Shown: positions 1-64,000 of the stretch, one piece after another | Position numbering within the stretch: position 1 is the stretch's first letter | How the letters are laid out: the number at the start of each line of letters is the position of its first letter | DNA from: Methanosarcina sp. DH2 | Lineage (GTDB): Archaea > Halobacteriota > Methanosarcinia > Methanosarcinales > Methanosarcinaceae | Length of the DNA stretch: 64,000 nucleotides | Assembly: GCF_020804225.1 (NCBI RefSeq) | Contig: NZ_WJBI01000001.1 | Coordinates: 247,773 to 311,772 of the forward strand | Direction: 5' to 3' | The notes under the pieces: generated by a model | Told to the model about the DNA's origin: nothing | Database searches by the model: none | The model's input: the letters and a program-made list of their open reading frames with translations, nothing else | Made by a program: the position numbers and the translations under genes

Positions 1-1122
1 AACCGTAAGAGATGTGTTCCCTTAATGGGAGACATTGTTTGCGTTATATTGGTTCATCCCTACGTGGTGGGCTTTTGAGGCATCCATGTAAGTCCCGGCA
101 GCTCCTGACATATGAGCTATCTTGAGGTCTTCCATCTCAATGCCTGCAGCTGCACAGAGCGTAATGTGCCCTGCTCGGAGTGCACCTATAGCTCTTCCGG
201 CTGCAATAAGGTCTTTTTCCGTAAACTTAATTCCGTCCTGGAGGTGAATGATCTTCTCAGGAGTCTGAATTTTTGGCAGGACTATCAGCTTGTTCCTCAT
301 CCCGGCTTCGATAAGGGCGATAACTCCTGTACCCGTAATACCTTTTGCAGTGACGTCTCCCTTTTCCACTATTTCCCCTGTCTTAGGGTTTACAAGGTCC
401 CCCATGGCTGTTTTCATTTCCCTGTCCAGAACGTAACAGCGCAGGTTCTCTCCTTCAAATTCGACATCGCAGATGGTATGCGGGGATGCAATGGATCCGT
501 ATTCAATTTCCTGACCTTCGAGAGCTGGCCCGGCAGCAGCCGATCCGGTGTAAATAATCCCGTTTGATTTCAGGGCCATTTCGGCATTTGTCCCGTAGTC
601 CGTCGCGATCGCAATCTCATTACTCTCGATCATGCCTGCCTTTACAATAAGTGCAAGTGCATCGGCACCGACTTCGTGCTTTATTGCCGGGGGCACAAAC
701 AGTTTACAGTTCTTAAATTCCTCAAAACCCTCTATTTCGGTCAGGGGTACTATTCGAGCATCTCTATTTTGCTCTTCAATGTGATACTTCTGTTTCTTAC
801 GCTCGCCTGCATATGCCAGGTCTTCAATGGGAATTCCCTGAAAGATAGAAAGCTGGATAGGGTTTCCACAGATTGAGAACTTTTCCATCTCTTCGGGTTT
901 TACTCCGAGTTCCACAATGATATTTTTGACCGCGGTTGCCGAGAGTCCATGAGCTTTGTCAAGCCCGTAATGGATTGCAAAGTCAAGGTGATCCATTACG
1001 TTTGCCCCCGGCAGAGGGTTCCGGAGAGTTATCACGGTTTTCTTAATCTCGCCGCTTTCCAGGTCAATTTTCTGGGCCCTGAAACCGCTGGTTCCCAGGT
1101 CAATTGCAACTGCTGTTCTCAT
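1..1122 (-). pseudogene. RamA-like corrinoid protein reductive activase, interrupted by TAA
   Basis: The product resembles the ATP-dependent activases (RamA/RACo type) that re-reduce Co(II) corrinoid methyltransfer proteins. The visible 366 codons hold the actin/ASKHA-like part: N-terminal MRTAVAIDLGTSGFRAQ, the ATDYGTNAEMAL segment and the GSAAAGPALEG motif. RamA enzymes are about 540 residues and end with ferredoxin-like Fe-S motifs, which are absent here. The frame ends in TAA at 22-24, but the same frame continues directly with GNTSLTV, the RamA-family motif that normally follows this point. It therefore looks like one nonsense codon rather than a natural end. The gene runs off the left edge, so the rest cannot be seen. 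It lies 304 bp downstream of mtaA on the same strand, which fits a role in activating the methanol corrinoid protein. Unless TAA is read through, the product lacks its Fe-S part. Confidence 0.75.
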
Positions 1123-1426
1123 ATCTTAACCTCCTCCAAAAAAGTTTAAGACTATTCAACTAAGTATCTCAGCGTTTATTGTCTTTAATAAATTTCAATA
1201 AGTTTTATGATGAATAAGCTGTCCAGATGAGTTTTACCGAACTATTTGCCCGGATAGAGCCTCCTGAGATAACAGCCTGTTAAGGCCATGCTCCGGATAT
1301 CCTCAATCATGAGGGTCCCTCCTGGCAAAGTTAAAAAAATGTGAATCGGGACAGAACATTCCGAAGTTCTAATTGTTTTAGAGCTCCGGAATTTTCCCGT
1401 AAAAAATAAAGAAATTTCGTGCCTTT

Positions 1427-2455
1427 TCAGGCGTAGAATTCGTCTCTTGCTGCGACCATGGCTTTTATGTTCTCGAGTGGGGTCATGGGTGCAATTCCAC
1501 AGCCTGGTGCGAGTACATCGATGCCGTCTGCAAGAGCCTGCTTGGAGTCGGCTTTGATCTTGTCAACAGGTCCGGGCAGCAGAGTGAAGGGGCTGGAAAC
1601 GTTTCCTACTAACCTTGCTCTGGTTCCGATAACTTCCTTTGCCTTCTTAACGCTGCCGATCTTTTCTTCAACGCTGAGGCCTTCAAAGCCGCAGTCTGCC
1701 ATGTAGCTGAGGATTGCGTTCACATTTCCGCAGATGTGGAGGACGGTCACAGAGTTCACGCTGGAGGAGAACTTCTGCAGCCTTGACTGGAGGTACTGCT
1801 TGAAGGAGTCAGGGCTCATGAGGTCAGGAGAGGCGACAGGGTCTGCAATGGCAATAATATCTGCACCTGCTTCGACCATTGCGTTTGCGTACATAATTGA
1901 AGCTTCAGTTGCGAGGTCCAGAGCCTGTTCAAAGAGGTCAATTTTTTTGATGGACCATTTCATGAAGGATTTTACACTTATAATGTCGGAAGCGACTGTG
2001 ATAGGGCCTTCCATACCGCCAATGATTGGCACGTCAGGACCTACTTTTTCCCTGATGATCTTGATTGCTTCAAGTACTGCTGGAATTCTGCCTCTCTGCA
2101 GGAGGTCTGCAGGGATTGCTGCGCCTTCGAGGTCTTTAGGGTAGGGGTGACCGGTAACAGAGGGCTGCCTGTTCTTGGTACCCATGTTAATTTCACAGCC
2201 CATGGCTTCGACAAGGACGGTAAGGCAGTAGGGAACTCTTACAGCTTCAAGTCCGCTGAGCTCGTGGTTGGCGAGTGCCAGTTTTGCCATAAGTTCAGGG
2301 TTCGTGTGGGATTCAGGCCAGGGAGCTCCTACTTCGTCCATGAGTTCTACAATGCCGGTCTGGGTCACGGAACAAACAGGTACTTTGTCAACGGGCTTGC
2401 CTTCAAGGGCAGCTAAAAGTCTTGTTTTAAGTGTGAATTCGCTCATATCGGTCAT
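1427..2455 (-). CDS. mtaA: Methylcobamide:coenzyme M methyltransferase MtaA (methanol pathway)
   Basis: MtaA moves the methyl group from the methylated corrinoid protein MtaC to coenzyme M, giving methyl-CoM for methanogenesis from methanol. At 342 residues it has the normal family length (UroD/MtaA fold). The zinc ligands are visible: His240 and Cys242 in HICGN, and Cys319 in APGCGIAP. The N-terminus (EFTLKTRLLAALEGKPVDKVPV) and the NRQPSVTGHPYPKDL segment match what I know of Methanosarcina MtaA more closely than the methylamine isozyme MtbA. The start could be the first Met or the second (MSEFTLK). A TATA box lies about 66 bp upstream. The RamA-like gene downstream on the same strand fits the methanol pathway. 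Isozyme assignment is from remembered sequence, not a search. Confidence 0.9.
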   Translation of the reverse strand: MTDMSEFTLKTRLLAALEGKPVDKVPVCSVTQTGIVELMDEVGAPWPESHTNPELMAKLALANHELSGLEAVRVPYCLTVLVEAMGCEINMGTKNRQPSVTGHPYPKDLEGAAIPADLLQRGRIPAVLEAIKIIREKVGPDVPIIGGMEGPITVASDIISVKSFMKWSIKKIDLFEQALDLATEASIMYANAMVEAGADIIAIADPVASPDLMSPDSFKQYLQSRLQKFSSSVNSVTVLHICGNVNAILSYMADCGFEGLSVEEKIGSVKKAKEVIGTRARLVGNVSSPFTLLPGPVDKIKADSKQALADGIDVLAPGCGIAPMTPLENIKAMVAARDEFYA

Positions 2456-2520
2456 ACCTTTTTTTTACTTTTATCCGATTATATTTATTTTTATTACAAT
2501 TCAATTGTCTACTTGACAAT

Positions 2521-2531
2521 ATTATATAGAC
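2521..2531 (-). promoter_or_regulatory. Probable mtaA TATA box
   Basis: On the minus strand this reads CTATATAATAT, about 66 bp before the mtaA start codon, giving an expected leader of roughly 40 nt. The same CTATATAATATT sequence occurs upstream of the hydrogenase-related operon (19394-19405). Confidence 0.55.
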
Positions 2532-3049
2532 CTTTTCAATCCAAAATGTTTCACACTCCGGACTAGAGTATCCAGAGTTCGAAACATATTAAAAATTGCA
2601 ACATTTCCTGATAAATGGGAACAGATAATGCTTTCTGAATCACCCTGTTTGTCTCACCTGAGCAGGAGCGAGAATAAAGGCAGTAAAAACAATCCTCGAG
2701 CCTTTCAATTGAGCCGGGGTACGGATATTTTTTTAGTTAACAAATTATAAAAGCTAATTGCCAGGAATTTTTTTTTACCTTTTCTTTGATAAATAGAGTA
2801 ATAAATTTTGACCTCATTATCCGACTTCTTATCTTCTTAAATGCCTTTTCAGCCTTCGTTTTCCGTCTTTTGTTTCCGTCTTTTGTTTCCTCGGTTATCC
2901 GGTTATCTGGAGCCGGTAGAGATTCCAGGTAGAAATTCTATTAAGATCAGCCTCAGGTAATTGACTGTTCTGGACTTGTTTTAAAGAATTAGTAGACTCG
3001 CAACGTTAAGTTTCTTATTCTTGTGCCACATTGAACTATAAGGGGTTCG
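2532..3049. other. Intergenic region between divergent mtaA and P-type ATPase genes
   Basis: No supported gene. AT-rich and expected to hold control sites for both divergent genes. A 13-bp unit (ttccgtcttttgt) is duplicated near 2860-2886. A TATA-like AAATTATAAAAG lies near 2742, too far from the ATPase start to assign. Confidence 0.5.
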
Positions 3050-5917
3050 ATGGAAAAGGAATCGGCTGGGAACAAAACTAGATTATGCTCTCCACAGGGC
3101 AATGAACATCTAATTTCCCTTACTGAGTTTCTACAGAGGTTGGAAGTAACAGAAAACGGGCTAAGTGAGCAGGAAGCTACCCTAAGACTCCGCGAATGCG
3201 GACCAAATGTCCTCGAAGAAGCCGGAAAGGAAAGCATACTTAAAAGATATATCCGGCAGTTCCGAAACTTTTTCTCCATCCTGCTGACTGTAGGAGCTAT
3301 TCTATCTTTCCTTGGCGAATACCTTGATCCTGGTCAGGGGAATCTTTATATAGGGATTGCTCTCGTCGGGGTCGTTGTCCTTAACGGGACTTTCACATTT
3401 GTTCAGGAGTACCAGGCTGCAAAGACCATGGAAAGCTTCCGACAGCTTCTACCTCCCCATTCAAAAGTCCTGAGGGACGGAAAGGTAAGGGACTCTCTGG
3501 CTTCGGAGCTTGTGGTAGGGGATGTTATACTTCTCGAAGAGGGAGATAAGGTTCCTGCAGACGGGCGTTTGATTGAAACCAATACCCTTAAAGTAGATAA
3601 TTCAACTCTGACAGGAGAATCGGAACCGCAGCTGCGTTCTCTTGAATGTACTCATTCAAATTTGCTGGAGTGCCGGAACATGGTCTTTTCCGGAACTCTT
3701 GTACAGAGCGGGAACGGTAAAGCCGTTATTTTCGGAACCGGAAAGGATACCCAGATTGGAAGCCTGGCAACGCTTACAGAACAGACAGTATCCGTGGATA
3801 CCCCTATCCGAAAAGAACTCAACCATTTCATAAAGATTATTTCAGCAATTGCGATTTTTCTTGGAATTACTTTTTTCCTGCTTGCATTTTTTATCCAGGA
3901 TGTTTTTCTTGCAAGCCTTATCTTTGCCATAGGAATCATTGTTGCCAATGTTCCCGAAGGGCTTTTGCCCACAGTTACACTTGCCCTCAGCCTTGCATCA
4001 AGAAGGATGGCATCCCGGAATGCCCTTATAAAGCAGCTTGAGTCTGTAGAAACTCTCGGCTCGACTACTGTGATCTGTACGGACAAAACCGGGACCCTGA
4101 CTCAGAACAGGATGGCAGTAAATTCTCTTATCATAGGGTTTGAGAGTCTGGAGTCTGAAAAACCTTCCATCCCTCAAGAAGGTTTTACGGGACAGGATGT
4201 AAAAGAAAGTACAAAAAAAGGTCTTAAAGATAAGATTACTGGCTCTGAGGAAGTCGCTGACTCCGGCGTAAAAGGATTTCCTGTAACAGGAAATCCCGGG
4301 TGGAATCCAGAAAAAGTTCCTCAAGTTTTCATAAGGGTTGCAGGGCTGTGCAATAACGCAAAACTTTATGAAGCGCCTCCAGGATACACTGGCGACCCGA
4401 CAGAAGGGGCGCTTCTTGTTTTTGCAAACGGTTTCGTAGATGTAAAAAAACTCCAGCAAGAGTATCCGAGGCTGGAGGAATTTCCTTTCGATTCCCTTAC
4501 TCGGCGCATGGAAGTAGTCTGCCAAAGTCCCGAAGGCAAACTTGAGGTATATCTTAAGGGCGCTCCTGAAGTGGTTGTGGAGATGTGCGGGTCAGTCATG
4601 GAGTCCGGAGAGATCCGAAAACTTGACGAAACAGAGCAAAAAGAACTTCTGGACAGGCACCTCAGGCTGGCAGAGAAGGGAGAACGGGTAATTGCCCTTG
4701 CGTTCAGGCAGGCGGAAGAGCAGAAAGAGTATACCGGAGATTTTATTTTCCTGGGTTTCATCGGGATTGTAGACCCTCCGCGCCCTGAAGCCAGGGAAGC
4801 TATTGCAAAATGCCACGCAGCCGGGATCAAGGTTGTCATGATCACAGGTGACCATCCGGTTACCGCAGAATCAATTGCCAGGGATGTAGGACTTGCAGGT
4901 CCAGGGAAACCTGAGATTATTACCGGAGACGAGCTGAAATCTCTCTCCCGCACAGAGCTCTCTTCACGGCTTAAAAACCCGAGCATTGTTTTTGCCCGAA
5001 CCTCTCCTGTACAAAAGTTGAAAATTGTACAGCTCTTCCAGGCAGAAGGAGAGATTGTTACCATGACAGGAGATGGGGTTAATGATGCTCCCGCTATCAA
5101 GAATGCCGACATGGGGGTCGCTATGGGCAGCGGCACGGATGTGGCACGTGACGCTGCAGATATGGTATTGCTGGATGACAATTTTGCTACGATAGTAAAT
5201 GCTGTGGAAGAAGGCAGAACTGTCTTTGATAATATAAAAAAGTTTATTGTTTACATACTTACAAGCAATATCCCCGAGATCCTGCCATTCATAGCTTTTG
5301 TTCTCCTTTCTATTCCCCTCCCTATGCCTGTCCAGCTTATACTGGCTATTGACCTTGGAACTGATATCCTTCCTGCTATTGCTCTGGGAGTGGAAAGGGG
5401 AGAGGGAGATATTATGAAGAGGCCTCCCAGGCCAAGGGATGAAAAGTTATTAACCTCTCAGGTACTTTTGACAGCCTACGGAGTAAAAGGGCCAATACAG
5501 GCTGCTGCAGGCTTCTTCTGTTATTTTGCCGTACTTTCTGAAGGAGGCTGGGCTTTCGGAGAGCAGCTTGCAAACACCAATCCTCTTTATATGCAGGCAG
5601 TAACCGCTTTCTTCTCAGCCGTGGTCATCTGCCAGATCGCCAATGTGTTTGCTTCAAGAACCCGGTTCCAGTCTGTCTTCTCAATGGGCTTATTCAGCAA
5701 CCGCGTCGTTCTTCTGGGAATTGCAAGTGAGTTACTCATTCTTGCCATCATTATCTGGAATCCTTTTGCTAATCTGATATTTAATACAGCACCCATTGAT
5801 CTAAAGTATATGCTGCTCGCCGTTCCTTTTGCAGTTTTCCTCCTCGGGGTTGATGAACTGAGGAAATATCTCCTGAGAAAAAATGTGAACTGGGCGGCTA
5901 GATTCTTTAAATGGTGA
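3050..5917 (+). CDS. P-type cation ATPase, type IIC (Na+/K+-ATPase alpha-like)
   Basis: A 955-residue P2 ATPase with an N-terminal cation-ATPase domain, two membrane helices, actuator domain (TGES near 190), phosphorylated Asp345 in CTDKTGTLTQN, nucleotide domain, hinge TGDGVNDAP, and six C-terminal helices. The ion-site segments are those of the Na+/K+-ATPase alpha subunit rather than SERCA: VANVPEGLLPTVTLAL (PEGLL at 302-306), YILTSNIPEI (Glu743, matching animal Glu779), and IDLGTDILPAI (Asp768 and Asp772, matching Asp804 and Asp808). No beta subunit is encoded nearby. Residues about 360-415 form a charged insertion of low complexity in the nucleotide domain. It probably exports Na+ or exchanges it for K+ or H+, as part of osmotic or sodium control; the counter-ion cannot be read from sequence. 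Confidence 0.88.
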   Translation: MEKESAGNKTRLCSPQGNEHLISLTEFLQRLEVTENGLSEQEATLRLRECGPNVLEEAGKESILKRYIRQFRNFFSILLTVGAILSFLGEYLDPGQGNLYIGIALVGVVVLNGTFTFVQEYQAAKTMESFRQLLPPHSKVLRDGKVRDSLASELVVGDVILLEEGDKVPADGRLIETNTLKVDNSTLTGESEPQLRSLECTHSNLLECRNMVFSGTLVQSGNGKAVIFGTGKDTQIGSLATLTEQTVSVDTPIRKELNHFIKIISAIAIFLGITFFLLAFFIQDVFLASLIFAIGIIVANVPEGLLPTVTLALSLASRRMASRNALIKQLESVETLGSTTVICTDKTGTLTQNRMAVNSLIIGFESLESEKPSIPQEGFTGQDVKESTKKGLKDKITGSEEVADSGVKGFPVTGNPGWNPEKVPQVFIRVAGLCNNAKLYEAPPGYTGDPTEGALLVFANGFVDVKKLQQEYPRLEEFPFDSLTRRMEVVCQSPEGKLEVYLKGAPEVVVEMCGSVMESGEIRKLDETEQKELLDRHLRLAEKGERVIALAFRQAEEQKEYTGDFIFLGFIGIVDPPRPEAREAIAKCHAAGIKVVMITGDHPVTAESIARDVGLAGPGKPEIITGDELKSLSRTELSSRLKNPSIVFARTSPVQKLKIVQLFQAEGEIVTMTGDGVNDAPAIKNADMGVAMGSGTDVARDAADMVLLDDNFATIVNAVEEGRTVFDNIKKFIVYILTSNIPEILPFIAFVLLSIPLPMPVQLILAIDLGTDILPAIALGVERGEGDIMKRPPRPRDEKLLTSQVLLTAYGVKGPIQAAAGFFCYFAVLSEGGWAFGEQLANTNPLYMQAVTAFFSAVVICQIANVFASRTRFQSVFSMGLFSNRVVLLGIASELLILAIIIWNPFANLIFNTAPIDLKYMLLAVPFAVFLLGVDELRKYLLRKNVNWAARFFKW

Positions 5918-6070
5918 TCCTTTAAATGGTGATCCTTTAAATGGTGATCCTTTAAATGGTGATCCTTTAAATGGTGATCCTTTAAATGGTGATCCTTTAA
6001 ATGGTGATCCTTTAAATGGTGATCCTTTAAATGGTGATCCTTTAAATGGTGATCCTTTAAATGGTGATCC
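5906..6070 (+). repeat. 11 perfect tandem copies of a 15-bp unit beginning in the ATPase 3' end
   Basis: The unit TTTAAATGGTGATCC occurs 11 times without a mismatch. The first copy holds the last codons (F-K-W) and TGA stop of the P-type ATPase, so each copy repeats the stop in the same frame. The array probably grew by slippage from the gene end. Confidence 0.98.
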
Positions 6071-6447
6071 GACTACTGGTTCGAAGATAAATTACGGTGA
6101 ACCCAAAACTAGCTGAAAGTGCAGCTTTAATAATGGGTTGGAAGAAAAAGAACAGGCTGGAAGAGAAGGCTGACGTATAATTTCTGAGATTATGAAGGTA
6201 AATTATGTAGCAGGTAAAACTTTGGCAAGTTCTGTTTTTTGACTCTCATTAAGATATTTTCTGTAATATACTTTTTAATTGCCTTTTCTGGATAATAGAG
6301 TCTTATTTATCCTATTAAATGTTGCTTCTGGATAAACTTTTATACTATGTATGTAGAATGTGTTTATATATAAACAAACTTAAGCCTGCCTGTTGTAATT
6401 AGTGTATAAACCTCCTAATCAGTTTCAACCCCCCCAGAGTTCAGAAT
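6071..6447. other. Intergenic region with promoter for the histidine kinase
   Basis: No gene seen. A strong palindromic TATA element (TTTATATATAAA, near 6363-6374) lies about 75 bp before the kinase start and would give a leader of roughly 50 nt. Confidence 0.5.
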
Positions 6448-9400
6448 ATGAATGTGAGCAAAAAAATTTTTGTTATTATCTACATAATTTTTGCCCTTCT
6501 TACTTCGGTTGTCATTTTTGCATCTCAGAATATCCTCTACTCGAGTTTTTCCGACCTTGAGGAAAGAGAGGCGATCAGCAATGTGGAAAGTGTACATAAC
6601 GTAATTGATTTCCAGATTGTACAGCTGGATGAGACAAATTCTGCCCTTTCTTTAAGGGAAGATATCAGGGCTTTTATGCTAAGCGAGAACCCGGAAGACC
6701 TTGGCGGGACTCTACTTACCGATCTTTTTACCCTGAGCGGATGCGACTTCATTTTTTTTGTCAATAGCTCCGGGGACATAATATACTCCCAGGTTTCGGA
6801 TTCAATAAATGCCAGTAATGCTTCCAATGCCTCAATAATTTCCGATATCGATCAGAAAATCAGTGATAGAAGTCTTCTCTGCAAGGAGGGAACGAGTCAT
6901 TTAAATGGGATGCTCTTGCTGAACAAAGAACCTGCAATTTTTTCCTGCCGACCCGTATCTGCTGCATCAGACAACAGGGAAATGATAGGAACAATTATCC
7001 TGGGGAAGAATCTGGACGCCGGTTTTGTTGAGTCAGTTCAGAAAATTACTGGAAATCCGGTTCTGCTCTACAGTCCAGATAACGTACCTCCTGATTTCCA
7101 GCAAGCCTTTTTAGAAAATAGAAACGAGAGTTACACACATACGGTAGATGGGGACAGGTTAGCAGGTTATTTTATCCACGAAGACATTAATGGAAATCCG
7201 ACTGTTATGGTTTGGACGGATGCTGACAGGAGCATCTACATCGAAGGCAGAAAGTCTCTCAGGTATATCGTAATCTTCCTCCTGTTTTCAGGACTCATAG
7301 TCGGAGCAGGCTGTAAATTCCTTCTTGACAGGGAAGTCGTATCCCGAATTGTTGCTATTGACAATTTTGTAGAGAAAGTAGGAAAAGATGAAGATTACTC
7401 GGCTCATTGTATTATGGATGGGGATGATGAGCTTTCAAGGTTAACTGAAGGAATAAATCAGATGCTTGATCGTCTGAGAATAAATTCTGATACGTTTAAA
7501 GCTCAGGAACATGAGAAAAAGGTAATTCTCGATTCTCTCAACGAGCTTGTAATCTTTATGGACCTTGAGCTGAAAATAGTCTGGGCAAACAGAGCTTCTC
7601 TGAACCATGCCGGTCTTAAGCTTGAAAACATTATTGGGCAGAAATATGAGGAGTTCTCTCTAATGTCCGATGCTGTTTCTGGAAAGTCTCTCGCACGAAA
7701 GGTGCTTGAGTCCGGAAACGAGGAGTTAGGGGAGTTAGTTACTCCGGATGGAAAAGTCTGGATGATCTGTGCAAATCTGATAAAGGATGAAGATGGGAAA
7801 GCAACCGGTATCCTGCAAACAGGGCTCGATATTACATCACACAAACGTTCCGAAGAAAAGCTCCTTCAGGCAAAACTGGAAGCTGAGGCTGCTAGCTGTA
7901 CAAAGAGTGAGTTCCTCGCCAATATGAGCCATGAACTGCGGACACCTCTGAATTCCATCATCGGTTTTTCGGATATCCTGCTTGAGAGAGTTTTTGGGGA
8001 ACTTAATGGAAAACAGCTGAAGTACGTTAATAACATCTCTGTCAGCGGAAAACATCTTCTTGGACTTATAAACGATATTCTTGACCTCTCAAAAGTAGAA
8101 GCCGGAAAAATGGAGCTACATTACAGTGAGTTTTCTGTTGGCTCGATTTTCGAAGAGGTAAAGGCTACTCTTTCTCCTCTTGCCCAGGTAAAATCTCTTA
8201 AAATAGGCTTTAAGGTAGAACCGGATTGTACAGACCTTCAAGCCGACAGAAGCCGCCTTATCCAGATCCTTTATAATCTTGTTAGCAATGCAATTAAGTT
8301 CACTCCGGAAGGAGGCATGGTATCTGTCCACTGCAAAAAAAGCGGAAAGCGGGCTATTTTTTCAGTAACGGATACGGGGATAGGTATTTCTTCTGAAGAC
8401 CAGAAAAAACTGTTCCAGCCCTTTACTCAGATCGACGCGTCATCTGCAAGGGAGTACTGTGGGACAGGGCTCGGGCTCGCCCTCGTGAAGAAAATTGTAA
8501 ATCTACACCAGGGAGATATCTGGGTTGAAAGCGAACTTGAAAAAGGCAGTATTTTTACGTTCACCGTCCCCCTTACCAGACCGTCTGAAGCCCGAAAAGC
8601 CGATACTAACGACCTTGATGATGTAATGATAGAGTTTGAAATGAGTAAAGCGGCTGCCCTTTCCGTGAAAGAGTATGCAGAAGAACTGCAGGATGAAATT
8701 GAGCTTCCTGAAATCCGCCTTCCTGAAAAAATTATTGAAGCGCAGAATCTTGTTCTTGTGGTTGATGATGACAGAAATTCCAATGAACTGATTTCAGTTA
8801 TTCTCAAGGAAGAGGGATACAGTACAGCCTCTTTATATCGAGGAAAAGATGTTTTGAACGTTGCAAAGAAACTGAAACCCGATGTTATTACTCTCGATGT
8901 TTTTCTTCCTGATATTAATGGCTGGCATGTCCTGAGACAGCTGAAGAGTGACCCTGACACAGCCCGCATTCCCGTACTCATTATTTCCGTGACAGATAAT
9001 AACGAGCTGGGAATTGCCCTTGGGGCAGCTTATTCTTTTACGAAGCCCGTAAAAAGAGTCGAACTGCTGGACTCCTTAAGAGAAATCACAGGTAAGTTCA
9101 GGTTCGAAGAGCCAAGAATCCTTATCATTGACGACGATGAGAATGCAGTGGAATTGTTGAGTTCAATGATTGAACCTGAAGGTTTTGAGGTGATAAAAGC
9201 TTATAATGGGCAGGAGGGTCTGGACAGGCTCTTTTCCGAACAGCAACCAGATATCCTTATCCTCGACCTGCTAATGCCGGAAATAAGCGGATTTGAAGTA
9301 ATTTCCCGCCTGAGGAATGCTGAACAAACAAAAGATATTCCTTTAATTGTATGCACTGCAGGAGAATTTACTGAGAAGAATATTGAAGAACTGAACGGTG

Positions 9401-9531
9401 AACTTAAGGGACGTCTTATTTCTATTATGAAGAAGGGTACTTTCGGAAGAAAAGAATTAATTAATAGGATAAAACAATTAGCTATGCTGAAGAGGCGTGA
9501 TGATGAAAGAAATTCTTATTGTCGAAGATAA
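6448..9531 (+). CDS. Membrane hybrid sensor histidine kinase with two receiver domains
   Basis: A 1027-residue two-component sensor. The N-terminal helix (about 6-26) is followed by an extracytoplasmic sensory domain (about 30-265, CHASE4-like by position and length), a second helix (about 273-293), HAMP, then PAS (about 355-470) ending in ITSHKRSEEKL. The HisKA box FLANMSHELRTPLN has phosphoacceptor His495. The ATPase has NAIKF, DTGIGIS and GTGLGLAL. Two receiver domains follow, with phosphoacceptors Asp817 (TLDVFLPD) and Asp940 (LDLLMPE). The second receiver ends in a positively charged tail that overlaps the response-regulator gene by 35 bp, so the two are probably translated together. The signal is unknown. 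Three receivers (two here, one next door) suggest a phosphorelay or branched output. Confidence 0.9.
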   Translation: MNVSKKIFVIIYIIFALLTSVVIFASQNILYSSFSDLEEREAISNVESVHNVIDFQIVQLDETNSALSLREDIRAFMLSENPEDLGGTLLTDLFTLSGCDFIFFVNSSGDIIYSQVSDSINASNASNASIISDIDQKISDRSLLCKEGTSHLNGMLLLNKEPAIFSCRPVSAASDNREMIGTIILGKNLDAGFVESVQKITGNPVLLYSPDNVPPDFQQAFLENRNESYTHTVDGDRLAGYFIHEDINGNPTVMVWTDADRSIYIEGRKSLRYIVIFLLFSGLIVGAGCKFLLDREVVSRIVAIDNFVEKVGKDEDYSAHCIMDGDDELSRLTEGINQMLDRLRINSDTFKAQEHEKKVILDSLNELVIFMDLELKIVWANRASLNHAGLKLENIIGQKYEEFSLMSDAVSGKSLARKVLESGNEELGELVTPDGKVWMICANLIKDEDGKATGILQTGLDITSHKRSEEKLLQAKLEAEAASCTKSEFLANMSHELRTPLNSIIGFSDILLERVFGELNGKQLKYVNNISVSGKHLLGLINDILDLSKVEAGKMELHYSEFSVGSIFEEVKATLSPLAQVKSLKIGFKVEPDCTDLQADRSRLIQILYNLVSNAIKFTPEGGMVSVHCKKSGKRAIFSVTDTGIGISSEDQKKLFQPFTQIDASSAREYCGTGLGLALVKKIVNLHQGDIWVESELEKGSIFTFTVPLTRPSEARKADTNDLDDVMIEFEMSKAAALSVKEYAEELQDEIELPEIRLPEKIIEAQNLVLVVDDDRNSNELISVILKEEGYSTASLYRGKDVLNVAKKLKPDVITLDVFLPDINGWHVLRQLKSDPDTARIPVLIISVTDNNELGIALGAAYSFTKPVKRVELLDSLREITGKFRFEEPRILIIDDDENAVELLSSMIEPEGFEVIKAYNGQEGLDRLFSEQQPDILILDLLMPEISGFEVISRLRNAEQTKDIPLIVCTAGEFTEKNIEELNGELKGRLISIMKKGTFGRKELINRIKQLAMLKRRDDERNSYCRR

Positions 9532-9868
9532 CCCCATGAATATGGAACTGATCCTGGACCTCCTGGAGTTTTACGGACATAGTGTAACCGAAGCCGAGGA
9601 CGGGATAAAGGCTCTTGAACGCCTTGCTGAGAAAAAGTTCGATATTATCCTCCTCGATATGCAGCTTCCTAAAATGGACGGGCTTGAGGTTCTGGACAGG
9701 ATAAAAAAGAACCCTGCGACTGCAGATATTCCTGTTATAGCTGTCACAGCCCATGCTATGAAGGGAAGTGAAGAACATTTTATCGAAATGGGATGCGTGG
9801 ATTATATCTCAAAACCCATAGATATCCACAGGTTCAGGTCCCTTATTGATAAATATTTGGGAGAATAA
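9503..9868 (+). CDS. Single-domain response regulator
   Basis: A CheY-like receiver only (about 121 residues). The acidic pocket is EILIVEDNP, the phosphorylated Asp lies in IILLDMQLPKMDG, the conserved Thr is in AVTAHAM and the Lys is in YISKPID. No output domain. It overlaps the 3' end of the hybrid kinase, and an AGAGG motif at 9491-9495, inside the kinase gene, serves as ribosome-binding site. In-frame start codons GTG 9497, ATG 9500 and ATG 9503 are consecutive; ATG 9503 has the best spacing. The receiver probably acts as phosphate shuttle or protein-interaction output for the kinase. Confidence 0.88.
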   Translation: MKEILIVEDNPMNMELILDLLEFYGHSVTEAEDGIKALERLAEKKFDIILLDMQLPKMDGLEVLDRIKKNPATADIPVIAVTAHAMKGSEEHFIEMGCVDYISKPIDIHRFRSLIDKYLGE

Positions 9869-10248
9869 AACGAAGAAAGATAAACCACAACTTGAAAATG
9901 TAGTCTAAACTACAGACATTAAAAGTCATCAAAAAGCTGATAGGTTATCAAAAGATGCCATAAAAACAATTTGATTAGATGTTTGCAGCCTGAGATGGTA
10001 TTTGTAGTCCAGAGATTTGATTTAAAACCCGGAAAGTGGAGAATCTCAGGAAAAGTAAACTAACGTTGACAGAAGTAAACTGAGGTTGACAGATTATTGT
10101 AGCCGGAAAGACATTTTTTGTTTCGAGCCGAGATGTTTTTCCCAATCCAGTTTTCAGTCCCGATTTGATTTTTCGTCTAGTTCCGGCTTCAGTCTTATGT
10201 TTCGAACAGATGCTGCTTCTATTTTAAAGGATAATATTCTGTGGACAA
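9869..10248. other. Convergent intergenic region with a 20-bp direct repeat
   Basis: No supported gene. A 20-bp unit is duplicated head to tail at 10054-10073 and 10074-10093 (agtaaact[aa/ga][c/g]gttgacaga). Confidence 0.6.
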
Positions 10249-11034
10249 TTATATTGTCTCCAGGAGTCTGGATGTATCTTTATAATATAGAAAAAGCTCT
10301 TCACACCATTTAAGTGCACTTTCATCAAAGCTCATCAACCGCTGATGGTCAAACTTTCCTTTTTTATCAAAGAGTACAAGTGAACAGAAACGTTCTGTTA
10401 CGACGTCTTTAAGGGTTACGTTCCTATCACAGATGTAGATTGTCGTATTTTTTGATTCCACGAGAGTCTTCAGGTCTTCAAAATAGTCTTTTTTCATTCT
10501 ATCAAAGACCGGCTCTGTCAGGATAAGGCACATCTCCGCTCCTTTTCTTACGAGCTCGGAGTATATTTCAATATGGAGAGGATTGAAGTATGAAAGAAAC
10601 ATTTTTATATGTTTTGACTCGAGCAGGTTATTTTTGAAGTCTTCAGGGACTTCAAAAAGCCGGTTAAGGTCGGCCTCAAGCATGAAGTAATTTCCGAGTT
10701 CGTCTATCCTGTTAAGAAGGTGTTCAGGGATTGCGGTAAAATCATGGTTAATCCAGTAATCATAGTTTTCCTCAAAAACTCTAACCGTATCCAGAAGAGG
10801 CTCCATCTTCTCGACAACTATTTCTCCCATATCCGAGAGCCTGTAGGTATTTCTGTCATCCTGTACTATCAGGCGCCCTTCCTTTAACTTCTTTATCTGG
10901 GGCATAATTGAAGTCGAATTCACGTTAAGGGCTGTTTTTATTTCGTCGCCTGTCTTGGGCCCTTCTTCCAGAAGGAGCAATACGTCTTTCCTTTTTTCAG
11001 ATAGGAACGCCAGGTCAATAAGTGATATTTTCAT
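10249..11034 (-). CDS. Winged-helix regulator of the FilR1/methanogen regulator family
   Basis: A 261-residue DNA-binding protein typical of methanogens. Residues about 5-80 form a winged helix (EKRKDVLLLLEEGPKTGDEIKTALNVNSTSIMPQIKKL, written here as the helix-turn-helix run). The rest matches the middle domain named after FilR1 (formerly DUF1724), with the pattern of a C-terminal FDHQRLMSFDESALKWCEELFLYY block. In Methanosarcina this family includes the Msr regulators of methanol and methylsulfide methyltransferase genes. That makes a role in methylotrophic control possible, but no target can be named. It is encoded alone, convergent with the two-component genes. Confidence 0.8.
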   Translation of the reverse strand: MKISLIDLAFLSEKRKDVLLLLEEGPKTGDEIKTALNVNSTSIMPQIKKLKEGRLIVQDDRNTYRLSDMGEIVVEKMEPLLDTVRVFEENYDYWINHDFTAIPEHLLNRIDELGNYFMLEADLNRLFEVPEDFKNNLLESKHIKMFLSYFNPLHIEIYSELVRKGAEMCLILTEPVFDRMKKDYFEDLKTLVESKNTTIYICDRNVTLKDVVTERFCSLVLFDKKGKFDHQRLMSFDESALKWCEELFLYYKDTSRLLETI

Positions 11035-11812
11035 TTTATTCCATCTCCCCTAGAAGCTTCTTAAGTATGACGGAGGGGTTTCTCCTTCATTCCTTTTCAG
11101 GAAGCAACTTTTATTGGCAAAAGTCCTTTCTTTCTCCCAGGAGAAAACCGTAAAGGGGACTTAGTGCAACACTCATGCGCTACTTTTCCGTTGATTGCTT
11201 ATATTTTTTTCCAAAAATTACTTACTTTCTTAAAGTTAAGCTCCTTTCCCTTCCTTTTTTACCCAATTTCCTTTCTGTTTTTAATGGATCTTTTAACTCA
11301 TTTTCCTTTACTTTTTATCCGGATTTCCAAATATGGTCTTTTTAAATCTTCTTCTCGCTTTTCGGGTTCCATCTTTTGCTTATTTCTCGTTTTAAACCTT
11401 CTCGCCCGCAGTCAGTACATAATTGATATTTTTAGTGCTAATTTTTTTTATAGCAAAGATATTTAGCCTTATCCGGCCGCTTAACTCTGCATTGTACTTT
11501 TTATTTTTAATAGGGATGCTCCTGCGCCTTTAAAAGCAGTCCTGTAAGAAATATTAAGATACGATACTGCAATAAAAATCAGATCTCATGTAAATCTCCC
11601 TGATCCACCGCTATCACTGCCTCAGAGGAAATTTATTCTCACGGATTTCACGAAAATCAGCTACGTCGAGAGCCTACTATTCTGAATATCTTTCAGGTAT
11701 TTAAAAAATATCGGTGCAGATATAGTAAGTACTGGATAACAAGCCTGTCCCGGCAGATAAAGTCTCTTCAGGAAACAGGACTGGAGCAAAGATAGGTAAT
11801 TTTGGATAAAAG
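11035..11812. other. Long intergenic region, no gene supported
   Basis: The open frame near 11164-11466 is pyrimidine-rich, low-complexity and without a ribosome-binding site, so I do not call it. The region should hold the promoter of the FilR1-type regulator. No repeat or structure of note was seen. Confidence 0.5.
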
Positions 11813-11841
11813 GAAAAAAACCTCCTGCCTGGGGCAGAAGG
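11813..11841 (-). terminator. Terminator of the hydrogenase-related operon
   Basis: On the minus strand a 9-bp stem (CCTTCTGCC / GGCAGGAGG, one G-U pair) with a 3-nt loop is followed by seven Ts. It lies just beyond the stop of the last gene of the operon. Confidence 0.75.
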
Positions 11842-11851
11842 AATTCTCTGG

Positions 11852-12364
11852 TTAATTTCTGGCTTTCTTGACAAGGGCAAAAATCCCTTGCAGGATTTCT
11901 TTCGGAGATGGCGGGTTCCCGGGAATTTTCAGATCCACGGGCAGGATTTTATCAACCCCACCCAGTACGGCGTAAGAACCTTTAAAGATCCCGCCGTCAC
12001 AGGCATCGTCTCCTACTGCTACTACAAACTTTGGGGAGGGCATGGCTTCATAGGTTTTTTTCACTGCTTCAGCCATGTTCAGGGTGACTGCTCCTGTAAC
12101 AAGGAGGACATCAGCATGCCTCGGGGATGCTACGAAAGAGATTCCGAATCTTTCAACATCATAATGAGGGTTTCCGAGGTTTGAGATCTCAATCTCTGTG
12201 GAGTTGTCACTGCCTGAGTCCAGTTCGCGGATGGCAAGGCTGTGCCCGAAAACTTTCGGGATCTCTTTTTTTATTTCTGCTCCAAGGGCTTCCAATTCTT
12301 CATCCCGGAATTCAAAGGTCTCCGTAACTTTCGGGCGGAGGAAGAGGGAAAGAGGGTTTACCAT
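11852..12364 (-). CDS. NuoB/HyfI-like small subunit lacking Fe-S cluster cysteines
   Basis: About 170 residues with the fold signature of the group 4 hydrogenase small subunit / complex I NuoB: VLLVTGAVTLNMAEAV, VAVGDDACDGGIFKGSYAVLGGVDKILPVD and PGNPPSP. In redox-active relatives a CxGC or CC pair and two later Cys bind the [4Fe-4S] cluster nearest the active site. Here the first site reads SGSDNSTEIEI and the last reads PGN in place of PGC, so only one Cys remains in the whole protein. The protein should not bind that cluster. ATG at 12364 is preferred over 12370 because GAGG sits 7 nt before it. It is the last gene of the operon, 36 bp after the NuoCD-like gene. Confidence 0.8.
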   Translation of the reverse strand: MVNPLSLFLRPKVTETFEFRDEELEALGAEIKKEIPKVFGHSLAIRELDSGSDNSTEIEISNLGNPHYDVERFGISFVASPRHADVLLVTGAVTLNMAEAVKKTYEAMPSPKFVVAVGDDACDGGIFKGSYAVLGGVDKILPVDLKIPGNPPSPKEILQGIFALVKKARN

Positions 12365-12400
12365 AATCATACCTCAATATGTTTCTTTAGTTCTCCGAGT

Positions 12401-14038
12401 TCAAAGGTCAGTTCCTGCATATGAAAGGTTAAGGCTTTTGTTTATCAGGGGGAAATCAGGAACAATATTCCCTATAACTGCATGTTCTATAGCCTGCCAG
12501 TTACAGAAAGATGCGGTTCTTATTTTATAGCGGTCAACAAGCCCGTTTTTCAGATAGATCCAGTGCAGGTTCTGTCCCCTTGGAGCTTCTACGAGGGCAA
12601 GAGAGTATCCTGTGGCGCCAGAGCCGCTGATTTCTCCTGAACTCTGCCCGGCGTATCCATCATATTCTGCGCTTTCAGCAAATACGGGGCCCTGTTGAAA
12701 GTTTTCTGCGAGGCGCAGGATCAGGCCTGCAGATGCACGGATCTCATCAGCTTTCACCTCAAAACGGGAAAGGACATCTCCTCTTTTTCTTACCGAAGGT
12801 TCCGGAGCAAAGTCCCTGTAAGCTCCATAGGGCCTGTCAAGCCGTGTGTCGGCAGGATAGCCTGAAGCCCTTGCAAGAGGGCCTGTAAGGTTAAGCGGAG
12901 ATACAAGTTCCTTTTTTATTATGCCTGTAGTCGCAAACCTGTCGATCAGTGAAGATGAAGAAATTGCCCTGTCATAAGCAGACTCGAATGCCCTGGAAAA
13001 CTTCTCAAGGAAGGCAGGAAGGTCTTTCAGAAGGGAATCCGGGACATCTTTTTTCAATCCTCCGGGAATGGTCATTCCGCGCAGGAACCTTGACCCTGTC
13101 AGTTTTTCGTTTTGCCTGAGCACTTCTTCTCTTAGCATAAAGAAAGGGCTTGCCACAAGAGCGAAACCCACATCTACAGCCATTCCGGCAAGGTCTCCCA
13201 GCAGGGAATAGGTGCGTTCGAGCTCAAGCATTATTGCCCGCAGACGTTCTGCCCTTTCAGGTATGTTTATTCCGCAAACCTGTTCCACTGCCATACAGAA
13301 CCCTGTTGCATTTGCCATACTCTCGTCTCCGCTCACGGCTTCAGCAAGAGCGACACATTCTGAGGGTTTTTTTCCTTCAACCAGTTTCTCTATTCCCCTG
13401 TGCTTATAAAAAAGCCGGATTTCCAGGCTGAATATAGGCTCTCCTATAACACTGAACCTGAAATGCCCGGGCTCAATTATTCCGGCATGCACAGGCCCTA
13501 CAGGGATCTGGTATACACCCTCACCTTTGACTTGCCTGAATTTGTATTCCCTGCCAGATGTTTCAGTCGGACGGATCGGCCCGTTTTTGAAAGCCTTTTG
13601 CAGGGGATGGAAGCCTTCAGGATAGCACTCGTGCAAAAAGAGCCTTCTGGTATCAAATGCACCTGTAAAATCAAGCCCGAATCCGTCCCTTACTTCCCTC
13701 TCAAACCAGGAGGCTGATGGGAATATTTCTGCAACTGAGGTAACCTTTTTTCCTCTCACTGCCTCCCGGACAAGTACAAGGGCAGGTGCCCGGCCTGCCT
13801 GTTTGAAAACATAAAAGAGGGTAAAACCCTCCTTTTTCTCAAAGTCTTCTGCGCAGAAGAGCCCTATCAGGCTGAACTTTCTTTCCGCAAGCGAAGGAGA
13901 GATATCCTTAAACCCGGTTTCCGAAACCTTCAGGTATATCTCGTTTTCACGGGCATTGAGCAGTTCGGGCTCCTCTCCTGCTATGCTCGAAACCATTGAA
14001 AGCAAATCCGTTGCATCCTTATTTATTTTAATATCCAT
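12401..14038 (-). CDS. NuoCD/HyfG-like large subunit without NiFe-site cysteines
   Basis: A fused 30-kDa (NuoC) and 49-kDa (NuoD) homologue of 545 residues. The NuoC part carries the signature ASWFEREVRDGFGLDFTG. The NuoD part carries HRGIEKLVEGKKPSE and SGDESMANATGFCMAVE. In [NiFe] hydrogenases the N-terminal site is RICGICS; here it is AEAVSGDES. The C-terminal site is DPCxxC; here it is NLSYAGTDL. No CxxC motif is present anywhere, so no NiFe centre is possible. ATG 14038 is chosen over the longer frame because GGGAGGGG lies 8 nt upstream and because the longer frame overlaps the previous gene. It must act as a structural or quinone-site-like subunit in the complex. Confidence 0.82.
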   Translation of the reverse strand: MDIKINKDATDLLSMVSSIAGEEPELLNARENEIYLKVSETGFKDISPSLAERKFSLIGLFCAEDFEKKEGFTLFYVFKQAGRAPALVLVREAVRGKKVTSVAEIFPSASWFEREVRDGFGLDFTGAFDTRRLFLHECYPEGFHPLQKAFKNGPIRPTETSGREYKFRQVKGEGVYQIPVGPVHAGIIEPGHFRFSVIGEPIFSLEIRLFYKHRGIEKLVEGKKPSECVALAEAVSGDESMANATGFCMAVEQVCGINIPERAERLRAIMLELERTYSLLGDLAGMAVDVGFALVASPFFMLREEVLRQNEKLTGSRFLRGMTIPGGLKKDVPDSLLKDLPAFLEKFSRAFESAYDRAISSSSLIDRFATTGIIKKELVSPLNLTGPLARASGYPADTRLDRPYGAYRDFAPEPSVRKRGDVLSRFEVKADEIRASAGLILRLAENFQQGPVFAESAEYDGYAGQSSGEISGSGATGYSLALVEAPRGQNLHWIYLKNGLVDRYKIRTASFCNWQAIEHAVIGNIVPDFPLINKSLNLSYAGTDL

Positions 14039-14054
14039 ATGCACTGCCCCTCCC

Positions 14055-15608
14055 TTAAACATACCCGAGTTCAAGAATTATCGCATTAAGCAGATCCCTC
14101 AATGAATCCGGGAAATAAAAGCCAAGGGCAAGGGCAAGAGCCAGCATGAAAATTGCTGGAACCCTCATTCCATTTCTTACCATATATTGTCCCGGAAGTC
14201 TGTCTTTTTCACGACCTGCTTTCACGATGACGTTTTCCAGTTCAATTTCTCCTGTTCCTGCAAGAGTCCTGGTTATTTGCCTGTGGTCCTCTTCTTCGTT
14301 CTCTTCCTCCTCTACAGTCACTTTTGAGAAGGCTTTCAACAGGAAGTTTGCAAAGGACGCAGCTGCAAGGATGAGCGTTAGCAGCACTATAAGGGTCAGG
14401 TAGGGAGAAATTGCCGCGCTTTCCAGCAGGATGAAAAATTTTGCCGGAAAGAGGGGAAAAGGTGGCATTCCTACGATTGCAATGCTCCCAAGGATCAGGC
14501 CCCAGGCTGCCCTGGGCTGGAGTTTAAAGACATCCTTCATATCTTCACGCATGTTGCTTCTGTATTGCCTGTGCAGGATGCCTGCGGAAAACAGCAGGGT
14601 TTCCTTTACCAGGACATGGACGAGCATGTAAAAAAGAGTCCAGAAAAGGGCAAGAGGAGTTCCTATCCCTATTCCTATGAGGAGAAGGCCCATGTGCTCG
14701 ACACTTGAAAAAGCGATCAACCTCTTTAAATTCCTCTGCTGGAGCATGCTGAATGAAGCAAGAGCAATTGAAAAAACCCCTGCTGCAATCAGGATAGAAG
14801 ATGCCTGTGGGGCTGCACTGCTCTCTCTGAGCAGGGCATACATCCTGATAATGCCATAGATTCCCAGGTTCTGCATTAGACCCGAAAGAATTGCACTTAC
14901 CGAAGGTGCCCTCGCATAGGCGTCCGGGAGCCAGGTGTGGAAAGGAGCTACCCCTGCTTTTGCCCCGAAGCCTATGAACATGAATGTGAAGCTTGCAAGG
15001 AGAAGGGCAGGAGAAAACTCGGAAGCATGAACTGCCAGTTCTGTCCAGTTGAGGGTGCCCTCTCCGAGGGTCTGTTCCGAGAGGGTGAAGAGGAAAATCA
15101 GCCCCAGGAAAGCAAAGAGCATGGCTCCGGAGACTATGAAGACGTACTTTAAGGCGGCATCGATATTTTCCCTTGCCGAGAGAATTGCAACAAGCATGGC
15201 AGCGCAGACCGTTGTAAGTTCTGCAAATATCCAGAAGAGTGCCAGGTTATCTGAGAAGAGCGCAACAGTGGCTGTGACAAGCAGGAGATTGAAGGCAAGA
15301 TAGAAGGTCTTCAGGTTCTTGGGGTCAAGTTCTCCGGCTTCCATAAGGCTGTCAGTATACCCTTTTGCATAGAAGGCTGCAGCAGAGAATCCCAGCGCCG
15401 TTATCAGTTCCACGTAAAGATTAAGGTGATCCAGATAGAGAGATTCTCCGAGCCTTCCAGGCAGGTCAAAAGTGAGCAGGGCGACGCAGCTCATAATAAG
15501 GTGCAACATTCCGTTTCCTGCGGCAAGCGCATTCATGAGCCTGTGAGACTTTGGAATAAGACCGAGTGCCAGGAATATCCCCATTATTAACAGGTAGTAC
15601 CGGATCAC
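14055..15608 (-). CDS. HyfF/NuoN-like proton-antiporter-type membrane subunit
   Basis: A 517-residue multi-spanning protein of the Mrp antiporter/NuoL-M-N family (HyfF position). Typical segments are FAELTTVCAAMLVAILSA, the GFGAKAGVAPFHTWLPDAY loop with its conserved Lys, and RNLKRLIAFSSVEHMGL. It should form an ion channel subunit. An acidic stretch (EEEENEEEDHR) lies in a loop at about residues 425-436. Its start codon overlaps the stop of the upstream gene (ATGA), which points to coupled translation. Confidence 0.87.
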   Translation of the reverse strand: MIRYYLLIMGIFLALGLIPKSHRLMNALAAGNGMLHLIMSCVALLTFDLPGRLGESLYLDHLNLYVELITALGFSAAAFYAKGYTDSLMEAGELDPKNLKTFYLAFNLLLVTATVALFSDNLALFWIFAELTTVCAAMLVAILSARENIDAALKYVFIVSGAMLFAFLGLIFLFTLSEQTLGEGTLNWTELAVHASEFSPALLLASFTFMFIGFGAKAGVAPFHTWLPDAYARAPSVSAILSGLMQNLGIYGIIRMYALLRESSAAPQASSILIAAGVFSIALASFSMLQQRNLKRLIAFSSVEHMGLLLIGIGIGTPLALFWTLFYMLVHVLVKETLLFSAGILHRQYRSNMREDMKDVFKLQPRAAWGLILGSIAIVGMPPFPLFPAKFFILLESAAISPYLTLIVLLTLILAAASFANFLLKAFSKVTVEEEENEEEDHRQITRTLAGTGEIELENVIVKAGREKDRLPGQYMVRNGMRVPAIFMLALALALGFYFPDSLRDLLNAIILELGYV

Positions 15609-16291
15609 TGGGATTCAACTCCTGTCCAGACCTGCAGTTTTCGGAACTTCTGCCTGTACTCCTCAATGCTCGAATCCATCCCTACAGCCAGAATAGTGGT
15701 CAGCATAACCAGGATGACAAGATCGATTATAATCAGGACTTCGATGATAAAGGGAAGCTCGGTCACAAAGAGGCCGAACATCAGGACTCCGTTTTCCATA
15801 CTGAGGTAGCCAAGCGCTTTTGTGACGACCTTTTTTCTGCTGAACATCACAAGCATGCCCATCAGGGTCAGGGAAAGCCCTATTACAGCCCCGAAGAAGA
15901 ATAGTTTCGTTAGAGGCAGGCCTTCGAAGACCTTTGAAAGAAAGGTGTAAGAGAGAAGGATAAGGCCTATGCTCAGCAAAAGAGAGGGCGTTGGCTCAAG
16001 ATATGCAAAGTGAAGGTCTCTTCCGATTTTAATTTTCTCTTCTATTCTGGAGATAAAGTAAGGAATCAGAATCACTTTACTTGCCAGGGTCAGGCCTGCC
16101 AGCAGCAGAAGCTGACTTTTTCCGTCTATCAGGTAGAGGAGAAATGAAACTGCAGCCAGCAGAAAAGACTGGATTGTATATGTGGTGAGGACCGAACTCA
16201 GGTTACGGGTTGAGATGATCAGCCCTGCGCTGATAAGGACAAAAACGAAAAGGATCTTTATTATTCCTTCAAGGAAGAGAGGGTCAATCAT
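15605..16291 (-). CDS. HyfE/NuoK-like membrane subunit
   Basis: A 228-residue protein with about six to seven hydrophobic helices and little soluble sequence, as in HyfE of E. coli hydrogenase 4, which includes a NuoK-like part. It ends in a short charged tail (SSIEEYRQKFRKLQVWTG). It overlaps both neighbours by 4 bp. Position in the order B-C-E-F-G-I supports the name more than sequence motifs do. Confidence 0.78.
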   Translation of the reverse strand: MIDPLFLEGIIKILFVFVLISAGLIISTRNLSSVLTTYTIQSFLLAAVSFLLYLIDGKSQLLLLAGLTLASKVILIPYFISRIEEKIKIGRDLHFAYLEPTPSLLLSIGLILLSYTFLSKVFEGLPLTKLFFFGAVIGLSLTLMGMLVMFSRKKVVTKALGYLSMENGVLMFGLFVTELPFIIEVLIIIDLVILVMLTTILAVGMDSSIEEYRQKFRKLQVWTGVESQ

Positions 16292-17229
16292 GCAAACACC
16301 TCGATAAGGATGGTAAGGGCTGAAAAGAAAAATGCCATCACATAAAATGCAGGAAGCCTGAAGAGCCTCATCTTTGCAAGGGCTGATTCAAAGAGCCCGA
16401 TTATTATTGCGAGCAGCCCTGCCTTCAGGAGGAAGAGAAGAGCTGAAACCGCAATTTTTCCGGCATCTATCTCGGTACTGAGCCCTACCGGAAGGATTGT
16501 GTTAATCAATATCCCCATCAGCAGGAACTGTTTAAGGGCGTGGGCAAGTTCGAGCAGAGCAAGGTTCTTTCCTGTCTGTTCAAGGATCATTGCCTCATTA
16601 ATCATAGTAAGTTCGAGATGTGTCGCCGGGTTGTCTACAGGGAGCCTGCCGGTTTCCACTATTAGAATAATGAAGAGAGAGATCGAGACCAGGACAAGGG
16701 TAGGACTGATAGGAAGTACCGTGCCTGCAGTAAGTGCGAACATCTGGTGCAGGTTCAGGCTTTTCAGGACAAAGGCAAGAGCTGCAAAAGAAATTACCAT
16801 TGTAGGTTCAATTACAGCTGCAAGGCTCATTGACCTTGAACTACCCATGCCTCCGAAAGCGCTTCCTGCATCAAGCCCTCCAAGGGCGGTAAAGAACCTT
16901 TCAAGCGCCAGAAGGTACAGGAAGACAATGATGTTCCCAAGCCCTCCTGCAGGTTCCGGTACAAAGACAAGAGGTACGAAAAGGGAGCAAACTAGCAGAG
17001 TTGAAAGGTTCAGGTAAGGCGTAAACCGCATTATCCAGGAGGATGTAGGGGAATATACTGCTTCCTTTTGCATCAGTTTTCTTAAATCGTAGTAAACCTG
17101 AAAGAGCTTCGGACCCCTTCTTCCCTGGGCGTATGCCTTTACTTTCCGGATCAAGGCCATGTACAGGGGAGCCGCCAGCAGGGCAAAGAGAGGATTTAAG
17201 AGGGCAAAGAGCAGGAACGATATGTTCAT
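16288..17229 (-). CDS. HyfC/NuoH-like membrane subunit
   Basis: A 313-residue membrane protein of the NuoH/HyfC/EchB family, which connects the soluble arm to the ion-pumping arm. The cytoplasmic loop RRGPKLFQVYYDLRKLMQKEAVYSP and ETGRLPVDNPATHLELTMINEAM (given here as landmarks at about 38-62 and 190-215) are characteristic, including the Glu-rich DNPATHLEL region that is typical of the hydrogenase branch. Overlaps both neighbours by 4 bp. Confidence 0.87.
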   Translation of the reverse strand: MNISFLLFALLNPLFALLAAPLYMALIRKVKAYAQGRRGPKLFQVYYDLRKLMQKEAVYSPTSSWIMRFTPYLNLSTLLVCSLFVPLVFVPEPAGGLGNIIVFLYLLALERFFTALGGLDAGSAFGGMGSSRSMSLAAVIEPTMVISFAALAFVLKSLNLHQMFALTAGTVLPISPTLVLVSISLFIILIVETGRLPVDNPATHLELTMINEAMILEQTGKNLALLELAHALKQFLLMGILINTILPVGLSTEIDAGKIAVSALLFLLKAGLLAIIIGLFESALAKMRLFRLPAFYVMAFFFSALTILIEVFA

Positions 17230-19166
17230 ACAAAGCCTCCTGTTGCTATGATCAATACAATGACTGCCAGAAAGGCGTAGAGGACGTAACTATCAAGTTT
17301 TCCGTTCTGCAGTTTTGAGACATATTTTGAAAAGCTCTCGATTGCCCGTGCAGGAGGAATGTAAAGGTACTCTTCAAAGAAACGAAGTAGGCGTATTTCC
17401 ACATTTCCGTTTCTAAAGAGGCTTTCCTGCCTGTCGAAATACTCAGCCCTGTGCACGATCTTTGTCCTGTAAATGTTTTTAAAGATCATCACTAGAGGTT
17501 CGGAAAAGCCTGCAGAGCTGTATTCCATGTAAGGAGCAAGGGTAGGGATTCCGCATCCCCATGTCTCGCTAATCCTGGCAGGGCTTGTTTCTTTTGAACG
17601 GATTATCAGGAATAGGGCTGCGTATATTAACCCGAGCAGAAGCCCCAGCAAAAGCAGGTCCGGAAACTCAATCTCCCAGCCTGCAAGAGAAAGTAGCTGC
17701 TTTGAGAAAAGCCCTCCAAGTATACAGAGGGCTGCAGGTATTGCGGGCCCTATCAACATGTGTTTTGGGACCTCTTTGGCAAGACTGCTCTTTTCCGAGC
17801 GCGGCATGGCAAGACAGGTAATCCCGAAAAGTTTTACGAAAAGGGCAGCTGCCAGCGCTCCTGTAAGGGCAAAGCTTGAGAGGGCAATTATTAGAAACAC
17901 GGTGAGCAGAGGGTTAGTTACTGCAAAAGACTGGAAGAAAGCCTGGTAGAGCAGGAGTTCGCCGGCAAAACCGTTTGTTGGCGGCAGGGCTGCAATCGAG
18001 ACCGAGCCTACCATAAAGAGCGCAGAGGTTGCAGGCATGCTTTTTACAAGCCCTCCGAAGGCTTCGATTTTCCGTGTGCCTGTAGCATGGACTATTGATC
18101 CTGCGCAGAGGAAGAGCAGGCTTTTGAAGAGGGCATGGTTAAAGGCATGGAAACAGGATCCAGCAAGGCTTAACAGTGCGAGGGATTCAAGCCCTTCGAC
18201 CCTGAATATAACATACAGCCCGATTCCTGTGAAAATAATTCCTATGTTTTCAATGCTGCTGTAGGCAAGGAGCCTTTTTATGTCGTTTTCCTTGAGGGCA
18301 TAAATTACTCCGAAAAGGGCTGAAAGGCTGCCTGCTGTAATGATAAGTACTCCCCACCAGAGTTCAGGCGTGGAAACAGAGAGAAGGAAACGCAGGAAGC
18401 CGTAGACTGCAACCTTCAGCATGACTCCGGACATCAGTGCCGAGACACTTGATGGAGCTGCAGGGTGAGCATAGGGCAGCCACTTGTGGAAAGGAACAAG
18501 CCCTGCCTTGACCCCGAAGCCAATAAAAAGAAAGAGGAAAGGGAGAGCCAGCTCACTTGCAGAGTATTCAAGAGGTCCGAATTCGGCAGAGCCTGTCAGC
18601 CTGAAGAGGATTATGAAGCCCAGGAAGAGAAAAGCCGTGCTGATGTTTGTCATCACAAAGTAGAAAAAGCCGGCTTTCTTATTTTCCTCAGAAGAATAAT
18701 CATGAAGCACAAGCAGGAGCGAAGAAAGGGACATTATTTCCCAGAAAATCAGGAAGCCTACCATATTGCCTGCAAGTACAACCATAAGCATGGCAAGGAT
18801 GAAGAGATTTGTCAGGGCTGCCTGCAGGTTTTTCCTGGCTTCGCTTTTAGCATGTTCCACATATTCGATTGAATATATTGAAACTCCGGGAACAACTGCT
18901 GCAATTAACAGGATAAATCCGGCTGCTAACCGGTCTGCAGCAAGGGTAAAGTCCAGTCCAGGAAGATATCTTATGGCTGGAAATACAGGCTCTTTTCCAG
19001 TGTAGAGGATTGCACCTGCAAATCCCAGAAGCAGGACTGATGAGATGAGAGAAAGGCCAAAGGAAGCCTTTCTTGTGTTTTTACTGCGGTACAGGAGAGG
19101 GAGGACAGTTCCGGATATAAGGGCGGCAATTGCACCGTACATTAAGACTTCGAGCAATGTATTCAC
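17226..19166 (-). CDS. HyfB/NuoL-like proton-antiporter-type membrane subunit
   Basis: First gene of the six-gene operon. It encodes 646 residues with about 16 helices of the Mrp antiporter/NuoL family: FWEIMSLSSLLLVL (conserved Glu), GFGVKAGLVPFHKWLPYAHP (conserved Lys), and NDIKRLLAYSSIENIG. Length and order match HyfB of hydrogenase 4. The C-terminal stretch (about 545-646) contains a soluble segment followed by a final helix. It should be one of two ion-translocating units of the complex. Confidence 0.87.
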   Translation of the reverse strand: MNTLLEVLMYGAIAALISGTVLPLLYRSKNTRKASFGLSLISSVLLLGFAGAILYTGKEPVFPAIRYLPGLDFTLAADRLAAGFILLIAAVVPGVSIYSIEYVEHAKSEARKNLQAALTNLFILAMLMVVLAGNMVGFLIFWEIMSLSSLLLVLHDYSSEENKKAGFFYFVMTNISTAFLFLGFIILFRLTGSAEFGPLEYSASELALPFLFLFIGFGVKAGLVPFHKWLPYAHPAAPSSVSALMSGVMLKVAVYGFLRFLLSVSTPELWWGVLIITAGSLSALFGVIYALKENDIKRLLAYSSIENIGIIFTGIGLYVIFRVEGLESLALLSLAGSCFHAFNHALFKSLLFLCAGSIVHATGTRKIEAFGGLVKSMPATSALFMVGSVSIAALPPTNGFAGELLLYQAFFQSFAVTNPLLTVFLIIALSSFALTGALAAALFVKLFGITCLAMPRSEKSSLAKEVPKHMLIGPAIPAALCILGGLFSKQLLSLAGWEIEFPDLLLLGLLLGLIYAALFLIIRSKETSPARISETWGCGIPTLAPYMEYSSAGFSEPLVMIFKNIYRTKIVHRAEYFDRQESLFRNGNVEIRLLRFFEEYLYIPPARAIESFSKYVSKLQNGKLDSYVLYAFLAVIVLIIATGGFV

Positions 19167-19405
19167 TCCTCAAACCGTAATCCGGCAACTAATAGAAAAG
19201 CTGAAAACAGTTTCTCAGTCCTGGCAGAGAGTTCTGGCTTTCCAGCTCCTGCCTCGCTTAAAGCGAAACTTTCGAAATTATCCTCTGTATATGAGATGCT
19301 AGGTTTAGTTCTGTAATTCGTATTGACATTCCACCGTAATTTTCATCCCGGGGTTGCTCTCCCCGGGGACGTTTTTGCCTGATACTTTCTAATATTATAT
19401 AGGTT
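19167..19405 (-). promoter_or_regulatory. Promoter and structured leader of the hydrogenase-related operon
   Basis: A TATA box reading CTATATAATATT on the minus strand lies at 19394-19405, which predicts a leader of about 200 nt. Near the expected 5' end a GC-rich hairpin (7-bp stem 19347-19353 / 19361-19367, loop 7 nt) stands out in an otherwise AT-rich region. This could be a regulatory leader or a stability element. Confidence 0.5.
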
Positions 19406-19742
19406 TACATTATAAAGTTTATTGTACGGATTAATAATAATTATTCATGATATATATTTTTATAAAGGTAAAGAATCAGGACTTCAAGCATATTAAAAAA
19501 ATTTGCTCTTTTGTTTCTCCAGAGGGAATCCCTGATATCTGACACTTATTACAGGAGGACTGGAATGGTCAGTACTATAATAACCTTACGCGACCTGGTA
19601 TGCTCTCAACAGAATTACTTTTAAGTCCAAAACTTTACAGAAAATTAATATAGGTCTAAAAATTCAGAAAATGAAGCAGGTTATTACCCTATCTGCGGCA
19701 TAGTCAAAACTATCTTCAGTTGCGATCAGAATGTATGAATTA

Positions 19743-19845
19743 TCTCTACAGAATGTCTCTATAGAAATCTCTACAGAATATCTCCTATAGAAATCTCTAC
19801 AGAATATCTTTACAGAATTTCTCTACAGAATATCTCTACAGAATA
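19743..19845 (+). repeat. Eight tandem copies of a 12-13-bp unit
   Basis: The unit is tctctacagaata, with variants tctctatagaaa and tctttacagaatt. It lies 46 bp beyond the stop codon of the RibD-type reductase gene. The rest of 19406-19891 holds no gene that I can support. Confidence 0.9.
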
Positions 19846-19891
19846 TATTGCAAGATGTAAAGTAACTTTCGTAGAATGATTTCTGTTATTA

Positions 19892-20563
19892 TTATCCTTT
19901 TAAAACCCTGTAAACCAGATGCACGTATTTTTTCTCCACGACTTCATTCCTTAGAAGTTCAAGCTGGATCCCGTTTTTCTCAATGTCTCTGAAAAGGTTT
20001 GTCCCATTTTTCCCCACAATCTCCGGAGTCAGGACCATGCTAATTTCCTCGACAAGTCCCTGTTCGAGTAAAATACCGTTCAGAATTCCTCCGCTGTCCG
20101 AGACTACGAGTTTAAAACCATACCGTTCATTTGCAATTTCAAGTGCTTGCTTGACATCGACCCGTTCTGCTCCTGCCCGGATAATATCATAATTTCTTTC
20201 CCTGAGGTAATTGATGTAAGATTCAGGAGTCTTCTCCGATACAAGAACAATTACATCTTTACTGTACTCGGAACGCCTGAATACATGCATCAGCCCCTCG
20301 AGAATTCCCCGTGAATCAGCGATCATCCAGTACGCCCGCGAGTCACCGGGTTGGATTTCAGGTTTTTTAAAGTCCAATTCATCTTCCGGAGGGATCTTTT
20401 CGCAAAAAAATTGTGTTCCCGTCTTTGCGGTATTTGAGCCGACTATCATGGCATCGGGCTCGTAACTGCCCAGGATTCCATAGTGGACATCAAGGTTTGC
20501 AGTAAAACCGGTAGTCGAGCCGTCGAGACTTATGGTGTTGTGTATAACCAGTCTGGGTAGCAT
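19892..20563 (-). CDS. RibD C-terminal-type reductase (probable archaeal riboflavin/F420 pathway enzyme)
   Basis: A 223-residue dihydrofolate-reductase-like protein of the RibD_C family. Length and motifs fit the archaeal 2,5-diamino-6-ribosylamino-pyrimidinone 5'-phosphate reductase, which reduces the ribosyl side chain early in riboflavin and F420 synthesis. Visible signatures are NTISLDGSTTG at the N-terminus, MIVGSNTAKTG, the strand VVSDSGGILNGILLEQGLVEEI (nucleotide-binding region, about 153-174) and LTPEIVGKNGTNLF. The gene stands alone, divergent from the ABC exporter. Another reductase of the same family cannot be excluded. Confidence 0.72.
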   Translation of the reverse strand: MLPRLVIHNTISLDGSTTGFTANLDVHYGILGSYEPDAMIVGSNTAKTGTQFFCEKIPPEDELDFKKPEIQPGDSRAYWMIADSRGILEGLMHVFRRSEYSKDVIVLVSEKTPESYINYLRERNYDIIRAGAERVDVKQALEIANERYGFKLVVSDSGGILNGILLEQGLVEEISMVLTPEIVGKNGTNLFRDIEKNGIQLELLRNEVVEKKYVHLVYRVLKG

Positions 20564-20578
20564 GTCATCTGTTCCCCC

Positions 20579-20621
20579 AAATTAAAATCATTTATTAGCT
20601 CAAATTAAAGTCGCTTATTAA
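20579..20621. repeat. Two direct copies of a 20-bp AT-rich motif between divergent genes
   Basis: AAATTAAA[A/G]TC[A/G][T/C]TTATTA[G/A] occurs at 20579-20598 and 20602-20621, with a weaker third trace just after. It lies between the divergent reductase and ABC genes and could be an operator. Confidence 0.5.
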
Positions 20622-20674
20622 CCCTAATTAAATATTCAATAAACTTATTCTATATTGGAATATATTTAATCTGG

Positions 20675-21586
20675 ATGCATGCTCTGGAATTTGAAGGCGT
20701 ATCAAAGTCTTTCGCAGAAAAAAATGTTATCAGAGATATCTCTTTTTCAGTCGAGAAGGGGGAGATCTTCGGGTTGCTGGGCCCAAACGGGGCTGGAAAA
20801 ACGACCCTTATAAGACTGCTTCTCGATATCATAAAACCGGACTCGGGAGAAATCCGGGTTTTTGGGGGTTCTCTGGGTTCTGCTGCAAAAGACAGGATAG
20901 GCTACCTTCCTGAAGAAAGGGGGCTGTACAGGAAAACGAAGCTTCTGGACATGCTTATCTACCTCGCACAGCTTAAAAATGTCCCTAAAAAAAAGGCTCA
21001 TGCGAGTGCAGAGTCTCTTCTTAAATCCCTGGAACTGTATGAACACAGGGAAAAAAGAGTAGAAGAGCTTTCAAAAGGGATGCAGCAAAAAATTCAGTTC
21101 CTTTCTTCAATTATCCATGACCCTGAACTTATTATTCTTGACGAGCCTTTTTCCGGGCTTGATCCGGTGAGTACAAAAACCGTTGAAGACAAAATTCTTG
21201 AGTACAGAAATGAAGGCAGGACTGTTATCCTTTCTACACACATGATGGAACAGGCACAAAAACTATGCGACAGGATCCTTATGCTCAATAAAGGCCAGCG
21301 AGTGCTTTACGGCACCGTTTCAGGGATACGAAAGGAACACGGAAAAAACTCCCTGCATGTGGAGTTTGCCGAAAAAAGGAGTCTGAACCTCATTAGAGAA
21401 ATTCAAGGCATCAGAAAAATTACGGAGCATGACAGATCAGTTGAGATCTTTCCTGAGGAAGGCATAAGTGCACAGGCAGTTCTTCAAGAGCTTATACGAA
21501 GAGCCGAAATCCTGAGGTTTGAGCAGGCATTCCCTTCCTTGAATGAGATTTTTATTGAAACTGTGGAGAGTGCTTCTGGTGAGTAA
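20675..21586 (+). CDS. ABC transporter ATPase (NatA/ABC-2 exporter type)
   Basis: A 303-residue ATP-binding subunit with Walker A GPNGAGKTT, signature LSKGMQQKIQ, Walker B LIILDEPFSGLD and switch His in STHMM. The C-terminal 80 residues are the extra domain common in exporters of the NatA/drug type. The stop overlaps the start of the permease gene, so the pair forms a complete exporter. No clear Shine-Dalgarno precedes the start; a TATA-like TCTATATTGG about 22-27 bp upstream suggests a leaderless mRNA. Confidence 0.9.
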   Translation: MHALEFEGVSKSFAEKNVIRDISFSVEKGEIFGLLGPNGAGKTTLIRLLLDIIKPDSGEIRVFGGSLGSAAKDRIGYLPEERGLYRKTKLLDMLIYLAQLKNVPKKKAHASAESLLKSLELYEHREKRVEELSKGMQQKIQFLSSIIHDPELIILDEPFSGLDPVSTKTVEDKILEYRNEGRTVILSTHMMEQAQKLCDRILMLNKGQRVLYGTVSGIRKEHGKNSLHVEFAEKRSLNLIREIQGIRKITEHDRSVEIFPEEGISAQAVLQELIRRAEILRFEQAFPSLNEIFIETVESASGE

Positions 21587-22832
21587 ATTATCCGGAAAAA
21601 CCTTAATTGTTGCCAGGTACGAGTTCCTGAAAACCATAAAGCGTAAAGAGTTTCTCTTCATGACCTTTGCTTTTCCCCTCATCCTTGCCGGAATTGCTTT
21701 TATTCCTCCCTTACTTGCCGGTACCACTCCTGCAGAAGACCAGAGTATAGGCTATATCGACATGACCGATTCCTTTGATTTTCCGGAGTTCTCCACCAGT
21801 GAAGGTTTTTCTGTAGGACCTCTGGGGGCAAAGGCATCAACTATAGAGTTTGTAAAATACGAAGAAAGCTCTGAAGCCAGGAAAGCCCTGCAGTCCGGAC
21901 AGATCTCTTCCTATCTTATAGTCCCTGAAGATTTCCTTGAGACCGGCGTAATTGAACTCTATACCTCAGAAAAGGGAACGCCAGTTCCGGGGGCCGAACT
22001 CTCGACTGAACTCTCAAATATAGCGATCGATTCCCTCCTGAAAGGCAGCGTGGATGAGCCCGTGCTTCAGAGGGTCAAAAATCCGGTCAACATGAAGCTG
22101 TATAATGTCGGAGATAATGGAGAATCATCAGAGCAGGGCATAGCTGAGATCCTGACCAATTTCGGTCTTCCTTTCCTTATGGCTTTCCTTCTATTTTTCA
22201 GCATTTTTTCAGCATCAGGCTATCTTCTCCGTGGGGTTGCTGAGGAAAAGGAAAACAGGATTATGGAGGTTCTTCTTTCTTCTGTAACTCCTTCAGAACT
22301 TCTTACCGGCAAAGTACTGGGTCTTGGTGCAATCGGCCTTCTGCAGATTGTCGTGTGGCTTTCAGTAGTCGTTTTCGGAGGTGGATATGCTCTTCCAGTA
22401 AAAATAGAGCCCATGCTTCTTTTTATTTCTCTTATCTATTTCCTGCTCGGTTTCCTCTTCTTTGCCAGCATGATGGCGGGAATCGGGGCAGTAACAGGCT
22501 CACTCCAGGAAAGCCAGCAGGTCGCGGGGATCTTCACATTTGCTGCCGCGTTTCCTCTTGTTTTCATGCAGTTCATCCTTACGAAACCTGACAGCTCCCT
22601 TGCAATCTTCCTGTCTCTTTTCCCTTTTACATCTCCGGTGGCCATGCTTTCCAGAATCGGAGCTTCGGAAGTGCCTCTCTACCAGATCGCAGCAAGTCTA
22701 TTCATTCTTTTTGTTTCGATACACGCAGTAATCGTACTGTCGAGCAGGCTATTCAGGGTTTACCTGCTTATGTATGGAAAAAGGCCAGGGGTAAACGAAA
22801 TCCTGAAAAATGTCCGGGCAGGGGGCAGGTAA
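21579..22832 (+). CDS. ABC-2 type permease (NatB-like)
   Basis: Partner of the ATPase just upstream. One N-terminal helix (about 25-45), a large extracytoplasmic domain (about 50-200), then five helices in the second half, as in NatB/YhaP permeases that extrude Na+ or small organic compounds. The substrate is not readable. I prefer GTG 21579, overlapping the ATPase stop by 8 bp, because TGGAGAG lies about 9 nt upstream; the ATG at 21543 would give an unlikely 44-bp overlap. Length from GTG is 417 residues. Confidence 0.85.
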   Translation: MSKLSGKTLIVARYEFLKTIKRKEFLFMTFAFPLILAGIAFIPPLLAGTTPAEDQSIGYIDMTDSFDFPEFSTSEGFSVGPLGAKASTIEFVKYEESSEARKALQSGQISSYLIVPEDFLETGVIELYTSEKGTPVPGAELSTELSNIAIDSLLKGSVDEPVLQRVKNPVNMKLYNVGDNGESSEQGIAEILTNFGLPFLMAFLLFFSIFSASGYLLRGVAEEKENRIMEVLLSSVTPSELLTGKVLGLGAIGLLQIVVWLSVVVFGGGYALPVKIEPMLLFISLIYFLLGFLFFASMMAGIGAVTGSLQESQQVAGIFTFAAAFPLVFMQFILTKPDSSLAIFLSLFPFTSPVAMLSRIGASEVPLYQIAASLFILFVSIHAVIVLSSRLFRVYLLMYGKRPGVNEILKNVRAGGR

Positions 22833-23152
22833 AAGGAAAAAAGGTAGATAAAGAAGAAATACGCTGGGTTAGGCTGGCATGTCAAGGCTTTAATTGAATT
22901 TAATGGATTAAGTGCTGGACTCCCTATCCTTAACCCATCTGCTTCCTGTGAGGTGATCTATCAGGTAATCTACTAATACTGGAGGTAAATATTTTGTTAA
23001 ATACTGGAGGTAAATGAAATCGATTTTACAGGTGAATAAAGGCACTAGATTATCAAATCAATTAACTGTTTAAATAATCTATAATTCTATCGCTGGTATT
23101 TTATATTATAACTTACATAGTATTAATTGGTTCATAAGGGAAGTACTGTAAA

Positions 23153-23352
23153 ATGGAGCAAATTCAGGACAGCCTGAAAACTGATCCCGAAATCTACTTC
23201 ATTGGCACGTGAGATGTAATAATGGAGCAAATTCAGGACAGCCTGAAAACTGATCCCGAAATCTACTTCATTAGCACGTGAGATGTAAAATGAAGCAAAT
23301 TCAGGACAGTCTGAAAGCTGATCCCGTAATATACTTCATTGATACAGGATCC
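23153..23352 (+). repeat. Three tandem copies of a 68-69-bp unit, each an open mini-frame
   Basis: Copies begin at 23153, 23222 and 23290. Each starts with ATG and keeps one open frame to a stop: peptides of 19, 19 and 22 residues beginning MEQIQDSLK, MEQIQDSLK and MKQIQDSLK. Copies 1 and 2 are nearly identical; copy 3 has diverged. The array lies between two convergent genes. No Shine-Dalgarno is seen, so translation is unproven. The flanks 22833-23152 and 23353-23679 hold no gene I can support. Confidence 0.85.
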
Positions 23353-23679
23353 TTGTGAACCACCTGACTTTTACCTGAGATATTTTAATTCGAGAACCTT
23401 TTTTATAACAACTTTCCTACTAAGCAGACGTTCTCGACCTATCATGGTCATTTTCCGCATTAACAGGTTTTTTTCGCATGAATTTTTCCCATTATAAACA
23501 TATTCTTCCTTAATCATGGTTTTTTAATATTGCACAAATTCCTAATTCTACTCGCTGGGCTCTATTTTTATTAATTGGTTTCAGGTTCTGGCTTTTGAGA
23601 AACCCTGGATTTTCAGTAGACTTTATTCCAGCCGCACCTCTATTGATTTTTTGTGAGGATTTCGGGAGAAGGTTAAAAC

Positions 23680-25383
23680 TTACGATAGGTCTGCCTGGAT
23701 ACAGACCGGAGCTATATGGTTTACCACCTGGAGAGCTATGCTTTCAAGGAAGTTGCGGATACTCCATGGGATCTTATCCAGCGTATGGGAGGCAAAATTC
23801 AGACTCCCTATAATTTCGTTACTATATTTAAGAGGAATTACCGCAACTGCTGTAATTCCCTCTCTCCTTACCGCTTCAGTCATATTTTCGGAGTAAAAGT
23901 CCATTGAGTAGATGGGCTTTTCAATCCAGATCTGTTTTGCCTCGTTTGAATCTGCCTTATATCTTGAAACCTTTTCTTTAAACTCAGGAGAAATCCCGCG
24001 GGATGCAACAAGGTTTATCTGGTCCAGGAGCTCGTCCTTAATATAAATGCCTCCGGTATCTATCCCGTTTATCTGCAGGCATGCATCAAGTACCAGGTTA
24101 AGAATAGCATGTAGACTCCAGGTAGTGTTAAGCTTCATTCCCAGTTCTCTCTGGATTTCAAGCATTTTCTGGGCCTCTTTTCTTTCGGTAATATCTACAA
24201 CGAGGCCCTGAAGGTGAGTTGCTTTGCCTTCTGCGTTTCTCTGGGTAAAGACTCTCTCATCCACCCAGAGCATTTTTCCGTCTCCTGTGAAAATCCTGTA
24301 CTCAATTCCGAAGGAATCCTGGCCTTCTGCGATGTTTCGTTCAAGGGTTTCATTAACCTTGCCAACGTCATCTTCGTGAATTATACTTCCGTACATTATT
24401 TTTCCTGATGTGAAATCTTCTGCAGTATACCCGAACTGGACAACGTTCTCCGAAACATATTCTGCAGGCAGGTTTTCTTTATTTTCCCACAGAAAGGCTA
24501 TTGCCTGGCTGTTGTTTATTATAGTCCTCAGAAGCCTCTGCACTTCAAAAGATTCCCTGAGAGCTTCTTCTTTCTCTTTTCGTTCGGTTACATCAAGGAC
24601 AAGTCCCTGTAAGTGGGTTATCTCCCCTTCTTCATTTCGCTGGATGAATGCCCTTTCATTGACCCAGCGCAGGTCTCCGGCTTTTGTGAATATCCTGTAT
24701 TCCGTATTGAGGTCAACTTCACCTTTCCGGATGCGCTTATCAAGCTCTTCCTCAACTCTTTTCAGGTCCTCGGGATGGATAACATCTCCATAAAGGATAT
24801 TCCCTGAAATAAAGTCCTCCACAGTATATCCGAACTGAACGACGTTTTCCGAAACAAACTCTAAAGGCCATTTCTTCTGGTTTTTCCACAGGAAAACAAC
24901 TGCAGGGCTGTTGTTTACTACGGTCCTGATTATTTCCTGCATCTTTAGGATAGATAATAGATCTACTATTCCTATCGCCGCAATAACCTTCCCGTCCTCC
25001 GAGAAAATAGGAGAAACAACCACATTCCTGCCAAGGTATGTTCCCCCTTTCGGGACTCCATGCACAGTCGTGCCGGTCCTGAGCACCTCTTCGAGTACCG
25101 GACCTGTATAGTCCCTATCAATTATTTTCCCATTTTCCAGGCGAAGCCCCTTTCGATTTAAACTGCGGATGGTAGTCGGAAGCCCAACCAGAGAATGCAC
25201 TGCCACCGCTATTGCCTCAAGCTCTTCAGGCCCCGCATCTTCGGATATTAAAGAAGTAATTCTTTCACCCCCAGAAAGATTCTGACATTTCTTGCAATTA
25301 AAAACCGGAAGCATTTCAGCAGGAATAAATATCGATCTGAAAATCAATGCCCAACCTTTTATACTATATTTTTCAGAGAACAT
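23680..25383 (-). CDS. DUF2111-PAS-PAS-GAF sensory protein
   Basis: A 567-residue cytoplasmic sensor. Residues about 45-145 match the methanogen DUF2111 domain (GPEELEAIAVAVHSLVGLP, then YTGPVLEEVLRTG and GKVIAAIGIVDL). Two near-identical PAS domains follow (about 155-270 and 285-400); each has the FVSENVVQFGYT or YVSENVVQFGYT strand, HLQGLV and a C-terminal DVTERK or DITERK. A GAF domain (about 405-560) ends the protein. No kinase, GGDEF or DNA-binding domain follows, so the GAF may be the end of a truncated kinase or the protein may work by partner binding. Cys29 and Cys32 (NCKKCQN) could bind a metal. A TATA element lies just upstream (minus-strand TATATATAAAG, 25393-25403). Confidence 0.8.
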   Translation of the reverse strand: MFSEKYSIKGWALIFRSIFIPAEMLPVFNCKKCQNLSGGERITSLISEDAGPEELEAIAVAVHSLVGLPTTIRSLNRKGLRLENGKIIDRDYTGPVLEEVLRTGTTVHGVPKGGTYLGRNVVVSPIFSEDGKVIAAIGIVDLLSILKMQEIIRTVVNNSPAVVFLWKNQKKWPLEFVSENVVQFGYTVEDFISGNILYGDVIHPEDLKRVEEELDKRIRKGEVDLNTEYRIFTKAGDLRWVNERAFIQRNEEGEITHLQGLVLDVTERKEKEEALRESFEVQRLLRTIINNSQAIAFLWENKENLPAEYVSENVVQFGYTAEDFTSGKIMYGSIIHEDDVGKVNETLERNIAEGQDSFGIEYRIFTGDGKMLWVDERVFTQRNAEGKATHLQGLVVDITERKEAQKMLEIQRELGMKLNTTWSLHAILNLVLDACLQINGIDTGGIYIKDELLDQINLVASRGISPEFKEKVSRYKADSNEAKQIWIEKPIYSMDFYSENMTEAVRREGITAVAVIPLKYSNEIIGSLNFASHTLDKIPWSIRNFLESIALQVVNHIAPVCIQADLS

Positions 25384-25528
25384 ATAGTTGTTCTTTATAT
25401 ATAACTGAAATATAACTGAAATTTCTCAAATTTGGGGTTGTCCGTAAGATGATGATATCTGTTCGGGTTCAGGAAACGACATCATTTGACCATTATTTTA
25501 GTAAGAATAGAAGGAATGTATCCAGATT

Positions 25529-26320
25529 ATGAAAATCCTGGTAATTATGGGAAGTCCTCGAAAAGGTAATACTTATCGAGCTGTACAAAAAATAGAAGAG
25601 TTCATGCATTCTATGGGTAGTGTTGAATTCGAGTATCTGATGCTCAAAGATGCCACTCTGTCTCAATGTCGTGGCTGTTTTGTCTGTTTTATAAAAGGAG
25701 AGGATCATTGTCCATGTAAAGATGATGCCCCTGATATTGAACAGAAAATGAATGCTGCCGACGGAGTAATTTTTGCTACGCCCGTATACGGCATGAATGT
25801 TTCCGCACTCATGAAGAATTTCATCGACCGTTTCTCCTATATTTTTCATCGTCCACGCTTTTTCGATAAAAAAGCCCTTCTTCTCTCCACCACCGGAGCT
25901 CTGGGCCTTAAGGAAGTTCTCGATTACCTGAAACTGGTAGCCAGTATATGGAGTTTCGAAGTATCTTATCGTGTTGGCATAGTAACTCCTCCAGGGCCAA
26001 TTTCCAGAAAGAAAGAGCAGGAGAATAATCAGAAACTTGAGAAAGCTTCATTTGTGTTTTATAATTCCTTTCAGAAAGAGCGCCGCTCTCCAGGGCTTAA
26101 AGATATATTCGTTTTTCGTGCTCAGAAGGCAAGTTTTGGCGAACTTGGCCAGAGTTCTCCTTCAGATTATGCATACTGGAAAGAAAAAGGCTGGCTCAGT
26201 CCGGAAGCAAAATATTACGTGGATGTGCCGGTAAATCCCGTTTACAATGCTATTGGCTGGATATCTGAAAAGATGCTGAGGAGAAAAATGCGAAAGGATC
26301 TGGCTGAAATAGGGAGTTAA
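25529..26320 (+). CDS. NADPH-dependent FMN reductase / iron-sulfur flavoprotein-like
   Basis: A 263-residue flavodoxin-like protein. The N-terminus KILVIMGSPRKGNTYRAV is the FMN phosphate-binding loop, and ATPVYGMNVSALMKNFIDR holds the isoalloxazine site. A compact cysteine cluster, CRGCFVCFIKGEDHCPC (about 49-65), resembles the Cys motif by which methanogen iron-sulfur flavoproteins (Isf) bind a [4Fe-4S] cluster. The C-terminal 90 residues are basic, extend beyond typical Isf and are not recognised. It may pass electrons from ferredoxin to O2, peroxide or another acceptor, as Isf does. Encoded alone; convergent with the beta-helix gene. Confidence 0.8.
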   Translation: MKILVIMGSPRKGNTYRAVQKIEEFMHSMGSVEFEYLMLKDATLSQCRGCFVCFIKGEDHCPCKDDAPDIEQKMNAADGVIFATPVYGMNVSALMKNFIDRFSYIFHRPRFFDKKALLLSTTGALGLKEVLDYLKLVASIWSFEVSYRVGIVTPPGPISRKKEQENNQKLEKASFVFYNSFQKERRSPGLKDIFVFRAQKASFGELGQSSPSDYAYWKEKGWLSPEAKYYVDVPVNPVYNAIGWISEKMLRRKMRKDLAEIGS

Positions 26321-26443
26321 ATCCTTTCTTACCCAGTCGATGATAGGCCTGCGCACGAAAATCTTAAAATCAATGAACCTTCAACGCCCTTAAAAAATGC
26401 AATTGGGCCGCAACAGTAAGCAGCTGCAGCCTCGTACAGGAGA

Positions 26444-26480
26444 TAAAATAAGAAATGGTCAGGAATTTTTGCTTATTTTA
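26444..26480. terminator. Inverted repeat between convergent genes
   Basis: TAAAATAAG (26444-26452) and CTTATTTTA (26472-26480) form a 9-bp AT-rich stem with a 19-nt loop. Placed between the convergent flavoprotein and beta-helix genes it could end transcription from both sides. Confidence 0.4.
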
Positions 26481-26513
26481 TGGGAATTTACCTTAGAACC
26501 AACCTTATTAAGA

Positions 26514-27872
26514 TCACTGAGGTCCTGCAGACAATGCTTTATTCCATGGGAATTTTTTCCTCATAGATTCATTCTTACTTACCTGCTCAACGTATCCATT
26601 ATCAACGTCAACGTCGGATGTGGAATTTGCATATAAATAATTTCCACCGGCGTTATTTGAAAGACAGTTGTTTTCCAGGATAAATGAATGGGTGTTATTC
26701 AACTTATTAAATATGGCATATCCTTTTCCGGCTGTGTGGCTGGGCTGTGTATTAATTATTATGTTATTTTTTACAACAGTCGTATATCCTGACTCAGGGG
26801 CTGAAAATGCTTTAACTCTTTTGTGGGCAATAGCTGCACCGTAGCATCCGTCGAATAAGTTATTTTCTATGAGGGTGTTTTGGAACCCATTAAGCACTAC
26901 GCCCCCTGCCCAATCAGCACCCTGATTAGTGCCGGTTTTGTAAAACCTGTTATTATGGATGTATATCCCTTTTGCAGTGTCTTTTGAATACTTGGACCCG
27001 TAACCTGTGATCCAGATACCTGCAGCATTGGTCTCGTAAAGCAGGTTGTTGAATATTTCGATATCGTCCATAACAGTTGACGAGCCTTCTTTCTGGACTT
27101 GAATTCCTGCTCCTCCTTCCCCCTCGGAGTTAATGGTGTTGTTGTAAAATTTTGCATGGTTAGAATTATAAATTCTCAAACCGCTATTTGTTCTGCATGT
27201 TATTCTATTGTTCCAGGCTTCCACATTTGAAGAATAGATGACATAGAGAGCATCATGCCCGAGTTTATATATTGTGTTATTGTAGAACCGAATATTTGAA
27301 CAGCTTGTAACTTTTAACCCGTCTCCATGGCTGTCATGCATGTACAGATCATGTGCCTGTATATTTTCGGAATTAAGGAAATGAATCAGATTATGATATC
27401 CTGCGCCTCTCTTCTTTTCTGCATTGCCGTCATGATTTCCGTCTATCTCAAAACCTCTTATAGTAATATCCTGATTTCCAGAACTGTCCATTTGAGTAAT
27501 CATAGGCTTGTCTGCTGGCCAATCTGCTTCATCTTCAAGTTTGATTACAGCTGTAGGATCCCCTTCCAGGATTGTATTGTTTCCAATAAGAACGCTGTCT
27601 GAGATTACGTATGTAGTGTTCCCTTCCAGATGAACAGTTGTGAACTGAGAGTTTTTTGCCACGTAAGCAAGAGCTTTATTTATTTCAACCTGATCATCGA
27701 TGCCATCACAGTTAAAATCTCCACTACCATTGGTAGTTATATAAACTGCCCTATCTGAAGGTTTAGCTGCTAGGAAGAGAATTATAACTGCGATTAAAAA
27801 AATCAAAGCCAAGCTGGAAATTATTATTTTTTTTCTTCTTTTCCGTCTGTTGATTTTCACTGTTTCGTCCAT
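26514..27872 (-). CDS. Membrane-anchored right-handed parallel beta-helix protein
   Basis: A 452-residue surface protein. Residues 1-15 are basic (MDETVKINRRKRRKKI), 16-36 form one membrane helix, and the rest lies outside. The body is a ladder of PbH1-type turns rich in Asn (FYNNTIYK, AWNNRI, FYNNTIN, IFNNLLY, IHNNRFY, IENNLFD, VKNNIII, LENNCLS). The first strand ITTNGSGDFNCDGIDDQVEINKA resembles the entry strand of pectate-lyase-like folds, and the DFNCDGIDD run also looks like a Ca2+-binding loop. Relatives in Methanosarcina include disaggregatase-type and other polysaccharide-acting or cell-surface proteins. No catalytic residues can be assigned. Confidence 0.78.
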   Translation of the reverse strand: MDETVKINRRKRRKKIIISSLALIFLIAVIILFLAAKPSDRAVYITTNGSGDFNCDGIDDQVEINKALAYVAKNSQFTTVHLEGNTTYVISDSVLIGNNTILEGDPTAVIKLEDEADWPADKPMITQMDSSGNQDITIRGFEIDGNHDGNAEKKRGAGYHNLIHFLNSENIQAHDLYMHDSHGDGLKVTSCSNIRFYNNTIYKLGHDALYVIYSSNVEAWNNRITCRTNSGLRIYNSNHAKFYNNTINSEGEGGAGIQVQKEGSSTVMDDIEIFNNLLYETNAAGIWITGYGSKYSKDTAKGIYIHNNRFYKTGTNQGADWAGGVVLNGFQNTLIENNLFDGCYGAAIAHKRVKAFSAPESGYTTVVKNNIIINTQPSHTAGKGYAIFNKLNNTHSFILENNCLSNNAGGNYLYANSTSDVDVDNGYVEQVSKNESMRKKFPWNKALSAGPQ

Positions 27873-28327
27873 TTTGCATCCTCAAATGTGTTAAACTATA
27901 CCTTTCATATATTAAAAAAATTAACTTGTAGAAAGTTGCAAAAAACACCTTTCGAAGATGTTTGACCGTTCTACAGGTCGTTAGATCGGTAAAATTAGCC
28001 TGGAAATCTCCTGAAACGAACTTTGAAGGCTTTAAACTCCGCCGGGTCTGTTTCTACATAAATTTGTACGCTACATCATTGAAGTAAATGAACTCTGCAG
28101 AATTTTGAGCAATAATGCTGGCTTCAATAATACTGGTTTCAATAACTCCACTGACTGCAAATCTCTTGAAAATACGGGATCGTAACTGCTTATTGTTGCG
28201 ACCTCGTGCCGCGGATCAAATCGAATTTGATACGTATTGCCGGATAGAAAGTGTCTGTTTTTTGTTTTTCTGGAAACGCTTTAACTAAATTAATTATAAA
28301 AAATAGAGCTATTAAAATAGTAATTAT
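27873..28327. other. Intergenic region, nothing identified
   Basis: No coding or structural signal beyond AT-rich sequence that must contain promoters for the beta-helix gene. A short near-repeat (ataatgctggcttcaat / ataatactggtttcaat) lies near 28110-28146. Confidence 0.4.
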
Positions 28328-28399
28328 AGTCCTGAGCGGATTCGAACCGCTGTCCCGGGCTCCAAAGGCCCGAAGGATTGACCACTACCCTACAGGACT
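28328..28399 (-). tRNA. tRNA-Gln (anticodon UUG)
   Basis: A 72-nt cloverleaf on the minus strand. The acceptor stem AGTCCTG pairs with CAGGACT, the anticodon arm is CGGGC-CTTTGGA-GCCCG with anticodon TTG, and the T arm holds GGTTCGAATCC. CCA is not encoded. Confidence 0.93.
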
Positions 28400-28560
28400 G
28401 CACATTCAAGCTTTTACTTATAGCTTAATTCATGTACTTAATTTTTGTGCCATCTCAGGACTTTTTTGCGGTATTTTCAGGCCAAATATTAATTTATATA
28501 TAAAGTCGTATACTAGCTTTGAAACTTTTTACATGACAATATTTTTTGTTTGAAAAGAAT

Positions 28561-28610
28561 TTTTTGTATAATTAATTTAAAGTAATTTACATTATTACTA
28601 TATGATGGAG
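28561..28610 (+). promoter_or_regulatory. Conserved upstream element of structured RNA 1
   Basis: TTTTTGTATAATTAATTTAAAGTAATTTA followed by ATTACTATATGATGGAG (the first run spans 28561-28589). Equivalent blocks precede RNAs 2 (29011-29065), 3 (29619-29680) and 4 (29969-30030). All share TAATTAATTT, an AT run, and TGGAG about 25-35 bp later. The AT core could be the TATA region and the TGGAG the 5' end of each transcript. Confidence 0.55.
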
Positions 28611-28665
28611 CTGGAAGAAATAGGTATGACCGAATAGCGAAGTATTAGCGGATTGTGAAAGAATC

Positions 28666-28774
28666 GCCCGGAGTTACCTGTCCTGCTCTGGCAGTATGTT
28701 TGATGGGAACATATTTTCAGAGCTACTGGGTTGGGGGACACAGTAAGGGATAAAGTGACACCGGGCTTCTTCTT
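28666..28774 (+). ncRNA. Structured RNA family, copy 1 of 4
   Basis: Closing stem GCCCGG (28666-28671) / CCGGGC (28761-28766), extended by GTTAC / GTGAC past an A-A mismatch. Inside is stem GCTCTG / CAGAGC capped by hairpin ATGTT-TGATGGG-AACAT, then a second hairpin ACTGGGT-TGGGGG-ACACAGT with one mismatch. It ends in a U-rich run like an intrinsic terminator. The most diverged copy: its first loop lacks the G5 run. Confidence 0.75.
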
Positions 28775-29126
28775 ACATATGATTTTCTATTTTTTGCATT
28801 TTTCCATTTTATTTATATTCAATTTTTAATTACTTCGATTTGTTTTAATATTTTTAATGCTCTTTTTCTCCTTCGTCTTTCTCTTCAGTCTTATTGCGCA
28901 ATTCTTGCAGCGTGCTTTTTCTGAGTATTCTGATTAAAAATTGGAGTTTGGATATAATTTATGCTGGTATTAAAACTTTTAGCGTGACGATATAATTTTT
29001 TACAGAACAATTTTTGATATAATTAATTTAAAATAATTTATCTTATTATTATATGCTGGAGTTGGGAAATAATAATTGGGAAGTAAAATGGGGTATCTAT
29101 CAACATAATCTACCAACTATGAAATC

Positions 29127-29237
29127 GCCCGGAGAAAACTGATCCCTTCTTCGAAGCAATGCTTGGGGGAGCATAATATTCGAAGAGACTGTGTTGGGGG
29201 ACACAGTGAACGATGCAGTGCCTCTGGGCTTTTTCTT
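29127..29237 (+). ncRNA. Structured RNA family, copy 2 of 4
   Basis: Closing stem GCCCGGAG (29127-29134) / CTCTGGGC (29222-29229), followed by T6. Inner stem CTTCGAA / TTCGAAG carries hairpin ATGCT-TGGGGG-AGCAT; the second hairpin is ACTGTGT-TGGGGG-ACACAGT. Both loops are U-G5. Overlapping open frames on either strand are short, low-complexity and not conserved, so this is called as RNA. Confidence 0.8.
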
Positions 29238-29729
29238 AACGTTTTCTATCCTTTTTTCTACTGCTTTTTTAATTTCTACTTGCTTTTCTATCATTCTTTT
29301 TTAATAGATAGGGCTTTTTTCGATTATTGGTTATTTTACAACAGTTTTTACAATAATTAGCCCAAACTTTCTTTAATTTGTTTTTGAGCAGCTTTTATGG
29401 GCTCCAGATAACGGACTGTCTGGAACTATTTTAAAGAATATCCCGCTGGATTCAAACTTCGAGGAGGACTATAGGTTTGAAAACGAAGTTCAGTTCTACT
29501 TGCTTTTCCTTTTCCTCACGTTTTTTCTTGAAAATTACTGCAATTAAAGCGTATTTAGTGTTAAATCATTTTCGAGCCCTAAAATATTTTGAGTGGGAAT
29601 ATATTTCGCTAGCGGGCAATTTTTGGTATAATTAATTTAAAATAATTAAGAGTCAATTATATATTTGCAACGTGGAGTGAACCGAGAGAACGAGTGAGTA
29701 ATGGGTATGAATGAGTAAGTAAAAGAATT

Positions 29730-29839
29730 GCCCGAAAGCCATTGATCCTGTTCCGGACCGATATGCTTGGGGGAGCGTATCTCTGGAACAACTGTATCGG
29801 GGGCTACAGTCAGAACATAGCGCTTTCGGGCTTTTTCTT
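29730..29839 (+). ncRNA. Structured RNA family, copy 3 of 4
   Basis: Closing stem GCCCGAAAGC (29730-29739) / GCTTTCGGGC (29822-29831) is a perfect 10-bp helix whose bases differ from copy 2 on both sides. Inner stem TGTTCC / GGAACA also differs on both sides. First hairpin ATATGCT-TGGGGG-AGCGTAT; second ACTGTA-TCGGGGGC-TACAGT. A U-rich tail follows. Confidence 0.8.
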
Positions 29840-30061
29840 ATTCCGTCTATACTACGCTTTCCTTCCTAATTTTTCTTTATTTCTTTCTATATTTTTATTA
29901 ATTTTTGCTTAATTTCTTATTATTTCTTTGAAATTTTCAACGTAAAATTAATTTTTGTTTAAATACAAAATTTTGGGTAATTAATTTGAAATAGTAATGG
30001 TATAATGTTATATTCGTGGAGTTGGGAAGTGAGTGAGTAAGGTATAAAATAAAAAAGAAAT

Positions 30062-30176
30062 GCTTGGGGGCCGTTGATCCTGCTCTGGATCAATATGCTT
30101 GGGGGAGCATATCTTCAGGGCTGCTGTGTTGGGGGACACTGTAAATAAGGATAATAGTGCCTCTGGGCTTCTTCTT
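30062..30176 (+). ncRNA. Structured RNA family, copy 4 of 4
   Basis: Closing stem GCTTGGGGG (30062-30070) / CCTCTGGGC (30160-30168) pairs throughout using G-U wobbles. Inner stem GCTCTG / CAGGGC keeps pairing with a G-U. First hairpin ATATGCT-TGGGGG-AGCATAT; second GTGT-TGGGGG-ACAC. The U-rich tail lies 25 bp from the HicB-like gene end. Confidence 0.78.
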
Positions 30177-30201
30177 AAGATATTTTCTTTACTGTACTTC
30201 T

Positions 30202-30612
30202 TTACTGTACTTTTTTCTTTATTGTACTTCTTTTGCTCTGGGTCTTATTTCCTGTCACTCTAAAGGTTGTCAGAAACGGGCGTTTGACTGGAAGGGTAAT
30301 GTCCTCTCTTTCGATGTAAAGTTCAACTGCTTCTTTCAGATTTGAAACTGCTTCTTCAATTGTTTTTCCCTGACTTGATATCTCCAGCTCCAGGCATGAG
30401 GATACGTATCGCTCGTTCTTCTTTTGCACCATTGCAGAAAATGTAAACGTTTCTGTCATTTCTGTCATATCTGTCATATCTTTCATACCTGCCATATCTT
30501 TCACACTTGCCATATCATACCTGCTATCTTTTTGTGATATTGCAATGTTTGTGTTAAATATTTTGCAATTAATTGTTTTTTGGATAGATGAAAGTTTAAC
30601 TTGTGTTCTCAT
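30202..30612 (-). CDS. HicB-like protein (UPF0150) with repeated N-terminal start codons
   Basis: The conserved part is residues 52-115: FTFSAMVQKKNERYVSSC, then GKTIEEAVSNLKEAVELYIE, the compact HicB beta-alpha fold. HicB proteins usually act as antitoxins to HicA RNases, but no HicA is encoded next door, so this may be an orphan. The N-terminus is a degenerate 9-18-bp repeat coding for DMASVKDMAGMKDMTDMTEM, with six in-frame ATG codons. HicB proteins normally begin just before FTFSA, so ATG 30459 (85 residues) is the likeliest start; the longer form remains possible. The short spacer 30187-30236 contains a repeated tactgtactt motif at the 3' end. Confidence 0.65.
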   Translation of the reverse strand: MRTQVKLSSIQKTINCKIFNTNIAISQKDSRYDMASVKDMAGMKDMTDMTEMTETFTFSAMVQKKNERYVSSCLELEISSQGKTIEEAVSNLKEAVELYIEREDITLPVKRPFLTTFRVTGNKTQSKRSTIKKKVQ

Positions 30613-30819
30613 ACATCAATAAAGATTGTGGCTTCGATGAGGACTGTGACTTTGTTAATCCTTTTTTAAAATCTCAATCCTAAATGTCTACGCGGGTTTG
30701 AGTTCCAAATATGGTCAGGCCCGAAAAAATATCCTTCTTCATCTCAAACTTCCGGGGCTTGTATTTATAAAAGTACTTTTATAGTGATATCTGGAAACTT
30801 AAAAAAGGAGATCTCATTT

Positions 30820-31932
30820 GTGGAAGCGGAAATGACTTCAAGGGAGCGTTTTATCAACGCACTCGAAAGAAAAGATGTTGATCGGGTCCCGTATGGCTAT
30901 CTCTGGTTCGGAGCAGGGCATGCGGTACTGGAGCGTATGGGTTCAAGCCTCAAAGATGCCTACTGTTCTGCAGAGGGAATTGCAAGAGCGCAGATCCTTG
31001 CAAGGGAGATGTACCACCACGACAATGTGATGTCCCCCTGGGGTTGCCTTCTGGTGGAAGCTGAGGCGCTCGGGACAAAGGTAAACATAAAAGAAAATGC
31101 GTATCCTGCGGTTGCGAAATATGCTCTTAAATCTGCGGCTGAGCATGAACTGATAAATCCAGCGAATATCGAGAAGTCCGAGCGAGTAAAGACCATTGCC
31201 GGGTCAGTTGAGATTCTCAAGAAGGAAATCGGGGATGAAGCCTTTATCACAGGCGCAACTATGTCTCCCCTGATGCTTGCGTCTCAGGTCATGGGAGGAA
31301 GCAGGCTCTGCATTGATATGTTAAAGGATAGAGACAGCTTCCACGCCCTGCTGGAAAAACTCACGGAAAGCTGCATCCTGTTTGCCGATTCTCTGCTCGA
31401 AGCCGGTGTTGACGGCATTTTTGTCGAAAATGGAGAAAGTACTGCCGACCTTTTCAGCCCGCAAATGGCTGAGGAATTTATGCTACCCTACACGAAGAGA
31501 CTTTATGACCACATAAAAGCTGAAGGAGGATACGTAATCTCTCACAATTGCGCAGCTGGTGCCTTCTATGACCTGGAAATGAAACTTGGACCCCATGCCC
31601 TTAACTTTGCCTTCGGGGATGTCAGGCTGCTCGGAAAAAAGTACAGGGTTGAATGCAAAAAGCTCCATAACCACAACAACATCGGATGCGGTCCGAGGCA
31701 TTGCTTCAGGGAGTTTAAAGAATTCTCCGATGCCGGCATCTGCCTTATGGGAAATATCATTCCTGATGCCCCTCTCACCGGTTCCAGAGCTGAGATCGAG
31801 CATGAAATAAAAAGCTGTCTCTCGGTTGCGCCGGAAAAAGGCTTTATCCTGGCAACAGGCTGCGAAATCCCGTTGAATACCCCGCTTGAAAAGATGGAAA
31901 TGCTCTGGGATGCAGTAAAAGCAGGAATTTGA
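30820..31932 (+). CDS. UroD/MtaA-family corrinoid-type methyltransferase
   Basis: About 370 residues of the uroporphyrinogen decarboxylase-like superfamily to which MtaA and MtbA belong. Motifs: MTSRERFINALERKDVDRVPYG at the start, DGIFVENGESTADLFSPQM in the barrel, and putative zinc ligands in SHNCAAG (His, Cys) and ATGCEIPLNTP (Cys). These match the H-x-C...C pattern of thiol-activating methyltransferases, so it may transfer methyl groups between a corrinoid protein and CoM or another thiol. It is too diverged from MtaA to name its substrate. GTG 30820 is preferred because AAGGAG lies 9 nt upstream; ATG 30832 is the alternative. It is monocistronic, with no corrinoid protein alongside. Confidence 0.75.
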   Translation: MEAEMTSRERFINALERKDVDRVPYGYLWFGAGHAVLERMGSSLKDAYCSAEGIARAQILAREMYHHDNVMSPWGCLLVEAEALGTKVNIKENAYPAVAKYALKSAAEHELINPANIEKSERVKTIAGSVEILKKEIGDEAFITGATMSPLMLASQVMGGSRLCIDMLKDRDSFHALLEKLTESCILFADSLLEAGVDGIFVENGESTADLFSPQMAEEFMLPYTKRLYDHIKAEGGYVISHNCAAGAFYDLEMKLGPHALNFAFGDVRLLGKKYRVECKKLHNHNNIGCGPRHCFREFKEFSDAGICLMGNIIPDAPLTGSRAEIEHEIKSCLSVAPEKGFILATGCEIPLNTPLEKMEMLWDAVKAGI

Positions 31933-31990
31933 AGTCTTCTTTCAGGGCTTTTGATTTTAGAACTTTTCTCCGAAAATACCGTAACATCAT

Positions 31991-32066
31991 AAAAATCCAG
32001 TTATTCAGTAAAAGTCCAGTTGCTCAGTAAAAGTCAAGTTGCTCACTAAAAGTCCACTGTTCAGTA
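31991..32066 (+). repeat. Four tandem copies of a 19-bp unit
   Basis: Consensus aaaagtccagttgctcagt, starting at 31991, 32010, 32029 and 32048, with a few changes. It begins 59 bp after the stop of the UroD-family gene. The remainder of 31933-32394 contains a TATA-like GGTTATATAG near 32229 and no gene. Confidence 0.85.
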
Positions 32067-32394
32067 ATATCCGATTTTCTAAAATTCCTGGGACAGCTCT
32101 TTTCCCAAATCTTTTTTTCAACTCTTTTTTTCAGGTTTTAATTTTAAGAAGGTACGCATGTAAGGATATAGACGGATATTTTGTCATAAGTCAGCTACTG
32201 CAAAAGAAGGGTTAAATATTATAAAATAAGGTTATATAGTTTCATTTCCCAGCATTACATATTGTCCAATACGCATTTTATATGCGAAATATTCAAATAC
32301 AGTTGGCTTCCTCTTTAAGTCTGAGACCTTAACCCTGAGTATGATTTGAATTGAATCCGCTCTTAAAAATCTGCTCTCAGTTTGAGGAATTTTT

Positions 32395-33246
32395 ATGAAA
32401 AAGTTAAATATAAAACCCCTAATAAAACTTTTAAGTATTTCTATAATTCTGTTGCTGACCGCTTCGGCGGCTTCTGCTGCCTGTTCGTACCATTCTGGAA
32501 AATACTGCTATAAGCATTATACTAATTGTGAATGGGATTATAATCAGTATTCAGACTGGAATTGCAAAAATTGTAACTCTGGAGAAAGTACTGAATCTGG
32601 AAATTATAACCAGTATCCAGACTGGAACTGCAATGATTGTAATTCTGAAGGACCTAGCGACTCTGGATCTACTGACTCTGGAAACACTGATTCTGGAAAC
32701 GCTGATTCTGGAAACGCCGATTCTGGAAACGCCGATTCTGGAAACGCCGATTCTGAAAATGCCGTCCCCCCTGTCACCCCAACAGATGCAACCGGAACAA
32801 CTACTATTGAGTTATGTAGAGATAATACTTGCACAGTTGGAGGAAATGGGCAAGTCCTAACCCTTACAAACTATAACAATGCAGTAAACCCTACCTATGA
32901 CCAGCTCTTAATGTTTTTGGAAGCTGACAAGACCGATGAACTACCCTATACTTCAACATATGTTTGCAGTGACTTTGCAAAAGCCCTTCATGACAATTCA
33001 GAAGCTGCGGGTATAAAAGCCGGTTGGGTCGGTGCAATCGGAGCTAATCACGCGTTCAACGTTTTTGAAACGACTGACAAGGGAACTGTGTATATAGATT
33101 GTACGGGTGTGCCTGGAGGAGCGACACTTCAGGATAAGCAACTGGATGTGGTAATTGGTCAGCCTTTGAGTGGAAAGTATCTGTTCAGACAGGGAACAAT
33201 TAATGGCATGGGAGGAACTGTTACAAGTTTATTAGTTTATTGGTAA
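32395..33246 (+). CDS. Secreted transglutaminase-like cysteine protein with DSGNA repeats
   Basis: A 283-residue exported protein. The signal peptide (1-28) has a hydrophobic core SISIILLLTASAASA. Residues 29-85 are Cys-rich and contain a duplicated unit (YNQYSDWNCKNCNS and YNQYPDWNCNDCNS). Residues 93-122 are five-residue repeats (SGNTD/SGNAD), encoded by a 15-bp tandem repeat. The C-terminal domain (about 145-283) carries Cys191 in YVCSDFAKAL, His219 in NHAFNVF and Asp235 in YIDCTG, the order and spacing of a transglutaminase-like Cys-His-Asp triad. It may cleave or cross-link surface proteins. The family is not one I can name, so the catalytic call is inference from three residues and fold pattern. 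Confidence 0.7.
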   Translation: MKKLNIKPLIKLLSISIILLLTASAASAACSYHSGKYCYKHYTNCEWDYNQYSDWNCKNCNSGESTESGNYNQYPDWNCNDCNSEGPSDSGSTDSGNTDSGNADSGNADSGNADSGNADSENAVPPVTPTDATGTTTIELCRDNTCTVGGNGQVLTLTNYNNAVNPTYDQLLMFLEADKTDELPYTSTYVCSDFAKALHDNSEAAGIKAGWVGAIGANHAFNVFETTDKGTVYIDCTGVPGGATLQDKQLDVVIGQPLSGKYLFRQGTINGMGGTVTSLLVYW

Positions 33247-33364
33247 GATTTCCTTTCTTTTTTCCTTTTTTGGCTCCCTCAGATATCTGCTGCCTTATAT
33301 TTTTGGGTATTAATTTTCTAATTTTCATCATTTGGTCCTCTTGCAGAAGTTAGTAACAAAAAAG

Positions 33365-33556
33365 TTAGTAATAAACAATTTTCGAAAATCCACTGGACAG
33401 TTCTTCTCCCAGAATTTTTTCTACCTCTTTTTTCAGGTTTTCAATGGCTTCTTCAACAGTTTTTCCTTTACAAATTACATCCGCTTCCGGGCAGATTGAA
33501 ACATAGGAATTCTCTTCCTTCTAGATGGTCGCAGAAAAAGGAAACCATATCGTCAT
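33365..33556 (-). CDS. HicB-like gene with an in-frame UAG codon (possible pyrrolysine)
   Basis: The frame begins MTIWFPFSATI, meets TAG at 33521-33523, and continues without another stop as KEENSYVSICPEADVICKG and then KTVEEAIENLKKEVEKILG to TAA at 33365-33367 (63 residues if UAG is read). It aligns through its length with the intact HicB-like gene at 30202-30612 (FTFSAMVQKKNERYVSS); the UAG falls at the Q of MVQ. Methanosarcina can insert pyrrolysine at UAG, so a full protein is possible. Otherwise only 11 residues are made and the gene is a pseudogene. No HicA partner is visible. Confidence 0.7.
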
Positions 33557-33739
33557 ATCCTGAAATATTATTCAGTCCATTTTAAGCGTTTCGTATCCCT
33601 TTATTCTATTTTACTCTCACCAGCCGTTATTCAGGAGGTAGCATATGCGAGCGCAGGAAATTTATACTTGCGAACATATCACATCCGAAGTTTATATTAA
33701 TAGAATCTCGAAACTTACGTTAACAGGCTTGCAGGATTT

Positions 33740-35002
33740 ATGGTAGCAGAGTCTTTAATAACCTCTTTTGTGTCTTCGCCCGACCTTTCGGTGCTTATCC
33801 TCCTTGGTGTTCTCCTACTGACCGCTCTGAGGCAGGTAGGGTCTTTGAGGCTCCAGATCTGGCAGGTTATGACCCTTGGGGCTTTCTCTGTACTGCTGCT
33901 TGGAGAGATCTCGCCCCAGGAGGCTCTCCGGGCAATTAACATGGATGTGCTCCTTTTTCTGTTCGGGGCTTTTTGTGTGGGCGAAGCGCTTAACAGGAGC
34001 GGATATCTTGCCTGTCTTGGGAGCAAGATTGTTTCAAGGGCTAAAAATACGGATCAGCTAGTTTTGCTTGTGGTTTTTTCTACCGGGCTCCTTTCTGCAG
34101 TCCTTATGAACGACACCCTTGCCATTATGGGCACTCCAATGGTTCTGCGTTTTTCCAGGAAATACGGCGTATCTTCGAAACTCATGCTCTTTGCCCTGGC
34201 TTTCGGAATTACCACAGGCAGCGTCATGAGCCCTATTGGAAACCCCCAGAATCTCCTGATTGCAATTGACGGAAATCTGGACTCCCCGTTTGTGACATTT
34301 TTGCGCTCTCTGGCTCTGCCAACTCTTATAAACCTTGTACTTGCTTACGTCGTACTCAGGCTCTTTTTCAGCCGGGAATTCGGGAAATCAGCTCTGGTTC
34401 ATTCTAAGGAGGTTATTTCCGACCCTGAACTTGCAGGAATTTCAAAAAAGGCTCTTTTCCTTCTGCTGGCTCTCATCACCTGTAAGATCTTTCTTGTAGA
34501 GTTTTTGCCTGCCTGGGACTTCAGTTTGAGCTGGATTGCCCTGCTCTCAGCTTCTCCTATACTTCTAAGCAAAAGGTGCACTGAAGTTGTAAAGAATATT
34601 GACTGGACAACTCTGATCTTTTTCGTTTCGATGTTCGTGCTGATGGAAAGTGTCTGGATTTCCGGGACCTGCCAGGAGCTTCTCAGCAGAATGTCTCCGC
34701 AGTTAGGCTCGGTTCCTATGATCCTGGCACTTAGCATAGGACTCAGCCAGCTTATTTCTAATGTTCCCTTTGTTGCGCTCTACCTTCCTGCAATGGGGAG
34801 TGCAGTTTCTCAAGAACAGTTGATGGCACTTGCTGCTGGAAGTACAATTGCAGGGAATCTCCTTATCCTGGGGGCAGCTAGCAATGTCATAATCCTCCAG
34901 AATGCAGAAAAAGAAGGTGAAACGTTTTCTTTTATAGAATTCGCCAGAATTGGACTCCTAATATCATTTTTAGATGCGATTGTTTATTTTATATTCCTTT
35001 AA
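33740..35002 (+). CDS. ArsB/NhaD-type ion permease (SLC13-like superfamily)
   Basis: A 420-residue integral membrane protein with about eleven helices. The two re-entrant-type motifs of this superfamily are visible: MNDTLAIMGTPM in the first half with SPIGNPQNLLIA just after it, and SNVPFVALYLPAM in the second half. ArsB, NhaD and divalent anion transporters share these. Candidate substrates are arsenite, Na+/H+ or a dicarboxylate; neighbours give no help (no arsA or arsR here). Encoded alone. Confidence 0.78.
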   Translation: MVAESLITSFVSSPDLSVLILLGVLLLTALRQVGSLRLQIWQVMTLGAFSVLLLGEISPQEALRAINMDVLLFLFGAFCVGEALNRSGYLACLGSKIVSRAKNTDQLVLLVVFSTGLLSAVLMNDTLAIMGTPMVLRFSRKYGVSSKLMLFALAFGITTGSVMSPIGNPQNLLIAIDGNLDSPFVTFLRSLALPTLINLVLAYVVLRLFFSREFGKSALVHSKEVISDPELAGISKKALFLLLALITCKIFLVEFLPAWDFSLSWIALLSASPILLSKRCTEVVKNIDWTTLIFFVSMFVLMESVWISGTCQELLSRMSPQLGSVPMILALSIGLSQLISNVPFVALYLPAMGSAVSQEQLMALAAGSTIAGNLLILGAASNVIILQNAEKEGETFSFIEFARIGLLISFLDAIVYFIFL

Positions 35003-35166
35003 AGCCTAAAAGCAATAATATTTGCTTAAATAAAGCTAAAAGAACGATTATAACCTCAAATGCCGTTTTAAAACCTATTTCTCCTTTAATAGATTTCTCA
35101 GGTTAACCCTCCGATAAACTTGATATACTGAAAGCACATACACTTTTTTCTGGAAGATATCATATC

Positions 35167-37278
35167 ATGACTCAGAATACCGCTGATTCAAATAACAGGC
35201 GCAAACGCGCTAAAGGTACCGTACAGATGAAAACCCTCGGGCCTGTTGAAGACCTTGAACCTTATGTTCGGTCTGACTGGTGGCAGACTCTTTTTAATTC
35301 CCTTTATCTCAAGACCGATGCCGATCTCCTGGATGATATGGAAGTTACAAGGAAAGAGGCAGATCTTGTTGTCTCTATTCTAGGACTTGATCCTGAGGAC
35401 ACGGTTCTTGACCTTTGCTGTGGACAGGGCAGGCATGTCCTTGAACTGGCAAGGAGGGGATTTTCAAACGTTGAAGGCTATGACAGGTCTCAGTACCTTA
35501 TCCGGAAAGCAAGAACAAGGGCTCAGAAGGAAAATCTGCAGGTCAGGTTCAGGGAAGGGGATGCAAGAAAATTGCCTTACCCATCTGATACTTTCTCTGT
35601 GGTCACCATTCTTGGAAACAGCTTTGGATACTTTGATTCCACTTTGCAAGACCGAAAAGTGCTTGAGGAGGTTTTCAGGGTACTGAAGCCTGGAGGCAGG
35701 GTCTTTATTGATGCTGTAGACGGGGACCATATGAAAAAGAATTTCCAGCCAAGATCATGGGAATGGCTGGACAGGAAGTACTTTGTGTGCAGGGAAAGAG
35801 CCCTTTCTTCTGATGGCGAACGTCTGATCTGCAGGGAGGTTATAAGCCGCATTGATAGAGGAATAATCGCAGACCAGTTTTATGCTGAGAGGCTGTACAA
35901 CAGGGAAAGTCTTTTTGAACTGCTTACGGCATCAGGTTTTAGCAGCCCGACTTTTCACACAACTTTTAGCCCTGTATCAACAGGTACCCAGGACGCAGGA
36001 ATGATGGAACAGAGAATTCTGCTTTCAGCAACAGTAGAGAAAGCCTGGCCTTCACTGGTTTCTCCTCTTCAAACTACTGAAAGTAAAAAACCTCTTAATG
36101 TTGTCGTAGTGCTCGGAGACCCGAGAAAGGAAGACCAGGTCAAGCCTGCCTGTGTATTTGATGATGATGATTTCGAAACCGTTGATAATATGAAAAAGGC
36201 GCTTGCCGAGATTCCTTATATGAAATTCACTTTCCTGGACAGGCACGAAACCCTTTTCGAAGACCTTAAAAAGAGAGCAGGAAAAACTGACCTTGTACTT
36301 AACTTATGTGATGAAGGCTTTTATAACGACCCTATAAAAGAGCTTCATGTTCCTGCCATGCTTGAGCAGCTTAATATCCCTTACACAGGTGCAGGTCCTC
36401 AGTGCCTTGCCTTCTGCTATGATAAGTCTCTTGTAAGGGGAGTTGCCCGTGAAATGCAGATTCCTGTGGCAAAAGGATTTCTCGTTACCGGGGATTCTGA
36501 CGTTTCAAGGCTTTCCCTCTCTTTCCCCCTGCTCGTAAAACCCAATTCAGGGGATTCAAGTTTCGGGATCACGCAGAAAAGCAAAGTCCACAGCAAGGAA
36601 GAAATACTAGATATCATGAAATCAACGCGGGAAAAAATAGGGTCAGATAAGCTTTTCCTGCTGGAAGAGTTCCTTCCGGGAAAAGACATCAGTGTCGGTA
36701 TCATTGGAAATCCGCCTGCGTGTACTGTTCTGCCTATCACGGAAGAAGATTACTCTGCAGTCCCGGAAGAACTTCCCAGGATCTGTGGGTATGAGGCTAA
36801 ATGGCTCCCTGATTCCCCGTACTGGAAGATCAAATCCGTGCCTGCGGGGCTCCCTGAAAATACGGAGAACGAAGTTGTGGGGTTCTGCCTCGCTCTCTTT
36901 GCAAGACTGGGATGCCGTGACTATGCCCGCTTTGACTGGAGACTCGATGCCGAAGGCAGGCCAAAACTGCTTGAAGTAAATCCGAACCCAGGCTGGTGCT
37001 GGGACGGGCACCTTGCAAAAATGGCAGCTTATGCCAGTATCTCTTACTCAGGCATGCTGGCAGCAGTTATTGAGGCTGCAAAGAAGAGATATAGTATCGG
37101 ACCCGGAGGAAAAGCTGAGCTTCAAAAGAAAGTCCTTGAACAATCCTCAAGGAAAAGCCCGGCTGAGTGTGCTGCGGAATTCGAAGAGGAAGTCGAAGCT
37201 AAAGGCTCTATCGAGTCAGAAAACGACAGAAAGAGAACTGTTTTTTCCAGCAGTTCTGAAACAATACAGGCTCTTTAA
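35167..37278 (+). CDS. Fusion of SAM methyltransferase and D-Ala-D-Ala ligase-like ATP-grasp enzyme
   Basis: A 703-residue two-enzyme protein. Residues about 40-290 are a class I methyltransferase: motif I VLDLCCGQGRHVLELA, acidic residue EGYDRSQ, GDARKLPYPSDTFSVV, and FRVLKPGGRVFID. Residues about 310-640 form an ATP-grasp ligase of the Ddl type: VLNLCDEGFYNDP, LNIPYTGAGPQCLAFCYDKS, LLVKPNSGDSSFGI, LLEEFLPGKDISVG and metal/ATP residues ARFDWRLDAEGRPKLLEVNPNPG (612-634 region). The last 60 residues are charged and probably disordered. Archaea of this group lack peptidoglycan, so a D-Ala-D-Ala product is unlikely; ligation of an amino acid to a small molecule followed or preceded by methylation is plausible. 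Substrates unknown; monocistronic. Confidence 0.82.
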   Translation: MTQNTADSNNRRKRAKGTVQMKTLGPVEDLEPYVRSDWWQTLFNSLYLKTDADLLDDMEVTRKEADLVVSILGLDPEDTVLDLCCGQGRHVLELARRGFSNVEGYDRSQYLIRKARTRAQKENLQVRFREGDARKLPYPSDTFSVVTILGNSFGYFDSTLQDRKVLEEVFRVLKPGGRVFIDAVDGDHMKKNFQPRSWEWLDRKYFVCRERALSSDGERLICREVISRIDRGIIADQFYAERLYNRESLFELLTASGFSSPTFHTTFSPVSTGTQDAGMMEQRILLSATVEKAWPSLVSPLQTTESKKPLNVVVVLGDPRKEDQVKPACVFDDDDFETVDNMKKALAEIPYMKFTFLDRHETLFEDLKKRAGKTDLVLNLCDEGFYNDPIKELHVPAMLEQLNIPYTGAGPQCLAFCYDKSLVRGVAREMQIPVAKGFLVTGDSDVSRLSLSFPLLVKPNSGDSSFGITQKSKVHSKEEILDIMKSTREKIGSDKLFLLEEFLPGKDISVGIIGNPPACTVLPITEEDYSAVPEELPRICGYEAKWLPDSPYWKIKSVPAGLPENTENEVVGFCLALFARLGCRDYARFDWRLDAEGRPKLLEVNPNPGWCWDGHLAKMAAYASISYSGMLAAVIEAAKKRYSIGPGGKAELQKKVLEQSSRKSPAECAAEFEEEVEAKGSIESENDRKRTVFSSSSETIQAL

Positions 37279-37468
37279 GAGTGCATAAAATCAAAAGTAA
37301 AACCAAAAAGATCGGTTAAAGAAAGGTTAGATTAAAAAAGAATTGTACTGAAAAAACTGCAGTCAAAACTATGGGATGCGAAAGATTGATTTCTTCTTTT
37401 TCTACTCTTTCGCTTTCCCTTTTATTCCAAACACAATTTTACTTCTGGCTAATTTACTCTGGATGATT

Positions 37469-38563
37469 TTACTTCTGGATTATTACCGTGAGGATATCTT
37501 CATCCTGCATAGTGTGGTCAAGCCCTACTCTCTGCCCTGGGTGTTTTGCAGACGGACCCCAGATCTGTGCATAACGGAACTTCCTGCGGAAATCGCGGTG
37601 CAGGCGGTCGCAAATCTGGCCTATGTTTGTCCCGCTCATAACTATAAGGGGCTCTTCCATATCTGCTGGCTCTCCCTGAGGCTTAAGGTAGACCCTAATA
37701 AAGCCCAAACAGTCGTAAATAGCGTCCTTGAGAGCCTCGATATTGGTACCTTTATGGGCTGAGATAAAAATTGAGTTCGGGTACATTTTCCGGCATTCTT
37801 CTATTAGCTGAGGATATCCAAGGTCCACTTTATTGACCACGATCAAAGAGCTGACATAACTCCGGTTGTCCAGGACTACATCGATAAGCTGGTCCACAGT
37901 GATATTTTCCCTAATAAGGACGTGGGCATTGTGAATTTTATATTCGTCCAGCACGGCTTTGATGGTCTCTTCATCGAGGTCAAGATCAACGGTTGAGTTT
38001 ATCTCTACTCCACCCCTGTCCCTTCTCTTGATTGTGACATCAGGTGGGGCCTCATCCACACGGATTCCTGCCTGGTAAAGTTCGTCCATAAGCACTTCAT
38101 AGTGCTTTGGCTGGAAAACATCGAGCAGAAAGATAACCATATCGGAGTTTCTTATGACCGAAATTACTTCTTTCCCGCGTCCGCGCCCTGAGGATGCGCC
38201 TTTAACGAGCCCGGGCACGTCAAGGAACTGAATTGTTGCGCCTTTGTGCTCAAGCACGCCAGGCACTACAGTAAGGGTGGTGAATTCGTATGCAGCTACC
38301 TCTGATTTTGCGCCCGTGACTTTATTCAGAAGCGTGGATTTACCTACCGAAGGGAAGCCTACGAGAGTTACGGTACCGTCTCCCGATTTCTTGACCGAGT
38401 AACCATCTCCTCCACTTTTTGAGGAGGCTTTCTTCTCAATTTCGTCCCGCATGCGGGCCATCTTGGCTTTCAGCCTGCCTATGTGGTGAGAAGTTGCCTT
38501 GTTGTAAACGGTCTTTCGAATTTCGTCTTCTACTTCCTGTATTTGCTCCTGTATGCTGCTCAT
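37469..38563 (-). CDS. DRG-family GTPase (Obg-like) with TGS domain
   Basis: A 364-residue member of the developmentally regulated GTP-binding family found in archaea and eukaryotes, thought to act on ribosomes. The N-terminal helical part (1-60) precedes the G domain: GFPSVGKSTLLNKVTG (G1), EFTTLTVVPG (G2), DVPGLVKGASSGRGRG (G3, an Obg-type hallmark), NKVDL (G4), SAHKG (G5). The C-terminal TGS domain ends in the family signature GLDHTMQDEDILTVIIQK. Transcribed alone; a TATA-like GGTATATATATTTC (minus strand, about 38705-38718) lies upstream. Confidence 0.92.
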   Translation of the reverse strand: MSSIQEQIQEVEDEIRKTVYNKATSHHIGRLKAKMARMRDEIEKKASSKSGGDGYSVKKSGDGTVTLVGFPSVGKSTLLNKVTGAKSEVAAYEFTTLTVVPGVLEHKGATIQFLDVPGLVKGASSGRGRGKEVISVIRNSDMVIFLLDVFQPKHYEVLMDELYQAGIRVDEAPPDVTIKRRDRGGVEINSTVDLDLDEETIKAVLDEYKIHNAHVLIRENITVDQLIDVVLDNRSYVSSLIVVNKVDLGYPQLIEECRKMYPNSIFISAHKGTNIEALKDAIYDCLGFIRVYLKPQGEPADMEEPLIVMSGTNIGQICDRLHRDFRRKFRYAQIWGPSAKHPGQRVGLDHTMQDEDILTVIIQK

Positions 38564-38805
38564 CTGGAACCTGCCGACTTCGGGACTGAAGAAATGATTT
38601 TCATATTATTTGAAAAAAGAAACCGTATCCATCCGGTCTCTACAAACCTTTTTTGATCCAAAACAGATCCGTTATCTGGATATTTTATCCTGAATAGTTG
38701 GATGAAATATATATACCTATGGAATGATTTCATTACCCTGAACGACTTCACTGAGATGGACCGATTCTATTCTAAGAAATGATTTTGCTGACTTATCTTG
38801 AAGTC

Positions 38806-38847
38806 GTGAGATATGCTTTATAATTTGTGAGATATGCGTTATAATTT
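38806..38847 (+). repeat. Two tandem copies of a 21-bp unit
   Basis: gtgagatatgc[t/g]ttataattt plus one base, at 38806-38826 and 38827-38847, in the 3' flank of the moeA-type gene. The remaining spacer 38564-38923 holds the GTPase promoter and no gene. Confidence 0.8.
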
Positions 38848-38923
38848 ATATCTCTTAATAAGTATAATAATATTTAAACCTTATTGATTCGACATATTCA
38901 GGCTAATATCCAGATCATGCGCT

Positions 38924-40879
38924 TTACTCAAAAGGTAATATCTCCCCGGTTCTCTCATATATCTGCAGTCCTGCCGGAAGTCTTGAGGCAAATTCTGCAG
39001 AACTAAGAGTTTGAAGGAATTTTTTGACTTCTGGAGTATCCAGAACCTCTTTTCGAATCAAGAAATCATACTCTTCTTCTGCGAGTTTTATGAATTTCAG
39101 GTCATTATTTCTTTCTGCACAATTCCTTATGCCCACTCCAGCATCCGCTTTTCCTGAAAGAACAGCCTCACAGACAGCAACTTCAGATTTCGCTCCGGAA
39201 ACGTACCCTTGTATTGAGTCCGCAAATTCTTTTTTGCTAATTCCATTTTTAGCTGCGAACTCTGAAATTTTCAGCTCAAGAAGAGCCCTTGTACCCGAAC
39301 CCCTGTTCCGGTTGATCAGACGTTTACCTGGTAGATCTTTAAGTCCGGAAACCGGGATTTTGTGCCCTACAAGGAGCCCCATTTCCCTCCTGTACCCTTT
39401 GAAAAGTACAACGCCTGCAAGCCTCATTGCCTCTATTGTGGGGACATTATATAGGAGTTCATTCGGGAGGGTGCCATCCTGCCCTTCTGTACTCCTGGAG
39501 GGCATGTTCACGCCTGCAATATCTGTGGTCTTTGCGGCGATTGCACTGAAACCCCCGGTTGAGCTGGTGTAAAGTGTCCTGAACCGAAGCCCGCTGAGGT
39601 CTTCCAGAACGTCAAGTCCGGGGCAGAAACCTCCTGCTATAAGCAAATCCGGCTTTTCAACCTCGCCAAAAAGGGTTACTTCCACTGAAGTTCCTGCTTC
39701 TATAAATTCTGTTTCCGGCGGGATTTCTATAAAGCCGTCTGCTCCGGAAAGAGAGGTTATGGCGCCTGAGCCCCGGTCTGCAGGATAAACCATTCCCCTC
39801 ACTATTCCTACGGGAAGAAGCTGTTGCCTCCCTTCAGAACGGAGATCTGTACCCATTATTCCGTTTTCCGTTTTTCTGACTCCTGCCTCTGCTCCCAGGG
39901 ATTTTCTCAGAAGAGATGCCACAAATTCGTTGAAGATCATTAAAGCAGATGTGGGGTTTCCGGGAAGCCCTATAATAGGGATACCTTTTATGACGCCAAT
40001 AACCACTGGTTTTCCAGGCTTTATGTTGATCCCGTGAGCAAGGGTCTCTCCTGTCTCGTCTATTAACCGATACATCACATCCCCTGCCCCGGAAGACGTG
40101 CTGCCCGAAGTCAGGACAAGGGCACACTCAGAAACCGCAGTTTCAAGTGCCTTTCTCATCTCCTTTTCGTCGTCCTTTACAACTCCATAAAGCAGCGGAA
40201 AAGCTCCGCATTCCTGGACTCCTGCGTACAGAGTGTAAGAGTTTGCGTCATATACTTTCCCCGAAGTCAGTATCTCACCCGGACGGACGAGTTCGTCTCC
40301 AGTCGAAATTATCCCAACAGGCAACCTGAGTACGGGAATTTCTTTTTTTCCTACGGAAGCCAGGACTCCGATTTCTCTTGTGCCCAGCCTCCTTCCCCTG
40401 CGCAACACCCTTTCTCCTTTAAGGATGTCAGAGCCTGCTTTCATGATATTCTCACCCACGGTTACAGGCCTGAAGACAAATGCTGTTCCTTTTTCTTCAG
40501 AGGTATACTCGACCATGACCACAGCATCAGCTCCCTCGGGAATCGGGGCTCCTGTCGCGATCTCCACAGCTTCCCCTGTCGCGATTGTGAATTTCGCATC
40601 CGAACCTGCGGGGATATTTCCAAGTAGTCCCAGCTTTACAGGCTCTGTCTCACTGCAGGCGTAAGTATCTTCTGCCCTGACTGCATAGCCGTCCATCACA
40701 GATCTCGCGAAAGGTGGGACATTAATTTCGGTGACTATATCCTCTGCAAGGATCTTTCCGTAAGCATTTTCAAGGGTTGAGCTTTCTTTTTCAGGACGGA
40801 CCTGAAGGCTGTTTATTATTCTCCGCGCCTCCTCCACAGAGACAAGTTCCCGAAATTCTTTTCGTTTCATGAGAATCAA
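38924..40879 (-). CDS. moeA: MoeA-type molybdenum insertase fused to a periplasmic-binding-like domain
   Basis: A 651-residue fusion. Residues 1-405 are MoeA, which inserts molybdate or tungstate into adenylylated molybdopterin: PPFARSVMDGYAVRA, GEAVEIATGAPIPEGADAVV, ISTGDELV, SGSTSSGAGDVMY, KPGKPVVIGVIKG and GLPGNPTSAL. Residues about 425-640 match the substrate-binding domain seen after MoeA in several archaea (LIAGGFCPGLD, DLPGKRLINRNRGSGTRALLE, AVLSGKADAGVGI), related to molybdate-binding and LysR-type effector domains. The added domain may sense or deliver oxyanion. ATG 40870 (MKRKEFREL) is an equally good start. Methanogens need Mo/W for formylmethanofuran dehydrogenase. Confidence 0.9.
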   Translation of the reverse strand: MILMKRKEFRELVSVEEARRIINSLQVRPEKESSTLENAYGKILAEDIVTEINVPPFARSVMDGYAVRAEDTYACSETEPVKLGLLGNIPAGSDAKFTIATGEAVEIATGAPIPEGADAVVMVEYTSEEKGTAFVFRPVTVGENIMKAGSDILKGERVLRRGRRLGTREIGVLASVGKKEIPVLRLPVGIISTGDELVRPGEILTSGKVYDANSYTLYAGVQECGAFPLLYGVVKDDEKEMRKALETAVSECALVLTSGSTSSGAGDVMYRLIDETGETLAHGINIKPGKPVVIGVIKGIPIIGLPGNPTSALMIFNEFVASLLRKSLGAEAGVRKTENGIMGTDLRSEGRQQLLPVGIVRGMVYPADRGSGAITSLSGADGFIEIPPETEFIEAGTSVEVTLFGEVEKPDLLIAGGFCPGLDVLEDLSGLRFRTLYTSSTGGFSAIAAKTTDIAGVNMPSRSTEGQDGTLPNELLYNVPTIEAMRLAGVVLFKGYRREMGLLVGHKIPVSGLKDLPGKRLINRNRGSGTRALLELKISEFAAKNGISKKEFADSIQGYVSGAKSEVAVCEAVLSGKADAGVGIRNCAERNNDLKFIKLAEEEYDFLIRKEVLDTPEVKKFLQTLSSAEFASRLPAGLQIYERTGEILPFE

Positions 40880-41029
40880 ATCCGAAGTCTTATCGGTTTT
40901 CAGTTGGATTTTTTACCTTAATAGGATTTCTTGGTACACATCAATCTGTCGTTGCATGCTTAATTGCTCTTGCAGCTAAAAAGTTCTGGCTCTTAAGGAT
41001 AAGGTGTAGGACGGTTGAAAAGAATAGCT

Positions 41030-41107
41030 GAAAATATCGACTGAAATTATTGAGAAAATATCGACTGAAGTTATTGAACGAAAAATAGATGAAAATATTG
41101 GCTGAAA
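41030..41107 (+). repeat. Imperfect tandem repeat, 23-bp spacing
   Basis: gaaaatatcgactgaaattatt recurs at 41030 and 41053 with a diverged copy at 41091. It lies about 106 bp beyond the ilvE stop. A small stem (41149-41164, GCGGG/CCCGC) closer to ilvE could be a weak terminator. Nothing else is seen in 40880-41212. Confidence 0.6.
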
Positions 41108-41212
41108 AAGATCCTCGTCGAAAAAGTCCTTGTCGAAAAAAGATTCTGGCGGGAAAACTCCCGCAGTTTTTGCTTTTATCTTCAGAGTCCCTCTCTGTTG
41201 TTGAGTAGCTCT

Positions 41213-42097
41213 TTATTTATAAATGGGTGTTCCAGTGGTCTTGGTTATTCTATCAAAGGCTTCAACCATTTTCATTGTAAGGGATCCCGGTTTGCCTGTA
41301 CCTATGAGTCTTCCGTCAAGTTTGGTAACGGGAGCAGACTCGGCTGCAGTTCCGGTGACAAAGATTTCATCTGCTGTATAGAGGTCAAACAGGCCGAGAT
41401 TTGATTCGATGACTTTGTATCCCATATCGTCCAGAAGCTCGATGGCTGTAGCTCTTGTGATGCCCTTCAGGTTGCTTATTGTGTGTGGGGTAAAGACCTG
41501 GTTGTTTTTGACGATAAAGATATTGTCTCCCGAGCCTTCGCACACAAAGCCGTTCTGGTCAAGGAAGACGGCTTCGTCTCCTCCTTTCTCATTGGCTTCA
41601 ATCTTTGCAAGGATATTGTTGAGATAGTTCAGGGACTTGATGTTAGGGGACAGGGCATCAGGCGCGTTTCTGCGGACACAGACACTGACTCCTGTGAGCC
41701 CGACTTCATAAAGGTCACCGTACATGGCTCCCCATCCCTGAGCGATAACAACAATAGTTGGCTTTTCACACTTGCGGGGGTCAAGCCCGAGGTCGCCGAT
41801 CCCTCTTGACACGATAGGGCGGATGTAAGCGTCTTTAAGGTCGTTTTTCCTGAGAGTCTCAAGGATTATCTCGGACATTTCTTCCCTTGTGATAGGTATG
41901 TCCATTGCAATTGCTTTTGCTGAGTCATAAAGCCTGTCAACGTGTTCCTTTAATTTAAAAACACGCCCGTTATATGCCCTTATGCCTTCGAACACGCCGT
42001 CTCCATAGAGGAAGCCGTGGTCATAAACCGAAACCTTGGCTTCGGCTTTCGGGACAAATTTCCCGTCTAAATAAATCAGTAACTCACTCATTTGCAA
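41213..42097 (-). CDS. ilvE: Branched-chain amino acid aminotransferase
   Basis: A 294-residue fold-type IV PLP enzyme making valine, leucine and isoleucine from their 2-oxo acids. Family signatures: [34 protein letters not shown], the PLP-lysine region [19 protein letters not shown] (Lys near 160), EGSGDNIF and [26 protein letters not shown] (ATG 42091) is probably the true start, as in close relatives. Monocistronic; the upstream spacer 42098-42437 also serves the divergent tRNA-Arg. Confidence 0.93.
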
Positions 42098-42437
42098 ATC
42101 ATCCTTTTTGGTTTTTATTACCTATAGGTATTTAACTGGAGCTTTCGGCCCAGTACAATCTTTAACCTACAAGCCAGTAGCCCATTTAACTTTTTCACTC
42201 TTTAGCAGTATGTAAACTCTATGCAAAGCTCTTAAAGGAACTTAGAACTCCGGGAGAGTCACCATACTGAGGTTCTTAAGAAACATTCCAATTAAAGCGG
42301 GTAGATACTGAATATATATTACAATTCCGCTTCCACATAAATATTTTAAGATTTTATACCGCTCGAATTAACACGTTCATACAAAAGGCTTTTATTCTAG
42401 AAGGCGCATTTCGTATTCCGCAGTAGAAAAGCAAACA

Positions 42438-42512
42438 GGGCTCGTGGCTTAGCCAGGATATAGCGCTGGGCTTCTAACCCAGACGTCGGGGGTTCAAATC
42501 CCTTCGAGCCCG
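42438..42512 (+). tRNA. tRNA-Arg (anticodon UCU)
   Basis: Acceptor GGGCTCG pairs with CGAGCCC. Anticodon arm CTGGG-CTTCTAA-CCCAG gives anticodon TCT; T arm GGGGGTTCAAATCCC. No intron and no encoded CCA. Very similar to the tRNA-Arg at 50251. Confidence 0.93.
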
Positions 42513-42771
42513 CTTTATTCCTTTTGATTACTTTTGGTTAATCCTGAGTAAATAAACCTCAACTTTTTTCCTGGTTTTTCTTTCTTCCTGATGTTTTTAT
42601 GCTTTTATTGAAACTCTCACTCGTTTTTAATTCTATTTTTCTTTTTTTGACAACAGGTTTCCATTATCGCTGGAGCTTTTTACGGAAACTTGCGTTACAA
42701 GACTTTTAATATAGCAGAAATTTAAAAACAGGTTTGAAAGTTGAAAAAATTGAAATTAAATAAAAATAGAA

Positions 42772-42824
42772 ATCAAATAAAAAAGCAGTCTACCGGGGTG
42801 CTGAATACATGGAAATACCCGGTA
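42772..42824 (-). terminator. Terminator of the pspC-type gene
   Basis: On the minus strand TACCGGG (42818-42824) pairs with CCCGGTA (42791-42797) across a 20-nt loop and is followed by GACTGCTTTTTT. The rest of 42513-42901 shows no gene. Confidence 0.5.
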
Positions 42825-42901
42825 TAATCTCTCACAAGCCCTATCTCGTTCACTGATTTGGGATCTTCTTTTCTCTAACTGTGACCTCTGGGTTTCGGGT
42901 A

Positions 42902-43432
42902 TTATTTGACGCTATCTTCCTGGGGCATGATTATTGTCAGAATAATGTATATAACGATCCCTATCCCGTCTAGCAGAGCAAGGAGGACAAAGCCAAGTCT
43001 TACAAGGGTTGGGTCAATCCCGAAGTATTTCCCGAGCCCACCGCAGACTCCAAAGAGCATACGATTAGTTTTACTTCTTGTCAGGCGCTTTTCCTTTTTA
43101 TAAACCGTGCTTTTCTCTTCTCGGGTTTCTTCCCCGATTCCTATCCCTATACCTATTCTAGCTTCTTCTCCTGCTCCTTCCATTGTTTTCTCAGGCTTTT
43201 CCCATGATTTCTCTGTATAGCCGGTTTCAACTTTTCCTGAAATATTGAAGTCACTTGCCTTTGGTTCTTTTCTTTCCTGGTATACAGGATCTATGGTGGT
43301 GCCTTTTTCTTCCATTGTTTTCTCAGGTTTTTCCCATGATTTCTCTGTATAGCCAGTTTCAAGTTCTCCTGGGGCCTTGAAATTGCTCTCTTTCGGTTCT
43401 TTTTTTTCCTGGAAGTCTGGATTTTCCTGCAT
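42902..43432 (-). CDS. PspC-domain membrane protein with duplicated N-terminus
   Basis: A 176-residue protein. Residues about 118-172 form a PspC domain (NRMLFGVCGGLGKYFGIDPTLVRLGFVLLALL and a second helical half), which in bacteria is linked to envelope stress. Residues 10-85 are hydrophilic and contain a duplicated module: KEPKESNF...ETGYTEKSWEKPEKTMEE and KEPKASDF...ETGYTEKSWEKPEKTMEG. A short IGIGIGIGEE run joins them to the domain. The cytoplasmic tail is probably disordered; its partner is unknown. Confidence 0.8.
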   Translation of the reverse strand: MQENPDFQEKKEPKESNFKAPGELETGYTEKSWEKPEKTMEEKGTTIDPVYQERKEPKASDFNISGKVETGYTEKSWEKPEKTMEGAGEEARIGIGIGIGEETREEKSTVYKKEKRLTRSKTNRMLFGVCGGLGKYFGIDPTLVRLGFVLLALLDGIGIVIYIILTIIMPQEDSVK

Positions 43433-43539
43433 GTTGATTATTCTATCTATAAGGATTTATATTTCTGGTATCTATCTTACTCTTTTTATTATTTTTTCTT
43501 TGATTTCTGCCTGATTTCTTCCTGTTATCTATCTTCCTT

Positions 43540-44907
43540 TCAATGGCATTCCGTGCAGCTGCATTTCTGACCCCTGCGGAAGATTCCGTATAACATTAGA
43601 GGGAGCAGGAAGACCGCAAAACCGATCTTAATGCTTTCAGGAAGCAGTTCTCCTGCGCTTCCAAGGGTTGCAGTTGCGCTTATTCCCAGCTTAAGGTAAA
43701 GCCAGTCGAGAAGGATTCCCGCTCCAAGTGCGCAGATAGAGATTACTCCCAGATAAAGGGCTGCGGAACGTTTTCCAAGAAACCGGGCGACCATAGTTAT
43801 GGTTGCCGCATTGGTTGCAGGCCCTGCAAGAAGGAAAACAAAAGCCGTTCCAGGGCTCATTCCTTTGGCTACGAGGCTTGCGGCAAGAGGAGTCGAGGCT
43901 GTAGCGCAGATGTAAAGTGGAATGCCCACTACAAGCATGACCAGCATTGACCCGATCCCCCCTCCAAGGTATTCCTGGATCAGGGTTTCGGGAACGGCAT
44001 AGGAAATTATCCCTGCAAACAGAATCCCGATTAGCATCCACTTTGAAATGTCTCCGGGAAGCTCTATGTAGGCGTATGTCAAACTGTCCAGGAACTTTTC
44101 TTTTACGGATTTTTTGAGCTTCCCGGCAGGCAATGTTTCATTTTTCTCCTGCTCACAGTGCCCGCAGCCGCATGAGGTGGCTTTGTTTTCAGGCATGCAC
44201 ATTGTGGGTGAAAGTATGAGAGATCGGGCTCCTTCTCCAGATCCAGTCTTCAATTGCATGGGTCGGACTTTTAAGGGTACTGTATTTATGGCAGAATATT
44301 CCTTTTTTTCTATTCCTGGCATCTCATTTGTACTGCAGTTACAGGGAGGGGAGTTGCATTTGTTTCCGGCTGCCGATACTCCCACAAGAGCTGAGGCTGC
44401 AAGGATTTCTGCTTTTTTCCCGGTTTTTCCCTGTTTTTTGCTCTCTTTTTTTTCCGGCTCTTCTCCTATCAGCAGGTTGTCTGCGAGCCCTGCAAGAATT
44501 GCAGTTGCAAGGGTTGCAAGTGGACGAAAAACAGTCATTAAGGGGTCAAGTAGAGCGTAGGTGATTACAATAGAGTCCACTCCGGTCTGAGGAGTTGAGA
44601 TCAGGAAGGATAGAGTTGCACCTCTATTTGCCCCCCTTTTCCTTATAGACATGGCTGCGGGGATCACTCCGCACGAGCAAAGGGGAAGGGGAAGTCCTGC
44701 AAGGGAGGCATTGACTACAGAACGGACTTTTCCTGCTGATGTTCCAAGATAGTCTACAATTTTCTGGTCCGGAACAAGGGTATTGAGGATTCCGGCGATC
44801 CCGAAACCAAAAATTAGGTAAGGGGCAGCTTCTACAAAGATTTCCCAGGAGGAGAGCAGGATACCCAAAAGAAGGGCAGGAAAAGGGCTGAAGATTTCAG
44901 AAATCAC
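43540..44907 (-). CDS. Metal efflux permease, SO_0444/DUF318 family
   Basis: A 455-residue permease with two groups of four helices joined by a long loop. The family signature LPLCSCGVIPAAMSIRKRG followed by GATLSFLISTPQTGVDSI is clear, and the second half has CATASTPLAASLVAKGMSPG. The loop (about 165-275) carries the Cys-rich patches CNSPPCNCS and SCGCGHCEQ, and the C-terminus ends CSCTECH, all likely metal or metalloid ligands. The ArsR-type gene overlaps its start by 4 bp, so export of a soft metal or arsenic species is likely. Which metal cannot be decided. Confidence 0.83.
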   Translation of the reverse strand: MISEIFSPFPALLLGILLSSWEIFVEAAPYLIFGFGIAGILNTLVPDQKIVDYLGTSAGKVRSVVNASLAGLPLPLCSCGVIPAAMSIRKRGANRGATLSFLISTPQTGVDSIVITYALLDPLMTVFRPLATLATAILAGLADNLLIGEEPEKKESKKQGKTGKKAEILAASALVGVSAAGNKCNSPPCNCSTNEMPGIEKKEYSAINTVPLKVRPMQLKTGSGEGARSLILSPTMCMPENKATSCGCGHCEQEKNETLPAGKLKKSVKEKFLDSLTYAYIELPGDISKWMLIGILFAGIISYAVPETLIQEYLGGGIGSMLVMLVVGIPLYICATASTPLAASLVAKGMSPGTAFVFLLAGPATNAATITMVARFLGKRSAALYLGVISICALGAGILLDWLYLKLGISATATLGSAGELLPESIKIGFAVFLLPLMLYGIFRRGQKCSCTECH

Positions 44908-45251
44908 TTTTTCTCCTCCACATGTTCAAGGCACATCTCGATGAGCATGCGTACATGTTCGTCTGCGATATAGTAAACTGTAAATTTTCCTTCCCGCCTG
45001 ACCCTAACAAGGTCAAGCTGCCTGAGGGTCCGAAGCCCATGAGAAACCGCTGATTGTGTGACTTCAAGAGCCTGCTCAAGTTCACAAACGCACATCTCTT
45101 TTTGCCTGAGTAAAAAAAGGATTTTCAGCCTGGTATCCGATTGAAGCGCTTGAAAGACTGCAGACATCCTTTTAATTATTTCTGTGTCCGGAACCTTCTG
45201 TAGCAGGACCTCGATATGCTTAGGGCTCACTCGTTCACACTTATCTTGCAT
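44904..45251 (-). CDS. ArsR/SmtB-family metal-sensing repressor
   Basis: A 115-residue winged-helix repressor. Helix-turn-helix: LEQALEVTQSAVSHGLRTLRQLDLVRVRREGKF. The alpha-3 motif MCVCELEQ is the classic metal site of this family (as ELCVCDL in ArsR), which binds arsenite, cadmium, lead or related ions and releases DNA. A second cysteine pair is possible at Cys5 and Cys107. First gene of a two-gene unit with the permease (ATGA overlap). A perfect 12-2-12 palindrome sits immediately upstream and is its probable operator. Confidence 0.9.
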   Translation of the reverse strand: MQDKCERVSPKHIEVLLQKVPDTEIIKRMSAVFQALQSDTRLKILFLLRQKEMCVCELEQALEVTQSAVSHGLRTLRQLDLVRVRREGKFTVYYIADEHVRMLIEMCLEHVEEKK

Positions 45252-45252
45252 G

Positions 45253-45278
45253 AATATATGAACAACTGTTCATATATT
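45253..45278. promoter_or_regulatory. ArsR/SmtB-type operator, perfect 12-2-12 palindrome
   Basis: Arms AATATATGAACA (45253-45264) and TGTTCATATATT (45267-45278) around AC. TGAACA-N2-TGTTCA is the known core of ArsR/SmtB operators. It lies 2 bp from the repressor start codon, so repressor binding would also block its own gene; the TATA element may lie within the palindrome. Confidence 0.8.
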
Positions 45279-45429
45279 AATCTCTTTCTAAAAACTGCTC
45301 CGGCCTGAAATGGCGAAATGAGGCGAAGAGTAAAAGAGATGTTTTGAGCAGTATCTGGGCACTTTGGGCAGTACTTGATTAATTCGTTATTTTTCGACAA
45401 TACAGCGGCCCTTTAAGGTCCCGATCGGT

Positions 45430-46275
45430 TTAGTTTGGTTTTTTCCACCACATCTTTACCCTTGTGGACCACCCTCTCTGAATAAGGGCCCCGTCATCTT
45501 CCTCTAGCACGTCTTCAAAGTAGTCCCTGAGGATGGCTTCCTGGGTATCGGAGCTTGCATTGTAGTATGACTTGAAATCCTTAACAGCTTCTTCAAGGGT
45601 TGCATACCTGTGGATGTGCTCGAAGGGAAAAACGCTTATGTTCGGGTAGATTCCCATGTCATAGAGCACATTATAGAGAACGTCACACTTAGGGGCTGGC
45701 TGGTACTCACTCCCGTGAAGAAGTGGCCAGAGTTTCCGGGAATGCATGTCCCAGGAAGTTTCCCCTGCAAACCAGTAGAGGTAAACGTACTTCGAAGAAA
45801 CGTCCACCATCTTACGAACCGATGCGCGTATGTCTTTCATGCCCAGGGAGTATGAAGCAAAAACCACGTCATAAGGAGCGGAAATGTCGGATTCAACATC
45901 AACGGCTTCCCAGTCTTTGTGCACACAGTCGATGTTTTCGATTCCGTACTCATTGATGTTGTCCCTCATAACACTCACCATGCCTTCCGAAGGCTCTACA
46001 GCGGTTACATGGGCTACTCGCTGTGCAATCGGAATTGCAAGGGTCCCGGGCCCGGCTCCTATATCGAGAACCCTGGAGTCGGAGGAGAGTTTCATGCCTT
46101 CTATTCTCTTTTCGGTTATTGCCCTTGCCTTATCATCCTGGAACATCCTCCAGAAGCGCCTGGCGTTTTCCTTACTGTACCATATGGTCGCACAATCCAC
46201 ATTCCTGTTTGATTTTAACTGTTTTTCCAACGTCTCTTTCCAGATCTCGTTCCAGTCAATGGCATCTGATTCCAT
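45430..46275 (-). CDS. Class I SAM-dependent methyltransferase
   Basis: A 281-residue methyltransferase. Motif I VLDIGAGPGTLAIPIA (about 70-85), acidic residue in TAVEPSEGM, then DKDWEAVD-like loop and YDVVFASYSLGMKDI. The C-terminal half has a WFAGETSWD segment and a Trp-rich end (VKMWWKKPN). Proteins of this type are common in Methanosarcina but I do not know the substrate. Encoded between the metal operon and the ECF transporter, alone in its transcript. Confidence 0.75.
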   Translation of the reverse strand: MESDAIDWNEIWKETLEKQLKSNRNVDCATIWYSKENARRFWRMFQDDKARAITEKRIEGMKLSSDSRVLDIGAGPGTLAIPIAQRVAHVTAVEPSEGMVSVMRDNINEYGIENIDCVHKDWEAVDVESDISAPYDVVFASYSLGMKDIRASVRKMVDVSSKYVYLYWFAGETSWDMHSRKLWPLLHGSEYQPAPKCDVLYNVLYDMGIYPNISVFPFEHIHRYATLEEAVKDFKSYYNASSDTQEAILRDYFEDVLEEDDGALIQRGWSTRVKMWWKKPN

Positions 46276-46445
46276 GTTTCAACCTCAACCTGCCTCCATC
46301 CCGGAGTTTTCGGTGTTACTAACGTAGTAATAAATGTTATCATATATACTTTGTTGGGATGGTGTTATGCGCCCGTATATTTTCAAATTAATTGTCGAAT
46401 AGCTTTTTTTAGGGCGGGGTGGCCGCACACAATTTTATTCCTTCT

Positions 46446-47219
46446 TCAAAATCTCAGGAGGAGGGCTGCAAACAATACCAGGGCTAAAAGGGATATCCAG
46501 TCCCTTCTCTGCATTAAAAGCTCATGCATTGAGGTCCTACGAGTTCCCTGATATCCTCTGCTTTCCATTGCCAGGGCGAGTTCTTCAGCGTCCCTTATCA
46601 CTCCTCTTATCAGGGGAATCGCAAGGGCAGGAACTGAGTGAAAAGGATTTTTCCCGAAATACATGCCCCTTGAAGCCTGAGCAGCTTTTGTCCTCTCAAC
46701 CCTTTCAAAGAGAAGTGGAAGAAAAGCTATCGAGAGGTTCATCATTGTCGCAAGCTCAAAGGAGTTCACACCCAGCCAGCGAAGTGGCAGCGGGCGCAGC
46801 ATCCTCTCTATCCCGCAAGTGATTGCAGAAGGGTCAGTACTGGCTGTCATAAGGGCGGCAAAAAGCAGGAGAAGTATAAACCGTGCAGAAAGTCTGAACC
46901 CGTTTTGAAGCCCTTCTAGGCTGGGATGCAGAATCCAGAAAGAAGTCAGCACTTTTCCTTCGGTAAAAAATAATTGTGCAAGAAAGATGAATATAATGAA
47001 TAGGACCATCGGTCTTACTGCCCTGAGAAATACTCTTGCAGGCAGCCCGGAAAATGAAGTAAGGGCAACAAAAAAGGCAAAGAGGATTCCTATCCCGAAA
47101 AAACTTTCAGTCCTGAAAGCCAGAATGCCCAGCAGCATCACAGCTGTAAGTTTTGTCCTGGGATCAAGCGTATGTAGAAAGGATTTCCCGGGTATGTAAC
47201 TGAAGACAGGTTCTTGCAT
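46446..47219 (-). CDS. ecfT: ECF transporter transmembrane subunit EcfT (CbiQ family)
   Basis: A 257-residue membrane subunit. N-terminal IPGKSFLHTLDPRTKL is the CbiQ/EcfT entry motif; the coupling helices have ASRGMYFG and the Ala-Arg-Gly-like AMESRGYQG near 225. It joins the two ATPases to the substrate-binding BioY. Last gene of the biotin cluster, 181 bp after the second ATPase gene, a gap that contains a 10-bp tandem repeat. Confidence 0.88.
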   Translation of the reverse strand: MQEPVFSYIPGKSFLHTLDPRTKLTAVMLLGILAFRTESFFGIGILFAFFVALTSFSGLPARVFLRAVRPMVLFIIFIFLAQLFFTEGKVLTSFWILHPSLEGLQNGFRLSARFILLLLFAALMTASTDPSAITCGIERMLRPLPLRWLGVNSFELATMMNLSIAFLPLLFERVERTKAAQASRGMYFGKNPFHSVPALAIPLIRGVIRDAEELALAMESRGYQGTRRTSMHELLMQRRDWISLLALVLFAALLLRF

Positions 47220-47330
47220 TCTTATTCTTGTTCTCCCATTTCTTTTCTTTTCTTTTCTTTTCTTTATATGCTTTTTGAGGCGATCTCAGATTGATTTATG
47301 TTACTTTAGGTTTCCTGGGCTATTTTATTC

Positions 47331-47400
47331 CAATTTGGGCTACTTTGGGCTACTTTGGGCTACTTTGGGCTACTTTGGACTACTTTGGACTGCTTTCAGG
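47331..47400 (+). repeat. Tandem 10-bp repeat touching the second ATPase stop codon
   Basis: Unit tactttgggc, five clear copies at 47341-47390 with diverged flanking copies. It abuts the TAA of the ATPase gene at 47401-47403. A TTTTC run at about 47241-47264 lies in the same spacer. Confidence 0.9.
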
Positions 47401-48237
47401 TTATTTTTCAGAGTTTTCTTTTTCAATCATTGATTTTACTCTCAATATCTCTTTAAGAGCTTCCTCAACCGTAAATATGGCAGGGTTCACTGGCATTCCT
47501 CTTGACCTGAGTTCTCTTATCATGGACGCTATCGGAGGAAGAAGCACATTTTCGGTCTCAAGGTATTCTTCCCTGCTTCCCTCAAAACTTATCCTACCTT
47601 CCCGTAGAAGCACTATTCTTTCCAGCAGGGGGAAAAACCCTTTCAGATTGTGGGTCACCGTTATAACTGCAGTTCCCTGGTCCTTCATCTTTTTAAGAGT
47701 GTCCAGAATTTCTTTTTTCCCTGAAGGGTCGAGCCCGGTTATGGGCTCGTCCAGTACAAGGTAGTCCGGCCTCAGGGCAAGAGCACCCGCGAGGGCAACT
47801 CTCTGCATTTCTCCCCCGCTAAGGCTGAAAGGGTCTCGAGATAGCATTGTGCGGTCGAAAGAAACTGCTTCAAGAGCTTCAAATACCCTTTCTTCAGTTT
47901 CTTTTCTGGAGTATCCGAAATTTAGAGGTCCGAATGCTATCTCTTCATATACTGTCCTGCAAAAAAGCTGGTCTGCAGCCTGCTGAAAGACCATCCCTAT
48001 CCTGCTTTTAACCTCTTTTGAAGAAGGAGCAAGTCCATCAACGGTTACTTTTCCTGAATCCGGGCACAAAAGCCCGTTAAACAGTTTTATAAGGGTGGAT
48101 TTTCCTGCACCTTTTTCTCCCAGGATCCCGACGAATTCCCCTTTTTCGATACGCAGATTAACATTTTGTAAGGCTGCAGTTTCAAGAGGGGTATTTCTCG
48201 AGTAGAAAAAACTTATGTTTTCAAGAATAATCGGCAT
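47401..48237 (-). CDS. ecfA2: ECF transporter ATPase (second subunit)
   Basis: A 278-residue ATP-binding subunit with Walker A GEKGAGKSTLIKL, Q-loop VFQQAADQLF, signature LSGGEMQRVALA and Walker B YLVLDEPITGLD. Note Glu in place of the usual Pro-Asn in the Walker A start. The C-terminal extension is typical of EcfA. It overlaps the first ATPase gene by 25 bp. Together they form the ATPase heterodimer for vitamin uptake. Confidence 0.88.
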   Translation of the reverse strand: MPIILENISFFYSRNTPLETAALQNVNLRIEKGEFVGILGEKGAGKSTLIKLFNGLLCPDSGKVTVDGLAPSSKEVKSRIGMVFQQAADQLFCRTVYEEIAFGPLNFGYSRKETEERVFEALEAVSFDRTMLSRDPFSLSGGEMQRVALAGALALRPDYLVLDEPITGLDPSGKKEILDTLKKMKDQGTAVITVTHNLKGFFPLLERIVLLREGRISFEGSREEYLETENVLLPPIASMIRELRSRGMPVNPAIFTVEEALKEILRVKSMIEKENSEK

Positions 48238-49037
48238 ATTTCCTCCGCAAAGCTTGAAGGGGAAGAAGTTTTATCCCAGGGGATTACAACTCCATGTTTT
48301 TTCAGGTGCTCTGCAAGTTCTATCAAGGAAGGCGGAGTGAGCCCGAGGTCCAGGAGAGAAGGGTCTGAGAGTACGTTCTCTGGTTTTCCTTCAAGCAATA
48401 TCCTCCCTCTGTCTATTACGATAATCCGGTCTGCAGCATGAAGTTCTTCAAGGTTATGTGTGATATGTACAACGGTTTTTCCTTTTTCATGCAGCCTTTT
48501 TACGCGTTCAAGGACATTTTTTCCCGATTCAGGGTCAAGCATAGAGGTTACTTCATCAAAAACAAGACATTCGGGCTCCATGGCCAGGACTCCTGCAAGA
48601 GCCACGCACTGTCCCTGTCCCCCACTCAGGGCTTTCGGAGAGTGGTACCTGTATTTCTCAAGCTCTATCTCAGCAAGGGCTCTATCTATACGCCTCCGGA
48701 TTTCCAAAGGAGGAAGGCAAAGGTTTTCAGGCCCGAAGGCCAGGTCTTCTTCTACGGTCCTACCAACAAACTGAGTCTCAGGGTTCTGAAACACGATGCC
48801 AACAATTTTCCTTATTACCTGGAGCTTTGAAAAATCTCCGGTATTCATGCCTCTAACCATAACCTTTCCTTTTTGAGGTCTCAGGAGACCGTTAAGGTGG
48901 AGGGCAAGGGTTGATTTCCCGCTTCCGTTTTTGCCTATTATCCCTATATATTCCCCTTTTTTTATTCCCATATTTATGTTTCTTAGGGCAGGGGTTCCAT
49001 CAGGGTAGCTGTAACTTACGTTTTCGAGCCTTATCAT
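48213..49037 (-). CDS. ecfA1: ECF transporter ATPase (first subunit)
   Basis: A 274-residue subunit: Walker A GKNGSGKSTLALHLNG, Q-loop GIVFQNPETQFVG, signature LSGGQGQCVALAGVLA (Cys where Arg is usual), Walker B CLVFDEVTSMLD and switch His in VHITHNLEEL. Catalytic glutamate is present. Follows bioY by 207 bp and overlaps the next ATPase gene. Confidence 0.88.
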   Translation of the reverse strand: MIRLENVSYSYPDGTPALRNINMGIKKGEYIGIIGKNGSGKSTLALHLNGLLRPQKGKVMVRGMNTGDFSKLQVIRKIVGIVFQNPETQFVGRTVEEDLAFGPENLCLPPLEIRRRIDRALAEIELEKYRYHSPKALSGGQGQCVALAGVLAMEPECLVFDEVTSMLDPESGKNVLERVKRLHEKGKTVVHITHNLEELHAADRIIVIDRGRILLEGKPENVLSDPSLLDLGLTPPSLIELAEHLKKHGVVIPWDKTSSPSSFAEEICRLFLKT

Positions 49038-49116
49038 GCTGAATCGAATTCTATTTTTTCTTTTTAAATTACAGGAAAATTTAATCGCTCGGCTTTTCTG
49101 TGAATAGGGGATTACT

Positions 49117-49220
49117 CAGAGCTTTAGAACTTATCAGAGCTTTAGAATCTACCAGAGCTTTAGAATCCACCAGAGCTTAGGATCCACCGAGCTTAGGATC
49201 ACCAGAACTTTAGAGTCCAT
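49117..49220 (+). repeat. Tandem 18-bp repeat in the bioY 3' flank
   Basis: Unit cagagctttagaatctac, clear copies at 49117, 49135, 49153 and 49171, then two degenerate copies to about 49220. It ends 25 bp from the bioY stop codon. Confidence 0.85.
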
Positions 49221-49244
49221 CAGGAGTTAGAGCTCATGCCTGAT

Positions 49245-49808
49245 TTAGAATTCATGGGTTGAAGCGATATATGCGGCAACTGAAGTTTTTATTATTTCTC
49301 CTGGCAGGAAGGGAATGGCTCCGAGGGCAAGGGCTTTCCAGGGTTCGATTTCAGCTACCAGCATCAACTGGAAAACTCCGAGGGTATATATGACCAGAAT
49401 TCCTGTGCTCATATTAAGGGCATTGACCGCAAGCCCTGATTTTCCGGCACTTTCCGCCCTTTCGGAAAGCTTCCCTGTAAGGTAAGCCGCCAGTATAAAA
49501 CCGAAAATGTATCCTCCGGTAGGCCCAAAAAGCACTCCTATTCCGGAACTGCCTCCCGCAAAGACCGGAAGACCTGCAATGCCAAGCAGGGTATATACAA
49601 TCATGCTCAGGCTTCCCCATTTACTTTTCAACATGCTTCCTGCAAGTAGGACAAAGAATACCTGCAGTGTGACCGGAACAGGTGAAAAGGGTATGGGGAT
49701 CTGTATGTAAGCTCCTGCAGCAGTCAGGGCTGCAAAGAGGGAAGCAAAGACCATTTTCCGGAGCTCGGGAGTATGGACGGGGTGAGAATGATCATGTCTT
49801 ATATGCAT
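49245..49808 (-). CDS. bioY: Biotin ECF transporter substrate-binding subunit BioY
   Basis: A 187-residue membrane protein of the BioY family: IPIPFSPVPVTLQVFFVLLAGSMLKSKWG, FAGGSSGIGVLFGPTGGYIFGF and the terminal GAIPFLPGEIIKTSVAAYIA. BioY captures biotin; with EcfT and two ATPases downstream it forms the complete uptake system. The N-terminus carries an unusual His-rich run (MHIRHDHSHPVHTP) that could bind metal. A probable BirA-type operator lies about 250 bp upstream. Confidence 0.93.
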   Translation of the reverse strand: MHIRHDHSHPVHTPELRKMVFASLFAALTAAGAYIQIPIPFSPVPVTLQVFFVLLAGSMLKSKWGSLSMIVYTLLGIAGLPVFAGGSSGIGVLFGPTGGYIFGFILAAYLTGKLSERAESAGKSGLAVNALNMSTGILVIYTLGVFQLMLVAEIEPWKALALGAIPFLPGEIIKTSVAAYIASTHEF

Positions 49809-50055
49809 ATTTTTTCCTTTTTTGTTAATTTTATCTCTTTACCCTGCTTTCTGTCAGCTTCTTACATTTTTATTATTTACTTGAGTTCTCCCGCCTGAAA
49901 AAGCGTCAGGTAAATATTAATTAATTTTTGGAAATTTATGAATGTGAATTCAGTAAATTCGGTAATTCTAATGGGTATAATCATAGTACAGAGTGTATTG
50001 TTAACTCTTTTTTCAGCTAACCTCTACGGGCGATGTAACTATAATCATAAGCGTA

Positions 50056-50087
50056 TTGTTAACCAATCGAAATTACATGGTTTACAT
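50056..50087. promoter_or_regulatory. Probable BirA-type biotin operator
   Basis: TTGTTAACC (50056-50064), 14-nt spacer, GGTTTACAT (50079-50087). This fits the bipartite BirA operator (TTGTTAAC-N14/15-GTTAACAA type) with two mismatches in the right arm. A second half-site TTGTTAACT lies at 49998-50006 within a longer direct repeat. A minus-strand TATA-like ATTATAGTTA (about 50039-50048) lies next to it, so the bioY leader would be about 200 nt. No birA is in the window. Confidence 0.5.
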
Positions 50088-50250
50088 TAGATTTAAAACT
50101 TTCCGGAAGCATCTGTTATGATCACGCTCGCAGACTTTCTGTGCTTCGGAGCGATAATTAAATATATATCTTATGCCGGTATTATGGATACTTCACCTGA
50201 AATGCAGTTTTAGCATACAGTTACATGCTGTATTTTCGGGAGATCATTGT

Positions 50251-50325
50251 GGGCGCGTGGCCTAGCCCGGATATGGCGGCAGCCTCCTAAGCTGTAAATC
50301 GGGGGTTCAAATCCCTTCGCGCCCG
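50251..50325 (+). tRNA. tRNA-Arg (anticodon CCU)
   Basis: Acceptor GGGCGCG pairs with CGCGCCC. Anticodon arm GCAGC-CTCCTAA-GCTGT gives CCT; T arm GGGGGTTCAAATCCC. Encoded without CCA. It resembles tRNA-Arg(UCU) at 42438 in the D and T arms. Confidence 0.93.
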
Positions 50326-50356
50326 CTAAATTCCATTTTTATCTATTTTCTGTTTT

Positions 50357-50468
50357 ACCTCTGTTTCCTTTTACCTCTGTTTCCTTTTACCTCTGTTTCC
50401 TTTTACCTCTGTTTCCTTTTACCTCTGTTTCCTTTTACCTCTGTTTCCTTTTACCTTTGTTTCCTTTT
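50357..50468 (+). repeat. Seven tandem copies of a 16-bp unit
   Basis: Unit acctctgtttcctttt, six exact copies and a seventh with one change, 32 bp after tRNA-Arg. Confidence 0.95.
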
Positions 50469-51076
50469 TCTGGCTTCTTTTTTCCTTTTTTTCTTCTTCC
50501 GGTCTCATTTTTTTCCTTTTTTTCTTTTTCCTGTCTTATTTTGCGTTTGCTTCTTCTTCCATGCCTTACTTCACCTTTATTCCATTTTCATTGTTTTTTT
50601 CTTCTGTTTTACTGATCTACTTTTGGAAACTTATTTCCTATAAAAAGCCCCGCCTGTAAATCCAGTGTCTTTTCATCAGCAGGTTATCAGTTTATGCTTT
50701 TGTTTTCTGGACATTTCTGCACGGCGTCCGTAAAAAACAGATTCTCTTCAGGGGAACGAAAAAGCAGATAACCAGAAAGGAAGAGCAGAGCAAGAAAAGA
50801 GGCTTAATTAGAAACCTGTTAAACATCAGCGCCCGGGTATTGCAGATAAGAGAAAATACAGAATAGGAGACGAAAATACAGAATAGGAGAAGAATATGCC
50901 GAATAAGAGAAGATACAGAATAAGAGCAAAGGCAAAAATATGGGAGTAACCTGTTATGCAAATTATGGATAAATTTCTTATTTAGAAATACAATTATTAG
51001 CTGCAATATAGTAAATGCTTATAATACGCATAACTTCTATTAAAAAACATAACTGCCGCTTAAGAGGAAACAGGAA
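50469..51076. other. Intergenic region with short repeats
   Basis: Pyrimidine-rich to about 50600. About four imperfect copies of an 18-20-bp unit (aatacagaataggagacg) lie near 50857-50925. No gene supported; the frame on the minus strand here is built mostly of these repeats. Confidence 0.5.
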
Positions 51077-51547
51077 TTGATCAGAAAAGCCAGGATAAGT
51101 GATGTTGTCGAGATGAAGCAAATCATCAACAATTACTCTAAGGATGAGCTTATGCTTGCTCGCTCCCTGAGTGAGATGTACGAGAACATCAGGGACTATT
51201 ATGTCTGTGAGATCGAAGGAGAAGTTGTTGGATGCTGTGCCCTGCATATTGTATGGGAAGACCTTGCAGAAATCCTTGCTCTCGCAGTTAAGCCCGATTG
51301 TGCAAGAAAAGGAGTGGGTACAAAGCTTGTCTCAGCCTGTCTTGAGGACGCGGAAGACCTCGGCATGAAGGAAGTCTTTGCTCTTACTTATGTGCCTGGT
51401 TTTTTTGAAACCATGGGATTTAATATCGTGGATAAAAACAGCCTTCCCAGGAAAATCTGGTCTGGATGTATCAGGTGCCCCAAATTTCCGGACTGTAATG
51501 AAATTGCAGTTCTCAAATCTATCAAAACTAAACCTATCAATGCCTGA
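51077..51547 (+). CDS. GNAT-family N-acetyltransferase (ArgA-like)
   Basis: A 156-residue acetyltransferase. The acetyl-CoA loop is VKPDCARKGVGTKLV and the substrate strands are EIEGEVVGCCALHIVW and LAEILALAV; YVPGFFETMGF is the C-terminal motif, and together they resemble short N-acetylglutamate synthase-like proteins (ArgA type) more than ribosomal acetyltransferases. A C-terminal CIRCPKFPDC cluster is unusual. Starts with TTG (51077), preceded by GAGG at 51064-51067. Confidence 0.8.
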   Translation: MIRKARISDVVEMKQIINNYSKDELMLARSLSEMYENIRDYYVCEIEGEVVGCCALHIVWEDLAEILALAVKPDCARKGVGTKLVSACLEDAEDLGMKEVFALTYVPGFFETMGFNIVDKNSLPRKIWSGCIRCPKFPDCNEIAVLKSIKTKPINA

Positions 51548-51716
51548 GATATTCCCGGAACCCTCAGGAAGTCTTACTTTTCACGGCTCCTTAATTTCTT
51601 ATTTTATTTTTTTCTGCCAAATATCAGGTGATAAATCCCGATTTTGAAACTTTTTTCAATCCGAATTTATTTAAACAGGCAAAAACCAAAAGCTATTTAT
51701 TCAGTGATTATGTTTT

Positions 51717-51730
51717 TTAGGTTGTCCTAA
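51717..51730. promoter_or_regulatory. Probable DtxR-type iron operator
   Basis: TTAGGTTGTCCTAA is a palindrome TTAGG-N4-CCTAA that matches the core of DtxR/IdeR boxes. It lies about 50-60 bp before the DtxR-type regulator start and just after a TATA-like TTTATTTAAA (51666-51675), well placed for autoregulation. Confidence 0.65.
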
Positions 51731-51777
51731 TTATCTTACCTGGAATATTTCGGACATGTGCTGGCGGGATGGTGTTA

Positions 51778-52443
51778 ATGCATACGGATCGACTTGAAGA
51801 GTACTTAGAAACTATTCTTTACCTTATTACGAAAAACCAGAGCCCTGCAAAAACCAAACAAATTGCAGAAGAGCTGAACGTATCTTCACCCAGTGTGACG
51901 GAAATGATCAAAAAGTTGCATTCTATGGGGTTCGTTGAGTATAAGCCTTATCAAGGGGTTGAATTGACCGAAAAAGGGGCTGAGGAAGCTGTCCGGATCA
52001 AAAGGAAACACCAGGTGCTTGAGACATTCCTGGCTGAAGTCCTTGATTTTGACCGGAAGGAAGCTCACAGGGAAGCCTGCGAGCTTGAGCATGCGGTATC
52101 GGACTCAGTACTTGAGAGACTTTATGATTTTCTGGGAAGCCCGGAGTACTGTCCTGACGGGCACCCTATAAACATCGATAAAAATAACCTGAAGCGTGAG
52201 GAATGCTTCATTCCTCTCGATGAAATGAACGAAGGAAGTTCAGGCACGATTGCCAGGGTAACACTTCCTAGGGAGACAAAAGAGCGTTTAACCTCTCTTG
52301 GTATCCTTACAGGAGAGGACATTGAAGTCAGGCGCAAGCAAAAACAAGGATGTATCTCAGTCATGGCTGTTGGGTCTGAGATTGCTCTCGGAAGAGATAT
52401 AGCTAAGAAAATTTTCATCACTCCTAGAGGCAAAAGTGCGTAA
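51778..52443 (+). CDS. DtxR-family metalloregulator with FeoA-like C-terminus
   Basis: About 221 residues. Winged helix TKQIAEELNVSSPSVTEMIKKLHSMGFVEY, then the dimer/metal domain LEHAVSDSVLERLYDFLG with conserved His, Glu and Cys-type ligands (EACELEH, CPDGHPI), and a C-terminal SH3/FeoA-like domain (SLGILTGEDIEVRRKQKQG). It should repress iron uptake genes when Fe(II) or Mn(II) is bound. ATG 51778 is favoured over 51769 because GGGATGG then acts as ribosome site. feoB follows after 48 bp, presumably in the same unit. Confidence 0.88.
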   Translation: MHTDRLEEYLETILYLITKNQSPAKTKQIAEELNVSSPSVTEMIKKLHSMGFVEYKPYQGVELTEKGAEEAVRIKRKHQVLETFLAEVLDFDRKEAHREACELEHAVSDSVLERLYDFLGSPEYCPDGHPINIDKNNLKREECFIPLDEMNEGSSGTIARVTLPRETKERLTSLGILTGEDIEVRRKQKQGCISVMAVGSEIALGRDIAKKIFITPRGKSA

Positions 52444-52491
52444 AAAAGGATAAATCGCACGTAACTGGCATGGAGCGCAATTAACGGAGAA

Positions 52492-54471
52492 GTGATAAAG
52501 ATTTCCAGCTCATGCTGTAATTCAAGCAATGGAGATAAAAAGAATTCTCCTTATGATGTGACACTGGCTTTCATAGGCAACCCTAGCGTTGGAAAAAGCG
52601 TTTTTTTTAGCAGGCTTACAGGGGTTGGTGTTGAGGTTTCCAATTACCCGGGAACCACGGTTGCACTTAAAAGAGGAAGTGTAAAAGCCAGAGGCAGGAC
52701 TATTGAAGTTGTTGACCTGCCAGGGATATATTCCCTTGGGGTTGCAAACGAAGATGAAAAGGTAACCAAGAGATTTCTGATTGAAGATGGGCCGGATGTC
52801 ATTATCAATGTCCTTGATGCGAGCAGGCTTGAGAGAAACCTTTACCTGACCTTGCAGCTGCTGGAACTCGATATACCTATGGTTATTGCCTTAAATCAGG
52901 TGGATCTGGCAGCAGAGCTCGGAATTCTTATCGATGCGGATAAACTTTCAGACCTCCTGGGCCTGCCTGTAGTCCCCACTGTTGCAACCTGGGGAGTAGG
53001 GCTTGATGAGGTAGTGCTTATAGCTCTAGAAGAACAAGGAAAAGTCCAGGAGCACCACAGGGTAAGGTACAGCCAGTGGATCCGCCAGGCTCTGTCCGGT
53101 CTTGACCATTCTTTTCCGGATACCTCTCAAAGTGTTAAAATTGCAGCTCTGCTGAATGACGCCGAGTTTGTGGAACTCTGCTGTATGCCGCCTGAAGCCA
53201 ACGCAATTCTCTCTTCTGCCAGGCGCTTCAGGCAGAACCTTGAGATCGAGCACGGAATTTCAGTTCCCGATACCGTCGCAAGAGACCTGTACGGAGAATC
53301 CGGGCATATCGTGGATAGAGTAGTCTCAGCGTTCGAGCCGAAAAAAAGGTTTCGTGATAGGGTAGATAGAGTTCTTACCTCTCCTAACTTCGGGATTGTA
53401 GTTCTAATATCTGCGCTGCTCCTTACATTTCTTCTCGTCTTCAGGGTAGGGGGCTTTCTTGAAACCTGGATCGTGAACGATCTTTTTGAGCCTTATGTGA
53501 TCCAGCCAGTGGAAGCAATGACTCTTGGCATGGCACCTATTTTCAGAAACCTGATTCTTTATACTTTGCGGGGTGTGGAAGCCGGGTTTGCAATTGCAAT
53601 CCCGTATATTGCAGTTTTCTATGCCATCCTTTCCATATTCGAGGACTCAGGCTACCTGACCAGGGCAGCTTTTCTCCTGGACAACCTGACGCATAAGCTC
53701 GGGCTTCATGGGAGAGCTGTCATCCCTCTGGTTCTGGGTTTTGGCTGCAATGTCCCTGCAATAATGGCAGTACATGCCCTTGGCACCCGGAGGGAGAAAC
53801 GGATAGCTTCACTTCTCATCTCTCTTATTCCCTGTTCCGCAAGGACAGTTATCATCCTGGGACTTGTAGGGACCTTTGTTGGTTTCTGGCCCGCTGTCTC
53901 TATCTATGTACTCGAAATCCTCATCATTGCAGCAATGGGCTGGGTTCTCGGAAGAACTCTCCCGGGCCAGAGAAGCGGCTTTATTATGGAAATGACTCCC
54001 CTTCGAAAACCTGAGCTGAAATCCACTCTCAGGAAGACCTGGATGAAAAGCCGTGAGTTTTTATATATCGCTTTCCCACTGCTGCTTACAGGGAGTGCGT
54101 TCCTGGGAATTGCCGATGCCCTTGGTATTCTCTCTATTTTCCAGGATTTTGTAGAACCCGTATCTGTAGGGCTTCTGGGCCTTCCGGCTTTTGCTGCAAC
54201 AGCTCTGGTCTTTGGAATTCTCAGAAAGGAAATGGCTCTCCAGATCCTTGCAGTACTTGCAGGTACAGCCAACTTTGCAGCTGTAATGACTCCACTTCAG
54301 ATGTACCAGTTTGCAATTATAACAACCATTTATGTCCCGTGCGTGGCAACTATTGCAGTACTCAAGCATGAGCTTGGAACAAAGGACACGGCTATGATTG
54401 TTATTTTCACCATATTCCTTGCTCTTGTGGCAGGCATTTTAATCCGGATTTTCGGGCCTCTTTTTCTTTAA
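52492..54471 (+). CDS. feoB: Ferrous iron transport protein B
   Basis: A 659-residue Fe(II) importer. G domain: GNPSVGKSVFFSRLTG (G1), NYPGTTV (G2), DLPGIYSL (G3), NQVDL (G4). The membrane part has two Gate-type halves with the conserved cysteines GFGCNVPAIMA and PCSARTVI. The N-terminus SSSCCNSSNG adds a Cys pair before the G domain. Starts with GTG (52492) close behind the DtxR-type gene. No separate feoA is next to it; the regulator's FeoA-like domain may stand in for it or reflect ancestry. Confidence 0.93.
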   Translation: MIKISSSCCNSSNGDKKNSPYDVTLAFIGNPSVGKSVFFSRLTGVGVEVSNYPGTTVALKRGSVKARGRTIEVVDLPGIYSLGVANEDEKVTKRFLIEDGPDVIINVLDASRLERNLYLTLQLLELDIPMVIALNQVDLAAELGILIDADKLSDLLGLPVVPTVATWGVGLDEVVLIALEEQGKVQEHHRVRYSQWIRQALSGLDHSFPDTSQSVKIAALLNDAEFVELCCMPPEANAILSSARRFRQNLEIEHGISVPDTVARDLYGESGHIVDRVVSAFEPKKRFRDRVDRVLTSPNFGIVVLISALLLTFLLVFRVGGFLETWIVNDLFEPYVIQPVEAMTLGMAPIFRNLILYTLRGVEAGFAIAIPYIAVFYAILSIFEDSGYLTRAAFLLDNLTHKLGLHGRAVIPLVLGFGCNVPAIMAVHALGTRREKRIASLLISLIPCSARTVIILGLVGTFVGFWPAVSIYVLEILIIAAMGWVLGRTLPGQRSGFIMEMTPLRKPELKSTLRKTWMKSREFLYIAFPLLLTGSAFLGIADALGILSIFQDFVEPVSVGLLGLPAFAATALVFGILRKEMALQILAVLAGTANFAAVMTPLQMYQFAIITTIYVPCVATIAVLKHELGTKDTAMIVIFTIFLALVAGILIRIFGPLFL

Positions 54472-54932
54472 TTCCCGAGTTTCGCTTCCCGAGTTCCGCT
54501 TCGGGATCACAGGAAATCGGAGATTTCTGGGAGTTGCACTGCAAGTGCAACAGCACGAGGTCCTTTTCGCTCCGCTCAAGAGGACTAATTTATGGGTTAT
54601 ATCAGTGAGCTTTGCTCAATAGGAATAGTGCAGGCATCTCTAACCCGTACAACCATATCCGCTATAATGAGTCATTTCTTTCTTGTACGCTAGACGCATA
54701 ATTCCATTAAATAGAGTGAAAAGCGATATTTTAAGGAAAAGTTGCTCAATTTATGCTATTAATCAAAGGATCAAAAAACAGCCAGTATCTTTCATCGGTT
54801 TTCATGTTTATTCTCAGGAATGTGGGCTTTTATATACGGAGCACAATTTTTATATATTACTAAACTCTTTTACTTCTTTCTCTTCTATTCTCATGTTATC
54901 GTAAATTATTAATACTTCATGCATCGTGTTTA
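54472..54932. other. Intergenic region with hairpins
   Basis: A 14-bp direct repeat (ttcccgagtt[t/c]cgc) lies at 54472-54499, followed by stem CCCGA/TCGGG (54488-54505), and an 8-bp perfect stem GTTGCACT-GCA-AGTGCAAC at 54533-54551. The first could end feoB transcription. TATA-like sequences near 54828 and 54851 precede the small open frame at 54939. Confidence 0.5.
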
Positions 54933-54938
54933 TTGCCG

Positions 54939-55181
54939 ATGACTCGGATTACCGATCACTTACACAAAAACGTGCTCAGTGTTATTATGGATATTTTCGA
55001 AATGGACCATTTTCGAGAGCCGGAAGATGAAGAGGTTCAACTTTTCCTTGTAAGCACAGGAACCCACGGTTCTATTGTTAACGAGAGTGCTCTTGAGATG
55101 GACTGCAGTACATCCCCTAAAATTCAGGAGAGGCAGAGTGTACTTCTCAATTTCGATGAATCTATTCCGTCCATTCAGTAA
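54939..55181 (+). CDS. Small acidic hypothetical protein
   Basis: An 80-residue frame (MTRITDHLHKNVLSVIMDIF then a run rich in Glu and Asp). Not recognised. No Shine-Dalgarno is visible, but two TATA-like elements lie 80-110 bp upstream and composition is more protein-like than neighbouring frames. It may be real or chance. Confidence 0.38.
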   Translation: MTRITDHLHKNVLSVIMDIFEMDHFREPEDEEVQLFLVSTGTHGSIVNESALEMDCSTSPKIQERQSVLLNFDESIPSIQ

Positions 55182-56029
55182 CACTTTCCTCTATAAAATT
55201 TCCGACCCCTGTTGAAATCCAACTCTTTAACTCCTTTCGTTTTAGAGTTAATTCTTGGGTTTCATTCTCTATTTTGTAAAAACCCTGGACTGAAGGCTCT
55301 TTCTTGCTTACATGAAATTATTAATTGTATCCCGTATTCTGGACTTTATCTCTAACTTTTATATTGCCGCTTATTCCTGTAGTTTCACTTTACCCAGCCT
55401 TCCGTTTTATTCATCCTTCCGGGAAATGGATTTGCACCTGATATACCTATTTAACATTTTTCGTATAGAGTATATAGAAAAATATTTATCCTACTTTTCT
55501 GCTTCTTTTCTCTTCAATAAAGTTATTTTCTTCAAGGAACTCACTTAAATCTTGAATGATATTATTCTATGCTCGAAAATGAGATCTACCGATAGTGAAA
55601 TCTGTTCAGAAGGTGGGCATTTTAGCAGTCAAACAATTCTTTACAGGAAGATCCAAGGAAAAAGATCCATTTTTTCAAGAGCATTTTCGGTCTATCTCTC
55701 CTGTTTTCAGTCTTCTTTGGCTTTAAAACTTCTCCCTTCGGAAATTTTATATTTTATGCAATTTCTTCTGTTCTGCTATATGGTTTCTGCAGCCGTTTTC
55801 AGAAAGATTAATAAAGTTATCTTATTATAATATAATTTAGAGTGATTTAGAGCCCGCTGAATACTATCGATTACCATATATATATAAAGTAAGATTACAT
55901 CTACTTTATACACATTATTTAAATTTGTATGATCAAATCAATTTAATTATATTATACCGACTCTCCATTCTAATAAGAACTTCAGACATAAGGAAACCCG
56001 GGACCCTATTTATTATCAGAGGTATTTTC
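55182..56029. other. Intergenic region upstream of the SMC cluster
   Basis: No gene I can support. A TATA element TATATATATAAAG (about 55876-55888) gives a likely promoter for the next gene with a leader near 125 nt. Confidence 0.5.
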
Positions 56030-57013
56030 ATGAGAACTGGACAGAGGGATGTGCACAATACACCGCTTAAAAGGCGACTGTCAATAACCTATGAAGAGCT
56101 CGAGACTCTCAAAAAATCAATCAAGATTTCGGTTCTCAATGAACTGCAGACCGAAATGGAAAACAATTCTGATCTGGATTCTTTTAAGGACCAGATCCTT
56201 TCCGAAATCAGGACCGAATTGATGGAACTCCCTGATTTTGCATCAATGAAGGCTTCGATTCTTGGTGAATTGCGAGCTGAATTAAGTTCTGGCAGAGAAT
56301 ATGAATCAGGAACAATTGACCGGCGGCTCAAAGAAATGGCAGGAATTCAGGACGGACTCGTCAGGGAACTGCTTGACCAGAAAATGCTTATAAAAAAATT
56401 GGAAGCAGACGTTGAAAAACTTTCCGGAGCTCTGGGATGCATGCAAAACACCATTTCTTACTCTCCTCCCCCTGTTTCCATTCCCGTCCTCGAAGACCCG
56501 CTTGACCTCCCCCCTCTTTCCAGAAAGCCAAAACGTAAACTTGAGTACAGGAAAGAGAACCCTTCCGCACCCGAGCTGATTGATTTCAGGGAAGCTCCTG
56601 CATCCCTGCCAGGCACAAATGCAAAAGTTCAGCTGAAAATAAGAGAGGTTGAGCCCAGAGAACTCGACGAACAGGAACCTGTCGAAACAAAGTGTGAATA
56701 TATTATCGCCGAGAGCGGAGACCGAAAACGGCTTAGAAGCAATCTGAGGCAACCAACTACAGTAAGAGAGGCTCCTGGGGGACAATCATTTCCTCCAAGA
56801 CAGCCATCTTCTGCGAGGCACCAGTCTCCTTTGAGATACCAATCTCATGTAAAGGCAGAACCTGTAAGAGCTCGACCTGATGAAGATTATAAGTGCGAGT
56901 ATATAATCGCTGAAAAGGCTCAAAAAAAGCGTTTAATCGATGAATCCGTGGATCTTCGGGATAATGATGATGCGGAGATTATAACCTGTAACCGGAAAGA
57001 CTCCCGGGCGTAA
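56030..57013 (+). CDS. Hypothetical coiled-coil protein preceding smc, with repeated KCEYIIAE motif
   Basis: About 327 residues, not recognised. Residues 10-135 are predicted helical coiled coil (TYEELETLKKSIKISVLNEL onward); 140-240 is Pro-rich and basic; the end is charged. A motif KCEYIIAE followed by [SGD/KAQ]-[R/K]KRL occurs twice (near 220 and 287). ATG 56030 with GAGG 9 nt upstream is chosen over the earlier frame start, which has no ribosome site. Position directly before smc, 54 bp apart, suggests co-transcription and perhaps a role in chromosome organisation. Confidence 0.72.
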   Translation: MRTGQRDVHNTPLKRRLSITYEELETLKKSIKISVLNELQTEMENNSDLDSFKDQILSEIRTELMELPDFASMKASILGELRAELSSGREYESGTIDRRLKEMAGIQDGLVRELLDQKMLIKKLEADVEKLSGALGCMQNTISYSPPPVSIPVLEDPLDLPPLSRKPKRKLEYRKENPSAPELIDFREAPASLPGTNAKVQLKIREVEPRELDEQEPVETKCEYIIAESGDRKRLRSNLRQPTTVREAPGGQSFPPRQPSSARHQSPLRYQSHVKAEPVRARPDEDYKCEYIIAEKAQKKRLIDESVDLRDNDDAEIITCNRKDSRA

Positions 57014-57067
57014 TGAGGCTGAAAAAACGGAAATTTCCCCAAAAACGCAATAACTCAGAGGCATTCT

Positions 57068-60000
57068 GTGTACATAAAAGAGATTGAGTTCGTTAATTTC
57101 AAGTCCTTCGGAAAAAAAGTGAAGATCTCCTTTTACAATGACTTCACCACTATTTCCGGTCCTAATGGTAGTGGGAAGTCAAATATTATAGACGGGATCC
57201 TCTTTGCACTCGGGCTGTCGAGCTCAAGGACCCTCAGGGCTGAAAAACTCACGGACCTTATTTACAATGGTGACGAGGCAAAAAAGCCTGATTTTGCCCA
57301 GGTTACGATCCGTTTTGACAATACTGATCGCAAGATGCCATTAGAGCTTGATGAGGTTGAAATCTCAAGAAAGGTCAGGCGGACAAAAAACGCATACTAC
57401 AGCTATTTTTACTTTAACGGAAAAGCCGTAAGCTTGGGAGAAATCCATTCCCAGCTTGCAAAGGCAGGGGTAACGCCTGAAGGTTACAATGTGGTAATGC
57501 AGGGAGATGTCACGCAGATCATTTCCATGACTTCTGTAGAGAGACGAAAGATTATTGATGAAATTGCCGGGGTTGCGGAATTTGATGAGCGCAAGCAAAA
57601 GGCGCTCGGGGAGCTGGAAATCGTCAGGCAGCAGGTCGAACGCGTGGACATCATCCTTGAAGAAGTACGTACCCAGCTTGAAAAACTTGCAGGGGAACGA
57701 GACCAGGCACTGAAATATCAGTCTCTGAAGACTGAAAAAATTAAATTTGAAGGCTATGTCCTTCTTTCCAAGCTCAAGGATGCCAGAACAGAACTGGAAA
57801 ATGTGGACAAAGAACTTGCAGGCAAGGAAGAGCACTTTGAAAAAGTCCAGGTACTGCTGGATGAAAGGGTAAAGGAATTAGAAGCTCTTGAACAGGCCCT
57901 TGAAACAATTTCGCTTGAAATCCGGAAAAAAGGGGAAGATGAACAGCTGCAGGTCAAAAGGGAAATCGAAGAAATAAAAGGGGAAATTTCCCGATGTGTG
58001 GATAGCATTGAGCTTTCGGAATCCGAACTTGAAGAAGCTGATGCAAAGCGTAGAAAGGCATTTGTTGATATTGATTCCATAAAAGGCAAGGTCGGGGAGC
58101 TCGAAGAGAAAATAGAAACTGAGAATGTGAGAAAAGAAAGCATTTCTGCTGAGCTGTCCGAAAGAAAAACCGAGCGTATGCTGCTTCAGAGCAGGATTGC
58201 GGATGTGGATGCAAAGTTTGCAGCAACAAGAGACGAGCTTATGGCTGCCCGCAAGAAGCTCGAGGGTGTTAAAAACGAAAAGAACGAGCTTATCCGTAAT
58301 GAAGACAGGCTTCTCGATACTCTCAGAAGAAAGTCATCGGAACTGCGGGATATTGAAAACCAGATACGGGATGCAGAATCTGCAGTCACTGCCTCTGACA
58401 GCGATACCCTTTCTGTCCAGTACGAGATTGAAAGACTTACTAAAAATCTCGACTCCCTAATAAAAGACCGTGACGATATCGAAAGCAGCCATTTCAGGAT
58501 CAAAGAAGATATAAGGAAACTTGAGAGCAGACTTCACGGTCTCCAGCAGGAATATGCAATCGCTGAAGCAAGGGTCCGGGCTTCGGAACAGGGTGGAGGG
58601 TATTCAAGGGCTGTGGAGATGGTTATCGGGGCTTCCCGGCAAAACGAGCTATTCGGAATTCACGGGACCATTGCGCAGCTCGGAAAAGTTGATCGCAGTT
58701 ATGCGGCTGCCCTTGAGGTTGCTGCAGGGAACAGAATGCAGGCAGTCGTTGTGGATAATGATCGTGATGCTGCAGAGGCGATCGAATTCCTGAAGCGGAG
58801 AAAAGGCGGGCGGGCTACTTTCCTTCCGCTTAACAAAATGAAGGATTCCAGAAGGCTTGAGAGCCTCAATTATGAAAACGGAATAATAGGGTACGCAATC
58901 GATCTTATTGAATTCGATCCGGATTTCGAGCCTGCTTTCTGGTATGTTTTCCAGGATACTCTTGTTATGGAAGATCTCGCCAGTGCCCGCCGCCTCATGG
59001 GAAAAGCAAGAATGGTCACCCTCGAAGGTGAACTCCTTGAAAAGAGCGGGGCAATGGTCGGAGGTTCCCTTTCTTCAAAATCGGGGATTTCTTTTGCTGC
59101 CGCGGAAAAAGACAAACTTCTCGAGCTTGCAGGGGAAATAAAATCCCTTGATGCAAGCCGGACTGCAGCGATCAGTAAACAGGACAGAATTGAAAGCCAT
59201 GTTTTTGAGTTGAGCAGAAAGATCCGCGACTGTGAGGCTACTATCTCCAGAAAAGAGCTCGAACTTCAGGAGATTTCTGGCAGGGAAACCAAACTTGCAG
59301 AACTCCTTGAGGCTAAACAGGCAGACCTGCGGGCAATTGAAGAGTCCAGGGCAGATCTCAGGGCTGAAATGGACAGGGTAATTGCGGAAAAGACTGAGAA
59401 AGAAGGCGCTGCAGCTGAACTCGAGGTTCAGGTTGCCGAACTTGAGACAAAACTTGCTGATTCTCCTCTACCCGAGATAAATAAAAAAGCCGATTTTGTG
59501 GATGAGGAAATCCGCAGGCTTGAAGGCAGGATCAGGGATACTGAAGCCAGCCTGAATGCCTTGCAGCTCGAAAAGGAATATGCGGAACAGAAAATTGCCG
59601 AAGCCAAGGAGCTTATCAGGGAACTTGATGAAAAGAAATCTTCAAGGCGTGAGAGAGTGGATTCTCTTAAGGCAAAGATTGCAGAACTCGAGGCGCAGCT
59701 TGAGGAAAAACAGAAACGAGAAATTCAACTTTCCGACGAGCTTATAGGGCTCCAGAAAGAAAGGGAAAATGTTCAGGCCGAACACAATGCAGTAAAGCGA
59801 AGGGTCAGTATTGCTGCAACCACCCTTGAAAAGGCAAAACAGCAGGTACTTACGCTCACAGCTACGAGAAGCGCACTTTTTGACCAGGAAAAGCAGCTTC
59901 TTGAAGAGATACAGAGAAGGGGCATAGAAGAGACCTCCGAGGTCCCGAGTTACGAAACCGTTTACATGAGGATCCAGGCAATCGAAGAAGCCATGCGCAG

Positions 60001-60595
60001 GCTTGAGCCTGTAAATATGCGGGCAATCGATGAATATAACGAAGTAGAACTCAGGCTTTCAGACCTGCAGGGCAAACGCGATACTCTCTTTACCGAAAGG
60101 GAACAGCTCCTTGAACGCATTGACCAGTACGAGCAGCTCAAGCGGGATACCTTTATGGAGGCTTATACAAGCATAAATGCCAATTTCAAAGAGATTTTCT
60201 ACGAACTTTCCGATGGCATGGGGGAACTTCTTCTGGAAAACCCTGATGACCCCTTTGCCGGAGGGATGACTCTTCGGGCTCAGCCGAAAGAAAAAACTCT
60301 CCAGCGTATAGAAGCCATGTCCGGAGGAGAAAAGAGTCTTACAGCACTTGCCTTTATTTTTTCAATCCAGCAATACCGCCCTGCTCCTTTCTATGCCTTT
60401 GACGAGATTGACATGTTTCTTGACGGCTGGAATGTAGAAAGAGTTTCAAGGCACGTTAAAGTTTCAGGATCAAAAGTCCAGTTTATCGTTGTTTCTTTAA
60501 GAAAACCCATGATCCAGGCTGCAAACCGGACGATCGGGGTTACCATGCAGGAGAATAATATCACAAGTATAACCGGAGTGAAGCTTAATGGCTGA
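57068..60595 (+). CDS. smc: Chromosome segregation protein SMC
   Basis: An 1175-residue ABC-type SMC ATPase. Walker A GPNGSGKSNIIDGI (about 33-46), long coiled coil, hinge near 505-680 with Gly-rich turns (GAMVGGSLSSKSG), second coiled coil, signature LSGGEKSLTALAF-type run MSGGEKSLTALAF and Walker B FYAFDEIDMFLD. The length is normal. GTG start with GAGG at 57058-57061. Its stop overlaps scpA by 8 bp, so SMC, ScpA and ScpB are one unit. Confidence 0.96.
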   Translation: MYIKEIEFVNFKSFGKKVKISFYNDFTTISGPNGSGKSNIIDGILFALGLSSSRTLRAEKLTDLIYNGDEAKKPDFAQVTIRFDNTDRKMPLELDEVEISRKVRRTKNAYYSYFYFNGKAVSLGEIHSQLAKAGVTPEGYNVVMQGDVTQIISMTSVERRKIIDEIAGVAEFDERKQKALGELEIVRQQVERVDIILEEVRTQLEKLAGERDQALKYQSLKTEKIKFEGYVLLSKLKDARTELENVDKELAGKEEHFEKVQVLLDERVKELEALEQALETISLEIRKKGEDEQLQVKREIEEIKGEISRCVDSIELSESELEEADAKRRKAFVDIDSIKGKVGELEEKIETENVRKESISAELSERKTERMLLQSRIADVDAKFAATRDELMAARKKLEGVKNEKNELIRNEDRLLDTLRRKSSELRDIENQIRDAESAVTASDSDTLSVQYEIERLTKNLDSLIKDRDDIESSHFRIKEDIRKLESRLHGLQQEYAIAEARVRASEQGGGYSRAVEMVIGASRQNELFGIHGTIAQLGKVDRSYAAALEVAAGNRMQAVVVDNDRDAAEAIEFLKRRKGGRATFLPLNKMKDSRRLESLNYENGIIGYAIDLIEFDPDFEPAFWYVFQDTLVMEDLASARRLMGKARMVTLEGELLEKSGAMVGGSLSSKSGISFAAAEKDKLLELAGEIKSLDASRTAAISKQDRIESHVFELSRKIRDCEATISRKELELQEISGRETKLAELLEAKQADLRAIEESRADLRAEMDRVIAEKTEKEGAAAELEVQVAELETKLADSPLPEINKKADFVDEEIRRLEGRIRDTEASLNALQLEKEYAEQKIAEAKELIRELDEKKSSRRERVDSLKAKIAELEAQLEEKQKREIQLSDELIGLQKERENVQAEHNAVKRRVSIAATTLEKAKQQVLTLTATRSALFDQEKQLLEEIQRRGIEETSEVPSYETVYMRIQAIEEAMRRLEPVNMRAIDEYNEVELRLSDLQGKRDTLFTEREQLLERIDQYEQLKRDTFMEAYTSINANFKEIFYELSDGMGELLLENPDDPFAGGMTLRAQPKEKTLQRIEAMSGGEKSLTALAFIFSIQQYRPAPFYAFDEIDMFLDGWNVERVSRHVKVSGSKVQFIVVSLRKPMIQAANRTIGVTMQENNITSITGVKLNG

Positions 60596-61655
60596 ACTTA
60601 TAGATAACTCGGCACTCGACATTTCCGGACTTCCTTCCCCTGACGTTCGTGAATCCGGGGAAAAGGATTCTCTTTTTTCAAACCCCGAAATTTTCGGGCT
60701 TCCGACCACTCTCTCATACCTCGGCGTCGATTGGGCTCTTCTTGACCTCTCAGAATTTGATACCTATGAACCTCTGGGCATTATGGTCGAACTTGCAAAA
60801 GACGGGAAGATCAATCCCTGGGATATTGATATTGTGCAGTTAACTGATACTTTTCTACACAGGATAGAAGAGTTTCAGAAAATGGACCTGAGGATTTCTT
60901 CAAGGACTCTCCTTTATTCAGCTATCCTCCTCCGCATGAAGTCTTCAGTAATTCTCGGGACAGGGGAAGAGGAAGAAGATGACTTTGATTCTGGGTTTTT
61001 TGATAATGACCTCCCTGAGCCGGACGAGTTTCCTATCCCAAAGCTTCCTGTACGCCGCCTTTCTACAAGACCGGTCACACTGAACGAACTTATTCTGGAA
61101 CTTAAAAAAGCTGAAAAGACACTTTCAAGGAAAAATGAAAAGAAAGCTCGTCTGGCTGCAGAAGAACCTGATATTAAGCATGATCCCCTGACTACCGGAG
61201 ATGTGCTCGGGATTGCCCATGACGAGGCTATCATATCGAGGCTGGCACTTATCTGGGCAAGGCTCGTTGAGCTATTTATGAAGCAGCCTGTTGTGGAGTT
61301 TTCTGACTTTCTTCAACTGAGCGAAGACCAGATAATGGATTACCTTTCTCTCCTCTTTCTTGCTTCGAGCAGAAAAATCTGGCTTTTCCAGAATGAACTT
61401 TTCGGGGAACTGTATATTTATCCTGGAGAAGAATCCGGTTTTTCCACTGAGGGCAATCCGCTTCTTTTCCACCAGATGAAACAGGGTTTAACAGAAGATA
61501 TTTCAGAGCCTGACTTTTCCCGGAGAGAAAGGTTCACAGGCAGTAAACCTCCGGTTGAGTACACAGATGGAGAGCCTGACGAAACCGGATATCCTGAGGT
61601 TCTTTCCTTTGAGCCGGAGCATATAGATGCGGACTTTCCTGAAGAAACACGTTAA
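60588..61655 (+). CDS. scpA: Segregation and condensation protein ScpA (kleisin)
   Basis: A 355-residue kleisin. The N-terminal SMC-binding part has LGIMVELAKDGKINPWDIDIVQLTDTFL and RISSRTLLYSAILLRMKSS; the C-terminal winged helix lies near 195-290 (SDFLQLSEDQIMDYLSLLFLASSRKIWLFQ). The linker contains an acidic run (EEEEDDFD). The C-terminal 60 residues extend past usual ScpA and are acidic. Overlaps smc by 8 bp and precedes scpB by 36 bp. Confidence 0.93.
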   Translation: MAELIDNSALDISGLPSPDVRESGEKDSLFSNPEIFGLPTTLSYLGVDWALLDLSEFDTYEPLGIMVELAKDGKINPWDIDIVQLTDTFLHRIEEFQKMDLRISSRTLLYSAILLRMKSSVILGTGEEEEDDFDSGFFDNDLPEPDEFPIPKLPVRRLSTRPVTLNELILELKKAEKTLSRKNEKKARLAAEEPDIKHDPLTTGDVLGIAHDEAIISRLALIWARLVELFMKQPVVEFSDFLQLSEDQIMDYLSLLFLASSRKIWLFQNELFGELYIYPGEESGFSTEGNPLLFHQMKQGLTEDISEPDFSRRERFTGSKPPVEYTDGEPDETGYPEVLSFEPEHIDADFPEETR

Positions 61656-61691
61656 CTTAACTGAAGAATAACCTTATCCTTTTTTCTGGTC

Positions 61692-62816
61692 GTGAAACTT
61701 ATGAGTGAGCTTGAAATTATCGAAGCGGCTCTTTTTGCTGCGGGCAGGGCAGTAAGCCTTGAAAAACTTATGAAAATTACCGGAAAGCCAAAAAAGAATG
61801 TCTTCTCGGCAGTACAGGAGCTGACGGAGGCTTACTCTTCCCGGGGGTCAGGCATTGAAATTCTGGACCTTGGAGAACGTTACGTCATGCAGGTCAAGCC
61901 AGAGTATTCAGAACTCATGCGGGAGGTTGCCCCAAAAGAACTTTCAGCCCCTAAGCTCCGGACCCTTTCCATGGTTGCCTATCATCAGCCCCTGCTCCAG
62001 TCCGATCTGATCGAAATGAGGGGCAGTGGAGCCTATGACCATATAAAAGACCTGATTGAAAGAGGATTTGTTGAGTCTGTGCCCAGCGGGAGAAGCAGGC
62101 AGCTTTCCACAACCCCGCTGTTTGCAGATTATTTCGGGCTCAAAAGGAACGATCCTGAAGCCATAAAGGAGAAAATCATTGAGCTGTTAAGGGTGCAGGG
62201 AGAACAGAGTGAGATCAACCTGTGGGTCGGAAAAAAGACCATTGCTGTGACTCCAATGTATGAGTCCCTTATGGGAATGTGCGGAATTAAAGACTATTTT
62301 GTTGCGAATGCCTATCGTCCTTCTAAGGAAGAAATATCCCGCCTGCTTGAGGCCGACGTGCTTGTGGTCTCTGCCGGCTATCTTGATACCGTGAGGCAAC
62401 ACTGCGATGGAGAAATCCTCGAGGTGCGTTCAACAACCTTTGAAGACCTTATCGAAGCAATCTCTCTAATCTCTGAAGAACTTTCCGATGAAGTGGACCC
62501 TAAAATGGTAGCAAACACTCTTCAGAAAATCAGGGATACCCGGGAAAAATATGTATCTTCGGCTTTCCTCGTTGAGAGGAAGGTAAGACCTGCAACTGAG
62601 ATGGTTTCGAGGCTCGTAAATGACCTAAATATAAGAATTTCTACAGACGGCGTCCTTGTTGCTCCTGATTATGGGACTTCAGGTGAGGGAGTGAGCATAG
62701 GGAAAGGAGCTAAAATTCTGGTGCCCACCCACCGCACTGTAGAGGGCGACCTTCTTGAGAGGGTCTGCAAAAAATACGATTCTATCCTTGAAGGTTTGAA
62801 TAATTTCGAAGATTGA
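61692..62816 (+). CDS. scpB: Segregation and condensation protein ScpB with C-terminal extension
   Basis: 374 residues against about 180-200 for usual ScpB. The first 175 are standard tandem winged helices: EIIEAALFAAGRAVSLEKLMKI, LSMVAYHQPLLQSDLIEMRG, LIERGFVESVPSGRSRQLSTTPLFADYFGL. The remaining 200 residues are a separate unrecognised domain (PSKEEISRLLEADVLVVSAGYLDT, then an alpha-rich part ending in VLVPTHRTVEGDLLERVC-like sequence). The extra domain may bind DNA or a partner. Same unit as smc and scpA. Confidence 0.9.
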   Translation: MKLMSELEIIEAALFAAGRAVSLEKLMKITGKPKKNVFSAVQELTEAYSSRGSGIEILDLGERYVMQVKPEYSELMREVAPKELSAPKLRTLSMVAYHQPLLQSDLIEMRGSGAYDHIKDLIERGFVESVPSGRSRQLSTTPLFADYFGLKRNDPEAIKEKIIELLRVQGEQSEINLWVGKKTIAVTPMYESLMGMCGIKDYFVANAYRPSKEEISRLLEADVLVVSAGYLDTVRQHCDGEILEVRSTTFEDLIEAISLISEELSDEVDPKMVANTLQKIRDTREKYVSSAFLVERKVRPATEMVSRLVNDLNIRISTDGVLVAPDYGTSGEGVSIGKGAKILVPTHRTVEGDLLERVCKKYDSILEGLNNFED

Positions 62817-62922
62817 GGCTCCAAAAAGCCAGCGCGGATGCCTCTAATCTTTCTTACTTTTTTTGAAAACACTGGCGCCCACAATTTAAGCTTTTCTGTC
62901 GTATTTATATTCTATATATATA

Positions 62923-63012
62923 GCATTTATATACTATGCGAGGCATTTAACTATAGCTTTATATACTGGTTAGAGGATATTACTTTTTGCTTTATATACT
63001 GAGGGTTGACTA
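62923..63012 (+). repeat. Three tandem 33-bp units carrying TATA and SD-like motifs before tbp
   Basis: gcatttatatact (62923), gctttatatactg (62956) and gctttatatactg (62989) are exactly 33 bp apart, each followed by a gagg-type motif (gcgagg, tagagg, tgaggg). The last TATA lies only about 15 bp before the tbp ATG, too close to drive it, so it may bind TBP for control. Confidence 0.7.
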
Positions 63013-63564
63013 ATGAGCGAATCTAGCATTAAAATTGAAAACGTGGTCGCATCCACCAAACTCGCTGAAGAGTTTGATTTAACTGTGATTGAATCCAAGT
63101 TCGAAGGCGCCGAGTACAACAAGCAGAAGTTTCCGGGGCTCGTCTACAGGGTTTCTGACCCTAAAGCCGCTTTCCTGGTCTTTACTTCCGGAAAGGTTGT
63201 CTGTACGGGAGCAAAAAACGTTGCTGATGTGCACACAGTTATTGGCAATATGGCAAAAAAGCTGAACGGTATAGGGATCGAGACAATAGAAAACCCGCAA
63301 ATTACTGTCCAGAACATAGTTGCCTCAGCAGATCTGCGCACTATCCTTAACCTCAATGCAATTGCAATCGGGCTTGGGCTTGAGAATATCGAATACGAAC
63401 CCGAGCAGTTTCCCGGTCTTGTATACAGGATCGATGACCCTAAAGTAGTTGTGCTTATTTTCAGTTCCGGTAAACTGGTAGTCACAGGCGGAAAAACCCC
63501 CGAAGACTGTGAGAGGGGCGTGGAAGTTGTTCGTCAGCAGCTCGATAACATGGGGCTTTTATAA
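63013..63564 (+). CDS. tbp: TATA-box binding protein
   Basis: A 183-residue archaeal TBP made of two direct repeats: [24 protein letters not shown] with [34 protein letters not shown], then [20 protein letters not shown] with [34 protein letters not shown]. Conserved Phe pairs that kink DNA are present. No acidic tail. Several TBP paralogues exist in Methanosarcina genomes; which one this is cannot be told. Confidence 0.97.
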
Positions 63565-63696
63565 AACCCTCAACCCTTTTAATCTGGTGTATCCATTTTA
63601 ATCTGCCTCCTGCGGAAGGGATACGGATAGAATACCTAAAATAAAAACGGATTCTGCGGTAAGCGTAGAGGCTCCGGCAAAGGATATGTGTGAAAC

Positions 63697-64000
63697 GTGA
63701 ACAGTGCAGATGTTTGCATCCTTATTCCTACCCTTAACGAAGCTTCAACTATAGGGGAGCTCATTAAAGATTTCAAGAGAGAAGGGTTTTCCAATATTCT
63801 GCTAATCGATGGAAACAGCAGGGATGGAACAGCGCAAATTGCAGAGGCAGAAGGCGCAAGAGTTGTCCTGCAGACCGGAAAGGGCAAAGGACAGGCAATG
63901 ATCCAGGCTTTCGAACTTATCGAGAGCCCCTATGTAGTATTGGTCGACGGGGATGGGACTTACCTTGCAAAAGAAGCTCCTTCTCTTCTTGAGCCAGTTC
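63697..64000 (+). CDS. Glycosyltransferase family 2, AglJ-like (partial)
   Basis: The first 101 codons before the window ends. MNSADVCILIPTLNEASTIGELI, LLIDGNSRDGTAQIAEAEGA, and the DGDGTY acceptor motif show a GT-A glycosyltransferase with dolichyl-phosphate-type substrates, matching AglJ and DPM-like enzymes that start archaeal N-glycan synthesis. GTG 63697 is the start; an earlier ATG (63686) runs into a stop after four codons. Confidence 0.82.
   Translation, partial: MNSADVCILIPTLNEASTIGELIKDFKREGFSNILLIDGNSRDGTAQIAEAEGARVVLQTGKGKGQAMIQAFELIESPYVVLVDGDGTYLAKEAPSLLEPV

Follow-up and report, generated by a model that had tools for sequence, protein, structure and literature searches.

The small RNA sRNA162 is a 191-nt, Methanosarcina-specific, intergenic RNA that acts by base pairing (Jager 2012, PMC3510493). 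Together with sRNA171 it follows an architecture of SL1, SL2, a 39-nt linker, and SL3, and the sRNA162/171 type is present in two copies in M. mazei and in a single copy in M. acetivorans and M. barkeri (PMC3510493). A further conserved Methanosarcina sRNA, sRNA154, has two functional loops and a promoter that bears the NrpR operator GGTA-N6-TACC (PMC3177094, PMC5867862), and sRNA41 (Buddeweg 2018) is reported to mask several ribosome-binding sites (via PMC5867862). In bacteria, the LhrC1-5 RNAs of Listeria are multicopy sRNAs with CU-rich pairing sites (PMC4132741, PMC5880928).

An earlier note on the window (the whole 64-kb stretch of DNA analysed here, G000:C25:247773-311772 in a 4.6 Mb genome) had described four tandem structured elements with twin G5 loops, here termed G-loop RNAs. 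These resemble sRNA162/171 in their similar predicted length, their occurrence as paralogs, and their predicted possession of an own promoter and terminator. They differ, however, in consisting of a leader followed by a three-way junction with twin G-loops, the architectures being compared by published description, and in reaching at least 19 copies per genome, as against one or two for sRNA162/171. Unlike sRNA154, the G-loop RNAs are without an NrpR operator, as GGTA-N6-TACC was found within 200 nt before the core in 0 of 163 copies. In the literature consulted on archaeal sRNA families, neither the G-loop RNAs nor the C-loop RNAs introduced below were found described as a family, and individual members may already stand among the listed expressed sRNA candidates of M. 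mazei.

The G-loop RNA family: fold, distribution, and covariation

The earlier observation of four structured repeats was confirmed. The covariance-model hits all lay on the plus strand, with start-to-start spacings of 461, 603, and 332 bp, and every stem and loop that had been listed was present in the window sequence (Table 1). All four copies folded into a three-way junction with two hairpins, in each case better than 200 of 200 dinucleotide shuffles (z -4.2 to -5.4), and seven of the eight hairpin loops carried the G5 run. The one unusual loop, the first of copy 1, is conserved among copy 1 orthologs. Although the tandem array of four is present as described, and no fifth copy was found in the window by the covariance model at E<2, the RNA is not limited to four copies and forms a genus-wide multigene family. 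In the genome of the window alone, 13 good and about three degenerate copies were found, spread over several contigs.

Table 1. Coordinates of the predicted G-loop RNA genes and the flanking tRNA gene in the window, and of the C-loop RNA genes elsewhere in the same genome
Feature	Position	Strand	Remarks
tRNA-Gln (UUG)	28327..28399	-	Rfam tRNA hit; head-to-head with sRNA cluster
Copy 1 promoter core TATAATTAATTTAAAGTAATT	28567..28587	+	Family-specific motif
Copy 1 5' leader	28606..28659	+	Subfamily-specific; 80-92% pairwise identity, 7 orthologs
G-loop sRNA copy 1 core and U-rich end	28660..28774	+	Loop 1 UUUGAUGGGAA; loop 2 G5 28733-28737
Copy 2 promoter core TATAATTAATTTAAAATAATT	29018..29038	+	Genome-wide motif search
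Copy 2 5' leader	29057..29120	+	Least conserved among the four leaders
G-loop sRNA copy 2 core	29121..29237	+	G5 at 29165-29169, 29196-29200
Copy 3 promoter core TATAATTAATTTAAAATAATT	29627..29647	+	Genome-wide motif search
Copy 3 5' leader, GAACGAGTGAGTAATGGGTATGAATGAGTAAGTAAA type	29673..29723	+	83-88% pairwise identity, 6 family members
G-loop sRNA copy 3 core	29724..29839	+	G5 at 29769-29773, 29799-29803
Copy 4 promoter core GGTAATTAATTTGAAATAGTAATG	29977..30000	+	Alignment with other copies' promoters
Copy 4 5' leader	30016..30055	+	90-95% identity at -60 to -21 before core, 7 orthologs
G-loop sRNA copy 4 core	30056..30176	+	G5 at 30101-30105, 30131-30135
C-loop RNA gene	G000:C26:134175-134267 (L200:1976-2068)	+	
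C-loop RNA gene	G000:C5:8488-8560 (L328:1489-1561)	+	

G-loop RNA was detected in 31 of the 31 Methanosarcina genomes examined, at one to at least 19 copies each (19 being a floor, as 19 candidates were scored per genome), and in four of four genomes of the sister genus g5, with 0/203 among the remaining genomes of the class in the covariance-model search. Class-wide, this amounts to 35 of 238 genomes, with E-values down to 1e-34. A first model, built from 11 copies, gave matches in the order that were confined to Methanosarcina and g5, and a class-wide search with a second model of 147 copies gave the same result, under strict filters that can lose weak matches. All named public matches were to Methanosarcina spp., for example Methanosarcina sp. 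2.H.T.1A.6.

The collected set comprised 163 distinct copies from 32 genomes, some of them degenerate or truncated, and 147 of these were used for covariation. Standard pairs occupied 93.5% of cells at the 40 base pairs, and 475 double-change cells were observed, compared with 123 in shuffles and 55-133 with slid pairing, in an alignment that was fitted to the model and so favours pairing. In a MAFFT alignment of 11 copies, double changes were already seen at 16 pairs. The closing stem, P1, is extended by a helix AUCC/GGAU with a single bulged base, in which 77.7% of cells were paired. That pairing is kept despite differing stems, as had been claimed from the four copies, was borne out by changes on both sides at 34 of the 40 pairs among the 147 distinct copies, and covariation thus persisted with many more copies aligned. 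The four copies matched no described RNA family, giving zero matches in Rfam 15 at the gathering threshold or at E<=1. Because the covariation held with more copies and no described family matched, the reading of the elements as structured RNA stands, and because the RNA recurs in 35 of 238 class genomes and shows covariation, it is not a product of chance. Judged on this evidence, the four repeats are paralogs of one large, conserved family of predicted small-RNA genes.

GGGG was kept in loop 1 of 118 and in loop 2 of 134 of the 147 copies, and exact UUGGGGGA was present in loop 1 of 92 and in loop 2 of 84. The apex can be read in two ways, with a U-G pair closing GGGG or with UUGGGGGA open. 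The surrounding stems vary, which suggests selection on the G run itself. A binding of the 16S anti-Shine-Dalgarno sequence was considered for two parts of the RNA and rejected for both: the conserved UGAUCC mostly pairs with GGAU within the RNA, and the G loop reached only -8.4 kcal/mol with the 16S tail, compared with -14.5 kcal/mol with the C-loop repeat.

Promoters, leaders, and history of the cluster

Beyond what the earlier note described, the unit includes a specific promoter and a conserved 5' leader. Each copy is preceded by a long T-/A-rich block ending in TATAATTAATTTAAAATAATT, followed 20-26 nt on by UGGAG. When this promoter element was searched genome-wide with up to three mismatches, 14 of the 17 hits preceded family copies, the other three being about what the reversed control gave. 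At the same tolerance, the promoter core was found in 153 of the 163 copies, compared with 16 after shuffling of the upstream DNA. Among orthologs of copies 1, 3, and 4 (the copy 3 group taking in dispersed relatives of that copy), promoter, leader, and core were mostly 75-95% identical, and identity was no higher than 60% by about 20 nt past the CUUCUUCUU end. For copy 1, the leader was about as conserved as the structured core, with 34-56% identity from about 25 nt past the 3' end; for copy 4, the last 20 nt before the core were only 42% identical among seven orthologs. Subfamilies 1, 3, and 4 each have a distinct conserved leader. A coding function of the leader was ruled out by eye from the differing frames and stops between copies. 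In the leaders of 6 of the 163 copies (e.g., L016 and L015), a palindrome GGTA-N5-TACC was seen, whose spacer is a base shorter than that in the published NrpR operator, GGTA-N6-TACC.

From the promoter and the terminator-like sequence we infer that the G-loop copies are transcribed, and where transcription would start and terminate. Each copy would thus be a separate small-RNA gene with a family promoter, a leader of about 40-65 nt, a three-way-junction RNA of about 117 nt, and a U-rich end, giving a predicted transcript of about 160-182 nt. A promoter and a terminator-like end of its own, both recognised at the level of sequence, are what a stand-alone gene for a trans-acting sRNA would have.

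The cluster was found beside tRNA-Gln(UUG) in 16 of the 20 fetched loci with copies, including those of all four g5 genomes, and a URO-D-type gene and an antiporter-like gene recurred at its flanks. In a tree, copies 1, 3, and 4 each grouped with counterparts from other species, and several cluster members therefore predate speciation within the genus. The tRNA-Gln (UUG) gene marks the ancestral locus of the cluster. Directly after the cluster, the window holds a small ORF (30202-30612, minus strand) that looks HicB-type by eye, part of which reappears beside the sRNA cluster in other genomes. Several dispersed copies (L014, L015, L016, L088, and orthologous loci) are followed on their own strand, after about 200-700 nt, by a MEDS or MASE3 sensor-kinase gene.

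C-loop RNAs as candidate partners

Three tandem copies of TCCCCCAA, the exact complement of the loop, were found at one site in the genome of the window, within a second structured RNA. C-loop RNAs (Ca, Cb, Cc, and Cd, of about 60-160 nt) have a 10-bp stem of the GUGAGCGG.../...CCGCUCAC type and a C-rich, G-poor loop that folds open; in Cb, GUGAGCGGGC...GCCCGCUCAC encloses an open loop of CUAUUCCCCCAA repeats (fold z -4.2). Among 76 distinct sequences, compensatory changes were seen at several pairs of the stem, and the loops of 67 hold 0-2 G. The only Rfam match at the C-loop loci was a tRNA, and a search of the literature for a C-rich anti-Shine-Dalgarno RNA in Methanosarcina returned nothing relevant. 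With a model built from Ca and Cb, C-loop RNAs were detected in 30 of the 31 Methanosarcina genomes (the exception being 60% complete), in all four g5 genomes, and in most other genera of the Methanosarcinaceae (E 1e-13 to 1e-2). Matches in further families of the order were weak, with rough E-values, and the weakest may be chance.

Ca lies upstream of Cb in tandem, and some genomes also have Cc downstream; all share one strand and have TATA boxes of their own. Their locus is near an ORF interpreted as the RFC large subunit and, in the loci that were scanned, near a tRNA reading as Val(UAC). In the genome of the window, no copy of Ca was found at the Cb locus; its Cb gene is adjoined by a 377-aa ORF (L200:2580-3713, minus strand) that by eye resembles a TnpB of the IS605 type. 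All 73 nt of Cd are identical in this genome, G149, G162, and G169, the four Methanosarcina genomes in which it was compared. In genome G177 (L213), the Cb array has grown to nine TCCCCCAA repeats, compared with two to three in most species. A pattern match in G082 (C52, L203) was discarded as a C-loop RNA, being a 15-nt intergenic repeat array of AAGTATGGTTCCCCC instead. A role of the C-loop RNA as a repressor of ACDS through its ribosome-binding sites was also dropped, the ACDS sites being ordinary GGAGG/GGGG with no special match.

Given these two families, the reading tentatively preferred is that the G-loop RNAs act in trans, pairing with the C-loop RNAs as Shine-Dalgarno-like decoys, and our confidence in it falls a little short of even. 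The twin UUGGGGGA loops would pair loop-to-loop with the C-rich loops (UCCCCCAA, CCCC) of C-loop RNAs, which would themselves bind the G-rich ribosome-binding sites of mRNAs; by mimicking such sites, the G-loop RNAs would titrate the C-loop RNAs, and the subfamily leaders could give every paralog an added specific role. For this model, we infer the physical pairing, the direction of the decoy, and the mRNA targets. C-loop RNAs could mask ribosome-binding sites as sRNA41 is reported to do, and sRNA41 may itself be one of them. LhrC1-5 are likened to the C-loop RNAs in how both would work; we know of no partner RNA family for LhrC1-5.

The commonest G loops match the commonest Cb repeats over exactly eight letters, and the first Cb repeat matched hairpin 2 over 10 nt at -16.7 kcal/mol, which only 2 of 1000 shuffled loops equalled. 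In the genome of the window, the C-loop RNA is the only place with tandem TCCCCCAA. Among 81 genomes of the family it was found in 12, all of them in Methanosarcina or g5, so that the tandem exact complements are confined to the genera in which G-loop RNAs occur. Of these 12 cases, 11 are Cb RNA, whereas the remaining one, in g5, is another kind of repeat. However, matches between G-run and C-run homopolymers arise easily. Hairpin 1 was not clearly better than chance against the C-loop repeat, 5.8% of shuffled C-rich loops being as good, and for hairpin 2 of copy 3 and hairpin 1 of copy 1, 65% and 88% of shuffles, respectively, did as well. Ordinary co-folding gave little gain for four of five RNAs, by a method whose reach does not extend to kissing loops. 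G160, G165, G166, and G168 have G-loop RNAs but one detected C-loop RNA each, whose loop in G160 and G168 reads ACCCCCCAC without a flanking match; G160, with at least 19 G-loop copies, has only the Cd type, matching just the C run. Conversely, C-loop RNAs are present in genera for which the class-wide search detected no G-loop RNA, among them g4 with its Ca- and Cb-like RNAs. Across genomes, loop and repeat sequences showed no sign of coevolution. A search for conserved mRNA targets likewise yielded none, and the best-conserved stretch of the C-loop RNA (GGGGTTATACTATGGAAAAG) closely matched only the RNA gene itself. With exact matches and shared confinement on one side, and the weak hairpin 1 and variant loops, G160, g4, and the lack of coevolution on the other, pairing is therefore regarded as the leading, unproven mechanism.

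Other readings of the G loops and what the families would mean

Another reading takes the twin G loops as a motif for protein binding, the multicopy RNA titrating or scaffolding an RNA-binding protein and its many gene copies serving dosage. In CsrB and RsmZ, a single RNA bears several hairpin loops that contain G and are nearly identical, and titrates CsrA; a comparable arrangement would fit the two near-identical loops on variable stems, the many paralogs under the same promoter, and a G run that is conserved more strongly than the neighbouring bases on which base pairing would rely. The loop sequence of CsrB/RsmZ differs from that of the G-loop RNAs, however, and protein binding does not alone explain why a second conserved RNA in these genomes holds the exact loop complement in tandem; this reading is judged unlikely, though one to be taken seriously. 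Slightly less likely still, but also a serious rival, is that leader and loops pair directly with mRNAs in the manner of classic trans-acting sRNAs, the leader giving each paralog its specific targets, as has been described for M. mazei sRNA162 with its linker. Published Methanosarcina sRNAs do pair with mRNAs (PMC3510493), and the leaders are specific to their subfamily and conserved to about the same degree as the core. TCCCCCAA, however, shows no general enrichment, with 116 genome sites (about 18 of which fall within the sRNA genes) compared with 103 for the reversed control, and C runs were likewise not enriched at the start codons of 136 genes, a small sample. The earlier suggestion that the G loops could pair with C/U-rich sites gained a candidate partner in the C-loop RNA, but not an enrichment of the complement across the genome, and the earlier reading of the repeats as a whole is partly supported.

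Among the dispersed copies, several are followed on their strand by a sensor-kinase gene of the MASE3 (8/60 scanned genes) or MEDS (6/60) type, as might be expected if the copies were cis-acting leaders or terminators of downstream genes. As many of these loci are orthologous, few of the kinase cases are independent. A cis-regulatory leader would be followed by a constant type of gene and would be without its own terminator; the downstream genes were instead found to vary and are often 200-2000 nt off, no gene is evident between the tandem copies, every copy comes with a promoter of its own, and conservation ends sharply after the U-rich end. A cis-acting role is accordingly held to be very improbable. 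The same small likelihood is given to a non-autonomous mobile, or merely duplicating, DNA repeat without cellular function. The range of copy number (from one to at least 19) and the degenerate or truncated copies would suit such an element, but compensatory changes, conserved leaders, and an orthologous cluster at the side of tRNA-Gln in both genera speak against it, and it is disfavoured.

The preferred reading, pairing of G-loop with C-loop RNAs, can be extended to a mutually restraining loop-loop network in which bivalent G-loop RNAs and multivalent C-loop RNAs (about 3-9 C-rich repeats on a stem RNA that is older and spans the family) oppose a mimic of the ribosome-binding site to its mask. 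Such a network is put forward as a possibility, and a rather doubtful one; if it were true, both RNA families would be undescribed, and their multivalency could also allow RNA-RNA assemblies.

To our knowledge, the mode of action has been established for very few small RNAs of archaea. If pairing between the two families is real, they would form a natural RNA decoy circuit in archaea, and, because it is present in nearly every examined genome of the genus, this G-loop/C-loop circuit could be tested in M. mazei and M. acetivorans, both of which are genetically tractable. The earlier observation holds and is part of something larger than it described, and the candidate partner family is wider than the G-loop family. 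Even without pairing, the finding comprises a multicopy, genus-wide RNA family and an older C-loop RNA that are absent from the RNA family catalogue.

Follow-up and report, generated by a model that had tools for sequence, protein, structure and literature searches.

A probably recent, lineage-private amber codon in a small orphan HicB-like gene of Methanosarcina

In archaea that decode UAG as pyrrolysine (Pyl), a reading frame interrupted by a single TAG may belong to a Pyl protein or to a gene that is being lost. This question is raised by a HicB-like gene found in the window, i.e., the whole stretch of 64,000 nucleotides analysed here from Methanosarcina sp. DH2. From comparison with its orthologues, it is highly probable that a recent, lineage-private amber change has occurred in a small, transcription-ready and dispensable orphan gene, being either read in part as Pyl or a first step of loss. 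The gene and its codon are located as follows.

33365-33556, minus strand: gene of predicted HicB/UPF0150 fold, 63 codons, from ATG at 33556 to TAA at 33367-33365, with TAG as codon 12; assigned by orthologue alignment and predicted fold
33521-33523, minus strand: in-frame TAG (UAG), residue 12; a sense codon in 23/23 orthologues

Translation of the minus strand from 33556 to 33365 yields MTIWFPFSATI, the TAG, KEENSYVSICPEADVICKGKTVEEAIENLKKEVEKILGEELSSGFSKIVYY and the terminal TAA, the TAG being the sole interruption of an otherwise clean frame. The coordinates of the TAG and the intact flanking frame had been correctly given in a preliminary description of the locus, to which the strand is added here. 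Downstream of the TAG, no in-frame ATG, GTG or TTG was found in the rest of the gene, so that re-initiation past the UAG is ruled out and only the 11-residue product would be made if UAG terminates. The gene contains no N bases and lies on a contig of 917 kb, and no further high-identity copy of it was detected.

The window's genome (G000), which is of Methanosarcina type and comprises 4.6 Mb in 37 contigs, encodes tRNA-Pyl with anticodon CTA (pylT; CUA), pylS as an uninterrupted full-length frame (485 aa), and methyltransferase genes with internal TAG, namely mtmB and two mttB copies. Since the host possesses all these elements, UAG need not end every polypeptide and can in principle be decoded as Pyl, in support of the earlier statement that the codon need not end the protein.

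A survey of 30 genomes of the genus recovered 23 orthologues beyond the window copy, with alignments spanning 59-63 of 63 residues at 71-87% identity (E down to 7e-34). Because the orthologues align over its length, the frame is not due to chance, and the named matches to the gene (76-86% identity) all come from Methanosarcina. None of the 23 orthologues carries a stop at position 12, where Arg (12 orthologues), Leu (5), Met (2), His (2), Cys (1) and Val (1) are found, and this column is one of the three most variable among the 63. The UAG, whose conservation the preliminary description had proposed to check, is replaced by a sense codon in every orthologue, at a very variable position; together with absent transcription at the locus, such sense codons had been named there as evidence against a Pyl protein, and this finding corresponds to one half of that pair. 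As sense codons are found throughout the 23 orthologues, the UAG is private to the lineage of the window, whose species is represented by one genome, a second strain of the same species not having been found. The UAG sits at a site accepting many residues. In G003, G013, G041 and G007, codon 12 is CGG, two base changes from TAG.

An AlphaFold model built from seven orthologues (pLDDT 81.6) predicted a beta-beta-beta-alpha-beta arrangement, with strands at residues 8-13, 18-22 and 27-31, a helix at 34-49 and a final strand at 59-62, residue 12 being placed at the end of strand 1, adjoining the turn. Foldseek matched this model to 2yzt (TM 0.68) and 3k6q (TM 0.65-0.67), with E values of only about 0.02, and VIA-align gave Z scores of 5.8-6.7 to 3k6q, 2yzt and 6g1c over 51-63 residues, these structures being a Thermus protein (2yzt), a Syntrophomonas antitoxin (3k6q) and a Burkholderia HicB (6g1c). 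The HicB N-terminal (partial dsRBD-like) fold is thus present in the predicted model, which aligns with these HicB/UPF0150 structures. However, the window protein differs from HicB antitoxins in having 63 aa without the DNA-binding extension, in lacking a nearby HicA, and in scoring 15.5-18.9 bits against Pfam PF21748 (UPF0150), under the cut-off of 27.3; a sequence search of the PDB with the 63-aa protein returned nothing meaningful. No hicA was found beside the gene, and the only two hicA matches of G000 lie on contigs C19 and C26, away from the window; since both are on other contigs, the gene is regarded as an orphan. Its divergent neighbour serves as context only:

33740-35002, plus strand: CitMHS-type transporter

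The other neighbours encode a UroD-family protein and a secreted-looking protein without a Pfam family, and no methylamine or pyl genes were found among them. The secreted-looking protein (window 32395-33246; 283 aa) lacks any Pfam match and contains DSGNADSGN repeats.

With respect to selection, dN/dS between the window copy and each relative ranged from 0.07 to 0.21, compared with 0.10-0.29 for pairs of intact relatives. Private base differences were counted within a five-genome group, and the window copy showed 4 synonymous and 4 nonsynonymous changes, the corresponding ratios in the other members being 0:2, 2:1, 5:3 and 1:3. By this count there is no clear acceleration of the window copy, since it does not have clearly more private changes than its relatives. 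One of its private changes, F48I, replaces a residue that is invariant across the 23 orthologues, which may be a hint of relaxed constraint. Upstream of the gene, a conserved segment was recognized:

33557-33596, minus strand: conserved 40-nt promoter segment with a BRE/TATA-like CGAAA...CTTAAAA of archaeal type

The TATA-like element begins about 29 nt upstream of the ATG, and the 40 nt differ by 2 mismatches from G013 and by 4 from G003, which themselves differ by 2, the 20 nt beyond this segment being diverged. Because of the dN/dS values, the private changes and this upstream conservation, the gene either still functions or did so until a short time ago. The clean frame is equally compatible with a very recent null mutation and with a Pyl codon that is tolerated.

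Loss of the gene was observed elsewhere in the genus. In G002, which is near-complete, the 5' part is deleted and a C-terminal remnant is left, and no orthologue was found in the near-complete G042, where the paralogue alone was matched. Taken together, the gene appears to be conserved but dispensable within the genus. The orthologue of G041 (G041:C1:3674922-3675098; genome near-complete) has a one-base deletion between the ATG and the frame, as well as an altered promoter, and this copy represents an independent decay.

The gene has a paralogue in the window:

30202-30612, minus strand: HicB-like paralogue without in-frame stop; its G013 orthologue has a TAG instead

An end-to-end alignment of the two had been claimed, but of the 63 residues only 1-50 are matched (46% identity), the ORF of the paralogue being 136 aa long. 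This ORF includes about 46 additional N-terminal residues, and a start at MTETFTFSAM suits its relatives better. In G013 (5,751,492 bp), the reverse of the window was observed, with the 63-aa gene intact and a TAG replacing the Gln of ISSQGKT in the neighbouring HicB-like gene (G013:C1:5368814-5368963), which is the counterpart of 30202-30612 by position and sequence. In a HicB-like copy of G044 (G044:C17:44722-44865), a TAG replaces the Trp of YVSWCPEL, and the next ORF overlaps its end. About 130 HicB-like matches were obtained in the genus, and the other interrupted copies were one of G020 with a TAA and one of G011 with several stops, so that three single TAGs stand against one single TAA, an excess that is not significant. 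The TAGs of G013 and G044 fall on conserved residues, as expected of ordinary nonsense mutations. It is hardly credible that amber codons recur in Methanosarcina HicB-like paralogues (window, G013, G044) as a result of small orphan regulators tolerating Pyl, with levels answering pyrrolysine supply.

To assess the tolerance of the genome to in-frame stops, sequence from G000 (about 0.84 Mb) was compared reciprocally with sequence from G013 (about 1.16 Mb), each direction providing about 115,000 aligned codons and the whole covering 395 conserved ORFs in G000 and 381 in G013; without filtering, this comparison was dominated by shadow ORFs. Frames were interrupted by 1 TAG, 3 TAA and 1 TGA in G000, the TAG being that of the 63-codon gene, and by 1 TAG, 4 TAA and 5 TGA in G013, several of the non-TAG interruptions being near the 5' end, where they may precede the true start. 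For instance, a TGA at C25:191745 lies before the core of a protein that we take to be SerB-like from its motif. A general amber tolerance was rejected, as TAG interruptions are not enriched over TAA or TGA in this comparison with one relative and small counts. A structured element following the UAG was likewise rejected, the minimum free energy of the downstream RNA being ordinary (z -0.24, against -0.97 in the intact G013 copy). The suggestion that the level of the HicB-type protein follows Pyl supply thus gained no support, either from RNA structure downstream of the UAG or from TAG enrichment in conserved ORFs.

From these data, a course of events can be proposed in which codon 12, placed where strand 1 is about to end and where substitutions are tolerated, probably drifted from an Arg codon; the nearest relatives have CGG, two base changes away. 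Given mRNA and pyrrolysine, a cell producing Pyl-tRNA(CUA) would by default be expected to make some full-length protein with Pyl at residue 12, and read-through would compete with release after 11 residues. Such a state would be neutral, as in the Thg1 of M. acetivorans, or could just as well mark the onset of gene loss. We infer that read-through would be partial, the state neutral and the amber change recent, and a still-made, Pyl-tolerated protein and an effectively dead gene stand at about equal odds.

A plain pseudogene, in which the UAG stops translation at 11 residues and the remainder is decaying, though so far free of further damage, is possible, at somewhat less than an even chance. 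This orphan gene has been repeatedly broken or lost within the genus, single stops (TAG or TAA) stand at conserved residues of other HicB-like copies, F48I falls in an invariant column, and TAG is not enriched relative to TAA and TGA, all of which agree with simple decay. However, the promoter is intact, no indel is present and protein constraint resembles that of intact relatives; additionally, the column that holds the TAG varies greatly, so that Pyl would be tolerated there, and UAG is leaky in Methanosarcina (PMC2933860).

At the other extreme, an evolved Pyl-dependent protein, whose level or function tracks pyrrolysine supply, is very improbable. Although the Pyl machinery is encoded in the genome and the TAG lies within an otherwise conserved frame, UAG occurs in 0/23 orthologues and no residue is conserved at position 12, the downstream RNA structure is ordinary, and the neighbours (CitMHS transporter, UroD-family and secreted-looking proteins) are not methylamine or pyl genes. 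Since nothing indicates that the gene evolved to need pyrrolysine, an ordinary recent mutation is most likely. A sequencing or assembly error at a sense codon, e.g., CAG or TGG, would be compatible with a draft of 37 contigs whose mtmB, with N bases and a broken frame, points to imperfect assembly in repeats; yet the long contig, the gene free of N and the lack of a high-identity second copy make such an error improbable. Moreover, two bases separate TAG from the CGG found in the nearest relatives, and a single miscall would thus presuppose an earlier real change. In the mtmB itself (G000:C26:449276-450623), a frame break near N bases divides the gene, which probably reflects a repeat that collapsed during assembly.

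In the methylamine methyltransferases MtmB, MtbB and MttB, each family retains its UAG, which has a catalytic role. The window gene resembles them in carrying an in-frame UAG within a Pyl-decoding archaeon, whereas its own UAG is confined to one lineage and occupies a variable residue. A nearer likeness is offered by Thg1, whose UAG, according to Heinemann 2009 as related in PMC2933860, is found in M. acetivorans only and is translatable as Pyl, with Pyl being dispensable for activity. As far as that account goes, both cases share an amber in one Methanosarcina species, sense codons in orthologues and a site without need of Pyl, but for Thg1 it was demonstrated that the UAG can be translated as Pyl, whereas the window case is known from sequence and concerns a dispensable 63-aa orphan. 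M. acetivorans also puts Pyl at an amber codon introduced into a reporter, and the stop of pylB is UAG in some species (PMC2933860). Neutral evolution of amber codons has been discussed, along with annotated in-frame-UAG genes lacking conservation (PMC3639795). The recent amber change preferred here adds at most one testable case to neutral, Thg1-like pyrrolysine acquisition, located at a naturally permissive position of a gene whose loss the genus tolerates, and it cautions that a clean TAG-interrupted Methanosarcina frame is not automatically a Pyl protein. As a terminator, TAG is rare but real, ending 16 of the 395 conserved ORFs of G000 and 11 of the 381 of G013.
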